A stretch of 64,000 nt of DNA. It comes from Utricularia gibba. Taxonomy: Eukaryota > Streptophyta > Magnoliopsida > Lamiales > Lentibulariaceae. Below are positions 1 through 64,000 of this stretch, piece by piece. The position numbers and the translations under genes are program-made. The notes beneath the pieces are model-generated. The model saw only the letters and a program-made list of their open reading frames with translations. It was not told the origin of the DNA and did no database searches. Numbering within the stretch: the first letter of the stretch is position 1; the number at the start of each line of letters is the position of its first letter. The stretch is from positions 1,178,001 through 1,242,000 of the forward strand of contig NEEC01000010.1 in assembly GCA_002189035.1 (NCBI GenBank). The letters are read 5' to 3'.

Positions 1-90
1 AGTAGATCTCTTCGATTTATTATTCCTCCACGCACCGCCGTCACTCTCTCTACGCCTCTTCTCGGAGCAGGAGCCCGGCGGCTCAGCCAT
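1..90 (-). CDS. Possible 5' end of a gene leaving the window (partial, unidentified)
   Basis: Reading leftward from an ATG whose first base is at 90, the frame stays open for 30 codons to the window edge. The peptide begins MAEPPGSCSEKRRRE and is rich in Arg, Lys, Ser and Gly. The stretch is much more GC-rich than the AT-rich DNA that starts after about 200, as expected for a first exon. I do not recognise the protein. The plus strand also has an ATG at 90 with a short open frame ending near 188, so the strand is not certain. Nothing can be said about function. Confidence 0.3.
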   Translation of the reverse strand, partial: MAEPPGSCSEKRRRESDGGAWRNNKSKRST

Positions 91-401
91 GGCTTCAACA
101 AAGACGGCGTCGATGAGTAGAATCAAAGAACCGAATGGAGGGAGTTCGTTATGCATGGGAATGTATTACGTGTTTCCTCATATATAGAATGTGGTGTCGT
201 CTTCCTAGCTGCTTTTTCAGTTAAAAAAAAAAAAAAAAACTCTTATGTCATGTTTTCTTATATTTAAATAATAAAAAAATAATTGGGAGCCTTGTTTAAA
301 CATTCTGGAAGAACAGGACGTAGATAATCTGACCAATTCCTAAAATGTGTGCATGCACATGTTAAAAAGGAAATCATCGATGTTGGTATTTTTTTACACT
401 T

Positions 402-650
402 AGTTTGATAATTGAGTATTAATATATTTAAATATAGTATAATTGTATATAATCTTTAATATTTAAGAATATAAATCAAATTATATGAGTGATATAAATA
501 TAATTAATCCATCTTCTATTTGTGTATATCACACACATACTCAAAATGAGTATGTAAGTAATATAGTTATACAAAACTAACATATATATATACTAGTTAA
601 TTAAATAACGATTTATGTATAAATTTTTTATATTATACTATCAAACAATC
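402..650. repeat. MITE-like dispersed repeat, copy A
   Basis: An AT-rich block of about 250 bp opens with a TTTGATAATTGAGTATTAATAT-like end and closes with TACTATCAAAC. Related blocks lie at about 11543-11798 and 36777-37058 in the same orientation. All three contain a TCAAAA(A)TAAGTATGTAAGT-like core and a TTATATGTAAA(C/T)TTGAA-like 3' half. The short imperfect inverted ends fit a non-autonomous DNA transposon. No coding capacity is seen. Boundaries were set by eye. Confidence 0.55.
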
Positions 651-1876
651 TCTTAGAACTATGATAATCTATATATTATACTTGCAGATGATAAATAGAT
701 CATACTTTGAAATCAGATTATACTTTTGTGTTGTGTGTTTGGCCCCCAATTCGGTTTGTAGAGTAGGGAATGAGATGGAAGGGAGGAGGAACGAAGGGCA
801 AGAGCGTCACCCAATAAGAGATTAGGGGTAATTAAGCACAATAATTACCCGCTAATCCCCCTCAATAATGCTAGAGTTTATTTCAACGCCCCTCCTTCCA
901 ACTAACTACAGCCTAATACTACTCTATTAGCCAATTAATCTCCACTTAAACACACACACCCCACATCTCCATTCTCTTTCAAGAAACAATCTTCACTTCC
1001 AGTTAAACCATCATATCTCGTGTGTATGATTGCGTGTTGACGTGGACTTCTTCACCCAACTCTAGGTTATGCTCATGGCATAACATAGAATCAATTATGT
1101 GTGTGCGTATGTGTGTGTATTTAATAAAATTCAAGTTATATTAAATTTAAATGATTCTAATTTTCAAATATTTTTTTAAAATGAATATATAGGGTATATT
1201 ATGTGTTAAGAATTTTAGGACATGATTTTATTTAATTTTTGATGATTTTAATTTTTAACTCTTATATATTAAAAGCAAGCATAAATTCAGATAATGTGAT
1301 TAACTTTATAAATTATTAAATTTCTTTAATATCTGTTTTACTAATTAAATAAAATATTAATTAGAAAATTATATTATTAATTTTTTATTTATTCTAAAAA
1401 TACATCTATATCATAACATTAAATTATATAATAATCTAATATATTAAATTTTAAATTTTAAAATATAATTTTCCACTATTTTATAAAATAGTTTTACAAT
1501 CTCAAAACTGATTTTATTTATATAATTTTAAAATTGATTTTATTCTATATAATTTGAAGTATACCTCTGAATTACAGAACCAGCTCATAATTATTTTATA
1601 ATTGATCTCTAAATGATGAAGATTGAAGAATCAGAAACAAAATATAATACAAAAAATATATGTATATATATTTATTTTGTTGACGTTTTAATTCCAGAAA
1701 TTCATCTTGTTGGATTTTTCGCATTAATGAGCTGATCTCTGCCGGTCCAGAAACCAGGCCCACAATCGGGGAGGGTTAATTGGGCTGCAGCCCAGCAGCA
1801 TTCAGACTCGTAGCCTAATCTAGTCCATTTATTGCACTTGGTCAACTTTTCATAGTTCATAAAATATTAGGCATAG

Positions 1877-1877
<1 letters not shown>

Positions 1878-1920
<43 letters not shown>
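1878..1920 (+). repeat. (CT)n microsatellite upstream of UXS
   Basis: About 20 CT units run here on the plus strand. Pyrimidine tracts of this kind are common in plant core promoters and 5' leaders (Y-patch). It probably belongs to the UXS leader, but the transcription start cannot be fixed from sequence alone. Confidence 0.8.
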
Positions 1921-1921
<1 letters not shown>

Positions 1922-2665
1922 CTCTGGAGATCTTGATTTTTAAGAAAATAATATCGAAATTAATTTTCAGGATCGAATTTTCTATTCAAATATGTCAGGA
2001 GGAAGGATTTTTATTTCCTGGAATAAATGTATTTTCAATTATTATTTATTCGAATATTTGTGTATTTTTAATAAAAAAAATACGTGGCAACCTCCAGGCT
2101 AGGACAGTGTGCCTACAATCATCCCTATCTCTTTTCTTTCTTTTTTTTTTTCATGTTTTCTTTAGCATTTGGGAAGCATTCGCGAATGCCTTGACTTCCT
2201 CCTTTTAATATCTCATAAACACTCGTCTCTTAAGAAAGTTAGATCATTTTCTTGGCATTTATGATATTTTAGCCCGATTCTGGAGCTAAGGCATAACCCT
2301 TAAGCGATTGGGTTCTTCATTCTGCAGGCACTCTCTTGGTTTCTTTCAGATTTCTTTTCTTTTTTGCTCACATTTTGTATGGTGCTGCGATTTTCCTTTC
2401 TGGGCGATCGAAAAAAGAGATCTTTTTTTTCTTTTGTATGCGTTAATTTTTTATGCGCTGACAATGGAGTGTACATTGTCAGTGTTATGATATGTTTCCC
2501 TTCGAAGGGATATTTGTTTGTGATAAAGATGGTATTTTCGAATAGAAGCACGTGTGATGATACAATGTTGTGGGGGATCAGTATATTTGTCTTGCAAGGA
2601 TGAGTGTGCTTGTAGGTTTTTATGTTGTTATGTTGAATTTCAGAGCTGAATTGACTGATCTTGCA

Positions 2666-4930
2666 ATGGCCGAGGAAGTAACAAACGGAGGGAACCATGT
2701 AACCACAAAGGCGCCTCCAGAGCCTTCACCATTGAGGAGGGCAAAATTTTTTAAGGTATGAAGGCTGCCTAAGCTTAAGGCTTTTTCTGTGATCCGGGTG
2801 GGGTTCGGTTAAATCATAACTGTATATTGAGTTTGGTATGGTATCTGATGAACTCCTGTCAGGCAAACATGAGAATTCTTGTCACTGGAGGAGCAGGGTT
2901 CATTGGCTCTCACTTGGTTGACAAGCTGATGGAAAACGAGAAAAACGAAGTAAACATTGTCAAATCAACAGCCTTTCTAAGGTGGCATCCGAGTTTTTGG
3001 GTAATTTTTTCTAACCATGATACGCTGCATCGTGTTCTGCATAGGTGGTAGTTGTCGACAACTTTTTCACTGGTTCTAAGGACAACTTACTACAATGGAT
3101 CGGTCATCCAAGATTTGAACTTATTCGGCACGGTATGTGCGAATTTTAATTGTGCATCAAGTAACTTATCTTCCACTGAGATGATACTGAACTGAGACAG
3201 AGTCTCTATTTGCATTTCACCCTCTGAATACCTGTACAAAATGTTTGTTGTCAATCTTAAGTGCTATTGTCTTAGTATTGATGTTCTTTTTTCAGTTCGT
3301 ATGAAAATGTATTGTGAAGAAAAAACTTTCTTATAACTTTCCACCTGTTTCGTGAACCGATCCATTCATCATATGAATTTGACTATTCGGTGATTTCTCA
3401 GATGTGACAGAAGCTTTGCTGGTTGAAGTTGATCAGATATACCATCTGGCTTGTCCTGCTTCTCCAATTTTCTACAAGTACAATCCTGTGAAGGCAAGTC
3501 TCTTGGAATCTCGTTGACTAACTGTATCAAATGTTTTGGACTATCAACCTCTAGGAAAAAAAGATGTTACCATCGTTTTTTCATCAATGGAGACACAATT
3601 GCTGATCTGTTTTGAATACTGCAGACAATAAAGACGAATGTTATTGGGACGATGAACATGTTGGGGCTGGCGAAGCGTGTAGGAGCTAGGTGCCACTCCC
3701 TAAAAGCTGATCCTTCTCATTTTCCTTCATATTGTTTGTTTTCTCTTTGGAAATTCATTAGCTGGATTTTTAACAGGATCTTGTTGACCTCAACATCGGA
3801 AGTTTATGGTGATCCACTTGTGCATCCGCAGACTGAAGATTATTGGGGCAATGTGAACCCCATAGGTAATGTTGATTTTCAAATAAGAGAATGAAGCTGA
3901 TGTTGTCTTGTGGATGGTCCTTCACTTAGTCTAATTGGTTATATTTCCTGAATGCAACTTGAAGCTTTTATTTGGTTCATCTTTAGGTGTTAGGAGTTGC
4001 TATGATGAAGGGAAAAGGGTAGCCGAAACTCTGATGTTTGATTACCACAGACAGCATGGCATTGGTATGGTCTTTTCTTTTATGCCTTAGACTTTGATGT
4101 AGTCTCTGGGTTGACAGATTCCTAACCATTCTGAATGTGTAATTTCAACAGAAATACGGATTGCAAGAATCTTCAACACTTACGGGCCACGGATGAACAT
4201 AGATGATGGTCGAGTTGTCAGCAATTTCATAGCTCAAGCAATACGGTAGTGTAGAATACATGGCAAGCTTTGGCAGCCTTGTTACAATGACAAATCCTCC
4301 TGACTCATACCTGAAAACCATGCAGTGATGAACCTTTGACAGTTCAGTTGCCTGGAACTCAAACGAGGAGCTTCTGCTATGTTTCTGATATGGTGCGCTT
4401 CACTGTTGTCACTTTGGCATGGAAATTAAAACTGCTTACGATGTTTTTCTATTGCTTTTTAAGGTTGATGGTCTTATTCGACTGATGGAAGGAGAAAACA
4501 TTGGCCCCATCAACATTGGAAACCCAGGTTTGTACCCAAAATACTTCAATCAGCATCAGAAACTCATCAGCCTGCGTAGATGAACATCTTGGGATCCTGT
4601 TTTTCAGGCGAATTTACAATGACCGAACTGGCTGAGACTGTAAGGGAGGTAAGTAACAAGAATCCCCAACGTTTTCTGCATACAATGTTCTCATCTTCAC
4701 AGCTTTTTGTTAACATAAGCAATCTCAACTTCATCCCTGTCCAGTTGATTAATCCAGCAGTGAAGGTAATTAGTGTGGAGAACACTCCTGATGATCCCCG
4801 CCAAAGGAAACCAGACATAACAAAGGCTAAGGAGCTGTTGGGTTGGGAACCCAAGATCAAGCTACACGAGGGCATTCCTCTAATGGAGGACGATTTTCGC
4901 AAGAGGCTCGGGATTCCACGGAAGCATTGA
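2666..4930 (+). CDS. UXS: UDP-glucuronic acid decarboxylase (UDP-xylose synthase), cytosolic type
   Basis: Twelve exons (2666-2755, 2863-2949, 3045-3132, 3402-3493, 3625-3689, 3777-3865, 3987-4064, 4152-4245, 4326-4392, 4464-4527, 4608-4648, 4745-4930) join in frame to 346 codons, the usual length for plant UXS. The enzyme converts UDP-glucuronate to UDP-xylose for cell-wall xylan and glycoproteins. Visible features are the NAD-binding Rossmann glycine motif [10 protein letters not shown] near residue 40, the catalytic region around [12 protein letters not shown], the YDEGKR segment with the Tyr-x-x-x-Lys pair, and the family ending RQRKPDI. There is no N-terminal membrane anchor, so it is of the soluble UXS3/5/6 class rather than the Golgi class. 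Intron 4 starts with GC instead of GT. The next gene, PLSP1, starts only about 270 bp after the stop. Confidence 0.95.
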
Positions 4931-5201
4931 AACCTTACTACACTTACATCTTCAACATAACTCTCAGAACATAGCCACTATTTTTCTTTGCTGTACTAAG
5001 TGAACTGCCGCTTTGAGTTTGGTTTGGTATGATGCATAGAAATGCTGCCTTCACATTTCATCATAGCCGTTTGGATGAGTTCTGTTCTATGGATTTGTCA
5101 AGGAGAAAATGCTTAAAACCAATGAAGGATACTGTTGCTTCTGTTTATTCGACCCACTTTATTTGTATATGCGTAGAATACTGTGAACGTTTCAAGGGTC
5201 G

Positions 5202-6781
5202 ATGGCGCTAAAGCTATCACCATTGTCGTTATCGTCTTCTCCGAGTACCTGCAATAACCCACATCGCTGCTTCACCTTCGCCACTAGTTCCATCCGTCTA
5301 CCTGTTTCTCCCAAACCTATATTGAGTTGCAGGAATCTATTGAAATCCTCGAGAATACTCGAAAGATCTCGGCTTTACGCCCTAAATCCAAATGGGTCCA
5401 ACAGGGAGACTGACAGGCCCACGGCATTGAACGAAGAAAGTAACGGCGGCGGTGATGGTGGAGGAGGAGGAGGAGGAGGCGGCGATGGTGATGATGGGAC
5501 AACGGAAAAGGGAACTGGGCTTCTTCCTGACTGGCTGAATTTCAATGCGGATGATGCGAAAACAGTTATTGCAGCGGTCGCCGTGTCGCTTGCCTTCAGG
5601 ACCTTCGTGGCTGAGCCTCGATATATCCCTTCCTTGTCCATGTACCCAACTTTCGATGTTGGAGATAGAATCGTTGCCGAAAAGGTTAGTCATCTCTGGA
5701 TCTAAAATTACTCAAAGACTTCATTTTTATGAGCAAACTCAATTCTATGTAAATTACCTTGTAATGCTATGCTATCAGTTGCATTGCTGCTACCTTTTGA
5801 AGGAGCTGGAAATCTTGCAGTGGGAGTTATAACCTGTTATTTGTTGAGTGATGCCTTTCGAACAGTCTATACTTCAGCGTTTAAATAGGATATTTTGCAT
5901 GATCTCTAAGAAGAACATAGACAAGGGTAAAGTATGAGTATTTCGACATCTGGCTTAGAAGAAATCTGGTTATGCTTCTCACTTCAAAGTTACTTCAGGG
6001 CCTTTGTTTTTTAGTCTCCTGCGATAGATAAACCCAAATGCAAGCCTTCTGTGTTTTGGGATTTCATGAAGCTCTTTGTGTGATTTTCATGATGTGTTTT
6101 CCTTCTCAGGTTTCGTACTATTTCAGAAAGCCATGTGCCAACGATATCGTAATTTTCAAAAGCCCACCTGTGCTTCAAGAAGTTGGGTACTCGGATGATG
6201 ATGTTTTCATCAAGCGCATCGTCGCAAAAGAAGGAGATGTTGTAGAGGTTAGATCCAGACTGAACTTACAAAAAATGTTTGTGATGATGTATCCCTTCAA
6301 TCTAATACAGGTCCACGAGGGAAAGCTGATAGTGAATGGGGTTGCCAGGAATGAAGACTTTGTCTATGAACCACCCAAATACAACATGTCGCAAATTGTA
6401 TGTTCCTCTTTGCTTAGTTGACTTGACATACAACACCGTAGTACTATGACAAAACATGAGCAGACTATCTAGAGATCACATCTATCTGTCCTTGAATTGC
6501 AGGTTGTTCCAAAAGACTATGTTTTCGTTATGGGTGATAATCGTAACAACAGCTATGACTCCCACATTTGGTAACCTTTTCAGTACTGAAGCTTTGTTGA
6601 AGCCCTTTGTTAGCTCTTCATCAGCCAAACCTTAAGTTTTCCCTTGCACAGGGGCCCCCTTCCATTGAAAAACATACTAGGGAGATCGGTGCTTCGGTAT
6701 TGGCCTCCTACTCGAGCCGGATCCACGGTTTTCCCTGAGGGGTGTGCACCGGATGTTAAGGAAAGCATTGCTGCTCCATGA
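5202..6781 (+). CDS. PLSP1: Plastidic type I signal peptidase 1
   Basis: Five exons (5202-5684, 6110-6247, 6311-6397, 6503-6570, 6652-6781) give 301 residues. The enzyme removes thylakoid-transfer signals and processes Toc75 in plastid membranes. The first 70 or so residues are rich in Ser and Arg with few acidic residues, as in a chloroplast transit peptide. A Gly/Asp-rich spacer follows, then a membrane segment near residues 120-140. The catalytic Ser lies in PSLSMYPT and the catalytic Lys in VFIKRIV. The box [11 protein letters not shown], typical of type I peptidases, is intact. The sequence from the serine box to the C terminus matches Arabidopsis PLSP1 closely, as I recall it, and differs from the TPP (PLSP2) subgroup. 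The start codon is the only ATG that keeps the transit peptide. Confidence 0.94.
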
Positions 6782-7551
6782 TCAATTGGCTGCAGAGATT
6801 CTTTCTACTGAGGATGTCTTCAGGGAGAAACATAAAGGGAGGTCCAGTCCTCCTTTTACACCAGGCATGGAGATGTGGAGGAGACCCCAATTCACCATCA
6901 ACTAATGCACGAGGAGGATTTTTTATTCTGTACGTTGTATCAAACTACACTGATTAAAAAAAAAAAAAAAAAAAAAAAGAACCAGGTAGCATGTCTTTGC
7001 TTGGTTGCAGGAGCTAAAGTAATGGTTTTATGGTTTTGCTTTGAGGAATGGCCATTGTTACTTGGGTAGTGCTTATGTTGAAAATGCTGCCTAAAAGAAT
7101 ACTTGAAAATCGATGTGTTATTTGGTCAGTGAACCAATTGCAGAATTGTCAGAAGACACTGCATGACTGGAGTTTTTTTGGTTCCCCAGAATTTGACAAA
7201 TCTCTCTTTGGGGTAAGAATTTGAACGCTTTCCCGGGCTTGTCGCTTTTGGTTGGTTCTTGTTCCTCCAAATTTGTGCAATGTCTTCCATTGAAGCTCTG
7301 CGAAGAAAAATTCTGCACCAAGATTTTTCCTGGCCCGAATCATTCTCTTCAAGGGCGTTTGATGATCGCCGTTGTTCTGAGCAAATTGGGATTGCCATGG
7401 AGCCAATGCGTCTATGGGTTAAATCTCGCCGTTGCATTTGTTCTCAAGGATGGTTAAAGCAGAGAGAAACATGCAGAATTCAAGGGTCTACCACGTCTGC
7501 AAGATATTCGATGTAAGTCCTGTAGGAAGAACGAAAAGCTAGGTTCATTAT
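6782..7551. other. PLSP1 3' region and RopGEF leader
   Basis: The stretch contains the PLSP1 3' untranslated region, an A run at about 6956-6978, and the upstream region of the RopGEF gene. An 80-codon open frame starts at an ATG near 7280. It cannot be joined in frame to the RopGEF exons with a realistic intron, so it is more likely leader sequence or an upstream ORF. Confidence 0.5.
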
Positions 7552-9763
7552 ATGGGAAACCGGAGCGAAGCCATTGATGAAATTATGAGGAATGAAGCAT
7601 CTGCATTATCGGCCGCTCAGCAGACTGATGCTTCTTTGGAGAATGTTTCCCCAAAGGCGGGAACAGGGGCAGCTAAAAAAGATAGGGCAGTGACAGGTAT
7701 GCCCTGCATTTTGTTTCTGTTGATGAATTGCTTCTTCTATCTGGACGCTGAAAAAAGGCATCTTTTTATCTACCGTTTCTCCGTCGCGTTTATTTGTATA
7801 TTTTTGGTTCAGATATGGACTTGATGAAAGAGAGATTTGCAAAGCTGCTGCTTGGAGAAGATATGTCAGGTGGCGGAAAGGGTGTTTCATCTGCTGTTGC
7901 CCTGTCAAATGCCATTACAAATCTTGCCGGTAAGCGTCACCTCTTTCTCTTACACACGTGCCGAATTTCAACTTTTTCTTGCTGAAGGTGTTATATATTG
8001 CCTTTTGTAATTTTCCATTTCCATCTCAGTTGGTTGAAACATTACATGATCAACCACTAGGTGTTAATCATGTAGCAGTATATAGTGATTGAGCAAGTAG
8101 CATTCATTATGCCATCTTGCCGGTGATTGATATACTTTTTGGCATGCATATGGTGAATCAATCTGTGGTACACATTGCAGCTTCTGTTTTTGGAGAACAG
8201 GAGAAGTTGGAGCCCATGGCGCCTGAGAGAAAGACAAGATGGAAAAAAGAGATTGACTGGCTATTATCAGTTACAGATTATATTGTTGAATTTGTTCCTT
8301 CTCAACAGAAAGCAAAAGATGGATCAAACATGGAGGTAGACAACACTTGGTTATTTTAAAGTGTTGGTTTTCAGTAACAGTGAATCATTTTTCCTTACAG
8401 ATAATGGTGACACAACAGCGCAGAGACCTGCTCATGAATATTCCTGCATTGCACAAGCTTGACGTGATGCTTCTTGTATGAATCTGCTTACTTCTAATAG
8501 TTTATAGAATATTCTCCTCATGGGTAGGTTCCTCAACTAGAGCATTGCAATTGGCAGGGTACCCTGGATAACTTTGGTAGTGAGCAAGAATTCAAATACG
8601 TATCCAAGCATGCTGATGATTCTGAGAAGGGGTCCAGAGGAATGATAAGTGGTGGCTACCAACTGTGAAGGTTCCCCCAAATGGGCTTTCTGAAGAGTCA
8701 AGGCAGTTTTTGCAGAAGCAGAAGGAAGCTGTGAATCAAGTACTGAAAGCTTCCATGGCAATAAATGCTCAGATACTTTCAGACATGGAAATTCCTGATG
8801 GTTATATTGAATCACTTCCCAAGGTACCATGACAGAGACACTCTCTTGTACTTGAGGAAAGACCATTTTCTGGTAGAATTTGTATGCCTTTGGCGTGAAA
8901 CACACTTATGATTTGAATATGTTGATTATGTATTCTTGCAGAATGGCAGATCAAGTTTGGGAGAGTCAGTATACAGAAGCATCACAGTTGAGTTTTTCGA
9001 TCCGCTCCAGTTCCTTTCATATATGGATCTTTCGACGGAGCACAAAGTCCTTGATCTGAAGAACAGAATTGAGGCATCAATTGTGATATGGAAAAGGAAG
9101 ATGAACCAGAAGGATGGGAAATCCTCCTGGGGTTCCGCTGTAAGCTTAGAGAAAAGAGAGCTTTTCGAGGAAAGAGCAGAGACAATTTTACTCCTCCTGA
9201 AGCAACAGTTTCCTGGAATTCCTCAATCCTCACTCGAGATCAGCAAAATCCAGTTCAACAGAGTATGAATCACAGATTCACCTTAGCATCCAAATGCATA
9301 TTCTTGAACTAATGTAACCTAATTCTTGTTCCTCCCTCTCTAGGATGTGGGCCTGGCTGTGCTAGAGAGCTACTCTAGAGTGCTAGAGACATTGGCCAAC
9401 ACTGTAATGTCACGTATTCAGGATGTTCTGTATGCCGACTCTCTGGCTCAAGATCCATCACTTGCATTATCCATGCGGTCTCCAACACTTGGTAGCTTTC
9501 CAAGCCCCGGGGAAGAGCCGGAGAGGCTAAGTTCCACTGCAAACACCCCAACCTCCATGACCCTGTCTGACTTCATGGGATGGAACTTGGAGCCTGCGGA
9601 GGCAGAGATCAAGAAGAACCATTCAGTCACTAATTTGGAGACTGAAGGTAAGGCCGAGGATGAGAAATTCTTCTCAAAACTTACTAATATAAACATCAGG
9701 AAGTTCTCTTACATGGACAAGATTGATTTGGGAGGGGTGAGAAGCCCAACAGCTCGTCATTAA
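7552..9763 (+). CDS. ROPGEF: Rop guanine nucleotide exchange factor (PRONE domain), one-base frame break
   Basis: Seven exons (7552-7696, 7813-7929, 8181-8335, 8401-8475, 8558-8823, 8942-9262, 9344-9763) encode about 499 residues. RopGEFs activate Rop/ROP GTPases at the plasma membrane in polar growth such as pollen tubes and root hairs. The PRONE domain starts at [20 protein letters not shown] and includes [13 protein letters not shown], the LPKNG box, and a C1 segment ending near [16 protein letters not shown] variable, possibly autoinhibitory tail follows with SSTANTPTS and FSYMDKIDL. Exon 5 is 266 bases, one short of in-frame. The G run at 8629-8632 would restore a continuous PRONE reading if it had one more G. 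Context (PLSP1, ALDH2C and DLK2 nearby) points to the ROPGEF8-type locus. The N-terminal start is the only ATG in frame but is not otherwise supported. Confidence 0.9.
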
Positions 9764-10125
9764 AGCTAACAGGAGACATAGACTTGACTTGTTGTGAAGA
9801 ATAAGGTTGCGTGCAGTATAGCTCCAGTTTTTTTCCCCCATGTTTATACAAAATCTGCTCATGCCATGAGCTGTATACACCAGTTACAGATAGTCAACGT
9901 TGAGTAAATAATGTAGTGTCTTTCTGCATCTCCCATTGAGAAGTTTACCCATCTTCACTTGAGGGATGAAACAGAATTTTGGAATTCCAAATGGACTTGT
10001 GTTCATCAATACTCACTATCATTTATGCAATGTTAAGTAGTTCTCTTCAAGTTATCTTCAATGAAAATTATTCATATAAAAAGAACAATAAGCGATTACA
10101 TATCATGCAAAATATTAAGGGGATT
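9764..10125. other. Convergent 3' regions of RopGEF and SPEAR gene
   Basis: This short spacer lies between two genes that converge. It contains their 3' untranslated regions. I see no further gene. Confidence 0.5.
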
Positions 10126-11209
10126 TCAAAGTGAGAGTCTGAGCTCCAAGTCTATCTCAGTGGAACTGGTTGATTCTGATCTACGATGATCATTTGATCC
10201 CATAAAATCTCTCACAACCCTGTTCTCGCACTCCTGTAAAAACACAGAGAATCACTCCAAAGCAGCGGAGTTAGCTGGAGTTGTAAGCAAAATTTTCGTC
10301 CCAAATTCATGGCATTCTTTTATCCATCTTGCAGCCATTCAAATTTTTCTGAGCGAGTCACTTCATTCCTCTGGTATGAACACGCTCAACCGAAAGCATC
10401 GCTTGATGTGTAATCTATACAAAATTTTTCAAAAATGGTTGTATGAATAAGGGATAGTTCGTTCACCTCCACATCGGTCTCAAAGAACGGCGTAGCAGTA
10501 GCAGGATGTGGCCCAAAGAAATGCTGTTCTAGAGGAGCACCTGTATGGTGCCATCTGTTTCGAGTAGAATTGTGTGAGTGTGAAAATGTTCCATGAAATT
10601 ATGCCTCAGAACTTAGAAGGTCAGAATGAAGACCTTGGAGCACTGTTGATCGTAGGGTCTCCATACACGATATTTGCGGCATTCAAATCGGGAAGACCAA
10701 CCTGCAAAAAGTGCCCGATTATCTAGTTGCATGTAACTCCTACTGAAGAACAGATCGTTAAACGATTAAGGGTTCCAGGTTTACCAGAATCCCGCGATAG
10801 GCTTGAAATCCATGGACAAGCGATGATGGATATGGAGCATGCGGTTTTGTATCTTCCTGCACATTCGAAAGAAGACCAGTTACTCAGATTCAAGACAGGT
10901 TCATAAGGGATGACCGGCATTATCGCCCACTTCTATGAATCTGTGCGGCAATTGCATGCCCACTGCGCAACACCCATTTCAACAAAAACACAGAATTCGA
11001 GAGAAAAAAGAAGTTACATGATGACAGAAGTTAGGACCATGAAAAGGGTTGCTTCCCATTTGAGCGCTCATTCTGATCTTCTCAAGCTGCGCAACACCGA
11101 GTCCTCTCTGCGGCTGCTTCGGCTTATCAGTACCCGATCTCTTGCTCCTCCTCGCCGACGAAGACGACACCGGAAACCGGCTCGGATCACCCAAAATGTT
11201 GCCCCCCAT
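10126..11209 (-). CDS. SPEAR-type (SPOROCYTELESS-like, EAR-containing) transcriptional adaptor
   Basis: Five minus-strand exons (11209-11018, 10856-10785, 10701-10634, 10554-10467, 10233-10126) have consistent phases and GT-AG borders and give 175 residues. An in-frame ATG 11 codons upstream (11242) is an alternative start. The N-terminal half holds KQPQRGLGVAQLEKIR, the conserved motif of SPL/NZZ and the SPEAR/TIE proteins. The last residues, EIDLELRLSL, form a C-terminal EAR motif (LxLxL) that recruits TOPLESS co-repressors. The family binds CIN-TCP factors or other regulators and acts in the nucleus in ovule, anther and leaf development. The middle part (DLNAANIVYGDPTINSAPR, HFFGPHPATATPFF) is less conserved. 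The gene is easy to miss because only exon 1 forms a long open frame. Which SPEAR member it is cannot be decided here. Confidence 0.85.
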
Positions 11210-12226
11210 GTCTGCTACACAAACCAGTGTGAGGCTACCCATTTTAAGCAGATCTTCATGAATGCAGATTCATTCCACCCTCCCGGCCTTCGTGCGGTGG
11301 GGAAAGATACTGTGCCAAGATCTCTAACGCCTTGGAAGCCTTTACAGCAGCAATATACCATATAAATGACTCGGATTGCCTATTCAGACAGATCCAGGCG
11401 TATTTAGGAGTACGGAATATCATTTTGATATGATCCACCAATCAATAGCAGTCGATGCATGTATCCAAAGCAGGTGCCCCCATTTCCTGCTTCAAAGGAT
11501 CAGCAAATATTTTATAGATTTGATACAATAAAATAATTAGATATCGTTTGATATTAAGATATTAATATGCTATAACGTAATAAGGTATGTATACATTCAA
11601 TTATATATAACGTTTGATATTCAAAAATAATAATCTTAGTATATGAATAGTATACATATAATTACACTTTTATCAATTTATGTATATCAACTAGATGTTC
11701 AAAAAATAAATATGTAAGTGGTATTAATATATAACATTAGTAAAATAACAATTTATATGTAAACTTGAATATAAATCTTATATAATTATTATCAAACACT
11801 TTTTTAGAATTACATGAGATTTGGCATCAAATGATGTGGAGATCAAACGGATATCACACTGTTATTAAAATTAAATTTTTTTAAAAAATAAAATATTATA
11901 TTTAAATAAAATCATTCGATTCTTTACAAATGGGTAGGTGATCACAAAGACAAAGATATTTTATAATACATGTTTTTTATATACAATTTAAACGTGTAAT
12001 AACAAACATAATTTGGGTTATTTAAGAAAAATGTATTAATATGTATGAATGTTTTTGCAACTTAATCTTTTGATTTAATTCTCAATATTAATATTTATTT
12101 CCATCAAAATTGTGTGTGAATTGGAGTTATTAATGATATTTTTTTAGATTTCTCAATTTATATATTTATTTTTATAATAAATGTTGGAAGTAGTAGCTAT
12201 TGGGATTTTTCTCAAAAATAGCGACC
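11210..12226. other. Divergent spacer between SPEAR and mTERF genes
   Basis: The left part should hold the SPEAR promoter and leader. A dispersed MITE-like block occupies about 11543-11798. The rest is AT-rich with no supported gene. Confidence 0.5.
11543..11798. repeat. MITE-like dispersed repeat, copy B
   Basis: This block is homologous by eye to the blocks at about 402-650 and 36777-37058. It begins with CGTTTGATATTAAGATATT and ends with TTATTATCAAACAC, giving short inverted ends. It lies in the upstream spacer shared by two divergent genes. Confidence 0.55.
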
Positions 12227-14640
12227 ATGGCGGCTCCGAGCTGCCACCGCCGCCATTGCGGCCTTTCTTCGCGTTCTTCCTGTTCTTCTTCGCCCTCCGC
12301 TTCTCAGTGTTGCAAACTCTACCGCGGAGTTTCACCGAAGACACCGCAAACTTCTGTCAGAGTCGCCGTCTCCTTGCGCGCCTTCAAAATCCAACTCATA
12401 AAGAAAACTTCCAATCTCTCAATATCTGCACTTTTGAGTTCCGAGTCTGAACCAGACTCCAACGAGAAACGACTAGCCGAAGCGAGAGAAGCTGTGAGGG
12501 ACTATTTGGAATACGTTGGAACTCCCGCCGAGGAAGCGAGTCTTATTTCGTCCAAATGCCCTAACTACTTGAACATGCTCATTGATGCCGTGGATGACAT
12601 AGAACATTGGAACTCCTTAACCGCCGCAGCCGATGCAGATGTTGCGGGGGATGAAACTGAATTCAGAATGAAGGTTTATCAGATGGCGGAGCGGAAAGGG
12701 GATAATGGTCTTCTTCCCTTTTTGGAGAGCTTTGGTCTAACTCTCGCCTCTGCTACCCATTTGGCACGATATATTTCTTCTTCAGGCTCCTGTTCATTGC
12801 CAACACTCATTCACAAGGTGCATGACTGTAGTGTAGCTTTTTCCATCTTTGTAGTCTTTAGAGTAGTGTAGTGATGCTTGCCTGTATTTTTGGTCTTCAC
12901 ATTTCCATTAGGTTAATTATTTGAAGGGGGCACTGTATTCTGGCAGTGATCATTCTGAAGTTCTTGTGAGCAATGCCCGAAGAATGATGGCCCATCTCTC
13001 TATTTCCGCTGATGAAGATGTGCAACTTACATTAGCCTTTCTGGAGAAGGTTAGGAAACTGAAATAAGAGTTGATTGAATGGTATATTCTGCAGTTGTAT
13101 CCTAGTGAAGGAGCAAAATGCTTTGCAAAGGTACAGCTTAGCATTCCTTTATCTCTTGTTAAACTGCTGTTATTCATATTTGTGGTGCAGATTCAAGCAA
13201 GAAGAGGAGGTCTGGATAATTTGGGCGCTGAGGCTACTTCCTTCCGCTGCCTTATTGAATCTTTTCCCCGGCTTCTAATCTTCTCTCTGGAATCACGAAT
13301 GAACCCAATACTAAAGCTTTTGGGAGACATGAGTGTCCCTGAGGAATATATAAGGAACATATTCCTGTTGTTCCCACCCATTCTTTTCTATGACGTTGAG
13401 AAGGTCATTAAGCCGAGATTGAGATTGTTTCATAAGGTAGTCAGAAATTCTAAAACATCATTTTTTTCGAATAGTTGCATTTCATTCTGCTTTTTTTTAT
13501 ATGTAACAGATTGGTGCATTGGATACTGAGCTTGGAAAAATGCTCGTGAAGTACCCTTGGATTCTTTCCGCAGGAATCCTGGAGAATTTTGAGAAAGTTA
13601 TCAACTTTCTTGACAGTGAGGAGGTAATATTTTGGTACTGCAAAAGTTTATGATGCTTGGTACCTGAACTTCGTTTTTGAACTTGAATGAGAACATTGCA
13701 AATGACAAGAAATGATCTTCCCTGCCTGTATCAAATCTGGCTCTGCAGTTCTCTACTAGGCAAAATATCTAAAGCATTCTTTCTAGGTTCCAAGGGTAAA
13801 CTCTTCCCGTGCAATAATGAACTGGCCACATATTTTGGGCTGTTCTACTACCAAGTTGAAAGTGATGGTTGAACACTTGAGTGAAATGGGTATCGAACCT
13901 CAGAACATAGGCCGGGTTATCGCCAAGAGCCCTCAATTGCTCCTTCGAAAGCCTCAGGATCTCACTCAGGTCTTGGTTCATTCCTTCCCCATTATGTTCC
14001 TGCTTTTCTTTCTCTGCTTCTATTGATCCCTTATTGTCTACTAGATGGTAGCATTCTTCAAGGATCAGGAGATGGACACCGACACGGTCGCACGCACGCT
14101 TGTCCGTTGTCCAGAAATATTTGCTACAAACAGAGAACAAACTTTACAAAAGAAGTTGTCATTCCTTTATGATATTGGGATATCCAAGACTCACCTCCCA
14201 AGAATTGTTCGAAAATACCCAGAACTCTTCGTTTGCGACATTGAAAGAGCACTCCTCCCCAGGTAACTAAACCACTCCGTTGCTTACCGTGCCGCTCATG
14301 TTCTCATCTCCCAATTTTCGACAGGATCGATTACTTGAAGAAGAGCGGCCTGTCGAAAAGAGACGTCGTGTCCATGGTGCATCGCTTCTCGCCTCTGCTT
14401 GGCTACAGCATCGATCAAGTGTTGAGACCCAAGATGGAGTTCCTTGTGAAGACAATGCAGAAGCCTGCAAGCGATGTTGTTGGGTATCCAAGGTACTTCA
14501 GTTACTCCTTGGAGAAGAAGATTAAGCCCAGATTTTTGGTCCTCAAAGCTAGAAATATTGAGGTTTCTCTGAAGGAGATGCTGGGGAAGAACGATGAGGA
14601 GTTCACCGCCGATTATTTGGAACAAGTGAGCGCCAAATGA
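12227..14640 (+). CDS. MTERF2: mTERF-family protein, chloroplast mTERF2 (EMB2219) type
   Basis: Seven exons (12227-12817, 12912-13049, 13191-13436, 13510-13623, 13787-13969, 14045-14262, 14325-14640) join in frame to 601 residues. mTERF proteins are helical-repeat nucleic-acid binders that act in organelle transcription, RNA processing or splicing. The N terminus is rich in Ser, Arg and Cys with few acids, consistent with a plastid transit peptide. Downstream are repeated about 30-residue mTERF units with the Pro-x-Leu pattern, for example SPQLLLRKPQDL, CPEIFATNREQTL, YPELFVCDIERALLPR and SPLLGYSIDQVLRPK, then PRYFSYSLEKKIKPR and a KEMLGKNDEEF ending. These match the EMB2219 subgroup as I recall it. 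The start is the first in-frame ATG; the codon nine triplets upstream is TTG. The neighbouring sulfite oxidase gene converges from the right. Confidence 0.9.
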
Positions 14641-16124
14641 TTTACATCAGATGATGATTGTACTCGAAAATTGATAAATATTAGGATAAAAATAGATTTA
14701 ATTTACTTAGCTTTAGATAAAGATAATATAATGATATTATCTTTTTTATGTAATATTAATTAATAGGTAAAACCTGTGTCTTCACACCCGCAACGGACGA
14801 TTGAAATCGGAGTAAATAAGGGGAATACATGTACTTTTAGCAAATAGTTTGCAAAATACCTGATGTTTTGCAAACTATTTGTAAAATACATGATGTTTTA
14901 CAAAAGACAAATAAAGTAGTTTTATAAATTAGTATTACTATTTTTAATGATATTTCGTATATGAATATTAATTTTTATCTTTATATATAATAGATAAAAA
15001 TTGTTTATTTTGATGATTATTATAATATAATAGTTTATAATTTATTAAATTGTAAAGAAACAAGATATTATTTTATTGTAAAGGTTTATTTGTAATATTA
15101 TAATTTTTGAGATATATATATTTTGCAAATCAAAGTATTTTTATACATTAATATTTTTAATAAAATTTGAAAATATTTTCAATCAATTGATGATAATTGA
15201 ATATTGATCTATTAGAAAATGAATAATACTTTTAGATTAATAATTATTTACAATTAATTTATTTTTAATATTCTTCTATATTTCAAATCACTCATTTTTA
15301 ATATTTTATGTAATATTAAAATAAAAATTACATATATTTTCATATAGTATAATTATATAAAAAAATCATTATGCATTTAAAATTTGGAATTTACATGTAT
15401 TTTGCAAATAGTTTGCAAAACATCAGGTAGTTTCCAAATGGATTTCTCCAAATACATGGAGAAACCCACCGGACCCATTGAAATCGTGTCAGTGATTTTT
15501 AGCAAGTACTTGTAGGTTAATTGAATAAGGAATTTTTTGTTTTGTGAGATATAATATTTAAATAATATCATTATTATGTTTCACTTTTGTTTAAAGTTAT
15601 TATCTTCTTTTGATCCATCAAAATCAGATTTGACTGCGTAATCGAATTTTCAATCGAACCGGTTCCATGCCGATTCGGTTTGTAACACTCGGTTTGAAAA
15701 TATAGGATAAAACATTCCAAGATGAATATAAATTTAAATAAATTTAGTTAAATCAAAAAATAAATATAACACATGTTATAATTATCATGTCAAAACCTTT
15801 TAATTTCATCACTGAAAAACAACTAGAAAATGAGAAAAAAATTTTAAATATTATCATTTTTCTTTGTACCGGATCGAAAAAAAGTGACTGTCCAAAAATA
15901 GTCACAACAGCATCGATAAAATGGAAGTATGAAAATCATGAAATTTCTTGAAATACAAAAAATAATTAGAAAATTGATTAAGTAGGTATTTTTAATCTTT
16001 ACTGAAAATGATATATTTTTATTGCTTGAATTTGTAATCTTGATACTTGTTTATTTCAGGAAACGGTTGATGATCCATCCAGTTCTGACTCCGTACAACA
16101 ACCTTGCAAAGTAGGTGTGCTTAC
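14641..16124. other. AT-rich spacer containing an inverted-repeat element
   Basis: The spacer lies between two convergent genes. It is strongly AT-rich and has no supported coding region. The clearest structure is the inverted-repeat element at about 14818-15466. Positions 15590-16020 show nothing recognisable. Confidence 0.55.
14818..15466. mobile_element. Non-autonomous DNA-transposon-like element (about 650 bp, inverted ends)
   Basis: The left arm at about 14851-14892 and the right arm at about 15394-15435 are near-perfect reverse complements over about 42 bp, sharing TGATGTTTTGCAAACTATTT. Less perfect matches with an ATACATG(T/G) motif lie outside both arms. The roughly 500 bp between the arms is very AT-rich and non-coding. 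The left arm also contains internally repeated GCAAA and ATGATGTTTT words. No clear target-site duplication was found, so superfamily and exact ends are open. Confidence 0.65.
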
Positions 16125-18768
16125 TCACAGACTCGAGCGGGCAACCTGAACATGAACCTGATGCCATGAGGTGTTGAGAATCCCTCTCAAATTCCAGATC
16201 TCGCCAACATTTTCTGGTTGGACGTTGGCGCCTTCATCCACCTGGGTAGATCACAGAAGCTGTGTCAAGTTCAAAATGACACCAAAACTGAGTATTGCAG
16301 CTGCTACGGCGACATACAGCTTTGGCAACTATGGTGGTGTCACTCGATATTGTGGCTTCAGCCTCGAAAAGAACCCACGCCCATTTATCACTGCTTTCAG
16401 CACCAGCAATGTAAGGAACCCCTGGTTTCTGATACCTGGAGGCTTCTACCCAAGTTTTGCCACCGTTGATGGATACATCTACTCGTTCTATGCCTCGACC
16501 GCCTCCCGATAGTGCGTAACCCTTGATTTTCATCTGTATGTATCAGAAAACCATTACTACTAATCAGAAAAAAAGTATGAAATTGTTCTACTGCAGGGCA
16601 GTCTGCGCAATAGCAGGAGCACTTACCATTCCTGGCCTTACCATGGTTACATCTTCCAAGGAGCATATTGCACTCTGCAGTTGGCAGGCAGGTGAAAGTA
16701 ACAATATGTGTGAAAAACACATAAAAAGCGGAATGAAGGCTGTTTCATCAGATTCAATTGGCCTAAAGGTGGTAATGTCAATTGTAGCAGGTTACTTAGA
16801 CTCGCTACCATGTATGGATATGGATATGGTTCCTTTTTATGCAAAAGAATTTACAGAGAGCAATTATGGGAAAACCTGGACAGGGAAATCCATTTGAGGG
16901 CGTCTTGTAGACCAATCGATATTATCCCAATCAACTGAGGGTGGGAACATTTTATAGTCCCTTTGCATAAAAAATCCCTTTCACATTGCACACAAACTCC
17001 ATAAACCATATTGAGTGACTAATCTGGGTCAGTGGCAAAGACGTTTCTACCTGAGATTCTTCGGCAATGATGTTGATTTGGTCAAGCCATTTGACGGATC
17101 GAGCGCCGATGACACCAGGGACAATAACACGCAAGGGATATCCATGGTCCCGGTTAAGAGTCTTTCCAACGCAGGTGTAGAAGGATGAAAAGCAAGCACC
17201 ACATTAACATATCATAATATCAATGTCAATCTCATGAAAATGAGGAATTGGATAGAGTACCTCTCCGTTCATCTCATAAGCAAGTAGAACATCAGCCTCG
17301 GGAAGTGTGGCTTGCCTTAAGGGAATTGATGCCTTATATGGCCCACCGTTCTCTTCCTGTTATTGTTAAGTGCAATAATGTAATGCGTATCTCATATAAA
17401 AAACTGACAATGTGCAACTAGCAGAATTTCTAATGACTGACCTTGCACTTGTCAACACTCACAAATTCCACATGTCGCCCTCCACTGGGTGTTACATGAG
17501 AGCACACTGGAACTCCCACAAGTTCAAGAACATCTGCCAATTTGGCCCCAGCCCAAATTGCTGCACCAGCATTTAGAAAAACACTTGAATCTCTCATGTC
17601 TTCATCGTAATAACATGCATGGCTTCGACTCAGAAGTAAAAGAATAATCAGGGGGTACAAAAAGTTTCTAAATTCACCATTGCCTACGGCAGCCACATCC
17701 CATCCAACACCCTTCACAGTTTTAATTTTGCTCATAGCAGTCCTCCTATTGCCTGCGCACTTCCAGTATTAACAACAGGTCAGAGAAAAAAAAATGACAA
17801 GAGGAATAATATGGCGGTTGCGTTACTCATCAGTGTAGATAAGTTAATTCTAGAAAATTTTAAATCAAACACAGCGTTCTCTGTCTCGGCATTGATAACT
17901 ACTTTCTAATACCAAAAGATATCCACGACAAGTTAGTCCTTGCATCAGCCGATAAATACAGACAACACATACTCCTAAAGCAATGTGATAGCAATGAAAA
18001 GGCTATACCTGTAGCGTGCAAGTGACACTATGCTTTGGGAGCTTCCTGCCATGAGACACGCAGGCATAAATGGTGAAAAACAATAGAAAAAGAGTCAGAG
18101 ATGTGATAAAGTTACCAGATATCCTTCATGGTGACCTCTTTAGGACCATCAGTTAGGCCATTGATAGTGACACTATACCTGATCAGCCAAATAAACTGCA
18201 CAGTCATCATCAACAGTTCCCAAGAAAATATTGACAAGGGACTATGATGCTGGACCTCCCAATATCATGGACAAGTGGAATTGGCCCGTGGTTCCTCTTA
18301 TAGAAGAAGTCCGCAGGAGTTATGTACGCTGAAACCAAATCAAGGCGCTGTGGCTCCGCATTAAAAGGCTCCTGAAACAATTATTTTCAGCGAATTATTC
18401 TCCAATCCCTTTAAAACAGTAAATAAGGCAGATCATATGAACTACAGCTTGCAGAATTGAATTTAAAAAAGGCGAAATTCCCCCAAGATCCAAAACTCAG
18501 ATTAACCCGCCTCCACAAAAAAATGACCAGCAAGGAAGAACAGACACTGAGAAGCAACAACATGCAGTGACACATCCACTTTGTAATTTCAATTTCACCA
18601 AAAAATGCTCCCATCTGCCCTTCACGTCATTGAAATGATAATCCAACAAGCAACGGCACACGCACTAGAAAGAACATGCGATAATAAACGAACCCGTGAA
18701 TTGATACGGAGAGAAGGGTGGCGATGAGGCTCTTCCTTGTAATCAGCCGGCGCTCTAAGCCCTGGCAT
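16125..18768 (-). CDS. SOX: Sulfite oxidase (molybdenum cofactor enzyme, peroxisomal)
   Basis: Twelve minus-strand exons (18768-18694, 18371-18256, 18178-18116, 18045-18009, 17759-17678, 17560-17442, 17356-17261, 17161-17051, 16977-16876, 16674-16627, 16533-16318, 16241-16125) give 393 residues, the length of the Arabidopsis enzyme. It oxidises sulfite to sulfate, using oxygen, and protects against sulfite. The start MPGLRAP is the family start. The Moco-binding Cys lies in [26 protein letters not shown] and [17 protein letters not shown] are further family boxes. The C-terminal dimerisation part ends [13 protein letters not shown]. There is no haem domain, as expected in plants. The protein ends ARSSL; SSL is an accepted plant peroxisomal PTS1 variant, whereas Arabidopsis ends in SNL. 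All splice sites are GT-AG and phases agree. Confidence 0.96.
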
Positions 18769-18908
18769 ATTGTTCCCCGGCGCTTGGATCGCGAAGGTCA
18801 CCTTATCCGCCGCTGGGTAATTGGAAAAGTGGCCGTCTTTAATGCCTCACATTCACCATTTTTGTAATGTCGCACATTGACCTTCTTTGTAATCACCATA
18901 AAAGAAAT

Positions 18909-19089
18909 GTTTTCGTATTTATATATTTTTTGTAAAAAATAATTATAAAAAAAAAGCGCTATTTGCACCAGTGGGCGGTGCTTGTGGTGCTGAGCAACAC
19001 CTGTCTAGTGTATGAGTGTTTACGTGCAACAGTAGCGTCCAGACAATTTTTTTATATTATTTTTTATTCAAACATATAAATACGAAAAC
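18909..19089. mobile_element. MITE-like element with GTTTTCGTATTTATAT ends
   Basis: The element begins GTTTTCGTATTTATAT and ends ATATAAATACGAAAAC, its exact reverse complement. The next 20-30 bases on each side also pair imperfectly. The core is unusually GC-rich for this spacer (GTGGGCGGTGCTTGTGG). A related block with the same arm architecture lies at about 19825-19957. It fits a miniature inverted-repeat transposable element of 181 bp. Confidence 0.7.
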
Positions 19090-19504
19090 ATTTTTAGTAA
19101 TATTATATATATAATAAACAACAATATAACAATATTTTTATTTATGGTTATTAAAAACATGAAGAAATATAACTTTTAATACTTTTTAAATATATTTAGT
19201 TACCTATAAATAGGTTTATTAGTCTAATAAAGATTAACAAAAAGTCATAATACCTCTCACTTAATAGGTTTGAGATTGCGTAGATGTTTAAGAAATCTCA
19301 TTTAATAAACACGAAACCTATAAAAACATAATTGGCAAGAAAAAATCATAGTTTCTCTACTAAATGATAGGGTATAAATACAGCGTTTAAATTAAACAAG
19401 AAATGAGTTATACAAAAACAAAATAAAGACTTAATAATTTAATTCATCGGTTTTAACTATAAAATCATTTTATAATAAAAAGGATTATTTCCAATCACCT
19501 TAAA

Positions 19505-19790
19505 GTTTGTTTAGATTGAAGTCGATTTCAAATAAGGTTACTGTTCAAACGAAGTTGTATAAACACCGCAATCATGAATATATGGTAATCCTAAAATTAC
19601 AAATTGGTAACTATGAATTTATATAAAAATTTTCTTGAAACACATCATTTTTTGAATTAATTTATTAAAATAATTTTACAAAATAGAATTCAAAAATGTT
19701 TATTTCAAGAAATTTTTTATATAAATGGCATGAATGGGGTGTTTGTATGGTTTCATTTGAATAATAACCATTTTAAGAATATGACATTTA
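19505..19790. repeat. Long imperfect hairpin (inverted repeat)
   Basis: Arms at about 19535-19660 and 19687-19775 pair over much of their length. For example, TTCTTGAAACACATCATTTTTTGAATT on the left is nearly the reverse complement of AATTCAAAAATGTTTATTTCAAGAA on the right. The outer parts pair through ACTGTTCAAACGAAG and TTTCATTTGAATAATAACC. This suggests a second, nested fold-back element. It has no coding capacity. Confidence 0.6.
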
Positions 19791-19824
19791 AAAAATTACC
19801 TATTTTCATCATTTCATGAATAAT

Positions 19825-19957
19825 AAACATATTTTAATAAATAAATAATATAAAAATTGTTTAGGCGTTGTCCAAGGGTGGTCGGGGCCTGAGGGAGGAG
19901 CGTGTAACCTTTTCTCTTTTTTTGTAATTATTTTTTAAAAAAGAATATATAAATATA
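19825..19957. mobile_element. Diverged relative of the 18.9-kb MITE
   Basis: The arms (ATAATATAAAAATTGTTTAGGCG and TAATTATTTTTTAAAAAAGAATATATAAATA) correspond to the arms of the 18909-19089 element, inverted relative to it. The core is GC-rich (GGTGGTCGGGGCCTGAGG). Boundaries are approximate. Confidence 0.45.
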
Positions 19958-20666
19958 GGAAATTTTTTATGGGACGCTTACTTTTTTTATACATTATACA
20001 CGGTGTTCATTTTTGTAATGCACAACGTGGGAGGGAAGGTCAATGGCATAAACAAAATTCATCCCTAAAGCACCACGTGTTGTATTAGAGTCGGTTCCCA
20101 AAAGTGAATAACTGTAGTAAATATAGTTATTAATTATAATAAAAAAACCAGAAAAAGGAAGGCCACACAAACGCAAGATGCGTGACATGTTACGTACCCG
20201 AAAGAGAGCAGTAGTCCATGTGACGCCTTCCGTGACAGCTGCGGTACGCGGCCACACAATTAATTAATGTAGCAGGTGTTTGTTTATTACTTTGTAAAAT
20301 TGTAATGAACACAAACCGACCTATAATTTAAATGGTATGATGCCTTTGTAGTACCAACTAGAATAATTATCACGCTTTTTTTAGAATAATTTAAATAATA
20401 AAACAGTTTTATTAAAAATGGGGATGGATGGGAGTTGAAACAAGTAGCCTCTTCATGTGTCATTCCATTTGTGTAAGGATGGTCATGGGTGGGACGTCGT
20501 TGCATTCGGGCAACTGTGAGTCGACTTATTTTTTAAACGGGGTTTAACGGATTGAGTGTTGAAAAATAGGGGCAAGGATACATTATAATAATTAGATATT
20601 GTCAAAGAATTAATTTGTGGAGGATTTGTTTCGTGCAGTCGGCTTCTCCCTCTTCAACTTCTTTCT

Positions 20667-20677
20667 TTATATATTTA
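20667..20677 (+). promoter_or_regulatory. Probable TATA box of the ALDH gene
   Basis: The sequence TTTATATATTT lies about 55-60 bases before the ALDH start codon, which leaves room for a short leader of about 25-30 bases. The surrounding CT-rich sequence fits a plant core promoter. Confidence 0.5.
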
Positions 20678-20729
20678 GCTCTCCAGACTTGCTCGACACA
20701 GGAAGCTGCAGCAGAAGAGGAGGAGGAAA

Positions 20730-23452
20730 ATGGGATCGGAGCACCGCCCTGACGGAGTCCCCGCCGCCGTCAAAGTCCCCGACATCAAGTTCACCGACCT
20801 CTTCATCAACGGAGCCTTCCGCCCCGCCCTTTCAGGTTCCCTCTTCACCCCCTCCCCCCACCCCCATCCTTTTTCAATCATCCATCATTCCTGCTTTCCC
20901 CAAGCTCACAAAGCTGCTGCTATGAAAAAAAAAGGAAATAACCGCGGGATTGTGCTTATCTCGGTAGTCCACGTGTCTCAATCTTGGAGATACACGTTGC
21001 TCTCCAGAAGCATTTAAGATTTTTTTTTTTTTTTGCAACGGTTGACTCCCCAACCACCTTCCTACTAAATGAAGCACGACGCAGAGAGGCACCCACATGC
21101 ATCCGAGTTTTTGGAACGAAAAAAGAGTATATTAAATTAAACGGTTTTTTAGGGAAAACTTTCGAGACGGTGGACCCCAGAACTGGGGGAGTGATCGCCT
21201 GCATCGCGGAAGGAGACAAGGAAGACGTCGACGTGGCTGTAAGGGCTGCGCGTGATGCCTTTGACACCGGCCCCTGGCCCCGCTTCCCAGCCTGTGTATG
21301 TTACTTTTTCTTTTCTTTATCGTAAATAAGTTTTTTATTTACAGATTTTTAGGAAATAGATAGAGTTTGGGGTAGAAATGCAATTCTACATTTATTAGAT
21401 CCTCAATTGCAAAAATAGTTAGAAAGTTGAGGGCTTCTAAGTAATTAAAGAAAAGTGTCGGTAGGCAGCGACAGGTAGTTATGGGTCATTATTAATTGTG
21501 GGAACTCAAAAGTCAACGTCGACAAAATTAATACTCAATGTGCTAGTTGAATTTTTTTTATTGTGTTAATTAAATGAAAAAATCGGTTTGGATTTTGGAT
21601 GCGGATCCAATTTGGGTCGTGATGGGTTGACCGAACACATGCAGGAAAGGCAAAAGAGACTGCTGAAATTCGCGGACCTTATCGATGAGCACGTCGAGGA
21701 ATTGGCGTTTCTGGATACGATTGACGCCGGAAAATTGTACCATGTCGTCAAGGAAGCCGACATTCCCGGTGCAGCGCAGGTTATACGCTACTTTGCAGGC
21801 GCGGCTGACAAGATTCATGGCACCACCGTGAAGATGGCCCGTGAAATGCACGGCTACACTCTGCGGGAGCCAATTGGAGTCGTCGGTGTCATTATTCCAT
21901 GGAATTTCCCCACTCAAATGTTTGTTATGAAGGTCGGTGCAGCCCTCGCCGCCGGATGCACCGTTGTTGTTAAGCCGGCGGAGCAGACTCCACTCTCTGC
22001 GCTCTACTACGCCCATTTGGGGAAATTGGTAAGTTTCTGTTTTTATTTTCAAGTTTCAGTCTTGAAATTGAATTGGCGTTTCTGGAGATTGATTGTTAAA
22101 TTGATGGAATTAGAGCGATTTATTCCCTAGGTATTGTTATGATGTTCAATGATGATTTTCTTCTAGGCGGGTATCCCCGACGGAGTGCTCAACGTCGTCA
22201 CCGGATACGGCCACACCGCTGGTCACGCCCTTGCTGCACACATGGATGTCGACAAGGTTTTCTCTTGAGTGCATACCCTGAGCTTACTACTCGATTGTTT
22301 GCCGCCTCCTTGCACACTTTTTTGTGGTTGGTTGGATGTCATATACGTATGAAATCTGCAGGTTGCATTCACAGGTTCTACCCAAGTTGGAAAACTGGTG
22401 ATGGAGGCAGCAGCCAAGAGTAACTTGAAGGCTGTTTCTTTAGAACTGGGGGGAAAATCACCATTCATTGTATTCGATGATGTTGATGTCGGCACGTTCG
22501 CTCATCTCGCCCTCGTTGCAAATCTGTATAACAAGGTAGAGCTCAGTCTTCTTCTCCTCTAAACATATTTCTCAATTTTTTTACCAACTAAGATCAGCAC
22601 CCGATCATCAGGGTGAAATCTGCGTGGCTGGCTCCCGCGTGTTCGTTCAAGAAGGTATATACGACCAGTTTGTCGACCAACTCGCTGAGAAGGCGAAAAC
22701 GTGGGTGGTGGGTGACCCTTTTGATCCAAAAGTCACTCAGGGACCTCAAGTAAGATCATTGTCCATCCACCTCAACTACACTTGAAGATCCATCCATTTG
22801 GTTTACTTATCCATTCTTTGCCTCAACAAGATTACTAAGAAGCAGTACGAAAGAGTGCTCTGGTTCATCGAGCAAGGGAAAAAGGAAGGTGCAAAACTGT
22901 TGACCGGTGGTAAGCCTTGTGGAGGAACAGGGTACTACATTCAGCCCACCATTTTCGTGGATGTTGAAGTAAGCACTTGAAACCCTATGAACCCATCAGA
23001 ATACAGATACCATAACTGATCCCCCTGGATTGATTTCTCAGGACGACATGACGATCGCAAAGGAAGAAATCTTCGGCCCCGTGATGTCCGTATTGAAGTT
23101 CAAGTAAGCCCACAAACAAGATCCTCTCTCTTTTCAACGCCCATGTAATCAAAATGTCGTTTCTACCTCACAATGCAGGACGGTGGAGGAGGTGATCAAG
23201 AGAGCCAACGCCACAAAATATGGACTAGCTGCGGGAGTTATGACCAACAACTTGAACATCGCCAACACCGTATCCCGGTCGATCAAAGCCGGCACAGTGT
23301 GGATCAACTCCTACTTCGCGTTCGACAATGAGCTTCCCTTCGGAGGGTTCAAGATGAGCGGCTTTGGGAAGGACATGGGGTTGGAGGGCCTCCATGGCTA
23401 TCTCCAAACCAAATCTGTGGCCATTCCGATCCATAACTCCCCATGGCTCTAA
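20730..23452 (+). CDS. ALDH2C4: Cytosolic aldehyde dehydrogenase, ALDH2C (REF1) type
   Basis: Nine exons (20730-20835, 21153-21295, 21645-22028, 22167-22256, 22362-22535, 22612-22749, 22831-22968, 23042-23103, 23179-23452) give 502 residues. In Arabidopsis the REF1 enzyme oxidises sinapaldehyde and coniferaldehyde to sinapate and ferulate with NAD or NADP. Seen here are the cofactor segment [14 protein letters not shown], the [10 protein letters not shown] glycine loop, the catalytic Glu in SLELGGKSP, the catalytic Cys in GEICVAGSR, and [13 protein letters not shown]. The start MGSEHRPDG has no organelle presequence, which separates it from mitochondrial ALDH2B. The first exons are GC-rich. 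Its position between the RopGEF and DLK2 genes supports orthology with the Arabidopsis ALDH2C4 region. Confidence 0.94.
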
Positions 23453-25721
23453 CCTACAACCCGCTGCCAACACACCTTCGCATAGCTGGAATAAAAACAA
23501 CCCTCGACTGGTTTCAACTCCTCCTCCTCCTATGGACGTAGTGAATTTAGTTTCCACTTAGCATAGTGATCCTTGATAGAGTGAATACTATGTTTCAAAA
23601 TATGGCTAATTCATCACTAGTGGGAAAAAATTGCAATTAATAATATAAATGCAGTGTTTTAAAATTAAATTAAGCAAATTTTTATGATGATTAAAATTAA
23701 AACAATATTCTGGAAAATATTTGAAATCTATTTTTATTTTTTAAAATTATTTTTAAAAAGTAGAAAAAAAATAAAAGTAAACTATTACTTATTTTTTAAA
23801 AAATAATATTTATAATACAATTTTAAAAATATTTTTTGATAGAATTATTTTATAATTGATAATGTTCTATAATAAAATTATTTGTTTTTGAAAAATAAAA
23901 ATATACTTCAAATACAACTTAAATTACTAAAAAAGATGATTAACCTCAAATTTTGAAACATTGTTAATAAATTTTTTTTCAAATTAAAAGAAAAAGAAAT
24001 TAACGCCGTACATTATACGCGAGCGAAATGTAAAACGAAGAAAGAGGAAAGGGGCTCGAGAATTTAGTTTTTTTATTGTTAAATTAGATAAATGCGGATT
24101 TACGATTTTACCCAAGGAGCAGCCACGTGCAATAATAAATTAGGAAAGATGAGGAGGATAGTAGTTAGAACGTAACTGTAGTGGGGCCCACCACAAATGT
24201 CTGTCCCATCAAACTCGACGCTCGTTGGCGTCCCATCAACTTCTACAAATCATGGATTCGTGAGATTTCGAATTAAAGTACACTTGGTGTTCATTGAACC
24301 CGTTTATGTTTTTTTTTTTAATAAAAGATTAAAATATATAGATTTTTATGTTTTCCTTTCATAAGTTTAAAATTAATTGAGATTGATAATTTTTTTTTAA
24401 AAAAAATAATAAACTATAGTTTATTTACATTTGTAGGTTCTCTTCTTTTACTTAATATCCACGTTATTTTTCTTTCTCACTCAATAAAAATTCAAAAATT
24501 TAGTAATTTGAAGGTATGTTTTTCTAATAAATAAATAAATAAATTCTAATTTTATTATATGCCAAAAATTAAAATCAAATATGTAATCCTAATTCTACTA
24601 ATTAAACATCTATCATATAAAAAAACTATCACATTTTTCTAAATTATTTAAATTAATTTTTTTATTTTCTAATCCCATCCACCAAATTTATAAATTAAAT
24701 TCTCAATTATTAGTTTTAAGCATGAATGTGACTCATTTTGAAAAATAACCGTCATTCATTTCCTCTATCACACACATAGACCAAATAGAACTAAGGATGC
24801 TAATTTTTTTAAAAAACATTATTTAGTAAATTGCATTGAATTCTATTAAAGTAACTACCAAATACTAATAATATAGTACTGAATATATTTAAGAATAATG
24901 ATTTAAAATTACAAGCAAGATGTCCTTTCATATGCTTAATTTCATCGCTGTTAAAATTCTTATTGCAAAAATTATAAAAAAATTGCATTTTTTTCCATTA
25001 ATCTTTGGCACTTTTGCATGATTTGATCTAATATCACTTGCGATATTATTTTGTGATTTATTACTTTTTATAGATACCCAAAAAAATTACTATTCAAAAA
25101 AATTTAAACAATAAACTCTACTATAGTAGTGAATAGATTTAAGAATTCATATCATTTTAATTAATAAAAATATGAAGATCTAAGTGCTTTCATCCTTTTT
25201 TTCATTTTTTGATTTAAAAAAATTGAATTTTGAATTTAAAAAAGTTTTGAGTTCAATAATCGAATCTTAAATTAATCGATGAATTATCGAAAATTGATTG
25301 ATTGGTTATAGATCTAGTTGAAAACACAGGTCCCCACTTATCATGCCTTATGTTTTGTCCCACAATAAAATAAAATTATTAAAATGATCATTTTTTTAGC
25401 ACAAAATCGACATCCCTTATTTCTACCAGGGACATCATTCTGGTTCCCCGCATGGCATCCGCGTCTGCTTCCTTCTCCGGCCTTGAAACTTACAACTGCG
25501 CTTTTGATTTCCGGAAGTAATGTCCAGGCACGTCACGTAAGCCGGAGCAGCAGCAGTCGCGTTTTGACCTAATGCTGCTGCTGACGCGCTAAACGGCAAA
25601 CGGCGTCTTTTCCGAGTAAATGCTACCGGCCCCCCACCACCATGTGAGGCCACACGTGTCCGCTCCATGTTGGTTGCCCTCGCCTTACAGCGCAGAGCAG
25701 GCCACGGCCTTGGAGGGAGGG
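23453..25721. other. Long AT-rich spacer before DLK2
   Basis: After the ALDH 3' region the sequence is very AT-rich with many short A and T runs. I find no protein gene, RNA gene or well-bounded repeat. Two G-boxes (CACGTG) occur, at about 24124-24129 and 25653-25658; the second is in the likely DLK2 promoter or leader. Confidence 0.5.
25653..25658 (+). promoter_or_regulatory. G-box (CACGTG) upstream of DLK2
   Basis: The palindrome CACGTG sits in ACACGTGTCC about 65 bases before the preferred start codon. G-boxes bind bHLH and bZIP factors such as PIF and HY5. DLK2 expression in Arabidopsis is light- and karrikin-dependent, so the site is plausible but unproven. Confidence 0.35.
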
Positions 25722-26737
25722 ATGATGGGAGCAGCTGCTGGTTCCGCCACAAACATGAACGCCACCACCATCGGCTCCGGCCAACAAACCCTACTTCTTG
25801 CCCACGGCTTCGGCGCCGACCAGTCCGTTTGGGACGAAGTGGTCCCATTTCTGGAACGCCGATTCACCCTCGTTTTGTTCGATTGGTGTTTCGCCGGCAC
25901 CGTCCGTGAGCCCTCCCTCTATGACCCCTCAGGTTACGTATCTGGAAACCTGGTTTTGCTTTCAATTCATGCCCATGTGATTTGGGATTCTGTGGCGTAG
26001 GCACTCTTCGTACCAGGGATTCGCGGATGACTTGATCTCACTGGTGGAGGACATGAACCTCAACTCGCCTGTTCTCGTCGGGCACTCGGCTGCCGGAATG
26101 ATTGGGTGTATCGCCGCCGTGAAAAGGCCCGACCTCTTCCGCCGCCTGGTCCTCGTCGGAGCTACTCCCAGGTTCCCCATCCCTGCCTTTCTCTATGCAG
26201 TTTTATTCAAAAAGAACTATCAGGATTTTTCAAAAGCCACATACCAATCATTTCCCCATATGATTCCAATAAGCAAGAACTCGTCCCTGTCTCGTGGTGT
26301 CAAGGTTGGTGAACACGCAAGGATACGAAGGAGGGTTTGAGTTGGGTCAAGTGGAGGACATACTCTCCCGCATGGCAACGGAATTCGAGCACTGGGCGTC
26401 CGACTTCGCGGCGGCGGTAGTCGACGGCCCGGGATCTCCGGCGACCCACAAGTTCACGGCCAGCATCAAGAGGATGAGGCCCCGCGAGGTAGCCTTGCCG
26501 CTTGCCAGAACTGTATTTCTCGGCGACTACCGTGACATCCTGCCTCAGGTGGTCACCCCCTGCCACATTATCAACACTAGGAACGACCCCATCGTCCCCG
26601 CCTCCGTCGTCGAGTACATGCGGAGGAGCATCACGGCGGAGTGCGACGTCACCATCCTGGAGGAGACGGAGGGCCACTTTCCGCAGCTCACTTCGCCGGA
26701 AAATATGGCTCAGATTATCCACACCTGCCTTGAGTAG
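25722..26737 (+). CDS. DLK2: DLK2, D14/KAI2-related alpha/beta hydrolase, one-base phase break at exon junction 1
   Basis: Three exons (25722-25932, 26001-26171, 26305-26737) encode about 271 residues. D14 and KAI2 are strigolactone and karrikin receptors with an active hydrolase triad; DLK2 is a related, less understood protein. The triad is present: Ser in VGHSAAGMIG, Asp in RNDPIVP, and His in EGHFPQLTS. The stretch FDWCFAG...SLYDPS matches DLK2 rather than the YDNMGAGTT of KAI2. The core begins MNATTIGSGQQTLLLAHGFG. Exon 1 can end only one base into a codon and exon 2 adds one base, so the junction is one base short. An extra A before the donor would give an in-frame Ser-Arg-His junction. 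An in-frame ATG at 25620 would add 34 proline- and histidine-rich residues and seems less likely. Confidence 0.88.
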
Positions 26738-28280
26738 TCGCCTCCTGCCTCAGTCATGGCTTCCTACTTTGTTATGTTTTCACAAACATACATTATAGGA
26801 TTTATTTGTACAGAAAAACACAGCATACCCTTCTATGTAATAAGGTCATTGACCACTGCACCTAGGCAGAATAATTCTTATTAAACTACGTTTGAAAAAT
26901 TCACATCATGATTGATTTCAGTAAAATTGAAAATTTTTGATACAATGATAATTGATTTATATTTGGAATTGTTTATTTGGAACGATTATTACAAAATCAT
27001 TTCATGTTTATAGTGTATGAAATGAGAATCGATTTTAATAAATAAATTACATATTTATTGATAATTATATTTTATGAGTTTGAAAATTTAAAAATATGTC
27101 TTGTATCATTTGTATTATTACTTTAATTTAGATATATTTATATTAAATTATAATTTAAAAATTAGAGTAACTAAATTGTTTATAATATTATTAATTATAA
27201 TTATTCATAAAAATATACATAATTATAGTTTCAATTTTAAAATCATCTCTTAAAAATAAATTTTCATGAGAAAATATCATCTTATGTTTTTTATAAAACT
27301 GAAACGATTTTTAAAAATTATTTTTTTCAAAAGTAAAAATTAATATACATTTAAAAAACATAAACAATTCTATCAGAATAAAATTGATTCTACGGACTAT
27401 CAAATGTTGATTTAGTATTTCCACAAAAAATGCTTTTTGATAGCATAGTTTAATTGTATATCATTTTGAATTATCTGTATTTAGATAAATTAATACGGTA
27501 TAGCTGAACTTAAAAGTAGGCCCACCAAAAAACTTTTACAAAATGATATTGCATTTAATTGATATATTTATAATAGATGGAAACAAAAAAATAAATCAAA
27601 ATTCATGGAATTAAGTAACTTCAAATAAGATAATAGTTTTTAAATTATTTGGTAGAATTATTTTCTCTTTTAAACATTTTTTTATAGAATAACGAATTAA
27701 TGTGAAAATTAAAGTCTAGATTCTAATTTTATGCATTCATTATTTATAAAATAAAATGTGAAATAAATTACTTTACAAAATAAATAATCATTTTAAATCG
27801 AAGTTTAAAGCACAAAATTGAAATGGAATTTTAAATTAGGTATACGCATTTCAATCAACAAAAGCAATGAACACAACCTGATCCTCGTACTCCCAGCCAA
27901 TGGAAGCTCGACAACCAGCTCCACGAAAACCCGCTCTGGTTTTCTCAAAACCGCCTTCCACTGTGGCCCATTTCCGCCATATCCACGCTACCCACAAAAG
28001 AAACAGCTAGAATGGAAACGAAAGTCTCTCTTTCTCTGTTTGTGTAGAAAAATCTGTGTTCCTGACCGGTTTTCGTTGACGATTTTTGTACAAGAATGCG
28101 AAAAAGCATGTGCTGGGTGGCCATAAATATGCGGGATTTGTGCTGTTTTTTCTAAAATGGGTCAGGTTGAAAAGATATGAGTGGTGGGGAGCAAGATAGA
28201 TAGTGCATGCATATAGAAAGGGAAACAACAGGAGCTTCGATTCTTCAACTTTGTCTCTGAGTTTCAAAATTTGTTTGCAA
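26738..28280. other. AT-rich spacer and MADS-gene upstream region
   Basis: A diverged AT-rich block at about 26905-27410 resembles one at about 49045-49325. Sequence from about 27850 to the start codon is less AT-rich and is probably the FUL-like promoter and leader. An ATAAATAT box lies at about 28133-28140. I see no other gene. Confidence 0.5.
26905..27410. repeat. AT-rich dispersed repeat, copy 1
   Basis: It shares with the block at about 49045-49325 the string ATGATAATT(G/A)AT..ATATTTG(G/A)AATT, followed by ATTGATTTTAATAA.TAAAT and ATATTTATT(G/A)ATAATTAT. The two ends here contain CAGTAAAATTGA and CAGAATAAAATTGATTC. It is probably an old non-autonomous transposon; ends and class are uncertain. 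Confidence 0.4.
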
Positions 28281-29980
28281 ATGGGGAGAGGGAAGGTGCA
28301 GCTGAAGAGGATCGAGAACAAAATCAATCGCCAAGTTACTTTTTCTAAGCGAAGATCAGGGCTTCTGAAGAAAGCGCATGAAATTTCTGTCCTCTGCGAT
28401 GCGGATGTTGGCTTAATCGTCTTCTCCACAAAGGGAAAACTCTTTGAGTACGCTACTGATTCCTGGTACGTGGATTCCCTCTTGTGGTTGTGTTTTTCTG
28501 AAATCCAGGGATCTTTTTCAAGCAATTTTTCCTTAAGTACACTTCATGGATACTGAATCTCCTCATGCTTTTATGTGTGCAAGCTCTTGATCCAACAGAA
28601 CTTATCTAAAGAACCCCATCTTTTTGATTTTGTTTGCTCAGCATGGAGAGGATCCTCGAGCGGTATGAAAGATCCTCGCGTTCTGAGAAGGAGCTGAAGG
28701 AGTTGGAGTTGGAAACGCCGGTGAGGGAAACTTCGTGTTCATTACACAAACATGAATCTTCTTTTTGTAATAATAGAGATGCGATGTTTTGACAGAGAAG
28801 TTGGAGACTGGAGCTTGCTAAGCTTAATGCTCGAATGGGAGTTCTGCAGAGAAGCCACAGGTTCTTTCTTGCAACTCGCTCCACCATGTCCTCTTCTTAA
28901 AAACATGTGTGGCATTTTGTATGTTTGGAATACAAAACAAGAGTTTTTCAGTTAAAAAAATGCATATCATTAAGAAACTGGCACCCTGTTGGTTCGTATA
29001 TGATCTCTAACCCTTTGAATGTGTACTTTTTGTTACGGTGGTAGTAATATTTGACTGACAGTTCCCACAAAAAGCAAGTTTTATTATGTTCAATCTCATC
29101 CCTGTAATGTGAAATCAATGAAAAACTATTGGAGTTAAATTGTCAAAGAACTGCTTGTCTTCTACTCGCTTGGCCTGCAGGCATTACATGGGAGAAGATC
29201 TTGACAACCTGAACATGAGAGAATTGCAAAGCTTGGAGCATCAGCTTGATGCTTCCTTGAAACATGTCAGGTCACGCAAGGTATAAGCTTCAACTCCTCA
29301 GCGACATGTGTCATGCATCATCTTCCTTAGTCATGTGTATCCTTTTCTGATGCAGGATCAGGCCATGAATGAATCCATCTCCATGCTGCAGAAGAAGGTA
29401 ATGGTTTTTTTACTGAAGCTGAGGTATTTCAGGAGAAGTACTACCTCGAGTTGCCCTTGGGGCGTACTCGGGATTGCAGGCTATGAAGTTTGTAAGCGGA
29501 TAACCATCTTAGAAATGAATGTTTGATGCAGGCCAAGGCGCTGCAGGAGCAAAACAGCATGCTGGAGAAGAAGGTGAGATTGATTGACTTTGGGATTGGA
29601 CAGTGCAAGTACCCTCCTCGTCTATGTATTTTTGTATCTTCAGATCAAGGAGAGGGAAAAGGAAATGGCTCAGTTCATTGCATTGGAGCAACACAGCCAT
29701 GTAACTAGCTTCGGACAACAGCTTTCCAACTCTTTGAATGACAGGTATCATCAGAAAGCATCTCACTGCATTGACACACCTACAGCAAAAAGAGATGCAA
29801 TGCATGACCATAAAACTGAACTTACAACGAACCTTTTCTTTTTCCATGAACTCCTGGAGGAACGGAAATGGCGAAATGTATGCAGTCACAGGAGGGAGTA
29901 GCAGAGATATGGTGGTTCTTGTCCAAGATCCCGGGACTTCCATGATTCCACGATGGATGCCACATCATGAAGATGGGTGA
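28281..29980 (+). CDS. MIKC MADS-box transcription factor, AP1/FUL clade (FUL-like)
   Basis: Eight exons (28281-28465, 28642-28720, 28796-28860, 29181-29280, 29356-29397, 29532-29573, 29644-29744, 29860-29980) give 244 residues, including the two 42-base exons typical of MIKC genes. The MADS domain is complete, from [20 protein letters not shown] through [15 protein letters not shown]. An I region with [11 protein letters not shown] and a K domain with [22 protein letters not shown] follow. The C terminus ends [14 protein letters not shown]. This resembles the FUL motif (family form LPPWML) and lacks the CaaX ending of euAP1. The protein should act in the nucleus as a homo- or heterodimer in floral meristem identity, flowering time and fruit development. 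DNA-contact residues look unchanged, but MADS position 43-45 reads DVGL instead of the usual EVAL. Confidence 0.94.
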
Positions 29981-30399
29981 ACTGCACCTCAGCATTCGAG
30001 GCCTAAGGCTACAATGCAGCATTTTCAAGTTATTTGCAGCAGAAAGCCAATTACCGTTACGCTGCCTAGTATGTGTTTGTATGGTACCTGCTTTTAAACA
30101 CGAGATAGAAGAACACAAGGTGTATTTCCATTATCTGATGTACATAAAGGGACTAGCAACGTCTCATGAACCTCTGATTTTCCTATATTTTACCTGAGTT
30201 GTCTTTGGCTTATATGCGAGCATCATTCTTTTCATATATACGAGTCACATAGAAATGCAGAATGTAGATCTCAGCAATTAAATTGAGGAGACTCCTGTCA
30301 TTGCAAAAGCCTAAACTGGCGCCATTCTAAATGAAGGATGAGCGAACAAAGCACCCATCCGTACACAATAATACATAGCATGGAAGACAACAATGACAA

Positions 30400-31829
30400 T
30401 CATAGAGATTCATCTCGCCATATTCCCAATTCAGAATAACCATCTTCGGTAGCACAAGCTCGGAACATACCTGTAGTATTGCATCTCATGGTCACTTGTC
30501 CATTGGAAGAGACAGCGACTAAACCAGTGGTTCCTACTGGTGCAGACTGGTCTACAACATAGGCTACAGCATCCTTAAGTGAAAGCCCCTTGTACTCCAT
30601 CAGTGCAGCCACATCTCTAGCGACTGTAGCACGGATAATTGACTCACCCTTTCCAGTGGCAGAGATAGCGCAGAGACTATTTGCATATGTTCCAGCTCCA
30701 ATAACTGGGGTGTCTCCAATTCTACCCACCATTTTATTAACAAATCCTCCAGTGGAGGTGGCAGTAGCCAGGTTTCCGAAGCTATCCACAGCTACACACC
30801 CTACTGTTCCTATTTGGCTGTCACCCCCGAGGAATGACTCGACACTTGGTTGTGTATGATGAATCTGCAGGAGAAAATGAGTCACTCATTCAGCAAGCTC
30901 AAAGAGTGAATATAGGAATAGTGTTGGGGTGGGGTCGGTGATGGATAATCGAACTGAACCCTGTTTGCTTCTTTTGCTTGCTGTAGTCTCACAATATTTT
31001 CTGGGGTGACAAATTCGCTCGGATCGACCATTTCAACGCCCTTCAAATAAAACAACACAACGTGACCAAAAAAGAAAGGCATTTAGTGATACAAGGAGAG
31101 GTAAGTATTCTAACTTGTTCTTTAGCGAATAGTTCTGCCCCTTCAAATGCAAGATAAACATGAGGAGTTTTCTCCATAACCAGTCTTGCTAAGGTGATGG
31201 CATTTTTAACACTTCTCAGGCCAGAAACAGCTCCACAGTTCTTATTTCCATCCATAATGCAAGCTTCCATCTCTACTGTTCCATTGCTCGTCAAAACAGA
31301 TCCCTTACCAGCATTAAAGTGAGGATTATCTTCCAGTTCACGGACCTTCACAAACGAAAAGCACAATCCCATTGCATAAGTGCAGGTTTGTGGAAGATTA
31401 ATCCCATACAGAAAGCATAATTTAATTGTATTCAGCACTCAGACAAATAAGATAAAAAAGGAAAAACGCTTCAAGACTCGGCAAATCCATTTTAAAGATC
31501 TCAGACGTATTATCGTGAAGCGTATGAAGCCATTCCAGAACAGAAAGTAAAGGAAAGCGCGAAACAATTAACGGGCATGTCCGATTTCAGCTTCCAAGAA
31601 GCCGCGATTGTCATCGAAGTTAACATAATCCACAGAAAGTGGGGAAATGAAAGGCGAAAGTACGAACAACGAGCTCGACGACGTCCAAAGCGCAGCGACC
31701 AGCTTTAAGAGCATCCACGCCGATCCTTAGACATTGACGAAGGGCGTCTTCCCGGGGCTTACGACGCTCCGGTGGTAAAGAACGCGGAATGTCACCGGCC
31801 CCACCGTGTAAGGCAATGGCCCAGCCCAT
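30400..31829 (-). CDS. ASPGA1: Isoaspartyl peptidase / plant-type L-asparaginase (Ntn hydrolase)
   Basis: Four minus-strand exons (31829-31668, 31345-31115, 31040-30960, 30864-30400) give about 312 residues, close to the family length of about 315. The precursor self-cleaves before a Thr and then hydrolyses asparagine or isoaspartyl peptides in the cytosol. The start [16 protein letters not shown] is the family start. The nucleophile Thr is in [11 protein letters not shown]. The substrate-binding boxes [16 protein letters not shown] and NTTGMFRA are intact. The exon 3-4 junction is uncertain: the chosen donor (AGG before GTTCAG) is weak, and the bases after it would read VQFDY, which also resembles the family. 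Arabidopsis has this gene close to MPB2C, as here. Confidence 0.92.
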
Positions 31830-33590
31830 TTGCCGGTGCCCAAACCCTAACGCCGGAGCACTACCACTATCCCACTCTGCCACCCACTCACACCAGGATT
31901 TGCGAACTCCAAGTACAAAAGAAAATAATTTTAAAACTATTCATTAGTACTTTTTAAAATCATACATAAAAAATTAACTCAACTTTGTAATGAAAAAACA
32001 AGAAAAATCATATAAAATATCACCACTCATCAACTAACATTGTATTTGTAGATTTGTATTTATCATTGATAACACATGTCTTTCAATGTCTTAAAATTAT
32101 TAAAAGAATAATATTATGTTATTAAATTGATATTTTATTAAATATTTTCATATTTTTATATTTAATAACATTCTTTAGGTTTCTCAATCCAGATTGATAC
32201 TTAATCTTGTGTTAGGTATTTTTATGAATTTAGTCAGAATCTTTATTTTAATCACTTTTTTTGAATAATACAATACATTTTTAACAGCTCAAATTCAAAG
32301 GAATTTGAAATGCATAATAAAGATAGTAAGTAATAGAGACAAAAACTAAGAATAAAAGACACCAAATCTCAAGATTGTGAAAATAATATTTTGAAACATG
32401 GTAAGAAGAAGTGAGAAAATATCTGAATATTTCTAACAACAGTCAACACAATTCTGGAAAAGGGATGAAGAAGAAAATCGCAAGAACTAAGAAGATCAGG
32501 GAAGACGAAATCAGAAGCCAAGCAAAACTTTGAACATTTCTTTGTTTATGAAGAATATTAATTCTAGCAAAGAATAATTTTAGTATTTCACATAAACTAT
32601 TTATGATTCCTATTTCTGTTTATATATATTTTTTTATTATTAAACTCTGAAATGAAAATGATGTTTATAGTATGCTATAAATGTTTTATTTTTCATCTAT
32701 ATGAATAGTTAAGTACTAAAAGTTAATTTAGATTATTTATTCTATGATTTAGTGTACATTAGATTTATAAATTTATTTAATATAAGATTTTGTATTTTTA
32801 ACGATATTTGTAAATTTTTCATTTATCAAGTCTTAAATGCTTTATTCTTTCAAATGTATCGTAAAAATTTCAATTTCATAATATCATATTCATTGTCTAT
32901 CCTATTTTTGCAAATGAGAATGCAATTGATTTGATCATATAAGAAAATGAAATTATCTTTGATATTATTTATGAGAATAAAATACACCAATAGTGTGACC
33001 ATATTTCTATCAATGATAGTATCATTAATAACTGAATAAAAATTAAATCAATCTATTTATTCATAACATATATGATATGAGATTACAATCTTATTTATGA
33101 TCATATTCCAACATTAAAATTTTTGACGCTCCACTAATTATGACTATGGTAAATGGACGTTTGTCGATTCATTATTATTATTGATTATTATCAATTAATT
33201 GAATAAATTGAAGTGAATAATCAATCAACCAATTTATTTATCTAATTTCTTTTTTTATATGTTTTAAATATATATATCAAATGTAATAATATTATAAACA
33301 TAAATTTGTAAACATATATTGTAAATATATACATCAAATTATTTTATTAAATATAATTACCCACACATAATTTATAATAATAATAATATAATAAACATGA
33401 TTTTAGTTCCAAAAAAAAATCAGAAAGAAGTTTAATGGCAATCAGAAACAATTCGAAATCCCTTTTGATTTATAGCAACGTTAGTTTCCATGTCAATGCA
33501 TTCAATTTTCCATTTCAAAATTTGGCACTCTTCATTTCAACTCCGACCATCTCTCCGCCACCCGCCGCCGCTGCCGTAAACTGAGAAGGA
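31830..33590. other. AT-rich spacer between divergent asparaginase and BASL-like genes
   Basis: Both promoters should lie here. The middle (about 31920-33450) is extremely AT-rich with no open frame of interest and no bounded repeat that I could establish. Sequence from 33480 to 33590 is more balanced and is probably the BASL-like leader. Confidence 0.5.
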
Positions 33591-34398
33591 ATGAGCGCAT
33601 CTCCCAAATCCTTCACGTTGAAAATGAAAGACTTGGTTTCATGCCTCTACACTTGCCGTTTTCCTTCTGGTAATTATTCTTTGATCCCCTGTTTCTGATT
33701 CGATCATTCTGATCTTCATTCTTCGTTTTTTTCTTTCTTTCAGAAGAGGAACCCGACATCTTTAAAGGCTCGGTGTCGGAAAGTCCAATTTCCGGAGGCG
33801 AAGGCCGCGAGGTGGCGACGGGGGATTATATTGTATTTTGCTTTCGGGAAGACGGCGCAATGGACGTCATAAATGAAGGCCGCTCATCGGAAGAATACAG
33901 CGACGAGTACGATCCCGGAGAGGCGAAATCGCCGACTGTAGCGGCTGCGTATGGGGATTTCCGTCATCAAGTATGCCGTCGTACACATTCTCGCCGCTGG
34001 GATGAACATCATACTGAAATTCTAACTCCAGTCTTCTCTCTGCGTACACAGGAAAATCGGACTCACTATACGCAATGCAACACCGGCGAGGAGAACCGGC
34101 GAATCCAGTGGCCTTCTGCTGCTGAAATCGAAGAGATGCAGCAGCAAAATGGGGGCAAAACAGAGCCCTTCGGCTCCTGTGACTCCAACATCTCAGACAC
34201 CAGCGTCAGCTCTTTCGCGTTCCCCGTGTGAGTATCTCTTCATCTTCAAAGCTCTTCCTGTGATCATTCCTATACGTGTTCTCAGAGTTGCCGCTTGGAT
34301 GCAGACTGGGCACGGAGTGGATCGGCAGCCCGAACAACATGCCTGGATCGGAAGAGCACGAGGCTGAGACCCAGAAGTTCTCCTTTGAGTCTCAGTAA
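33591..34398 (+). CDS. BASL-like polarity protein (Breaking of Asymmetry in the Stomatal Lineage family)
   Basis: Four exons (33591-33669, 33744-33970, 34052-34225, 34288-34398) give 196 residues. Features are a short basic start MSASPKSFTLKMKDLVSC, an acidic and Ser-rich middle, the box YIVFCFREDG, the segment RRIQWPSAAEIEEMQ, and SVSSFAFP followed by TEWIGSPNNMP. In BASL the FxFP motif docks MAP kinases (MPK3/6) and the protein marks a polar cortical crescent in stomatal precursors. The name is inferred from FxFP and the C-terminal pattern. Related proteins are also annotated as gar2-related, so the function may differ. Intron 2 is 81 bases with no in-frame stop, so retention would add 27 residues. 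Intron 3 has two overlapping donors; only the weaker one (after TTCCCC) keeps the C-terminal frame. Confidence 0.65.
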
Positions 34399-34646
34399 GC
34401 TGCTTCACATCAACCTCTGAGTAGAACTAGCTTATGCTACAGATGAAAAGAATCAGTGAAAGGCAGAAGCTTTTCACTAATGTTCTCTCTAAGCACAGTT
34501 GACAACACAGCAACCTTCACTTTCAAGTACCACATTGCAAACAAAACATGAAAAACTACAGCAATGGTTCTTGCATAATATGACTCTACCTGATAATTAG
34601 CATCAAATATTCATTCCCACCGGATTCCATTGTTTGGTTATGCACA

Positions 34647-36413
34647 TCAGGCTTGGTTTAAAACAATTGACTGCAGATAAAACCTCGCGGCAGCGGCAGC
34701 AGCTAATGACTCTTGGTCTTGATGTTCTTTTGCTATGCTTAGAGCAGCAACATAAGCTTCTCTAGCAGTATCCAACTCCAGCATTGTCATTTCAGAATCC
34801 TGTAACATTGTGAGGCACCTGACCTTCATGAACGAGTATTAGCAGGATTTATCGTTTCAGGAAGATGGCTTACCATTTTATTCTCCTCGTCAGGAAAACA
34901 AGGGACGTCATAGCAATCATCATCAGAAACTACTGCACTCCTCGTCAAGCCCTTGATGAGTGTTGTGATACCTGAAAACTCTCCTTGTAACCTGTCCAGA
35001 TCTTCTTGGAGCTTACTTTCTTTTTGGTTGGATTCCAACACCATCCATTGCAATTTTTCGGCAGCAGCTTGTTTGTCAGCAAGTTTGATCTTCAAGAATG
35101 ACCATGGTGAACAATAGAAATTTGCAAAAGTCCCAGAGAAAGAAAATGAACATGACATTAAGAGTACTTGAAAAGATGCATAATAACGGTATTCCCATTG
35201 CGGTTTCAGGCAGGAAAATCACGAACAGTCATATCAAAACAGCATGCAAATCTAAAGAATAACAAACCTTAGCATCAGAGAGCTGTGATTGAGTAGACTT
35301 GATCATTTCATCCTTTTGTGCAGCCTCATTATTAAGTTCCTGAAGTTTCACATGAAGGGTAGCCATCTCTTTCTGTGAAATATCCGCCAACCGAAGCAGT
35401 TCATCTTTTTCTGATAACTGTTTTTTCAGATCTTCAACCTCACCCCGCAACGCCATCAGCTCTTCCCGTTCCTTCTCGTCATGGAATGCCTTAGAGGTGA
35501 ATATCGAGAAGTTCTCAGAAGATGTATTTTGATCAGTTCCAGAATCCCGATTATCTTTGTCTCCTAGGCCCCTGTTCTTTTTTGCAGGGAGTGTCGCACT
35601 CCGACCAGCCTGCAGCAACATCAAACTACTATAACACAGAAGATGAATATGTTACCTTCATTCAAGCCATCAAATAGTTATGATTGGGAAATCAAACTTC
35701 CATATCTTCATACGATTGATTATTTGACTTGAATCTACCGCTCAAAAACAACTCTTCGTCTGAATAAGCTTCAAGTTCATTCACCTAATCTCAACGAATT
35801 CAGGAAAGAACTAAGCTACCGAGTGGAGCTCTAAATAAGCTTCGGCATCATTTAAGAGATAAATTATCACCCATCAAATGGTTTACAGTTCTGAAGGTTT
35901 ACTCCTGTTCTATGCAATGCAGCTTCCTCATTCAACAAAAGCACCATTTCCGAGTAAAATTTGAGAACAGTAAAACCAGTGAAGAAGTGTACAGATACCT
36001 TTTTGTGAATGGACTCTCTGGAAGGTGTCTTTGTATACATCATGGATGCCCGCTTAGTGAACGACGTATTCGCCTTCCGATCCTGAGAGCGATTTAGAAG
36101 GCGGCAAGCAAATGAGAACGCGGTACACAATATACTCACAAAGCACGAAACAGCAATAAAAAATGTGAATAGAATTGAGGTTGATACATACAATGAGTGA
36201 CTGAACGAGAGGGAGAATCTCGACAAGGTTGTTAAAGAGGGTACGGTCGACATTTCCGGTGGCGGAGGCAGTGGCGGCGTCGGCGGTGAGTGATGAAATG
36301 GTGTCTCTGAGGTCGTCGTTAGACAACCAAGAGCTGGGGTCGGAGCCAAAACCATGACCTTCTTGCAAATCCAGCAAGTACTGCTGCTGGGCACCGTAGA
36401 TTCTTCCGGTCAT
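34647..36413 (-). CDS. MPB2C: Microtubule-binding protein MPB2C
   Basis: Five minus-strand exons (36413-36192, 36082-35999, 35609-35268, 35089-34874, 34799-34647) give 338 residues. MPB2C binds cortical microtubules. It was found as a partner of the tobacco mosaic virus movement protein and restricts cell-to-cell movement; it also binds KNOTTED1. The N-terminal region has VDLRHHL-like sequence upstream of the start, then YLLDLQEGHGFGSDPSSWL and NVDRTLFNNLVEILPLVQSLID. A basic linker with TSFTKRASMMYTKTP follows. The long middle (about residues 130-250) is a coiled coil rich in Glu, Lys, Leu and Gln. The end is AAAAARFYLQSIVL. The first in-frame ATG gives MTGRIYGAQQQY; the frame is open further upstream but has no ATG there. 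Confidence 0.9.
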
Positions 36414-37241
36414 CACGGATTCTTCAAGGTGATGACGGAGATCGACCAGTTTGGCAGGTAATTTACCGGCGTGCTCTTTCAAATTCTGTGGAGCCGTTGA
36501 TTGTCGAGTGTCGCAGGGTTTCTCTTCTTTGTTCTTTTGTCTTTTCGAATTTATGATTATTAAATTTCTGTTTTTTCGTTTCTCTCTCTCTCTCTCTCTC
36601 TCTTCGAGAATGACAATTACTAATATCGTATATTATTATTCAAATTATTATTGCAAAAATTATATGTTTTTTAATCACTATATATAATAAAAATATGAAA
36701 AAATGAGATAAATGACGTAAAATTGTAGAAAAAATGAAAAGAATAAGAATATAATGAATATAAAAATGTAAAAGATCATTTGATTGTTAGTTATTAATAT
36801 GTTTAAGTATAACATAATTGAATATCTATATAATCAATTATATATAAAATTTAATATTTAACAATAAAAATTTGAATATATAAATAACATAAATATAACT
36901 AAACTTTTTTTATTTCATTTGTGTATACTAATTGTATGATTCAAAAAATAAGTATGTGAATGATATAGTTATGTAAATTATGTATATATATTCTAATTAA
37001 TCAGATAATAGTCTATATGTAAATTTGAATAAAAATGTTATATAATGTACAATCAAATAAAATTTAATCTATATATATATATATATATATTTATTTATTT
37101 AAAAAATAAGTATTTTTTTTTTCTAGTAAAACCCGCCAAGAGTTCCCGCCGAAACTCCTGTGAGGGAAAATCTCTACGCCGCTTGCCTCCATTTTCGTGT
37201 GAGGAGAAGAAAGGTGTCTTCACCCTAAAAGAGAAAGCGCA
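36414..37241. other. Divergent promoter region of MPB2C and CTF4 homologue with MITE copy
   Basis: The spacer is 828 bp. It holds a TC microsatellite at about 36580-36602, the third copy of the GTTTGATA-type element (about 36777-37058), and a TA run near 37068-37092. The two leaders flank these. Confidence 0.6.
36777..37058. repeat. MITE-like dispersed repeat, copy C
   Basis: It starts with CATTTGATTGTTAGTTATTAATATG and ends TACAATCAAATAA, giving short inverted ends. Internally it shares the TTCAAAAAATAAGTATGT core and TATATGTAAATTTGAATAAAAATGTTATATAAT half with the other two copies. It sits about 180 bp before the CTF4 start codon. Confidence 0.6.
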
Positions 37242-40200
37242 ATGAAGATAAGGACGATCAAGCTTCGGGAAGCTCACAAGAATGGCGATGGCGGGGAGCC
37301 CTGTTTGTCTTCGATTTTGTGGGATGCAGCCGGCGAGCACATCGTCACTGCGTCTTCCGGAGGTAACTCCATATGCATTCACGATGCCGTTTCACTATCC
37401 AATCCGCCTAAGACGCTTCGCAATCACCGGGAGGGGGTTACGGCTTTGGCCCTCTCCCCTGATTCTACATGTCTTGCTTCTGGATCAATTGACCACTCTG
37501 TCAAGCTTTATAAGTTCCCAGGTATGAGTTCTTATTTATATTGATCATTACGCGGTGGGAATTTCATTTCCAGTTTAGATCGACAGTTTGATGAAAAGTA
37601 CGATTTTTTTGTTGATCTAGGTGGAGATTTTGAAAATAATATTACACGATTCACTTTGCCGATTCGTTCTGTGGCGTTCAATAAATCGGGGAGCATTTTG
37701 GCTGCTGCCGGTGATGATGAGGGCATTAAGCTTGTCAATACGATTGATGGAACAATTGCAAGGGTTCTTAAGGGACATAAGGGATCTGTTACAAGTTTAG
37801 CTTTTGATCCTAACAATGACTATTTAGCTTCAGTTGATTCCATCGGCACCGTTATTTACTGGGAACTCCTATCCGGATCTACCCTTCATGTTCTGAATGC
37901 CATTGCACCATATCATGGTTCTAATTTTTCAGTGCTGAATATACTTGCCTGGAGTCCTGATGGAGAAATGTTGGCGGTTCCAGGTCTGAAAAATGATGTG
38001 GTTATGTATGACAGATACACGGCAGAGAAACTGTTTTCCCTCAGGGGTGACCATGTAGAACCTATTTGCTTCATGTCTTGGTCCCCTAATGGGAAATACA
38101 TGGCTACATCTGATTTAGATGGACAGGTTCTTATTTGGGATGTTGACAAGAAGCTGGACATAGAAAGGCAGAAATTTAGTGAACCCATATCTTGTGTCTC
38201 ATGGAAGCCAAATGGAAATGCACTTGCAGTTATTGATGTCACTGGAAAGTATGGTATATGGGAGCCTGCGGTGCCATTGACAATGAAGTCACCAACCGAA
38301 GGTATTCCATCGTCATCTTCAAAAACCAGCAATGGTTTGCTCTTGTTTGATGGAGACGAGGAACCTAATGGCTCAGATGACGCTAGTGATAGTAATGATG
38401 ATACTATTGGTGAACTTGAATTTCCTAGAAGAAAAAGATCACACGAGAATCCCTCCTTTGATGATGACTGGGAAGGAGATACTACTGATAAGTTAGGCAT
38501 TGATACTCAGGATGGATATCATAAAAGAGCTAAATATAAGCATACCGGTAAAAGAAATACTGTATCCAAGAGCATGGTTTCTTCTGTCAGCCCCAAAATG
38601 CAAGAATCTTTTCAGCCTGGATCTACTCCCGCGCATCCAGGAAAGAGGCACTTCCTGTGCTACAATATGACCGGATCTGTGACCTCAATGGAGTATGAAG
38701 GTTATTCCCATATAGAGGTATCCCATTGACTCCCTTTGAGGCCCCGGTTTCCCATCCATTTTGTCCGTTTGTTTTCATGCTGTTTAGAACTTAATTAATA
38801 TAATGAGCTCGCTCCACTAATAATCATGCACTTACAACACGAGACACGATGTGATTAGTTCTCTTACCAGCACCAGCACTTTCATTTTACTTTAAATCCA
38901 TTAATCTGTAGCTGCAATGGAACACATAAAATCTAAGTTTTTTTGTATTGGAGAGGGTGTAGGCATATTGGCTCTTATTGTTTCCCTACAAATGTGGATT
39001 TTTTTGGCTGCAGATAGAATTCCATGATACCAGTAGTTGTGCACGTATTCCAGCAATGACGGACTATTTTGGCATTACAATGGCTTCTCTAAATGATAAT
39101 GGGTGTGCATTTGCGAATCCTTCAAGGGATGGGAAGCAAACGAGCATGCTTACTTATCGTCCTTTCAAAAGTTGGGCGAATAACAGCGAGGTAGCTCTTC
39201 CTTTTCAAACTCTCTCGAGTTAGCATGAGAACTTATCATGTAAGGTGTGAAGTTTCCTTCATTGATCTATTGTTTCTGCTATACCATGCAAATATAGTGG
39301 TCCATGCGGTTTGAAGGGGAAGATGTTAGAGCAGTTGCAGTGGGGACCGGTTGGGTTGCTGCTTTAACAAGCCTCAATTTTCTTCGTATCTTCACAGAGG
39401 GGGGTCTGCAGGTTTTATTCCTTCTAAAACTTTTAACAGTCTTGCTTGTTCTGCAACCAAATGAAACAACAGTGCTATGACCTTGAGTAAAATCTAACAT
39501 AGTCGGCTGATCCAGAAACACATTCTCTCTCTCGATGGGCCCGTGGTTACTGCAGCTGGCTACAAGGATCAATTAGCAATTGTAACCCACATTTCCTCCA
39601 CTTTGCCAACGAATGAACAGGTACTTAATGTATGAATATTCTCATATTTATTTGTATATTTTTCTGCTAAAATTGCCAGCTGATACGCTCTCCGGATTGC
39701 AGATGCTTGAGCTTAGAGTCCTTAATATTCCTCAAGGAATGGAGTCTCTGAAAGCAAGGGTTCCGCTGACCCCTGGATCTTGTTTATCTTGGTTTGGTTT
39801 CAGTGAGGAAGGCCAGTTGAGTTCTTTTGATTCTAAGGTGCATATTTTATCAATTTATTTTTTCTGCCGTAATTTCGTTTGATATTAAAAATAAGTCATT
39901 AATGCCTAGGGCGTTTTGAGGATATTTACAAGTCAATTTGGTGGATGCTGGCTTCCTCTCTTCAGGTACTTCAGTAATCGCAATGTGTAGTAGTTATAGT
40001 GATTCAATTGCAGTTATATCACAAAATTTCAGGCGAAGCATCACTTGGCTTTTGTGCTAGACTTGAGGTTGAATCACTCAAACAAGCACAGAGTCATTTC
40101 CATTCATTATTACACGACCATTTATTGTACAATGTAAAAAGATATGACACTCAAATTTCAGCGCAAGCAAACTACAGAAGCCGAATGAGAGCTACTGGAT

Positions 40201-41493
40201 AGTTGGACTAAACACGAGCAAGTTGTTTTGCATTGTTTGCAAGTCTCCTGAATCCTTCCCACAGGTAGTTTGTTGTTATCTTGGAGTAATTGTTTTCCTT
40301 TATGATAAAAAGTTAACCTCTATTGCTGGATTCTCAGACCACTCCAAAGCCTGTCCTCACGCTTCTGGACCTGTCATTTCCTGTTGCTTCATCCGATCTT
40401 GGTGCAGATAGCCTTGAGAATGAGTTTATGCTGAATAACATGCATCTCTCACATGTAAGCTCCATGAGCATTTAGGCATACTACACGTGCTATGTGATTG
40501 CGGTTTTAATATCATGTGTGTGTAGTACTAACGGGTAGCACTTTAATTACCCACTCCTGCATTTCTTCTACTGAATCATTACTTCCATCTCATTCAGCTT
40601 CAGAGAACCATAGAAGAAAGAGCAGCGTCTGGGCTTGATACCAGTTCACTTGATGATGATGCTTTCGACATAGAAACATCATTAGATAGATGCATCTTGA
40701 GGCTAATTGCATCCTGTTGCAATGGTAGGATTTCCTTTGGCAGGCAATGTTTAGTACATTTTTCTTATTAATGATGCTTTTTTGGTTTATCTACATCCTC
40801 CCTTGATCTTACCTCTTTTCTTGCTTTTCAAGGTGACAAGTTATTTCGAGCCACAGAACTTGTAAAACTTCTTTCCTTAGAGAAATCACTCAGAGGAGCC
40901 ATCAAACTTGCAACTTCATTGAAGCAACCAAATCTGGCCGAGCGGTTTAACGACATACTAGAGGTGAAATTTGAATTTTGAACATGCCTTACTATAATCT
41001 TTCGTAGTAGATTTCGCATTAGATCTGGAAAAATGAAACTGGGGGCGACTGGTAAGTAAGCAGGACATCTGTTTAGCGTTCCTACATACTCTAAAACATT
41101 TACTTGGAATTTTTGCAGGAAAGGTTGCTTGGTTCTAAGATTGGAAACTCTCCCCAAGGCATGAAGTCCAATTCCAGTGTCTCCACCCAGCCGGAAAAGT
41201 CTGTGTTTCCGAAGCCTTGCCCTCCGCAAGAAGCCAGCAACCCACCAAAACACACAGCTTCATCTTCTCTGATTGTTGCATCAGCAACGAATAAAGGAGA
41301 GAAGAATCAAACTCCTGCATCCAAAAACACAGCCATCAAGGCATCAAACGTCGATGGCCATAAAAATGGTGAACATAAGAAGATGACGAAGTTGGATCAA
41401 GTGAATCCGACCCGTCCCTGCAATCCGTTTGCAAAGCAGTCAAGCAATCAAGAGACTTCCTCTTTGTTCGATTCTCTTAAGAAGGCAAGATAA
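37242..41493 (+). CDS. CTF4: CTF4/WDHD1 (AND-1) homologue, replisome WD40 protein
   Basis: Twelve exons (37242-37521, 37621-38717, 39014-39190, 39298-39411, 39516-39620, 39703-39837, 39910-39965, 40162-40264, 40338-40454, 40598-40724, 40833-40963, 41119-41493) join in frame to 938 residues. The protein links the CMG helicase with DNA polymerase alpha in the nucleus. The Arabidopsis homologue EOL1 also binds Polycomb factors and helps pass on H3K27me3. An N-terminal WD40 propeller covers about residues 1-310 with repeats such as GVTALALSPDSTCLASGSIDHSVKLYKF. An acidic linker (DGDEEPNGSDDASDSNDD) and the SepB domain follow (about residues 430-800, including ESYWIVGLNTSKLFCIV). A basic, Ser-rich tail ends NPFAKQ..SLFDSLKKAR. 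It lacks an evident HMG box. A transposon lies 34 bases after the stop. Confidence 0.93.
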
Positions 41494-41517
41494 GACAACA
41501 GCTACGGGAGCAAGTTG

Positions 41518-42706
41518 TTCAGGTGACGAATTAATTGGCTATCTAGCCCTCTGCAAAAAACTTCTTTACTAAATGGCCCTATTTGGTAGACCTTAGTTAA
41601 ATGGCCCTACTTTATGTAAATAGTCCTATTTTTATCATAAATTAAAAAATAAAATAATTATTATTTACGAAAAATACAATTAATGTATATATAATTCTAT
41701 ATTAATTAATATTATGATTTTATATTTTTATTTCTACTCAAATTATATATATTTAATGATTTAATTTTAAAAATATAACATAAATATCAATATGAATATT
41801 TAGTAGTTATATTAAAATGTTTTCATAATAAATTAATATAAAAAAGACATGAAAATATTTATACAAAATTATTATAGTAAATGCTTTTAACTTAATTTAT
41901 TTAACCCAAAAATATGTTATGGTACGTCGTCTAATGATATAATAATACAAAATAATATTTCTCAATATTTTTTTAAAAAATTAAATGTGAAAAATCTATT
42001 AATCAATATTTTTATCTATTTAGTATAATATTCAATCTTATACCTAATTTATTAAGTTATTTGACTAATAGATTTTCATATTTAGTTTTTTTAAAAAAAC
42101 TAGAAATATTATTATGTATTAATTATATTATTAGATGATGTATCAAAACATATTTTTGGATTAAATAAATTCAATTGAAACATTTGATACAATAATTTTT
42201 TATAAATATTTCCATTCTTTTTGAAATACTAATGAAACTAAGAATACTAAAAAAACTAATATTATCATGAAATTACCTAAAATACAAAAAAAATTCATGA
42301 TAATTATACAAATTAATCAGTGAATTATAACAACAATCAATATCACAAAAAAGTTTCATTAGATTATGAAAACATTTTTAGGATAATCACAAAATAGTCA
42401 TATTGATACATATGTTATATTTTTACAATTAAATAATTAAATATATCTAATTTTAATAGAAATAAAAATATAAATCGAAATATTAATTATAAAAAATTAT
42501 ATATATACACATGTAATGTATATTTAATTTTATTTTATTATTTTTCGTAATAAAAATTATTTTATTCTTTATTTATGATAAAAGTAGGACTATTTACCTA
42601 ATACCTAAAAAAAGTAGGGCTATTTAGCTAAAGTCTACCAAATAGGACCATTTAGCCAAGAGTTTTTTTGCAGAGGGCTATATAGCCAATTCACCCTTCA
42701 GGTGAC
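41518..42706. mobile_element. Fold-back Mutator-like non-autonomous element with 10-bp target-site duplication
   Basis: The element proper spans 41528-42696 (1169 bp). It is flanked by the direct repeat TTCAGGTGAC at 41518-41527 and 42697-42706. The ends are long inverted repeats: left ATTGGCTATCTAGCCCTCTGC against right (reverse complement) ATTGGCTATATAGCCCTCTGC, continuing through CTATTTGGTAGAC and AATAGTCCTA words. Similarity between the two halves goes on for about 300 bp and, more loosely, through almost the whole element. TTTAACCCAAAAATATGTTATGG near 41900 pairs with sequence near 42150. No transposase is encoded. A 9-11-bp duplication with very long inverted ends fits a MULE-type MITE. 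Confidence 0.85.
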
Positions 42707-43244
42707 ACTTCTCCCTTGAAGTTTGAGGTACATAGTTGAAACATTACAGCTGTTGGGTTTTAGGAATACATGAGGACTACTCATTTGTTTGGTGTAATTG
42801 TTCAATGGATTGATACTTGTGAAAGAAAAGCTCATTATTTGTTCATATGCATCCCTCGAATGTCCCTGTGTTGAATCATCGACCGTATACATAATTAGAT
42901 CACCTCGAACGGTTTCATTCTGCTTGAGTCTAATTGTTGAGCGAAAAGTTTGCTCATAAACTCATTGTTTCACCAACGGTGGATTCTTTTTGGAGTATGC
43001 TTTTCTTTTTGTACAGAAACACAGGTACAAACATGCTCTTCTTTCCCTTTGTTTTCCTGCCTTCATTCATTAGAGTTTTTTGTTCTGTTCTGACGAAGAA
43101 CAAAAAGAAGGAAAGAACGAGCAAAGCCCCAGAAGACAAAATTCACATTAGCCAATGAATGCAACTCTCCTGTGAATGTGGAGTAAACACTGCATCTCCT
43201 TGAGTTAAGAAAACAGAAATCTTGCTCACAACTTCATATGAGAC
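42707..43244. other. Convergent 3' region between CTF4 and PCO
   Basis: This is presumably the displaced 3' untranslated sequence of CTF4 and the 3' region of PCO. No gene is seen. Confidence 0.4.
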
Positions 43245-44757
43245 TCACCTATCAATTCTTGGACCTGTGTATCTTCCTGAACGCATATACAGGTCGTCCG
43301 GGGTATCGATCTCCAAGAGCCAAGCATAATCCTCTTCATTCTGATCATGGATTACGTCCAACTCCATAGCTGAAATATTGATCATGACATGAGATGGCTC
43401 CTCAAGCACCACCACAACAAACTCTTCAGTGAGACTTGTGCAATATCATGAAGTGAAGCTACTTACGGATGCTGGAAACTGGATAATCACGGTAGTAAGA
43501 ACACTTCCTGCCTACATATTCGTTGTATGGAGGTGCAAGTATGTCGAGGACGGCACAAGGAGTAATGGCTGTAAAACAGTGCAGATTCCCTCCACTCCTT
43601 GGGTATAAAATGGACGTACATGGAGCTGACAGAACTTTATCCACGACCAGTTTCGCCAATCTCACTGTAATGGTAAGAGCATTTGATCAACTTCCATAAG
43701 ATCATAATTAACTTAGTTTAAATCAGTCAAGAAACACAGCGGAGGATTACAGAAACTAGTATAGATAAAGAAAATGTGAAAACCAGACCTGTAGAATGAC
43801 CAGCTCCAATTTTTCGAATGCGAGCAGGTTCTACCCAGTCATAAGCTTTCACATGCAATGAACCATACAAGACTTTGCTCAAGACAGTCATGCCAGGATG
43901 ATCATGAAGTGGATTACAGAGGAAGTAGGGAAGCTAAATATACACATCTGCACAAATCCACAGGCAACATAATACAAGACATTTGTAAGCATGCAGCGGA
44001 TAAGTCTAAAGAAAGAAAGTAAAAGACACCATCGCTAAACGCATTTGTTATCCTTCGTGAGTCAAGTTAACATTCTTGAAACACAGAAAAACAACTAGCT
44101 GAACAGCTATTGCAATCAAGGATGATTTCCAAACTCCAAGGTACTCTTTCTTACACAAGAACACACAGGTCCACTCTCAAGCCTCCACACAGCAGCACTC
44201 ATGGTAACCCAAACATTCAAACTCTCGATCTCATCCCTTAGAGAGGTTCAATACATGCATTTTAATTAGAGGGCTTGCAACGAAAACCAGTAAGAATATG
44301 AAAACATTACGTAAGACTGAAAAAGCATACCGTAAAATTTTGTCCCTCGTGTATATCAACATAGGTTATAGGCTGACTCCACCTATCAATCCTACTGAAC
44401 GACGTATTCTGGAAAGGACCATGGCCCCGATCATCCTCTTCACTCACAAAATCACAAAGGCCAACATCAGATGGACCAACTGAACCTGCAAAAAAAAAAA
44501 AAAAAAAAAAAAAAAAGCGCCCTAAATACCCACAAAACCAATTCACAGAAATCTCTCAAAAGCATCTAGTAGAATCAAAGGGCGTCAGAAAAACGCATAC
44601 CCAACGAAGTGCAGAGGTTCTGGATAGCCCGAGGAGGAGGTGGGGAAGGTGTTGACGGACTAAATGTTAGCTTGCAAAGGTCGTACAAGGCTTGAATAGA
44701 TGACGGCTTCCCTTTCTTCATCTGGGCCATTGAGAAAAGCCTTCGAAGTACGAACAT
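43245..44757 (-). CDS. PCO: Plant cysteine oxidase (thiol dioxygenase), one-base frame break
   Basis: Five minus-strand exons (44757-44601, 44485-44331, 43947-43789, 43664-43467, 43369-43245) encode about 264 residues. PCOs oxidise the N-terminal Cys of group VII ERF factors with oxygen and so feed the N-degron oxygen-sensing path. Visible parts are [12 protein letters not shown], the VSEEDDRG...[13 protein letters not shown] segment, and the cupin box with iron-ligand histidines in [26 protein letters not shown]. Then come [29 protein letters not shown] and the ending [10 protein letters not shown]...RYTGPRI. Exon 3 is 159 bases, one short. The reading up to FPTSSVI and the reading from PLHDHPG are in different frames; one more C (plus-strand G at 43910-43911) joins them. 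The start is the first in-frame ATG after an upstream stop. Confidence 0.9.
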
Positions 44758-45595
44758 TTCCGTATTTTCAGACGACTGAAGTATCACGCCGGGTCCATTG
44801 CCCTCAAAAATTATCCCGTCAGGCGGAAACTCCACTCAGAAGATACCTGGGAAAATTTTTACTCATCTGACCAAGTTCGAAGATCTCCCGGAACACTCAG
44901 GCGTACCGGATATCCTCTTGAAGCCCTCCATTTTTGCCGAGAATGACGTGGGCAGGGCAAGCCACAAGATAGATTCAGCGTTGATGACACGTCTCCAGCA
45001 CAGCATCCATCCAAAATCAAATTTTTTGTTAGTTTGTGGGATTTAAAAAACATATTTCCCAATGTAAAAATACCTAAATTTGCAAGGACGTTCTTGCAAA
45101 ACACGAGAAGCTCTGGCCGGGGGAGGAAGAAAGGACAGAGAGAAATTCTTCGTATAAATACTAGGAAGGGCTTCTAGTTTCAGCTTGCGTCGAGCCCTAT
45201 ACTTTACCGATCCATTTCTGGATCTTCGTTTTTCTTTCTAGTTTCTCAGTATCGAATAAATTTGATCTTCGTAGGGCTAGCTGGGGGGAAGCTTTATAGA
45301 ACATAATCGCAAAAGATCAGGGATTTCCACCCTTGTTCACCGACGCCATTTACATTACTTACGCTAGCATATTACTGTTTTGTTGGAGACTGTCTCGGAT
45401 CTGTAAAAGTTTTGTGTTTTCTGACTTCCCTGTTTGTTCGAGTACTCGAAAGCGGGCAGCATTTGAATTACCTAATCAAGAAATATTGTTTTTTCAGTTG
45501 CGTCAGGCAATTGGGTTGTACTTTTCTTTGCTGTTGCTCCTGCGTTTGAACATACTGTTGTGAAGTTGGCCTAATTTTGTGGGAACATTACAGCC
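44758..45595. promoter_or_regulatory. Divergent promoter region of PCO and STRAP-type gene
   Basis: The 838-bp spacer holds both leaders. A clear TATA box, TATAAATA at 45153-45160, points right and would place the STRAP transcript start near 45190. A leader intron is probable before the start codon at 45596. No further gene is seen. Confidence 0.55.
45153..45160 (+). promoter_or_regulatory. TATA box of the STRAP-type gene
   Basis: A canonical TATAAATA is followed by a mixed-composition leader. No better candidate lies closer to the start codon. Confidence 0.6.
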
Positions 45596-45756
45596 ATGGA
45601 TAAGAGGAAAGTTGTAGCTCCGTTGGTTTGCCACGGGCATTCACGTCCAGTTGTCGATTTATTCTACAGCCCAATAACGCCTGATGGATTCTTCCTTGTC
45701 AGTGCGAGCAAAGGTTACCCTTTCTTTCTTGAAATGAACAATTTCATTTTGCGGAT

Positions 45757-45788
<32 letters not shown>

Positions 45789-47004
45789 TTGAAGTGATGC
45801 ACATGATTCTGTTCTTTGCGAAATTATTTACTGCTAAGGTGTCTTCCAGAAGGATAATTTGTATCCCATATCTCTTTTTTAGACTCGACGCCGATGCTGA
45901 GAAATGGTGAAACGGGAGATTGGATTGGGACCTTTCAAGGTCATAAGGGTGCCGTGTGGAGTTGTTGTTTGGATAAGCATGCTCTGCGTGCTGCCTCTGC
46001 ATCTGCAGATTTTTCAGCGTATGCAGCATTGAACTGTTCCTCATTATTCGTATCTTGGGTGTCTTTCTAATGTATTCAATCCAGAACAAGTAGTTCTTTT
46101 GTTGCAGGAAATTGTGGGATGCATTAACTGGCGATGAGTTGCATTCTTTTGAGCATAAGCACATTGTCCGTGCGTGTGCCTTCTCAGAGGTACTCATGCA
46201 TTTTCATGTGATGGCTAATGGATCCTCATCCACCAATCGTCTGTAAATGATTTTCTGTTGATGATGTTTAGCGTTTTTACAGTAGTTCTTATTGTTCTAT
46301 CTGAAATACGGCCTGCTTCCAGGTTGTGGGATGTGAGAACTGGCACAATTGTGCGGACGCTTGACACCAAGTCAAGTGTTATGAGTGCCGAAGTAAGCCA
46401 AGACGGTCGGTATATAACGACAGCTGATGGATCCACCGTAAAGTTTTGGGATGCAAATCAGTATATCTCCTAATTTCAGCAACAATTTGGGAGTAGTTTT
46501 TCTTCTTGGATTCATCTTTACAGGCATATTGTGATGCAGCTTTGGATTGGTGAAGAGTTTCGATATGCCCTGCATTGTGGAATCAGCCTCACTGGAGCCC
46601 AAGTGCGGGAACAAGTTTGTTGCTGGTGGAGAAGACATGTGGATTCACGTATTTGATTTCCACACTGGGGAACAAATTGGTATCCATGGCCACCTAGCCT
46701 TTCAAGGATACACATATGTATCTGTATCTTCCTTCTCTTTGGTTTCAATACTCGCCCATATGCAGGATGCAACAAGGGACACCATGGGCCTGTCCACTGT
46801 ATACGCTTCTCGCCAGAAGGCCGGTCGTATGCCTCTGGTTCGGAGGATGGAACCATTCGCATATGGCAGATAGGGGAGCAAGATGCATCTGGTGCAGCAG
46901 CTGATGGAACTACTTTCCAGGTTGAGAAACAAGATAAGGCCGACGTTCCCCTGAAGCCTCCGGCTCAGAGCAGCGACAAGACCATCACCACAGAAGCTGA
47001 ATGA
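45596..47004 (+). pseudogene. STRAP-type WD40 protein, internal piece missing (broken or alternatively misassembled)
   Basis: Recognisable exons are 45596-45713, 45883-46018, 46108-46189, 46323-46460, 46540-46679 and 46766-47004. STRAP is a seven-bladed WD40 protein related to the SMN/Gemin complex member Unrip and binds receptor kinases in animals. The start [34 protein letters not shown] and AKLWDALTGDELHSFEHKHIVRACAFSE are normal. So are LWDVRTGTIVRTLDTKSSVMSAEVSQDG and GCNKGHHGPVHCIRFSPEG with an acidic tail. Family members carry about 60 residues between the ACAFSE and LWDVR segments, roughly one blade. Here only 133 non-coding bases separate them, and a direct join is out of phase. So no full-length propeller can be encoded. 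Intron 1 carries a T run of about 26. Expression cannot be judged from sequence. Confidence 0.85.
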
Positions 47005-48327
47005 CTATGCTGTATTGGCGCTACTTATACCCTCCAGGTTTGAATGTATGTTTGGAATGTCAACTGGGAAGTATTTTGAAGCTCTGAATATTATATACCG
47101 CTTTGAATCTGTTGATCCCTTGTTGTTGAGTTAGTTGGTGGTTGTGGGCTCTGCCTGTTGAAAGGGTTCTGTTCTTGGGGAAGATGAAAGACATTGCACT
47201 CTGCTTGTCTAAGAGAGCTTAAAGCTCATGCCTGATGGAAGAATATACCCGAAAGTATAATTATACCCTCGTGATCCCTGTAATGTTTTGTAGTGGTGAT
47301 GGATAAGGTGTTTTATGCAATATTTTGGAATCGTGGGAATAAAATTGAATATTAAATAGTTAATCTAATTAAAAAAGTAGGTGAATTTGTATTTTGAGCA
47401 ATTTAGAGTACAATTGTGAAATAATCTAAAATTTAGGATTTAGGGATAGATATACAATTTCTAAAAAGATTTGGTGCATTATGGAATTAAATCAATGGTA
47501 TACCTAAACCCTAGGCAGCCGATCTCCTGGGAATCGGTAACTGGCGATTTCTTTGGTTCAAAGAGCTACGAAGCGAAGGCGCGGTAGGTGTTCTGGCAAA
47601 TCATTTTGAAAGTTTGCATTTCACGTTTTTTCTCTTTTAGTGATCCTGTAAACTCAAATGCACCCTCAGTAGAAGGTTTGTTGCGTCATGATTGCAATTT
47701 TTCTGTGTTTTACATTCGGCTTAGTAGGGAAGAATCTGATTTGAAATTCAGTATGAAGGGGTTCTTTCGTTCAACAAGTGTATGATAACGAATCTAAGGG
47801 GAGGAGAAGAGACTTGCTGTGTAAGAATTATGAGAAAGTTGAAAGGAAGTGTCTTTTAGGGGCCGAACTTTCAAACTTCTTCACAAAGAAATTTCTTGCG
47901 AGTGCGTGGCTAAACTAGGTCTAATGCAGTGCAGCCATAGCAACGTGGAATTCTTCCACCCAAGATACAGTTTTCCGATTCTTTGAATATTTTGAGCATC
48001 GAATAAGCTTACAGTTTGAAAAGAATCACTATTGTAAATCAGGTGATATAGTTTGTGGGGAAATGGCGTATAGATTTTGAAAGACCATATTGTTTGTATT
48101 TAGTGTTGTTTCTGTGCTTGTAACCCAAAAAATATACCGAGAGATATGGTCACTTTATTTGCTGCACAATATTGTTGAGTGTTGGAGTGTCTGAAGTTGT
48201 TTCTCTGTTTGTTGGGAAAACTAAGCTGTAGTACATGGTTAAGCTTGTTTCTCTGAATTCGTAGAGGTTACACTCACCCCATTTAGGCTGATGGATGCTC
48301 TTGTCCAGGATTCTTCAGGGCTTCTTG
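47005..48327. other. Spacer and leader of the small acidic-tail gene
   Basis: The stretch holds the STRAP 3' region, then (about 47500-47650) what looks like a first non-coding exon, and a long leader intron ending near 48320. I see no further coding exon. The 66-codon frame at 47588 is not supported. Confidence 0.4.
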
Positions 48328-48585
48328 ATGGAAGCTTCTCCACGGGTTAATGTTACCTTTCATCTGGGATCTGAAACATACGTCACTCATGCGAACGAGG
48401 GACTTGTTTCAGAGCAACTTAACTTTGTCAAGGAGCAGACCATGAGCTTTCTGAAAGACTTCATAACGAAGAACAACATTCCCAACGAGGTTCCTGATGA
48501 CATCGAAGAGGCTCTGTCCGACGAAGATGATGATGGAATACTTGAAAAGCCTCCCGTGAAGAAATCAAAGAACCAGAGTTTGTAA
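48328..48585 (+). CDS. Small conserved-looking plant protein with acidic tail (unidentified, possibly GON7-like)
   Basis: This single coding exon of 85 residues starts MEASPRVNVTFHLGSETYV. A beta-hairpin-like start is followed by an amphipathic helix (SEQLNFVKEQTMSFLKDFITKNN). Then comes an acidic run (EEALSDEDDDG) and a basic end (PVKKSKNQSL). I recall similar uncharacterised plant proteins, so it is probably real. The hairpin, helix and acidic-tail layout resembles the KEOPS subunit GON7, a tRNA t6A-modification factor, but that is only a structural guess. An ATG 33 bases upstream is in frame, but a CAG acceptor lies between the two, so the downstream ATG is preferred. Confidence 0.6.
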   Translation: MEASPRVNVTFHLGSETYVTHANEGLVSEQLNFVKEQTMSFLKDFITKNNIPNEVPDDIEEALSDEDDDGILEKPPVKKSKNQSL

Positions 48586-49044
48586 GCTTCTGATGGTTTC
48601 TTGTATTGAACTCCACAGATGATGATGAGGTCGTTCATCAGGAAGCTTCTCTTTATTCAAATAAAATAAAATTAGCTCATTTTTGTTTGAGTAAATTGCG
48701 TCAAAACGTTAAAAACGTTTAATATTTTTAGTAAAATTAATCTCTTTTTACGACAAATTATGTATATCATTCTTCTTGACAAAATAAATTTTTAAAATAT
48801 TATATATTGAATACAATTAGTATCTAAAATTTGACGTACCGGTATAATTAATTTTCTAATGTTTGGGAGATATTTTGGTATTCGGTAATCTAAATTTGAC
48901 ATGATTATTAGATTGCCATGGGGACTGAGGTTTTATAATACAAGACCAAGTAGTCATGGTATCCACAACAATGGTAATATGCAACCTCATTAAAAGAGAT
49001 AGTGTTAATGATGTTGGCTAAGTTTGTAAAACTCACTCCATAAT

Positions 49045-49325
49045 TGATTTTTAAAAATTCTGATAAAATGATAATTAATATATGTTTGAAATTATTTTTT
49101 AAAATAATTATTATAAAATAAATTCATATTTAGAGCATCAAAAATAAAAATTGATTTTAATAAGTAAATGATATTATCCATATTTATTAATAATTATTTC
49201 ACAAATATAAATTTAAAAATATTTTTATATAATATTTGTATTATAAAAATATTATACGATTTTTAAATTGATAGAATTCTGATAGAATTTATTCTTATGA
49301 TTTCCAAACATTATTATTAACTTTA
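49045..49325. repeat. AT-rich dispersed repeat, copy 2
   Basis: It is similar in order and orientation to the block at about 26905-27410: AAATGATAATTAATATATGTTTGAAATT, then ATTGATTTTAATAAGTAAAT, then TATTTATTAATAATTAT. It is shorter than copy 1. Ends are not clear. Confidence 0.4.
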
Positions 49326-49740
49326 TGAAAATTGGATAACATATGTTCAAAATGTGAGAGAGGGATAACATATGTACTAGCATTAGCCAAATCTATTAGG
49401 TAGTTAGATAACTTATAAATCTAATTACCTTATCATGTTATTTTACATATAATTTTAACTGATGAGATGTATAAGAAGATCAAGATTTAATATGCATGTT
49501 AAATTAAACAAATTAATTTATCAACAAAATTTTTTTAATTAAAATATTATTAAATTTAATAAATGGATTATTTATGATTAAACGCGTAAATATGTATTTA
49601 TGATTATGAGAGTAAATATGTCATTTAATTGCATAATTTATTTTTTATACATCAAACACATCTCATTCATCAATTTTATTGTTATAATAAGTATCTCCCT
49701 ACTTATCATTAAAACTTATAAAACACCCCCATTGTAATTT

Positions 49741-49795
49741 TATCCTTTCAATATTAAAATAAATAATATATATATTATTTATTTTAATATTGAAA

Positions 49796-49800
<5 letters not shown>
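49741..49800. repeat. Perfect 60-bp palindrome
   Basis: Bases 49741-49770 are the exact reverse complement of 49771-49800. The left arm starts TATCCTTTCAATATTAAAAT and the right arm ends ATTTTAATATTGAAAGGATA, with no spacer. Symmetry stops at exactly 30 bases per arm. A TA run follows directly. It could form a cruciform or a long RNA hairpin. Confidence 0.95.
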
Positions 49801-49839
<39 letters not shown>

Positions 49840-49844
49840 TTTTT
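49801..49844. repeat. (TA)15 microsatellite followed by T14
   Basis: Thirty bases of alternating TA directly abut the 60-bp palindrome, then a run of 14 T. It lies 50-93 bases before the PPR start codon, so it is probably within the promoter or leader. Confidence 0.9.
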
Positions 49845-49893
49845 CTGGTTGTGGTTGTGTAATTGGTGTGTTTGATGGTGGACGCGCGCTACA

Positions 49894-52050
49894 ATGGCGG
49901 TGATTTCGTTGGCGAGGCAGTTGAAGAGACTTCCGACTGGGTTTCCAGCAAGGGCACTTCTTTGTTCATTGTCATGCGTGATGAGCTTGGGCACCCCCAG
50001 GGATTCGGAACAACTACCGTCCTTATCAGAATTCGAAGCAAGGATTCTCGATTTTGAGAAGGCGCTTTGTCCTGAGAGTTTGGTTTCTTATTTGGAAAAA
50101 ACGACTGAATTGGGATCCTCACTGAAGGTCTTCAGGTGGGCTTCCCTTCAAAAGAGATATAAACACACAGCTCAAACTTACAAGATGATAATTTTGAAGC
50201 TGGGTATGGCGGGGCAAGTGCGGGAGATGGAGGATTTCTGTAGTGAAATGGCGAGGGGAAAATATGACGGAGCTGATAAATCGTTTTTCGAATTGATTGA
50301 TTCATTTGCTCACAATGGGAGGTTTAATGAAGCATTAAGGGTTCTTCATTTTATGATCGCTGGTGGTATTAAACCTTCTCTAGAAGCGTTTAATGTGTTA
50401 ATGGGTGCAGTTGTTGAGCAAAGGAGAGACCTCAAAGATGCTGTTTTTGTGTACAAAGAAATGGTCAAAGCAGGGGTACTTCCCGATATATGCACATTCA
50501 ACTGCCTTATTGATTCTTTGTTTGAGTCAGGGAGAATTGATGCAGCTGTCGATCAGTATAGAAGCTTGAAGAAGAAAGGATGTAATCCTAATAGCAACAC
50601 CTTTCGAATCGTGATAAGCCATCTTGCTGCTATGGATCGAGTGCAGCAATCTGTTATCATTCTGGAGGAGATTTTTCAATGTGGATGTGAGCCAGACATT
50701 AGTTTTTACACTGTTTTAATACCTATGTTTTGCAATATTGGAGATCTTGAGATAGGAATGAAGTTATATGAAAAGATGGAGGCGTCGAATATAACTCCGA
50801 ATTATGATATTTATGCTGCTTTAATAAAATGCCTGTGTGACCATCTTCAGTTGACTGCTGCAATCAAGTTTATTGAGGAGATGACAGATTCCAGTTTAAC
50901 TCCTGATTATTTTGTATACCAGGATGTGGTTACTGGGCTTCACAAGATCGATAAATTAAATGAGGCACATACCCTGCTGCAGGAGAGGCATTTGATGAAC
51001 GCTGGTTTCCATAATGCCATTCTTTCAGCCTATTGTGATTGTGGTAATCTTTCAATGGCTGAAGATAAGTTCAATGATATGCTTGATGGTCATATATGTG
51101 ATGCTGTCTCTTGGAATACTATAATCAGATGTTTTTCTGAGAGAACTCGAATTGATAAAGCATTGAAGTACCTATGCCAGATGATTGTTCATTCGTTCAT
51201 TCCTGACTCTACTATTTTCTCTGCTCTTATCCTCGGGTATTCCCGAGCAGGAAATGTTGTATCAGCCTTAGCTCTATATCACCAAATGAGAGCCAAGCGT
51301 TGGGTGTTGGATAATGGCCCATATGCCGAATTTGTTAAATGCCTTTGTGTGAATGGAAGCATTTCTGAGGCTTCTGACGTATTTCAATGTATGACTAATG
51401 AAGGTTCTGCTCTTGAATTTTCCTCACTCGGTATGCTGATTGAGAAATTATGTACCACTGGAGAAGTGAAGAAAGCGGTTGACTTTTTATCATTGGCTCA
51501 TTCTGTCTATTCATGCTCAATATTTACTATGTATAATAGCATTTTGAGAGGTTTATCTAAATCTGGCCAGGAAAATTATCTCCAAGTGATGCTTTCCAGA
51601 ATGATAGTCTCTGGATACAGCTTTGAGGTTGAAACATATCACAGCCTCATCCAGTGGATGAGTTCTTGTGGCCGGGGAACAGAGTCTGCTTACATATTCA
51701 GCTCAATGATAAGAGATGGGTTGATCCCTGACTCTGAAACATTATCTTGTTTATTGGATTGCTTGTACAAGTATTCTAAAGTTCACTTGGTCTTGCCTTG
51801 CCTGACTAAGCTTGCATCAGGCTCAGAAATTCTTGATCAGGGAATGTATAGATTGCTCATTGATACCCTCTGGAGGGCGGGACATAAGGCTGAAACAAGT
51901 AGCTTGCTGGACTTAATGCTGGAAAAGGGCTGGATCCCCGAGGCTTCTGTGCATTCGTTACTTATGGGTTCTGTTACAGAAAAGAGTACAAGCAAGCGAA
52001 TGGATGACAGCATCAGTTACATACTTGAAGAAGGACTGCAGAGTGCATGA
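49894..52050 (+). CDS. P-class pentatricopeptide repeat (PPR) protein, intronless
   Basis: A single exon of 718 codons carries an array of about 35-residue PPR motifs. PPR proteins bind organelle RNA, one base per repeat, and act in processing, stability or splicing. The first 30 residues (MAVISLARQLKRLPTGFPAR) are basic without acids, as in a mitochondrial or plastid presequence. Clear repeats include TFNCLIDSLFESGRIDAAVD, SFYTVLIPMFCN, IYAALIKCLCDH, IFSALILGYSRAGNVVSAL and TYHSLIQWMSS. All are about 35 residues long, with no E, DYW or L/S modules, so it is P class. Which member it is cannot be told. The lack of introns is normal for the family. The start codon is the first ATG after the upstream T run. 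Confidence 0.93.
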   Translation: MAVISLARQLKRLPTGFPARALLCSLSCVMSLGTPRDSEQLPSLSEFEARILDFEKALCPESLVSYLEKTTELGSSLKVFRWASLQKRYKHTAQTYKMIILKLGMAGQVREMEDFCSEMARGKYDGADKSFFELIDSFAHNGRFNEALRVLHFMIAGGIKPSLEAFNVLMGAVVEQRRDLKDAVFVYKEMVKAGVLPDICTFNCLIDSLFESGRIDAAVDQYRSLKKKGCNPNSNTFRIVISHLAAMDRVQQSVIILEEIFQCGCEPDISFYTVLIPMFCNIGDLEIGMKLYEKMEASNITPNYDIYAALIKCLCDHLQLTAAIKFIEEMTDSSLTPDYFVYQDVVTGLHKIDKLNEAHTLLQERHLMNAGFHNAILSAYCDCGNLSMAEDKFNDMLDGHICDAVSWNTIIRCFSERTRIDKALKYLCQMIVHSFIPDSTIFSALILGYSRAGNVVSALALYHQMRAKRWVLDNGPYAEFVKCLCVNGSISEASDVFQCMTNEGSALEFSSLGMLIEKLCTTGEVKKAVDFLSLAHSVYSCSIFTMYNSILRGLSKSGQENYLQVMLSRMIVSGYSFEVETYHSLIQWMSSCGRGTESAYIFSSMIRDGLIPDSETLSCLLDCLYKYSKVHLVLPCLTKLASGSEILDQGMYRLLIDTLWRAGHKAETSSLLDLMLEKGWIPEASVHSLLMGSVTEKSTSKRMDDSISYILEEGLQSA

Positions 52051-53079
52051 AATGTCTTGTAGCTGGATCACATGCAGTTATAGATTCAGTTTAGCCAAAG
52101 GAGTGCTGAGAATGCAATCCACGCGGCAGTTCTGATATGCAACCTTGCATTTTCAGTGACATCTATCTTAAGGAAGATGTACTGATTGAGGTCCCTGTGC
52201 AAAATATCTTGCGGTTTTACAATCTGGGAATGAGCAGTGTAATGAAAAAAAAAAAAAAGGTTTTCCACTTGGATACGCGGTTTTTCTCTGATGGCCTTGC
52301 ATTCATCCCCTGGAGCACTTACCTCAAAAGGCACTGAGAAAACTGCTTACTGGAAGACACGTAAGCAGCTCATCCTTTCCAGTTTCTCTGTTATTTTAGT
52401 GCCTTCTTGCCATTGATACTGTTATATTATGGTAATGGATTTTGCCAGTTACGCTGCCTTGATTCTTCTAAGTTGCGACACACAAGTTCTTGTTCCGGAT
52501 ATACAAATAGAAGAAATTTCAACTTATGCCATATGCCTCCTCTTTGCGGTAACACTTGTGATTCCTCAAAGTTGGCTTCCTCTAATTATTGCCAAAGAGG
52601 CTTCTGCAGAAAACAGAAAAGCCAAAGTTGATCTGTCATCTAATGTATCAAGCACACCATTGTCATAGGAACCGAACGTTTTATACATGGCAAAGAGGTT
52701 TGTATACATGATGCAACACTTTTACACTTAATTTCTGTCTTTTAGAAGAACCCTCAGGAATGAAACGATTCACTATCCTGCTTTCAGCTCACTGACGTTC
52801 CATTAGACTGCAAAGTAGCCATGAGAATTCACTTTCGAAATGATAATCACAAGTAGCCAAATGGAGCACAACATGAAACATGAACATTCACAATATGAAT
52901 GACAATTAATAGCATTGTCAAACTCGATACAACTACAACATCAAGCATAACTGGGGCCCGTGGTGTCGACTGAAAATACAACAAATTCGATGAATCTTCT
53001 AAGAATAACAGCCCCTGATGCTTCAGATTCAGATTATGATCAGAATCATGGTTCAAAACAGAGTGACTTATCTTCCATA
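52051..53079. other. 3' region of the PPR gene and zinc-cluster gene; unassigned small ORF
   Basis: An 80-codon frame from an ATG at 52429 has two hydrophobic stretches (ISTYAICLLFAVTLVIPQSWLPLII) but resembles nothing I know and has no neighbours to support it. It may be part of a long 3' untranslated region. The rest holds nothing recognisable. Confidence 0.35.
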
Positions 53080-54029
53080 TCACTTGTCCTGCTCACCGTC
53101 CATTAAAACATCACAAGAAAAAGAGCCATTCGGCATATCATCTGATGCCTCCAAACCAGTGCTTCTACCATCCTTGGTGCTTTCTGCAACTAATCCTTCC
53201 ACATCCTCCTCGACAGCATCAGTCATCATAGCTTCAACCTCACCAGCCTCATCATCACTTTCTCCTACCAATTCTCCAACTGCAGCTGATAAATCATCCA
53301 TTTTCTCACCTACTGTTACCAAATTCGTGTCATTATTTGGTAGTTGTTCTTCATTCCCATTAGCATTACGCAAACTTTCATTAGTTTCTGGCTTGACAGC
53401 CTGCCCACTCTGAGCACAAGCACCAACCGCAGCATCAGTAGATGATTCTTTCTTCTTCAACTTATCTCTCTTCACCAAATTGGCAAGATTCTCCAAAGCA
53501 TCTCTTGCTCTTTTCCGAGTAAACGCAGCCTCCATTGCTCTTCTCTCGGCCTCTTGTCTCGCTGCAGCTGCGGCTTTATTCATAGAAATGGCAGCTATCT
53601 TTGCCGCAGCAAGTAACTTCCTCGCTCCATCTGCGTCAATTACTCTGCAACCTTCCATTTTGGGGGCTTCGATGCTGGTCCCTTTCGCGAATTTCAATTT
53701 GAAGATTGGGGTGTTTGGGGAAGCGCAAAGGGGCAAATGTAGGGCTTGGAAAGGGGAGTCTTCGCCTCCACGACGCAGCGATGGTGGGAAATCGAGTGGC
53801 ATCTGGCGCATGTTAAAACGGCGTCGTTCGGAGGAGGCGAAGGGTGAACCTGAAAGCAGGTAGGGCAGAAGGATTGAGGATGGAGGCGGAGAACACAGCC
53901 GGTACAGAGGCGGCGGAAGGTGTTCCTCTGATTGACGTGGTGTAGTAGTTTCCGCTCCACCACGCCGCAGTTGCCGCACTCCGCCGCAACGTCGGTGTTG
54001 ACGGCGATTGAATCAGGCATTCCCACCAT
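53080..54029 (-). CDS. Cys-rich zinc-cluster (PHD/FYVE-like) protein with acidic tail, one-base frame break
   Basis: This single minus-strand exon would encode about 316 residues if one base were added. The first 110 residues carry paired cysteines CGNC, CTGC, CPTC, CARC, a HHRC and CPF-C, a plausible set of two or three zinc sites. The second part has VIDADGARKLLAAAKIAAISMNKAAAAARQEAERRA and TRKRARDALENLA, an Ala-rich helix, then a long acidic tail. I recall plant proteins of this kind annotated as RING/FYVE/PHD-type, but their role is unknown to me. The N-terminal frame ends in a stop soon after CPF. One extra T in the run at 53727-53729 (AAA on the plus strand) gives CPFCASPNTPIFKLK and joins both parts. 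Confidence 0.75.
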
Positions 54030-54632
54030 GAGATTTCGCCGCTGGACCGGCGGAATGGAGTTCTTTTACTTGTTCTGTAGAAGGATTTTTTGTTACTTTG
54101 GCCCCATTATTATTTTTTAAAAAAAAGACTCCCGCCCACTAACGCGCCCAAGAGTATACAGTTGACAAATATACCAACCCATTCGTAGTCCAGCCCATTG
54201 GGCTCCCCAGTATATTAAAGTGTGGGCCGTAGGATTGAGCCAATAGGCCCATAGCCCGCTCAATGAAGGAAATGGCTTCCGGTAAATCGGATGATTCGTC
54301 TATACTGGTTCTCATTTTGCCGTCGATTGGAACCGCCGAGTTTTGGTACCTGCGGCCGGCTTCTTGCAGCTTTCTCTGTCGTAAACCCTACGCGTGATCC
54401 TACCAAGCCGATTAAAAAAAAGAGGATCAGAATCGGTAAGAATTGACGCCTCTCTTCACAATTCGGTTGCGGCGTATGTTGTCCTGTGGCGCGTGAGAGC
54501 TTTTTTCTTTTCTAATGTCTGCGTGTCTGTTTCTTTTCTTCGGGTATTCGGAGTTGTACTGTGTATCGTGTATATTGATGTTTTCTACTTGTCATCTCTT
54601 TCAGGGCTCCTTGTTAGAGTGAAGCGCTCATT
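54030..54632. promoter_or_regulatory. Divergent promoter of zinc-cluster gene and AE7
   Basis: The spacer of about 600 bp holds both leaders. An upstream ATG frame at about 54271 (MASGKSDDSSILVLILP) is short and lies in the likely AE7 leader. A leader intron probably ends at the CAG near 54604. No other gene is seen. Confidence 0.45.
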
Positions 54633-55816
54633 ATGGTGTCAAAACTGATAAATGCAAATCCTGTTGTGTATGAGACAAAGGAGCGGCGAGCTGTAGTATC
54701 TGCGGCGGATTTCGATGAATATTCTGTAGAAGAGATTGATCAGCTAGAAATTTTTGATATCCTTTAAACTTGGTTTTCCTGAATGAAATAGCTCCATTTC
54801 AGGTCCTTTCTGTATTGCCTAAGTTTCTATTTGGAATTCTCTTCTTAAACTCATAAATGCTTCCTGACTCACCAAGTATGATATTATGTATGTGTTGATA
54901 TGATTTGAGATCTATTTTTGTATATCTTAATTCTCAAACATCATATTCGAGATATCAAAGATCCTGAGCACCCTTTCTCGTTGGAACAGTTGAAAGTCGT
55001 AACTGAAGATTCCATAGATGTTGATGACAAGAAAAGCTATGTGAGGTAAGATGAATGCAGTGTACCTCCATCTAATTAGAACTGAATTGCAACCCTGTTT
55101 TGCTTCATTCTTTGGGAGCAGGGTTACTTTTACTCCAACTGTAGAGCACTGCAGCTTGGCAACAGTGATTGGATTATGCTTGCGTGTGAAACTCATGCGA
55201 GCGTTGCCATCTCGTTACAAGGTACGCGTAGTTGAACTAATGAATACATTAAGAATTCTGCAATGTGCGTCAGTTAGAAACTTTCTTCTTGAAGAATAAC
55301 CACCATGATGATGATGCTTACGTTTCCTTTTCAGATTGACATTCGAGTTGCTCCTGGTACTCATGCCACGGAAGCAGCAGGTTTGCCTGTCTACCCCTCT
55401 GTATTAACATGGATTACATTAGCAAAGATGCCCACCTATTGATCATTGCATGTCACTCTCTGCAAAACAGAGCATGTTTCATCTTGAGTCTGTCGTCCCA
55501 GTCTATGAATAGTTTTGGTGTTATTTTGTTCGTTAGATTTCTCCGTTGATGCTGTAACAAATGAAATAAATGCATGAGGTGTATTTCTTAAAGTAATGTG
55601 TTGTCAACTGCATAGTCCCTACTCAAAAACAGGATCACAACCATTTTCGCAAACTCCCATCCCCAAGTTTGTTGTTTGCTACCAGGATACTGAAATAAGG
55701 CCGGTCATCCTGCAGTTAACAAACAGCTGAACGACAAAGAAAGGGTGGCAGCCGCCTTAGATAATCCAAGCATCATCAGCATGCTTGACGAGTGCCTTGC
55801 CCCATCCTACAGATGA
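54633..55816 (+). CDS. AE7: AE7/MIP18 (FAM96-type) cytosolic iron-sulfur assembly factor
   Basis: Five exons (54633-54756, 54940-55045, 55122-55221, 55335-55380, 55716-55816) give 158 residues. AE7 is the CIA-targeting-complex member that, with CIA1 and MET18, hands Fe-S clusters to nuclear and cytosolic enzymes. The DUF59-type domain shows [39 protein letters not shown] with the conserved Cys, the [16 protein letters not shown] segment, and the ending [14 protein letters not shown]...CLAPSYR. Exon 1 starts [14 protein letters not shown], the family start. Intron 1 begins ATATCCTTT and ends AC, so it is a U12-type AT-AC intron; only this reading gives the conserved FDHIRD. Confidence 0.95.
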
Positions 55817-57425
55817 CCAGATGCTTCCATCCGCGTCCAGGTTACAGCACTTTTTCCTTTACATGGACTGGCAGCTTGTATAATTTGAAGACGCGAGCTT
55901 GCTACAGCTTATCTTGGTTCATGTAATGTGTTGCATCTTGTTATTGCTCATAGCATAACGAGGTAACGTGGGGTTGCTTCATGTGTATGGGTCATTACTT
56001 TAAGTATTTGATATTGGTTTTGAGCTTTTTAACTAGCAAAAGAGTGAAAATGCTGTTTCTGAGCATTACAAATTACAACTCATGCCCGTGAATCGTTTCT
56101 TTCTGCTGCTGTAACATCTTGTTCATCTCTCCTCTATGGCGGACAGAGAACAGCGTTTAACCATGAAACAAATCACGAACCAAGATGGATCATGAGCCGT
56201 GTCGGCATCTGTGCCCTTCTATTGAGGTCGTCGGTACCAGAAATCCAAAGCCTAGAACAATTAAAGTGGATTCAATAAATAACGATTTGGATTCTTGGCG
56301 GTCCAACCCAGTGAAGCAGCACTGTTTGAATGACCCAATCGAAGCAGGACTAGCCTTGCCTCGCAGAAGATTCTGGAATGATTTTTAATCCTTTTCTCTT
56401 GTCGGGATTTTGTCAGGATAAAGATGGCTGGTTTGGTTGTCTGTTCAGGCAGGTGATGGGCTTGTGTGGATAAGGACCTAATTCAATAAATAGTACTTAT
56501 TAGTTATTGCTGATTGATTGATTATTCACAACCGTCGCTTGATATCGGAAGGAGCGGAGGTGGCAACTAGTGGGATGATTTGTAGAATGAATAACGCGCA
56601 CCAACGTCAGTTTTCAAACATTCTCCCCGTTTGCAACTTCACTGTCATTCTGGGCTTTCTGTTTATGGAGCGTTCTTGGAGATAAGAAAGAAAACTGAAG
56701 AAGAAGGAGAAAACGTGTGTGTGTGTGCGAGATTGTTAAACAGGGCACTGTTTCCGACAGGTTTCTATTTTTTAGAAAATGCCGCGATGGTTGTTTGTCC
56801 TAATTATTGAGGTTGTTGTTCGCAAACTGATTAGGATTCTTAGTGAACCTAGAATAAGCTTAGAAGAATGATTTAGATTTTGCTTCTTTCATGTTTTTTT
56901 TTGGAGGATATGCGAGTCATGTGTATGGGTTTTTCGTATTGACTTATTTGTCTGTATGCCCAAAAGTTTTAAGAATGTTAGTTTGGCTGGAAAAGCTTGA
57001 TGCGAACAAGCCAGCTGAAAGTCCGTACAATGTTCTAGACTGTGATTTGGTGCTACTTTTCATACAATTTTTTTAATTCACAACGTGAATTGTATCCTTA
57101 AGGATGTCTTGGATTGTAGGTGTTGCTCATTTGGATTCCATTTTTAGGTTTCATGGTGGTTTTTCTGGTCCAAAGTGTAAGCTTGGGAAGATCTGTGTCT
57201 CTGGACCGCAGAAACTTATGTACTGATAATCTTCTGCTTCGAGCCTACCATTGTGCATATTGTTTTTTCAATTTAAAAGAATGTCATTTGGAAGAAAGCA
57301 TGGATCTGGGGATTATTCTTCATTTCTGAATGATATTTCGTCTTGGTAATAATGATCATTTGTTCATGGGTTTTTTTTGTTATATTATGCTTTCCTGTTT
57401 CAAACTGTTGGCTTGTTTGATTCAG
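55817..57425. other. AE7 3' region and upstream region of the PIF-type gene
   Basis: The first coding exon of the PIF-type gene must lie here, because exon 2 opens mid-codon, but I could not place it with confidence. A frame near 56972-57050 (LVWLEKLDANKPAES) is one weak candidate. A short GT run lies at about 56716-56730. The 67-codon frame at 56185 is unsupported. Confidence 0.4.
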
Positions 57426-59577
57426 GGCTGATAATGATTTCGCTGAGTTAGTATGGGAGAATGGACAACTAATGGTGAAAAGTCAAGCTCCCTTGACAGG
57501 AAGCTCACATTTTGCAGCCTCTGGAGCTCATGCGGATGCAGAGGAAGAGCAGTCAGCTTTTTCAAAAACGGGAAAGTTTGTCGATGTTGAGACTTTTTTG
57601 CCTGATAAGCCATCGTTATTATCCTCAGGTGAAGTGGATTTGTGTCCAAATGATGAAGTGGTTCCATGGTTAGGCTATCCTTTTGGTAATTATTCTGAAC
57701 AGCAGTACAGCCCTAAGCTTCTGCCCGAGGTATCTAGAGATATGGGAAGCGGGTTTTCGACATATAATAACTCAGTGGAAAATATGAATGGTGGTGGAGT
57801 GTCAAATGTGCTGCATGCCTGCATTGATACATCAAAGGCTTCTAATTTTCCTGGTGAGACCAGTGTTCTGTTGTCACCTCAGGATACACGGATATCAGGA
57901 GATGCAGGATTTGAAGTTTTGGATTTTTCGAGCACCCAAACTGAGGATAAGATAGAGGGTCGAAGAAAAGGACTGCCAATGCCAGCTTCAAAGTGGGTGA
58001 ATTTCCCCCATTTTTCAAAACTCACCACCAGTCTCCCAAAGCCTTCTGAGGTTTCAAGTTCTGTTTTATCAGCCGAGAGAAAGTTGCAAAGCCGTGGCAA
58101 AAGTTTGGCTGTCGATGATAGTTCAGAAAAATGCAGGAACCCTGTGCTATATGATAGCAGGAGTAAAGATGCTGAGTTCCATGGCCCGTTTGTATCAGAT
58201 GCAGTCTCAAATTTTGAGCAACCGGTGATCAATTTATTGGATGAAGAAAGGAATGATGTTTCAGAGAAAGATGCTGCCATCATCAACAATGAAAAGTGTC
58301 CAACTTCTGTTGACTGGTTTAATGAAATCCCTGGTGATGGGAGATCTCTTGAGACCCATGTTGCCTGCTCATCCACAGGCATTGCTCCTGGCGCTGATCT
58401 AATTTCATGCAATCAAACAAAGTTTGATGACAACGAGGATTCCCAAAGCCACAGCAACGTGGGTGAATGGAGATCAGCCTTCTCCATTGCTTGTTTTCTT
58501 TATCTATTATTCATCTTTTTGACTGATGAACAGGATAGCGTCTCGGAATGTGATGGATCCAAACGGCCTATTCCTCCTCGAAAAAGCTCTGGGTCGAAAA
58601 GAAGGCGGATAGCTGAAGTGCATAATCGTTCAGAAAAGGTTAGCAATGAAATATTTGAATTTTTTATTCTGCTGACCTGCATCTTTCTGCTAGTTTCTTC
58701 TGCATTTGATCTCATCTCTGTAAATTCATGTGGTTTTTTTATGAATGATCTATCAAACAGAGGCGTCGGAGTAGGATCAACGAGAAAATGAAAGAACTTC
58801 AGGAACTTCTACCCAATTCCATTAAGGTAGAGTGTGAGATTTCTCCTTTGGGTGGCAACCTTTAGCATCCTTTGATCTGTCCTGTTGGTCTCTTGAAAAT
58901 TTAGTTCCTTCACGAGCTGAGTGTTTCACCTTTCTCCTCTGCTCTCATCTTTTTTCCATTGGCAGACAGATAAAGCTTCAATGCTGGATCAAGCAACTGA
59001 ATACTTGAGAATGCTGAAACATCAAGTACAGGTAATTTTGGAGCTTCCCTATTCTCACTGTTTAATTTCTCGAGCATTGCATGAACGGCACTGGTTCTCT
59101 GTTACATATGATTTTTCCATTTTGATGGTTGCGTATGGCCTGTCATTCAGATTCGCAATTTATCCTCTGATGCAGGTTATGTCCATGGGAGCAGGGATAT
59201 GCATGGTTCCAACAATGCTGCCACCAGGAATGCAAGCCGTGTATCCTTCTCGCTTCACACCTTTTCCACAAATGGGCGTTGGCTCAGGGATGGGTGCCGG
59301 ATTCGGGGTCGGCATGCCGCCGGATGCTAGGTTTCCGATGACACCGATGCAGCTACCTCACCTCCCAATGCCTGTACCAGGACAAGCCAGTTTTGCGAGA
59401 GCCGCTTGTCCTAGTGTGTGGGTGTATGGGCATCCTGGCCAAGTCGAACTGCCGCCCCAACGTTTCATCCGAATTCGCAGCATCCAGTTATTCCGGCGGC
59501 CGGAGTATCTGGCTATGGAGGTCAAGGCGAACAGCCTCCACGTTCCCCGGCCGCCGGTGATCATCCGTAAACACTAG
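57426..59577 (+). CDS. PIF: PIF-type bHLH transcription factor (5' end unresolved)
   Basis: Supported exons are 57426-58458, 58534-58638, 58761-58826, 58966-59031 and 59176-59577. PIFs bind G-boxes in the nucleus and are degraded after contact with active phytochrome B. The first residues ADNDFAELVWENGQL hold the active-phytochrome-B-binding (APB) motif. The bHLH reads HNRSEKRRRSRINEKMKELQELL, then TDKASMLDQATEYLRMLKHQVQ. The downstream segment MSMGAGICMVPTMLPPGMQ is typical of the PIF3/PIF1 group. The basic region SEKRRRSRINEKM is closer to SPATULA/ALCATRAZ than to the usual PIF SERRRRDRINEKM. The exon 2 donor chosen is AAC before GTGGGT; a read-through is also open. The start codon and exon 1 are not identified. 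Confidence 0.85.
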
Positions 59578-60081
59578 TTAGCTGAGGCCTGGGTGCCAGT
59601 TGCCCTTTTTTTTTTGAGTATGCATAGAAATTTTATTTTATTTTATTTTTCATTTTGTGAAAAGAGTAAATTCTTACAAGTGGAGTCGGATTTCCGGGTG
59701 CTCCTCTGATTATATTTATTTATTTTTGAAAAATATTTGAAACCTTATTGTATAGTTTATAAAGCTCTTTGTGTTGGGCGTGTTTCTTATTGGGCTAATG
59801 TATGGCCCAATATGACGGTTGTTCTCTTCATCTACTCCGCTCCCGTAGGAATTCTTAATAGAATAATTCCGCCCGCTTCGATTTCGCATCTCGGCGCCGC
59901 ACCACTCACTCCCGAGGTAATTTTTCGATGTTTGACGGATCCGTGATCCCGATTTCTGCTTCTCTGCTCCGATCTACGGATTTATTGGTTTCCGTTAACA
60001 GACCTGCTTATTTTTCACGTGAATTCGATTTCATTTTAGGAGTGAATTGCAGGTTTCTTGGAATTGTTGCGATTGCTCACG
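59578..60081. other. PIF 3' region and QCR6 leader
   Basis: The PIF 3' region is followed from about 59830 by a GC-richer leader exon ending in CCCGAG before a GT donor near 59918. A second leader exon starts after the CAG near 60052 and runs into the split start codon. No other gene is seen. Confidence 0.5.
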
Positions 60082-61124
60082 ATGTAAGTGTTCTTGTCAC
60101 TTTTATTGGTTCTTAAATCTCGTTTTTTCTCTCATCCTCTTATCTCGAATGGCAATGCTTGTTTCTGTTAACGTAAATGTGTGCTTTTTTAGTAGCATAT
60201 TTTTTTAAAAAAAATCTGCAGTTTTTTCGTGTTCGATTGGTCAAATAACATAGTATCTGAGTGATGCCCAAGGATTTTATTTCATTCCTATACTACGTTT
60301 TCGACTCCACGTGCTCGTTAAATTTTCTGGATTTTTCGTGAATCCTTCCATTGGGATGAGAAATGAACTGTGAGCTTGCGTTACACATTCTGTGGAACAG
60401 GGAAGCTCTCTGATTGGTGGTTTAGGGTTTTATCTCATCTGGGTGGAATTTAGAAGAAAGCAGATTTAAGTTTATCGGAATGAAACTTTATTATGGCTTT
60501 GAATTGATAGAAATTCTTCCTGAATTTCGTTGACGTTATGAGAACATCCTATTTTCTAGTATCCCATAAGTATGTTTTTATTTTAGGGCTGATGATGAGC
60601 CTGTAGATCCGAAGTTAGAACTTGAAGAGCGTTGCAAGGCACCGTGCACGAGGCCACTTAGAGAATATCAGGTGCTTTCACATTAAAATTTTGGATATAT
60701 ACACTTGATTCAATTTTTCAGTGGCATAAATTCAAGATCTCAATTCACAATATTTTGATTGCCACAAATTACCGAGGAATGTATGTATGTAGGAAAATTA
60801 GATCATTTTCCCTCTTCTTCAGCTATGCTTCATCAGGTCTTCATGGCATGCTACCTTCTTGAGTCGATTTGTGTTGGGCAGTTCCGCTGTATGCTATTAT
60901 ACTCACATTTTGTGTATGATAGGCATGTGCCAAGAGAATCCAGGGCGATGAATCTGGTCACAAGCACTGCACTGGACAGTACTTCGATTACTGGCGCTGT
61001 GTAGACAAATGTGTAAGCACACATCTCAAATTCTTCGAGTGTACACTCCTTGCATACTACTGATCTTTACCCTCTGAAATGGTGACCACAGGCCGCTACT
61101 AAGCTGTTTACCTATCTCAAATGA
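60082..61124 (+). CDS. QCR6: Cytochrome b-c1 complex subunit 6 (hinge protein)
   Basis: Coding exons are 60082-60083 (only the first two bases of the start codon), 60587-60671, 60923-61012 and 61092-61124. They give 69 residues, the plant family length. The subunit lies on the intermembrane-space side of mitochondrial complex III and helps the docking of cytochrome c to cytochrome c1. The start MADDEPVDPK is the family start. Cysteines in ERCKAPC, YQACAKRI, HKHCTGQYFDYWRC and DKC are the disulfide-forming set. The C terminus is KLFTYLK. No presequence is needed. The start codon is completed by the first base of exon 2 (AT|G); there is no better ATG. Confidence 0.93.
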
Positions 61125-61474
61125 CAAGATGGCCACCTTATTTAGATCATTTTCTCGTTTATCCTTCTGTTGTCAATGGGTACAACGATTTGAATGTTGC
61201 TCCTTGTTGGGTCAATAAATGGATAGTCAATCTCGAGATTGGCATGCTTTGAAAATGTGTGGAGGTGGATTTGCTTCACCCTTCTGATTTATATTATAAA
61301 CGCCTGTTTCACAGGTTTGATCTCATCTTTATCGTAGAATCATTGAAAAACATGCATTGGTTTGGCTTGGATGAGAAGGCCATCCTAGAAAACGCATATA
61401 TTCTTATTGTACCGAAGGTGCATTACTTGGAGAAAATAGCGTGACTGAAAATACAGTTTTGAATCTGTGTAATG
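61125..61474. other. Convergent 3' regions of QCR6 and MLO
   Basis: A short spacer between convergent genes. It is taken up by 3' untranslated sequence; a 61-codon frame at 61259 is unsupported. Confidence 0.5.
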
Positions 61475-63939
61475 TCACATTTGGATGTTGGAAGCGTTTG
61501 GGTAGGAAGGATCCGGCGCAGGCACTGGGGCTGGCTGCAGCTGCGTAAGGCATATGTGATGAGGTGAGGAAGCCTCAGTGATGCTCTTGTTCATGCTTCC
61601 ACCTTCTCCAGATGAGCCACCGCCACTCCTCACCCAAGCCTTGACTGCCGAACGGGCGAATTCGTCGAACAGCGTTTCCCTGAACATGCTCCCCATCTGC
61701 ACCAGAACCCGGGCTTGAATCAGTCATCATAATGTGAAATGCAGAGCACTGAACTGTGGTCAGCTTTACCTGTGAAACGAGAGCATACAGTGGCAATGTG
61801 CTATAGCTGCAGAGCACTTGGACGATGACTCTGTAAAGAAGGGAAAACAAGCACAGCATATGGATGAGTCTGTGTGGTACAAAGAAGGAGATGGGCTCAT
61901 TTTGGGATACCCGACTACAATTCGTGGAATGATGAACTCAAGCCCTTCCATGATGCAGGACTTGAAGGAGTATGTCCCCTGAAGAGAGCCACAAACCGTT
62001 TAATCTCAAGGCATGAGGAATCAGGCATAACTGATACTGAGTTCTTCTAACCAGAATCCACAAGAAGAATGCAATCTCGAATGAGTTTTGGAACAAAATG
62101 AAGTGGATCAAGTAAAGAACGAGGATCGGTTTTTTGAACCAGAAGAGTTCATCGGAAGGCCTCACAGGAGCCTCCCCTTCCGCATCACCTGCTTCCCTGC
62201 TTGCAGCCTCCTTTGCTAGTTCAATTATGATGTGCTCCAGTTTCGCTCCCACGATCAGTAGAAGCTGCCCAGAAATACAAGGGATTCCTCAGTTTCCCTT
62301 TTCGAATCCCCAAATCATGGATGTTTTCAGTCCACTTACTACAAGAGGTAGAAATGACAACCAGAAATAAGCATGCCATCCTACAAAGCATGCTGCCTAA
62401 GTCAGTATACACAGGATAAAAGTTGTGCATTTTGAAAGGTATATTCACTCCGGAGTACCGCTGACGTTCAACAGCAAGAAGATGACGAAGAAAAGCCACA
62501 AGTACCAGCTGTGAGAGAGGATCAGCTTTAGGTTCATTACATAAAACAGTGGTAGCAAGTATCTATATCCACACCTGACACCGACAATTTTCTTGAAGTC
62601 ATGTTCCAGCGTCCTCAACATGTATTCATGGAAGTTGTAAGTTGGAACTCCAGGAGTATGTTTCTAGATCAAAGTTTGGGAGTTGAATTAGAACACGATA
62701 ACAAGCACACAGTATGCATCATGACTATTTTGTGCCTTCAAAACAGTGACTTACTCGGATGAATCCAGATCGAAGAGCTAAGTAGTCAGACTTGGTAATT
62801 GAGCCATAGAATTGCTTGAAGAAGGCTACCTGGAGATCACCACAAAACAGCATGAACATCAGACTAAAAGGGTGTCACATATGTATACATGAGCCTTACA
62901 ATCCAGCTGATGACACGATACTTTCTCCAGTAGTTGCCAGCCCTCTCCTTGAACTCCCGCAACGGATCATGACGTCCACCAACTGTAAGTTATAAGGTAT
63001 ATTTATACACGGTACCGACTGACTAATCAATGGTCGACTTCTTAGTTCACCTCTGGTAGGCGCTGATCCTGGAGCTGTAATGGATTTCTCCCAGTGAGTC
63101 CATTGTCTGATCTGCATGAAATAATGCAAAAGCTTTTAAAACATGCATTTCAGTACAATGCAGCAACATTTATCGGAGTTCCCAGACAAGAACATACTCT
63201 GATTCCACCGAGAACCACCGTTGATGCACAGAAGATCACATACACGACTGCTAAAACAAATATGAAGATGTGCAGTTCATCCAGAGCTTCTATAGAGAGA
63301 AACGGGATCTGTCCCTGCAAGAAACAAACGGAGAAGACAGGCCCATTTTTCATTGCATCATCCATTTCTTTGCAATTACATTATTTCTGAATCAGCGGAA
63401 AGCAAATGTAAGTTGAAAATGCCGTGCCTCTGGGCATCGCTGCGCGTGTTCAGCCAAAAGCCTCATGTGAGGACTACTTCCATCTTCTAATCTACAGGGA
63501 AGCATAACGCTAGCGGCGTGTTCAGGTATACAAATGCGGCTAATGAGTCCTTGGATTAAGTTCAGTAGAAGCGAGATAAAGCCCAGAAGCATGAGTTCTG
63601 AAAAAAATACAGTCGAACACTAATCAAGGTTCCGCATCAAAAACAGACGATCTCAATCAGAGCAAAACTACCGTACCTTCTTTCAATTTCTCCAACGCCT
63701 CGAACAACTGCTGCTGCCGCTTGTGCTTCAGCCACTGAGGCAGAAACCACATGAAATCTTATAACAACACAATACGATACGAATCTCAAATGAGATTGAA
63801 CGACAAACACCTTTCCGAGTCTGTGAAGCGCACGCTCGGCGCAGACGGAGATGAGAACAATGACGCAGCAAACGGTGGCAACCACCCACGCCGGCGTGTA
63901 CTCGAAAGAACGCGCCTGAGAGTGAGCCTGGGCATCCAT
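61475..63939 (-). CDS. MLO: MLO-family seven-transmembrane protein
   Basis: Fourteen minus-strand exons (63939-63811, 63734-63677, 63597-63428, 63314-63198, 63111-63051, 62982-62900, 62829-62755, 62663-62575, 62508-62459, 62380-62340, 62264-62052, 61978-61911, 61830-61770, 61696-61475) join in frame to 478 residues. MLO proteins are plasma-membrane calcium-channel-like proteins with calmodulin binding; some are powdery-mildew susceptibility factors, others act in pollen tube reception or root tropism. The first helix (TPAWVVATVCCVIVLISV), the HIFIFVLAVVYVIFCAST helix, FFKQFYGSITKSDY, YNFHEYMLRTLEHDFKKIVG, SDELFWFKKP, HFILFQNSFEIAFF and QVLCSYSTLPLYALVSQMG boxes are all present. The calmodulin-binding region is around FARSAVKAWVRS. 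Intron 3 uses a GC donor. The loop between QWTHWEKS and FFKQF is diverged. The subclade, and so any disease role, is open. Confidence 0.95.
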
Positions 63940-64000
63940 TTCGAGAGTTTCCGGTGATACATCATCCCTGAAGTGCGCTCCAAGTCTTAAGGGCAGCAGA

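Follow-up and report, generated by a model that had tools for sequence, protein, structure and literature searches.

The locus studied here poses two questions: what the AT-rich, self-complementary sequence just downstream of the CTF4 stop codon is, and whether its presence is likely to matter to the CTF4 transcript. The window is the whole stretch of 64,000 nucleotides of Utricularia gibba DNA that was analysed (C304:1178001-1242000), and the genome searched comprises 100.09 Mb in 516 contigs. An initial annotation had described a fold-back Mutator-like element (MULE) with a 10-bp duplication in the 3' untranslated region (UTR) of CTF4. The element is almost certainly a non-autonomous fold-back MULE with long terminal inverted repeats (TIRs), because copies elsewhere in the genome have private 10-bp duplications, relatives carry MULE transposase sequence, and there is an empty site for one of the sister copies, L007. 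The same three lines of evidence strongly support the description first given.

The coordinates, length and perfect flanking repeats reported at the outset are exact (Table 1). The ends, described as reverse complements over roughly 300 bp, align over 293 bp at 90%, and an inner palindrome lies between them. With this palindrome in addition to the outer arms, the fold-back takes in most of the element and is not confined to its ends, and the predicted fold agrees with this arrangement. The palindrome recurs in sister copies, as matches at the same place on both strands, and the unpaired segment that breaks the symmetry is also found in L008, the long copy that has diverged furthest, as its near full-length reverse match indicates. 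The inverted-repeat score of the element is 326, compared with 39.6 +/- 5.6 and a maximum of 62 in 300 dinucleotide shuffles. As RNA, it is predicted to form a near full-length hairpin with a folding energy of -422 kcal/mol (-165 +/- 8 in shuffles, z about -33). The elements have the ends GAGTTAATTGG... and GGGT(G/C)AATTGG..., and a search for modular direct repeats of the kind found in FARE-like arms gave two to three imperfect units of 15-30 nt near each end. An Rfam scan of the window and a tRNA scan returned no match.

Table 1. Features at and around the insertion (positions in the window; a dot marks features without strand).
Feature	Position	Strand	Basis or remark
Open frame with the last CTF4/WDHD1-like exon	41104..41493	+	ORF list; stop TAA at 41491-41493
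Very probable remnant of the original CTF4 3' UTR, 34 bases including the left target-site duplication	41494..41527	+	Between stop and element
Left target-site duplication, TTCAGGTGAC	41518..41527	+	10-bp exact match to 42697-42706
Element, almost certainly a non-autonomous fold-back MULE	41528..42696	.	1169 bp, 17% G+C, non-coding
Left terminal inverted repeat (outer arm)	41528..41829	+	About 90% complementary to 42363-42696, 293 aligned bp
First sense AATAAA after the CTF4 stop, in the left arm; candidate poly(A) signal	41648..41653	+	Motif position
Inner palindrome, halves mutually complementary	41841..42222	.	Self-match 81% over ~389 bp
Segment of ~140 bp with no partner in the left half	42223..42362	.	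Half-to-half alignment
Right terminal inverted repeat (outer arm)	42363..42696	-	Half-to-half alignment
Right target-site duplication, TTCAGGTGAC	42697..42706	+	Exact match to the left repeat
Last exon of a plant cysteine oxidase (PCO_ADO) gene, convergent neighbour	43245..43445	-	Pfam PF07847, three consecutive exons

The genome search for other copies that had been proposed as a check found seven further long copies, ~79-97% identical, as well as relatives that are partial or shorter at about 30 other places, counted for this analysis from the search results; among the family members are cousins of 0.7 kb. With the element and its flanks as query, the search gave family-type matches only. 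Kimura two-parameter (K2P) distances between the copy in the window and the other long copies range from 0.028 to 0.24, and the eight long copies as a set are 0.02-0.26 substitutions per site apart. For the 15 copies in which both ends are preserved, the left and right 10-bp flanks were checked against each other. They are exact duplications in eight and agree at nine of ten positions in four more, and the duplicated sequence differs from copy to copy. When left and right flanks were mismatched between copies, the best agreement in 210 pairs was 8/10.

Two larger relatives, 4.9-5.4 kb in length, combine related terminal repeats and the same type of duplication with decayed MULE-transposase genes. 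In L031 (C451:5083993-5089349, 5.36 kb), the ends are 70-74% identical to those of the element in the window over about 270 bp, the target-site duplication agrees at nine of ten positions, and the PF10551 MULE transposase domain is detected (1.3e-10) with stops in the genome match. L090 (C4:1460713-1465633, 4.92 kb) has related ends, inverted repeats of ~740 bp that are 79% identical, the exact 10-bp duplication GCTGCTTTGG, a PF10551 match inside it, and broken frames. An NCBIfam scan of the transposase fragment gave no match. The homologous ends and PF10551 matches of these two relatives assign the family to the MULE superfamily. As their ends are only ~70-74% identical to the element in the window, they are decayed cousins in sister subfamilies, and the CTF4 copy, which has no transposase itself, does not derive directly from either. 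As regards the autonomous partner also named in the proposed check, transposase-carrying relatives exist, but both are decayed, and no intact source element was found among the matches listed. In a further candidate, L091 (C413:3530500-3537500), the left end is related and PF10551 is matched, and no right end was found; L092 (C2:2341500-2347500) was set aside, having only AT-rich matches.

Empty sites were sought by searching the genome with the joined flanks of the eight long copies and of L034. For L007, the joined flanks align at 85% with C414:2115894-2116094, the alignment running unbroken across the junction with a single copy of the target, and there is a second, weaker match at C1:4077540. 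This pattern shows precise insertion, and does so for this sister copy only. The joined flanks of the CTF4 copy matched their own locus only, and the genome search revealed neither a CTF4 paralogue nor a duplicated 3' flank that could serve as an empty site, CTF4 and its 3' flank both being single-copy.

MULEs are defined by target-site duplications of 9-11 bp and have long TIRs, typically 100-500 bp (PMC3310237), ranges within which the exact 10-bp duplication and the aligned arms of the CTF4 copy both fall. The fold-back shape could also be taken to indicate another superfamily with TIRs, either hAT, which makes 8-bp duplications, or an animal-type Foldback element. However, duplications of 10 bp in 12 copies, together with the PF10551 remains in relatives with homologous ends, lead to the rejection of both and leave such an assignment very improbable. 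Missed-adapter reads do give palindromes, but neither an inverted duplication nor an artefact of this kind in the long-read assembly has any practical chance of being the explanation, as the arms differ by ~10% and both are refuted by the seven other places that carry the element between different flanks, mostly with a private 10-bp duplication.

Within the MULEs, the element is closest to the foldback type, since the outer arms and the inner palindrome together make up most of its length. MITEs are usually under about 600-800 bp and occur as many near-identical copies; this does not describe the element, which is 1169 bp long and has eight long copies, and the 0.7-kb cousins are closer to MITEs. 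Nor does it look like a Pack-MULE: the genome search with the element and its flanks as a single query showed no captured fragment of a host gene, and the element has 17% G+C and folds back through most of its length. The FARE foldback elements of Arabidopsis, in the terms in which they are outlined in PMC4486113, share its long palindromic ends, fold-back architecture and MULE affiliation. The likeness to them is one of described features, and the present element differs in being AT-rich and without coding sequence and in belonging to a different plant. The MuTAnT/AutoMuTAnT system of Medicago truncatula offers a similar combination of non-autonomous fold-back MULEs, a ~4.9-kb transposase-carrying relative and near-gene insertions (PMC4486113). 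MuTAnT elements, however, are mostly 200-300 bp long, with 9-bp duplications and TA-microsatellite targets (PMC4486113), whereas the U. gibba family is about 0.7-1.2 kb long, with 10-bp duplications and non-microsatellite targets in the copies examined. On the preferred reading, a MULE transposase from a related element would have recognised the ~300-bp terminal repeats in trans and inserted the element in the CTF4 3' UTR, duplicating 10 bp. Elements of this kind are common in plants, and the CTF4 copy adds to a known type; what the locus offers is a well-documented family of fold-back MULEs from a plant whose genome is very small, complete with relatives that carry a transposase and with an empty site.

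The host gene is the plant CTF4/AND-1 orthologue, as its upstream exons match the first WD40 region of WDHD1 (Pfam WD40_WDHD1_1st, 2.6e-55) and the middle region of Mcl1 (Mcl1_mid). Its coding region is not interrupted. The start of the element 34 bases after the stop codon, as first reported, was confirmed, and the AATAAA motif is absent from those 34 bases. Once the element and the duplication are subtracted, the stop codons of CTF4 and the convergent PCO gene are only ~570 bp apart; given so short an ancestral gap, the point of insertion was very probably part of the former CTF4 3' UTR. The original placement in the 3' UTR is therefore supported by position.

The absence of AATAAA between the stop codon and the element suggests that the CTF4 transcript now probably enters the element. 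Five sense-direction AATAAA motifs occur within it, the first 154 nt past the stop codon, and the flank between the element and the PCO gene has no AATAAA and only an AATGAA at 43154. From composition, 6.7 such motifs would be expected in the element; the count is not above chance at 17% G+C, so that the motifs are a by-product of AT-richness and not a designed terminator. The displaced polyadenylation site that the initial annotation had suggested for CTF4 is plausible. It may be that most transcripts are polyadenylated in the AT-rich left arm, giving a 3' UTR of normal length, and that a minority reads through and carries a long hairpin; this is the likeliest course, with a roughly even chance of being correct. 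Transcripts that end near the first AATAAA would contain part of the left arm only and no hairpin. The confidence attached above to the identity of the element covers that identity and does not extend to this proposal, which is drawn from motif position.

The element could also be functionally neutral, with the poly(A) site within or past it and CTF4 expression unchanged. The intact CTF4 coding region is in keeping with this, as is the frequency with which plant MULEs and MITEs insert close to genes, 3' sides included (PMC4486113, PMC12595863). Neutrality is a strong possibility that falls just short of being probable.

Less likely, if still worth entertaining, is that CTF4 read-through produces a long 3' UTR hairpin that is diced or translationally repressed. 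The predicted near full-length hairpin speaks in its favour, and two known systems provide models. In rice, an inverted-repeat DNA transposon, a Stowaway-like MITE (sMITE), lies in the 3' UTR of Ghd2 and represses translation through OsDCL3a (PMC5338036). That repression is demonstrated and DCL3a-dependent; for the CTF4 element such an effect is conjectural. In maize, an inverted derivative of MuDR known as Mu killer, and so an inverted MULE sequence adjoining a gene, has been proposed to make hairpin RNA and so siRNAs by read-through from that neighbouring gene (PMC3440606). Mu killer includes transposase sequence and acts by silencing MuDR, unlike the CTF4 element, which has no transposase sequence. 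Against a hairpin at CTF4 stand the five AATAAA motifs, the first of them within the left arm, as well as the structure of the arms, in which complementarity is 85-90% and the longest perfect stem measures 27 bp. A hairpin of several hundred base pairs would require transcripts that extend beyond the AATAAA motifs in the left arm.

The suggestion that such a hairpin might be a source of small RNAs against CTF4 was misleading. The element contains no CTF4 sequence, and siRNAs from the hairpin would thus target the element family. CTF4 could be reached only through its own 3' UTR, either by dicing of its mRNA in cis or by siRNAs from sister copies. The DCL3 route, moreover, is weakened by the report that U. 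gibba DCL3 is truncated, without the Dicer dimerisation region, and that the plant has few 24-nt siRNAs (PMC8333044). In the genome searched, RNase III domains occur as pairs at four loci, and the Dicer dimerisation domain was detected in three of them. The fourth dicer-like locus, C213:2761967-2762970, gave two RNase III matches and no Dicer-dimerisation match in the domain search, a domain content that fits the truncated DCL3 reported for this species, although a missing match is no proof that the domain is lacking. Because DCL3 is reported to be truncated, a DCL3-dependent route is a poor prediction for Utricularia gibba. A CTF4 mRNA with a long 3' UTR hairpin might, given the reported truncation of DCL3, be tolerated or cut only to 21/22-nt RNAs, although this combination is improbable.

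The CTF4 insertion is one specific, readily testable example of a transposable element within a 3' UTR. Were the hairpin transcribed, the locus would provide a test of hairpin 3' UTRs in a plant with compromised DCL3; if it is not, the insertion is an ordinary one. Should the hairpin reading prove true, a replication-fork gene would constitute a natural test of 3'-UTR hairpins without complete DCL3.

Several further observations concern the surroundings of the other long copies. In the right flanks of L002, L003 and L005, an open frame ends ~210-510 bp upstream of the copy; these frames encode a Bet v 1 family member, a product of 335 aa and a protein kinase. With the CTF4 copy included, four of the eight long copies are on the 3' side of genes, in what is a small, post-hoc sample. 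L002 (C321:1304563-1305952) is also inserted directly beside TIR sequence from a different subfamily within the family, and its flanks show no matching duplication (6/10); it is either a nested insertion or a product of recombination, and for want of a matching duplication it was left out as a source of an empty site. L006 (C2:4051991-4053337) lies near Copia-type (gag_pre-integrs) and hAT-like transposase remains, in a repeat-rich neighbourhood. The end of the long diverged copy L008 (C4:3353711-3354789) is ~290 bp away from the start of a downstream SPX-domain frame (PF03105), and the copy is a possible promoter insertion.
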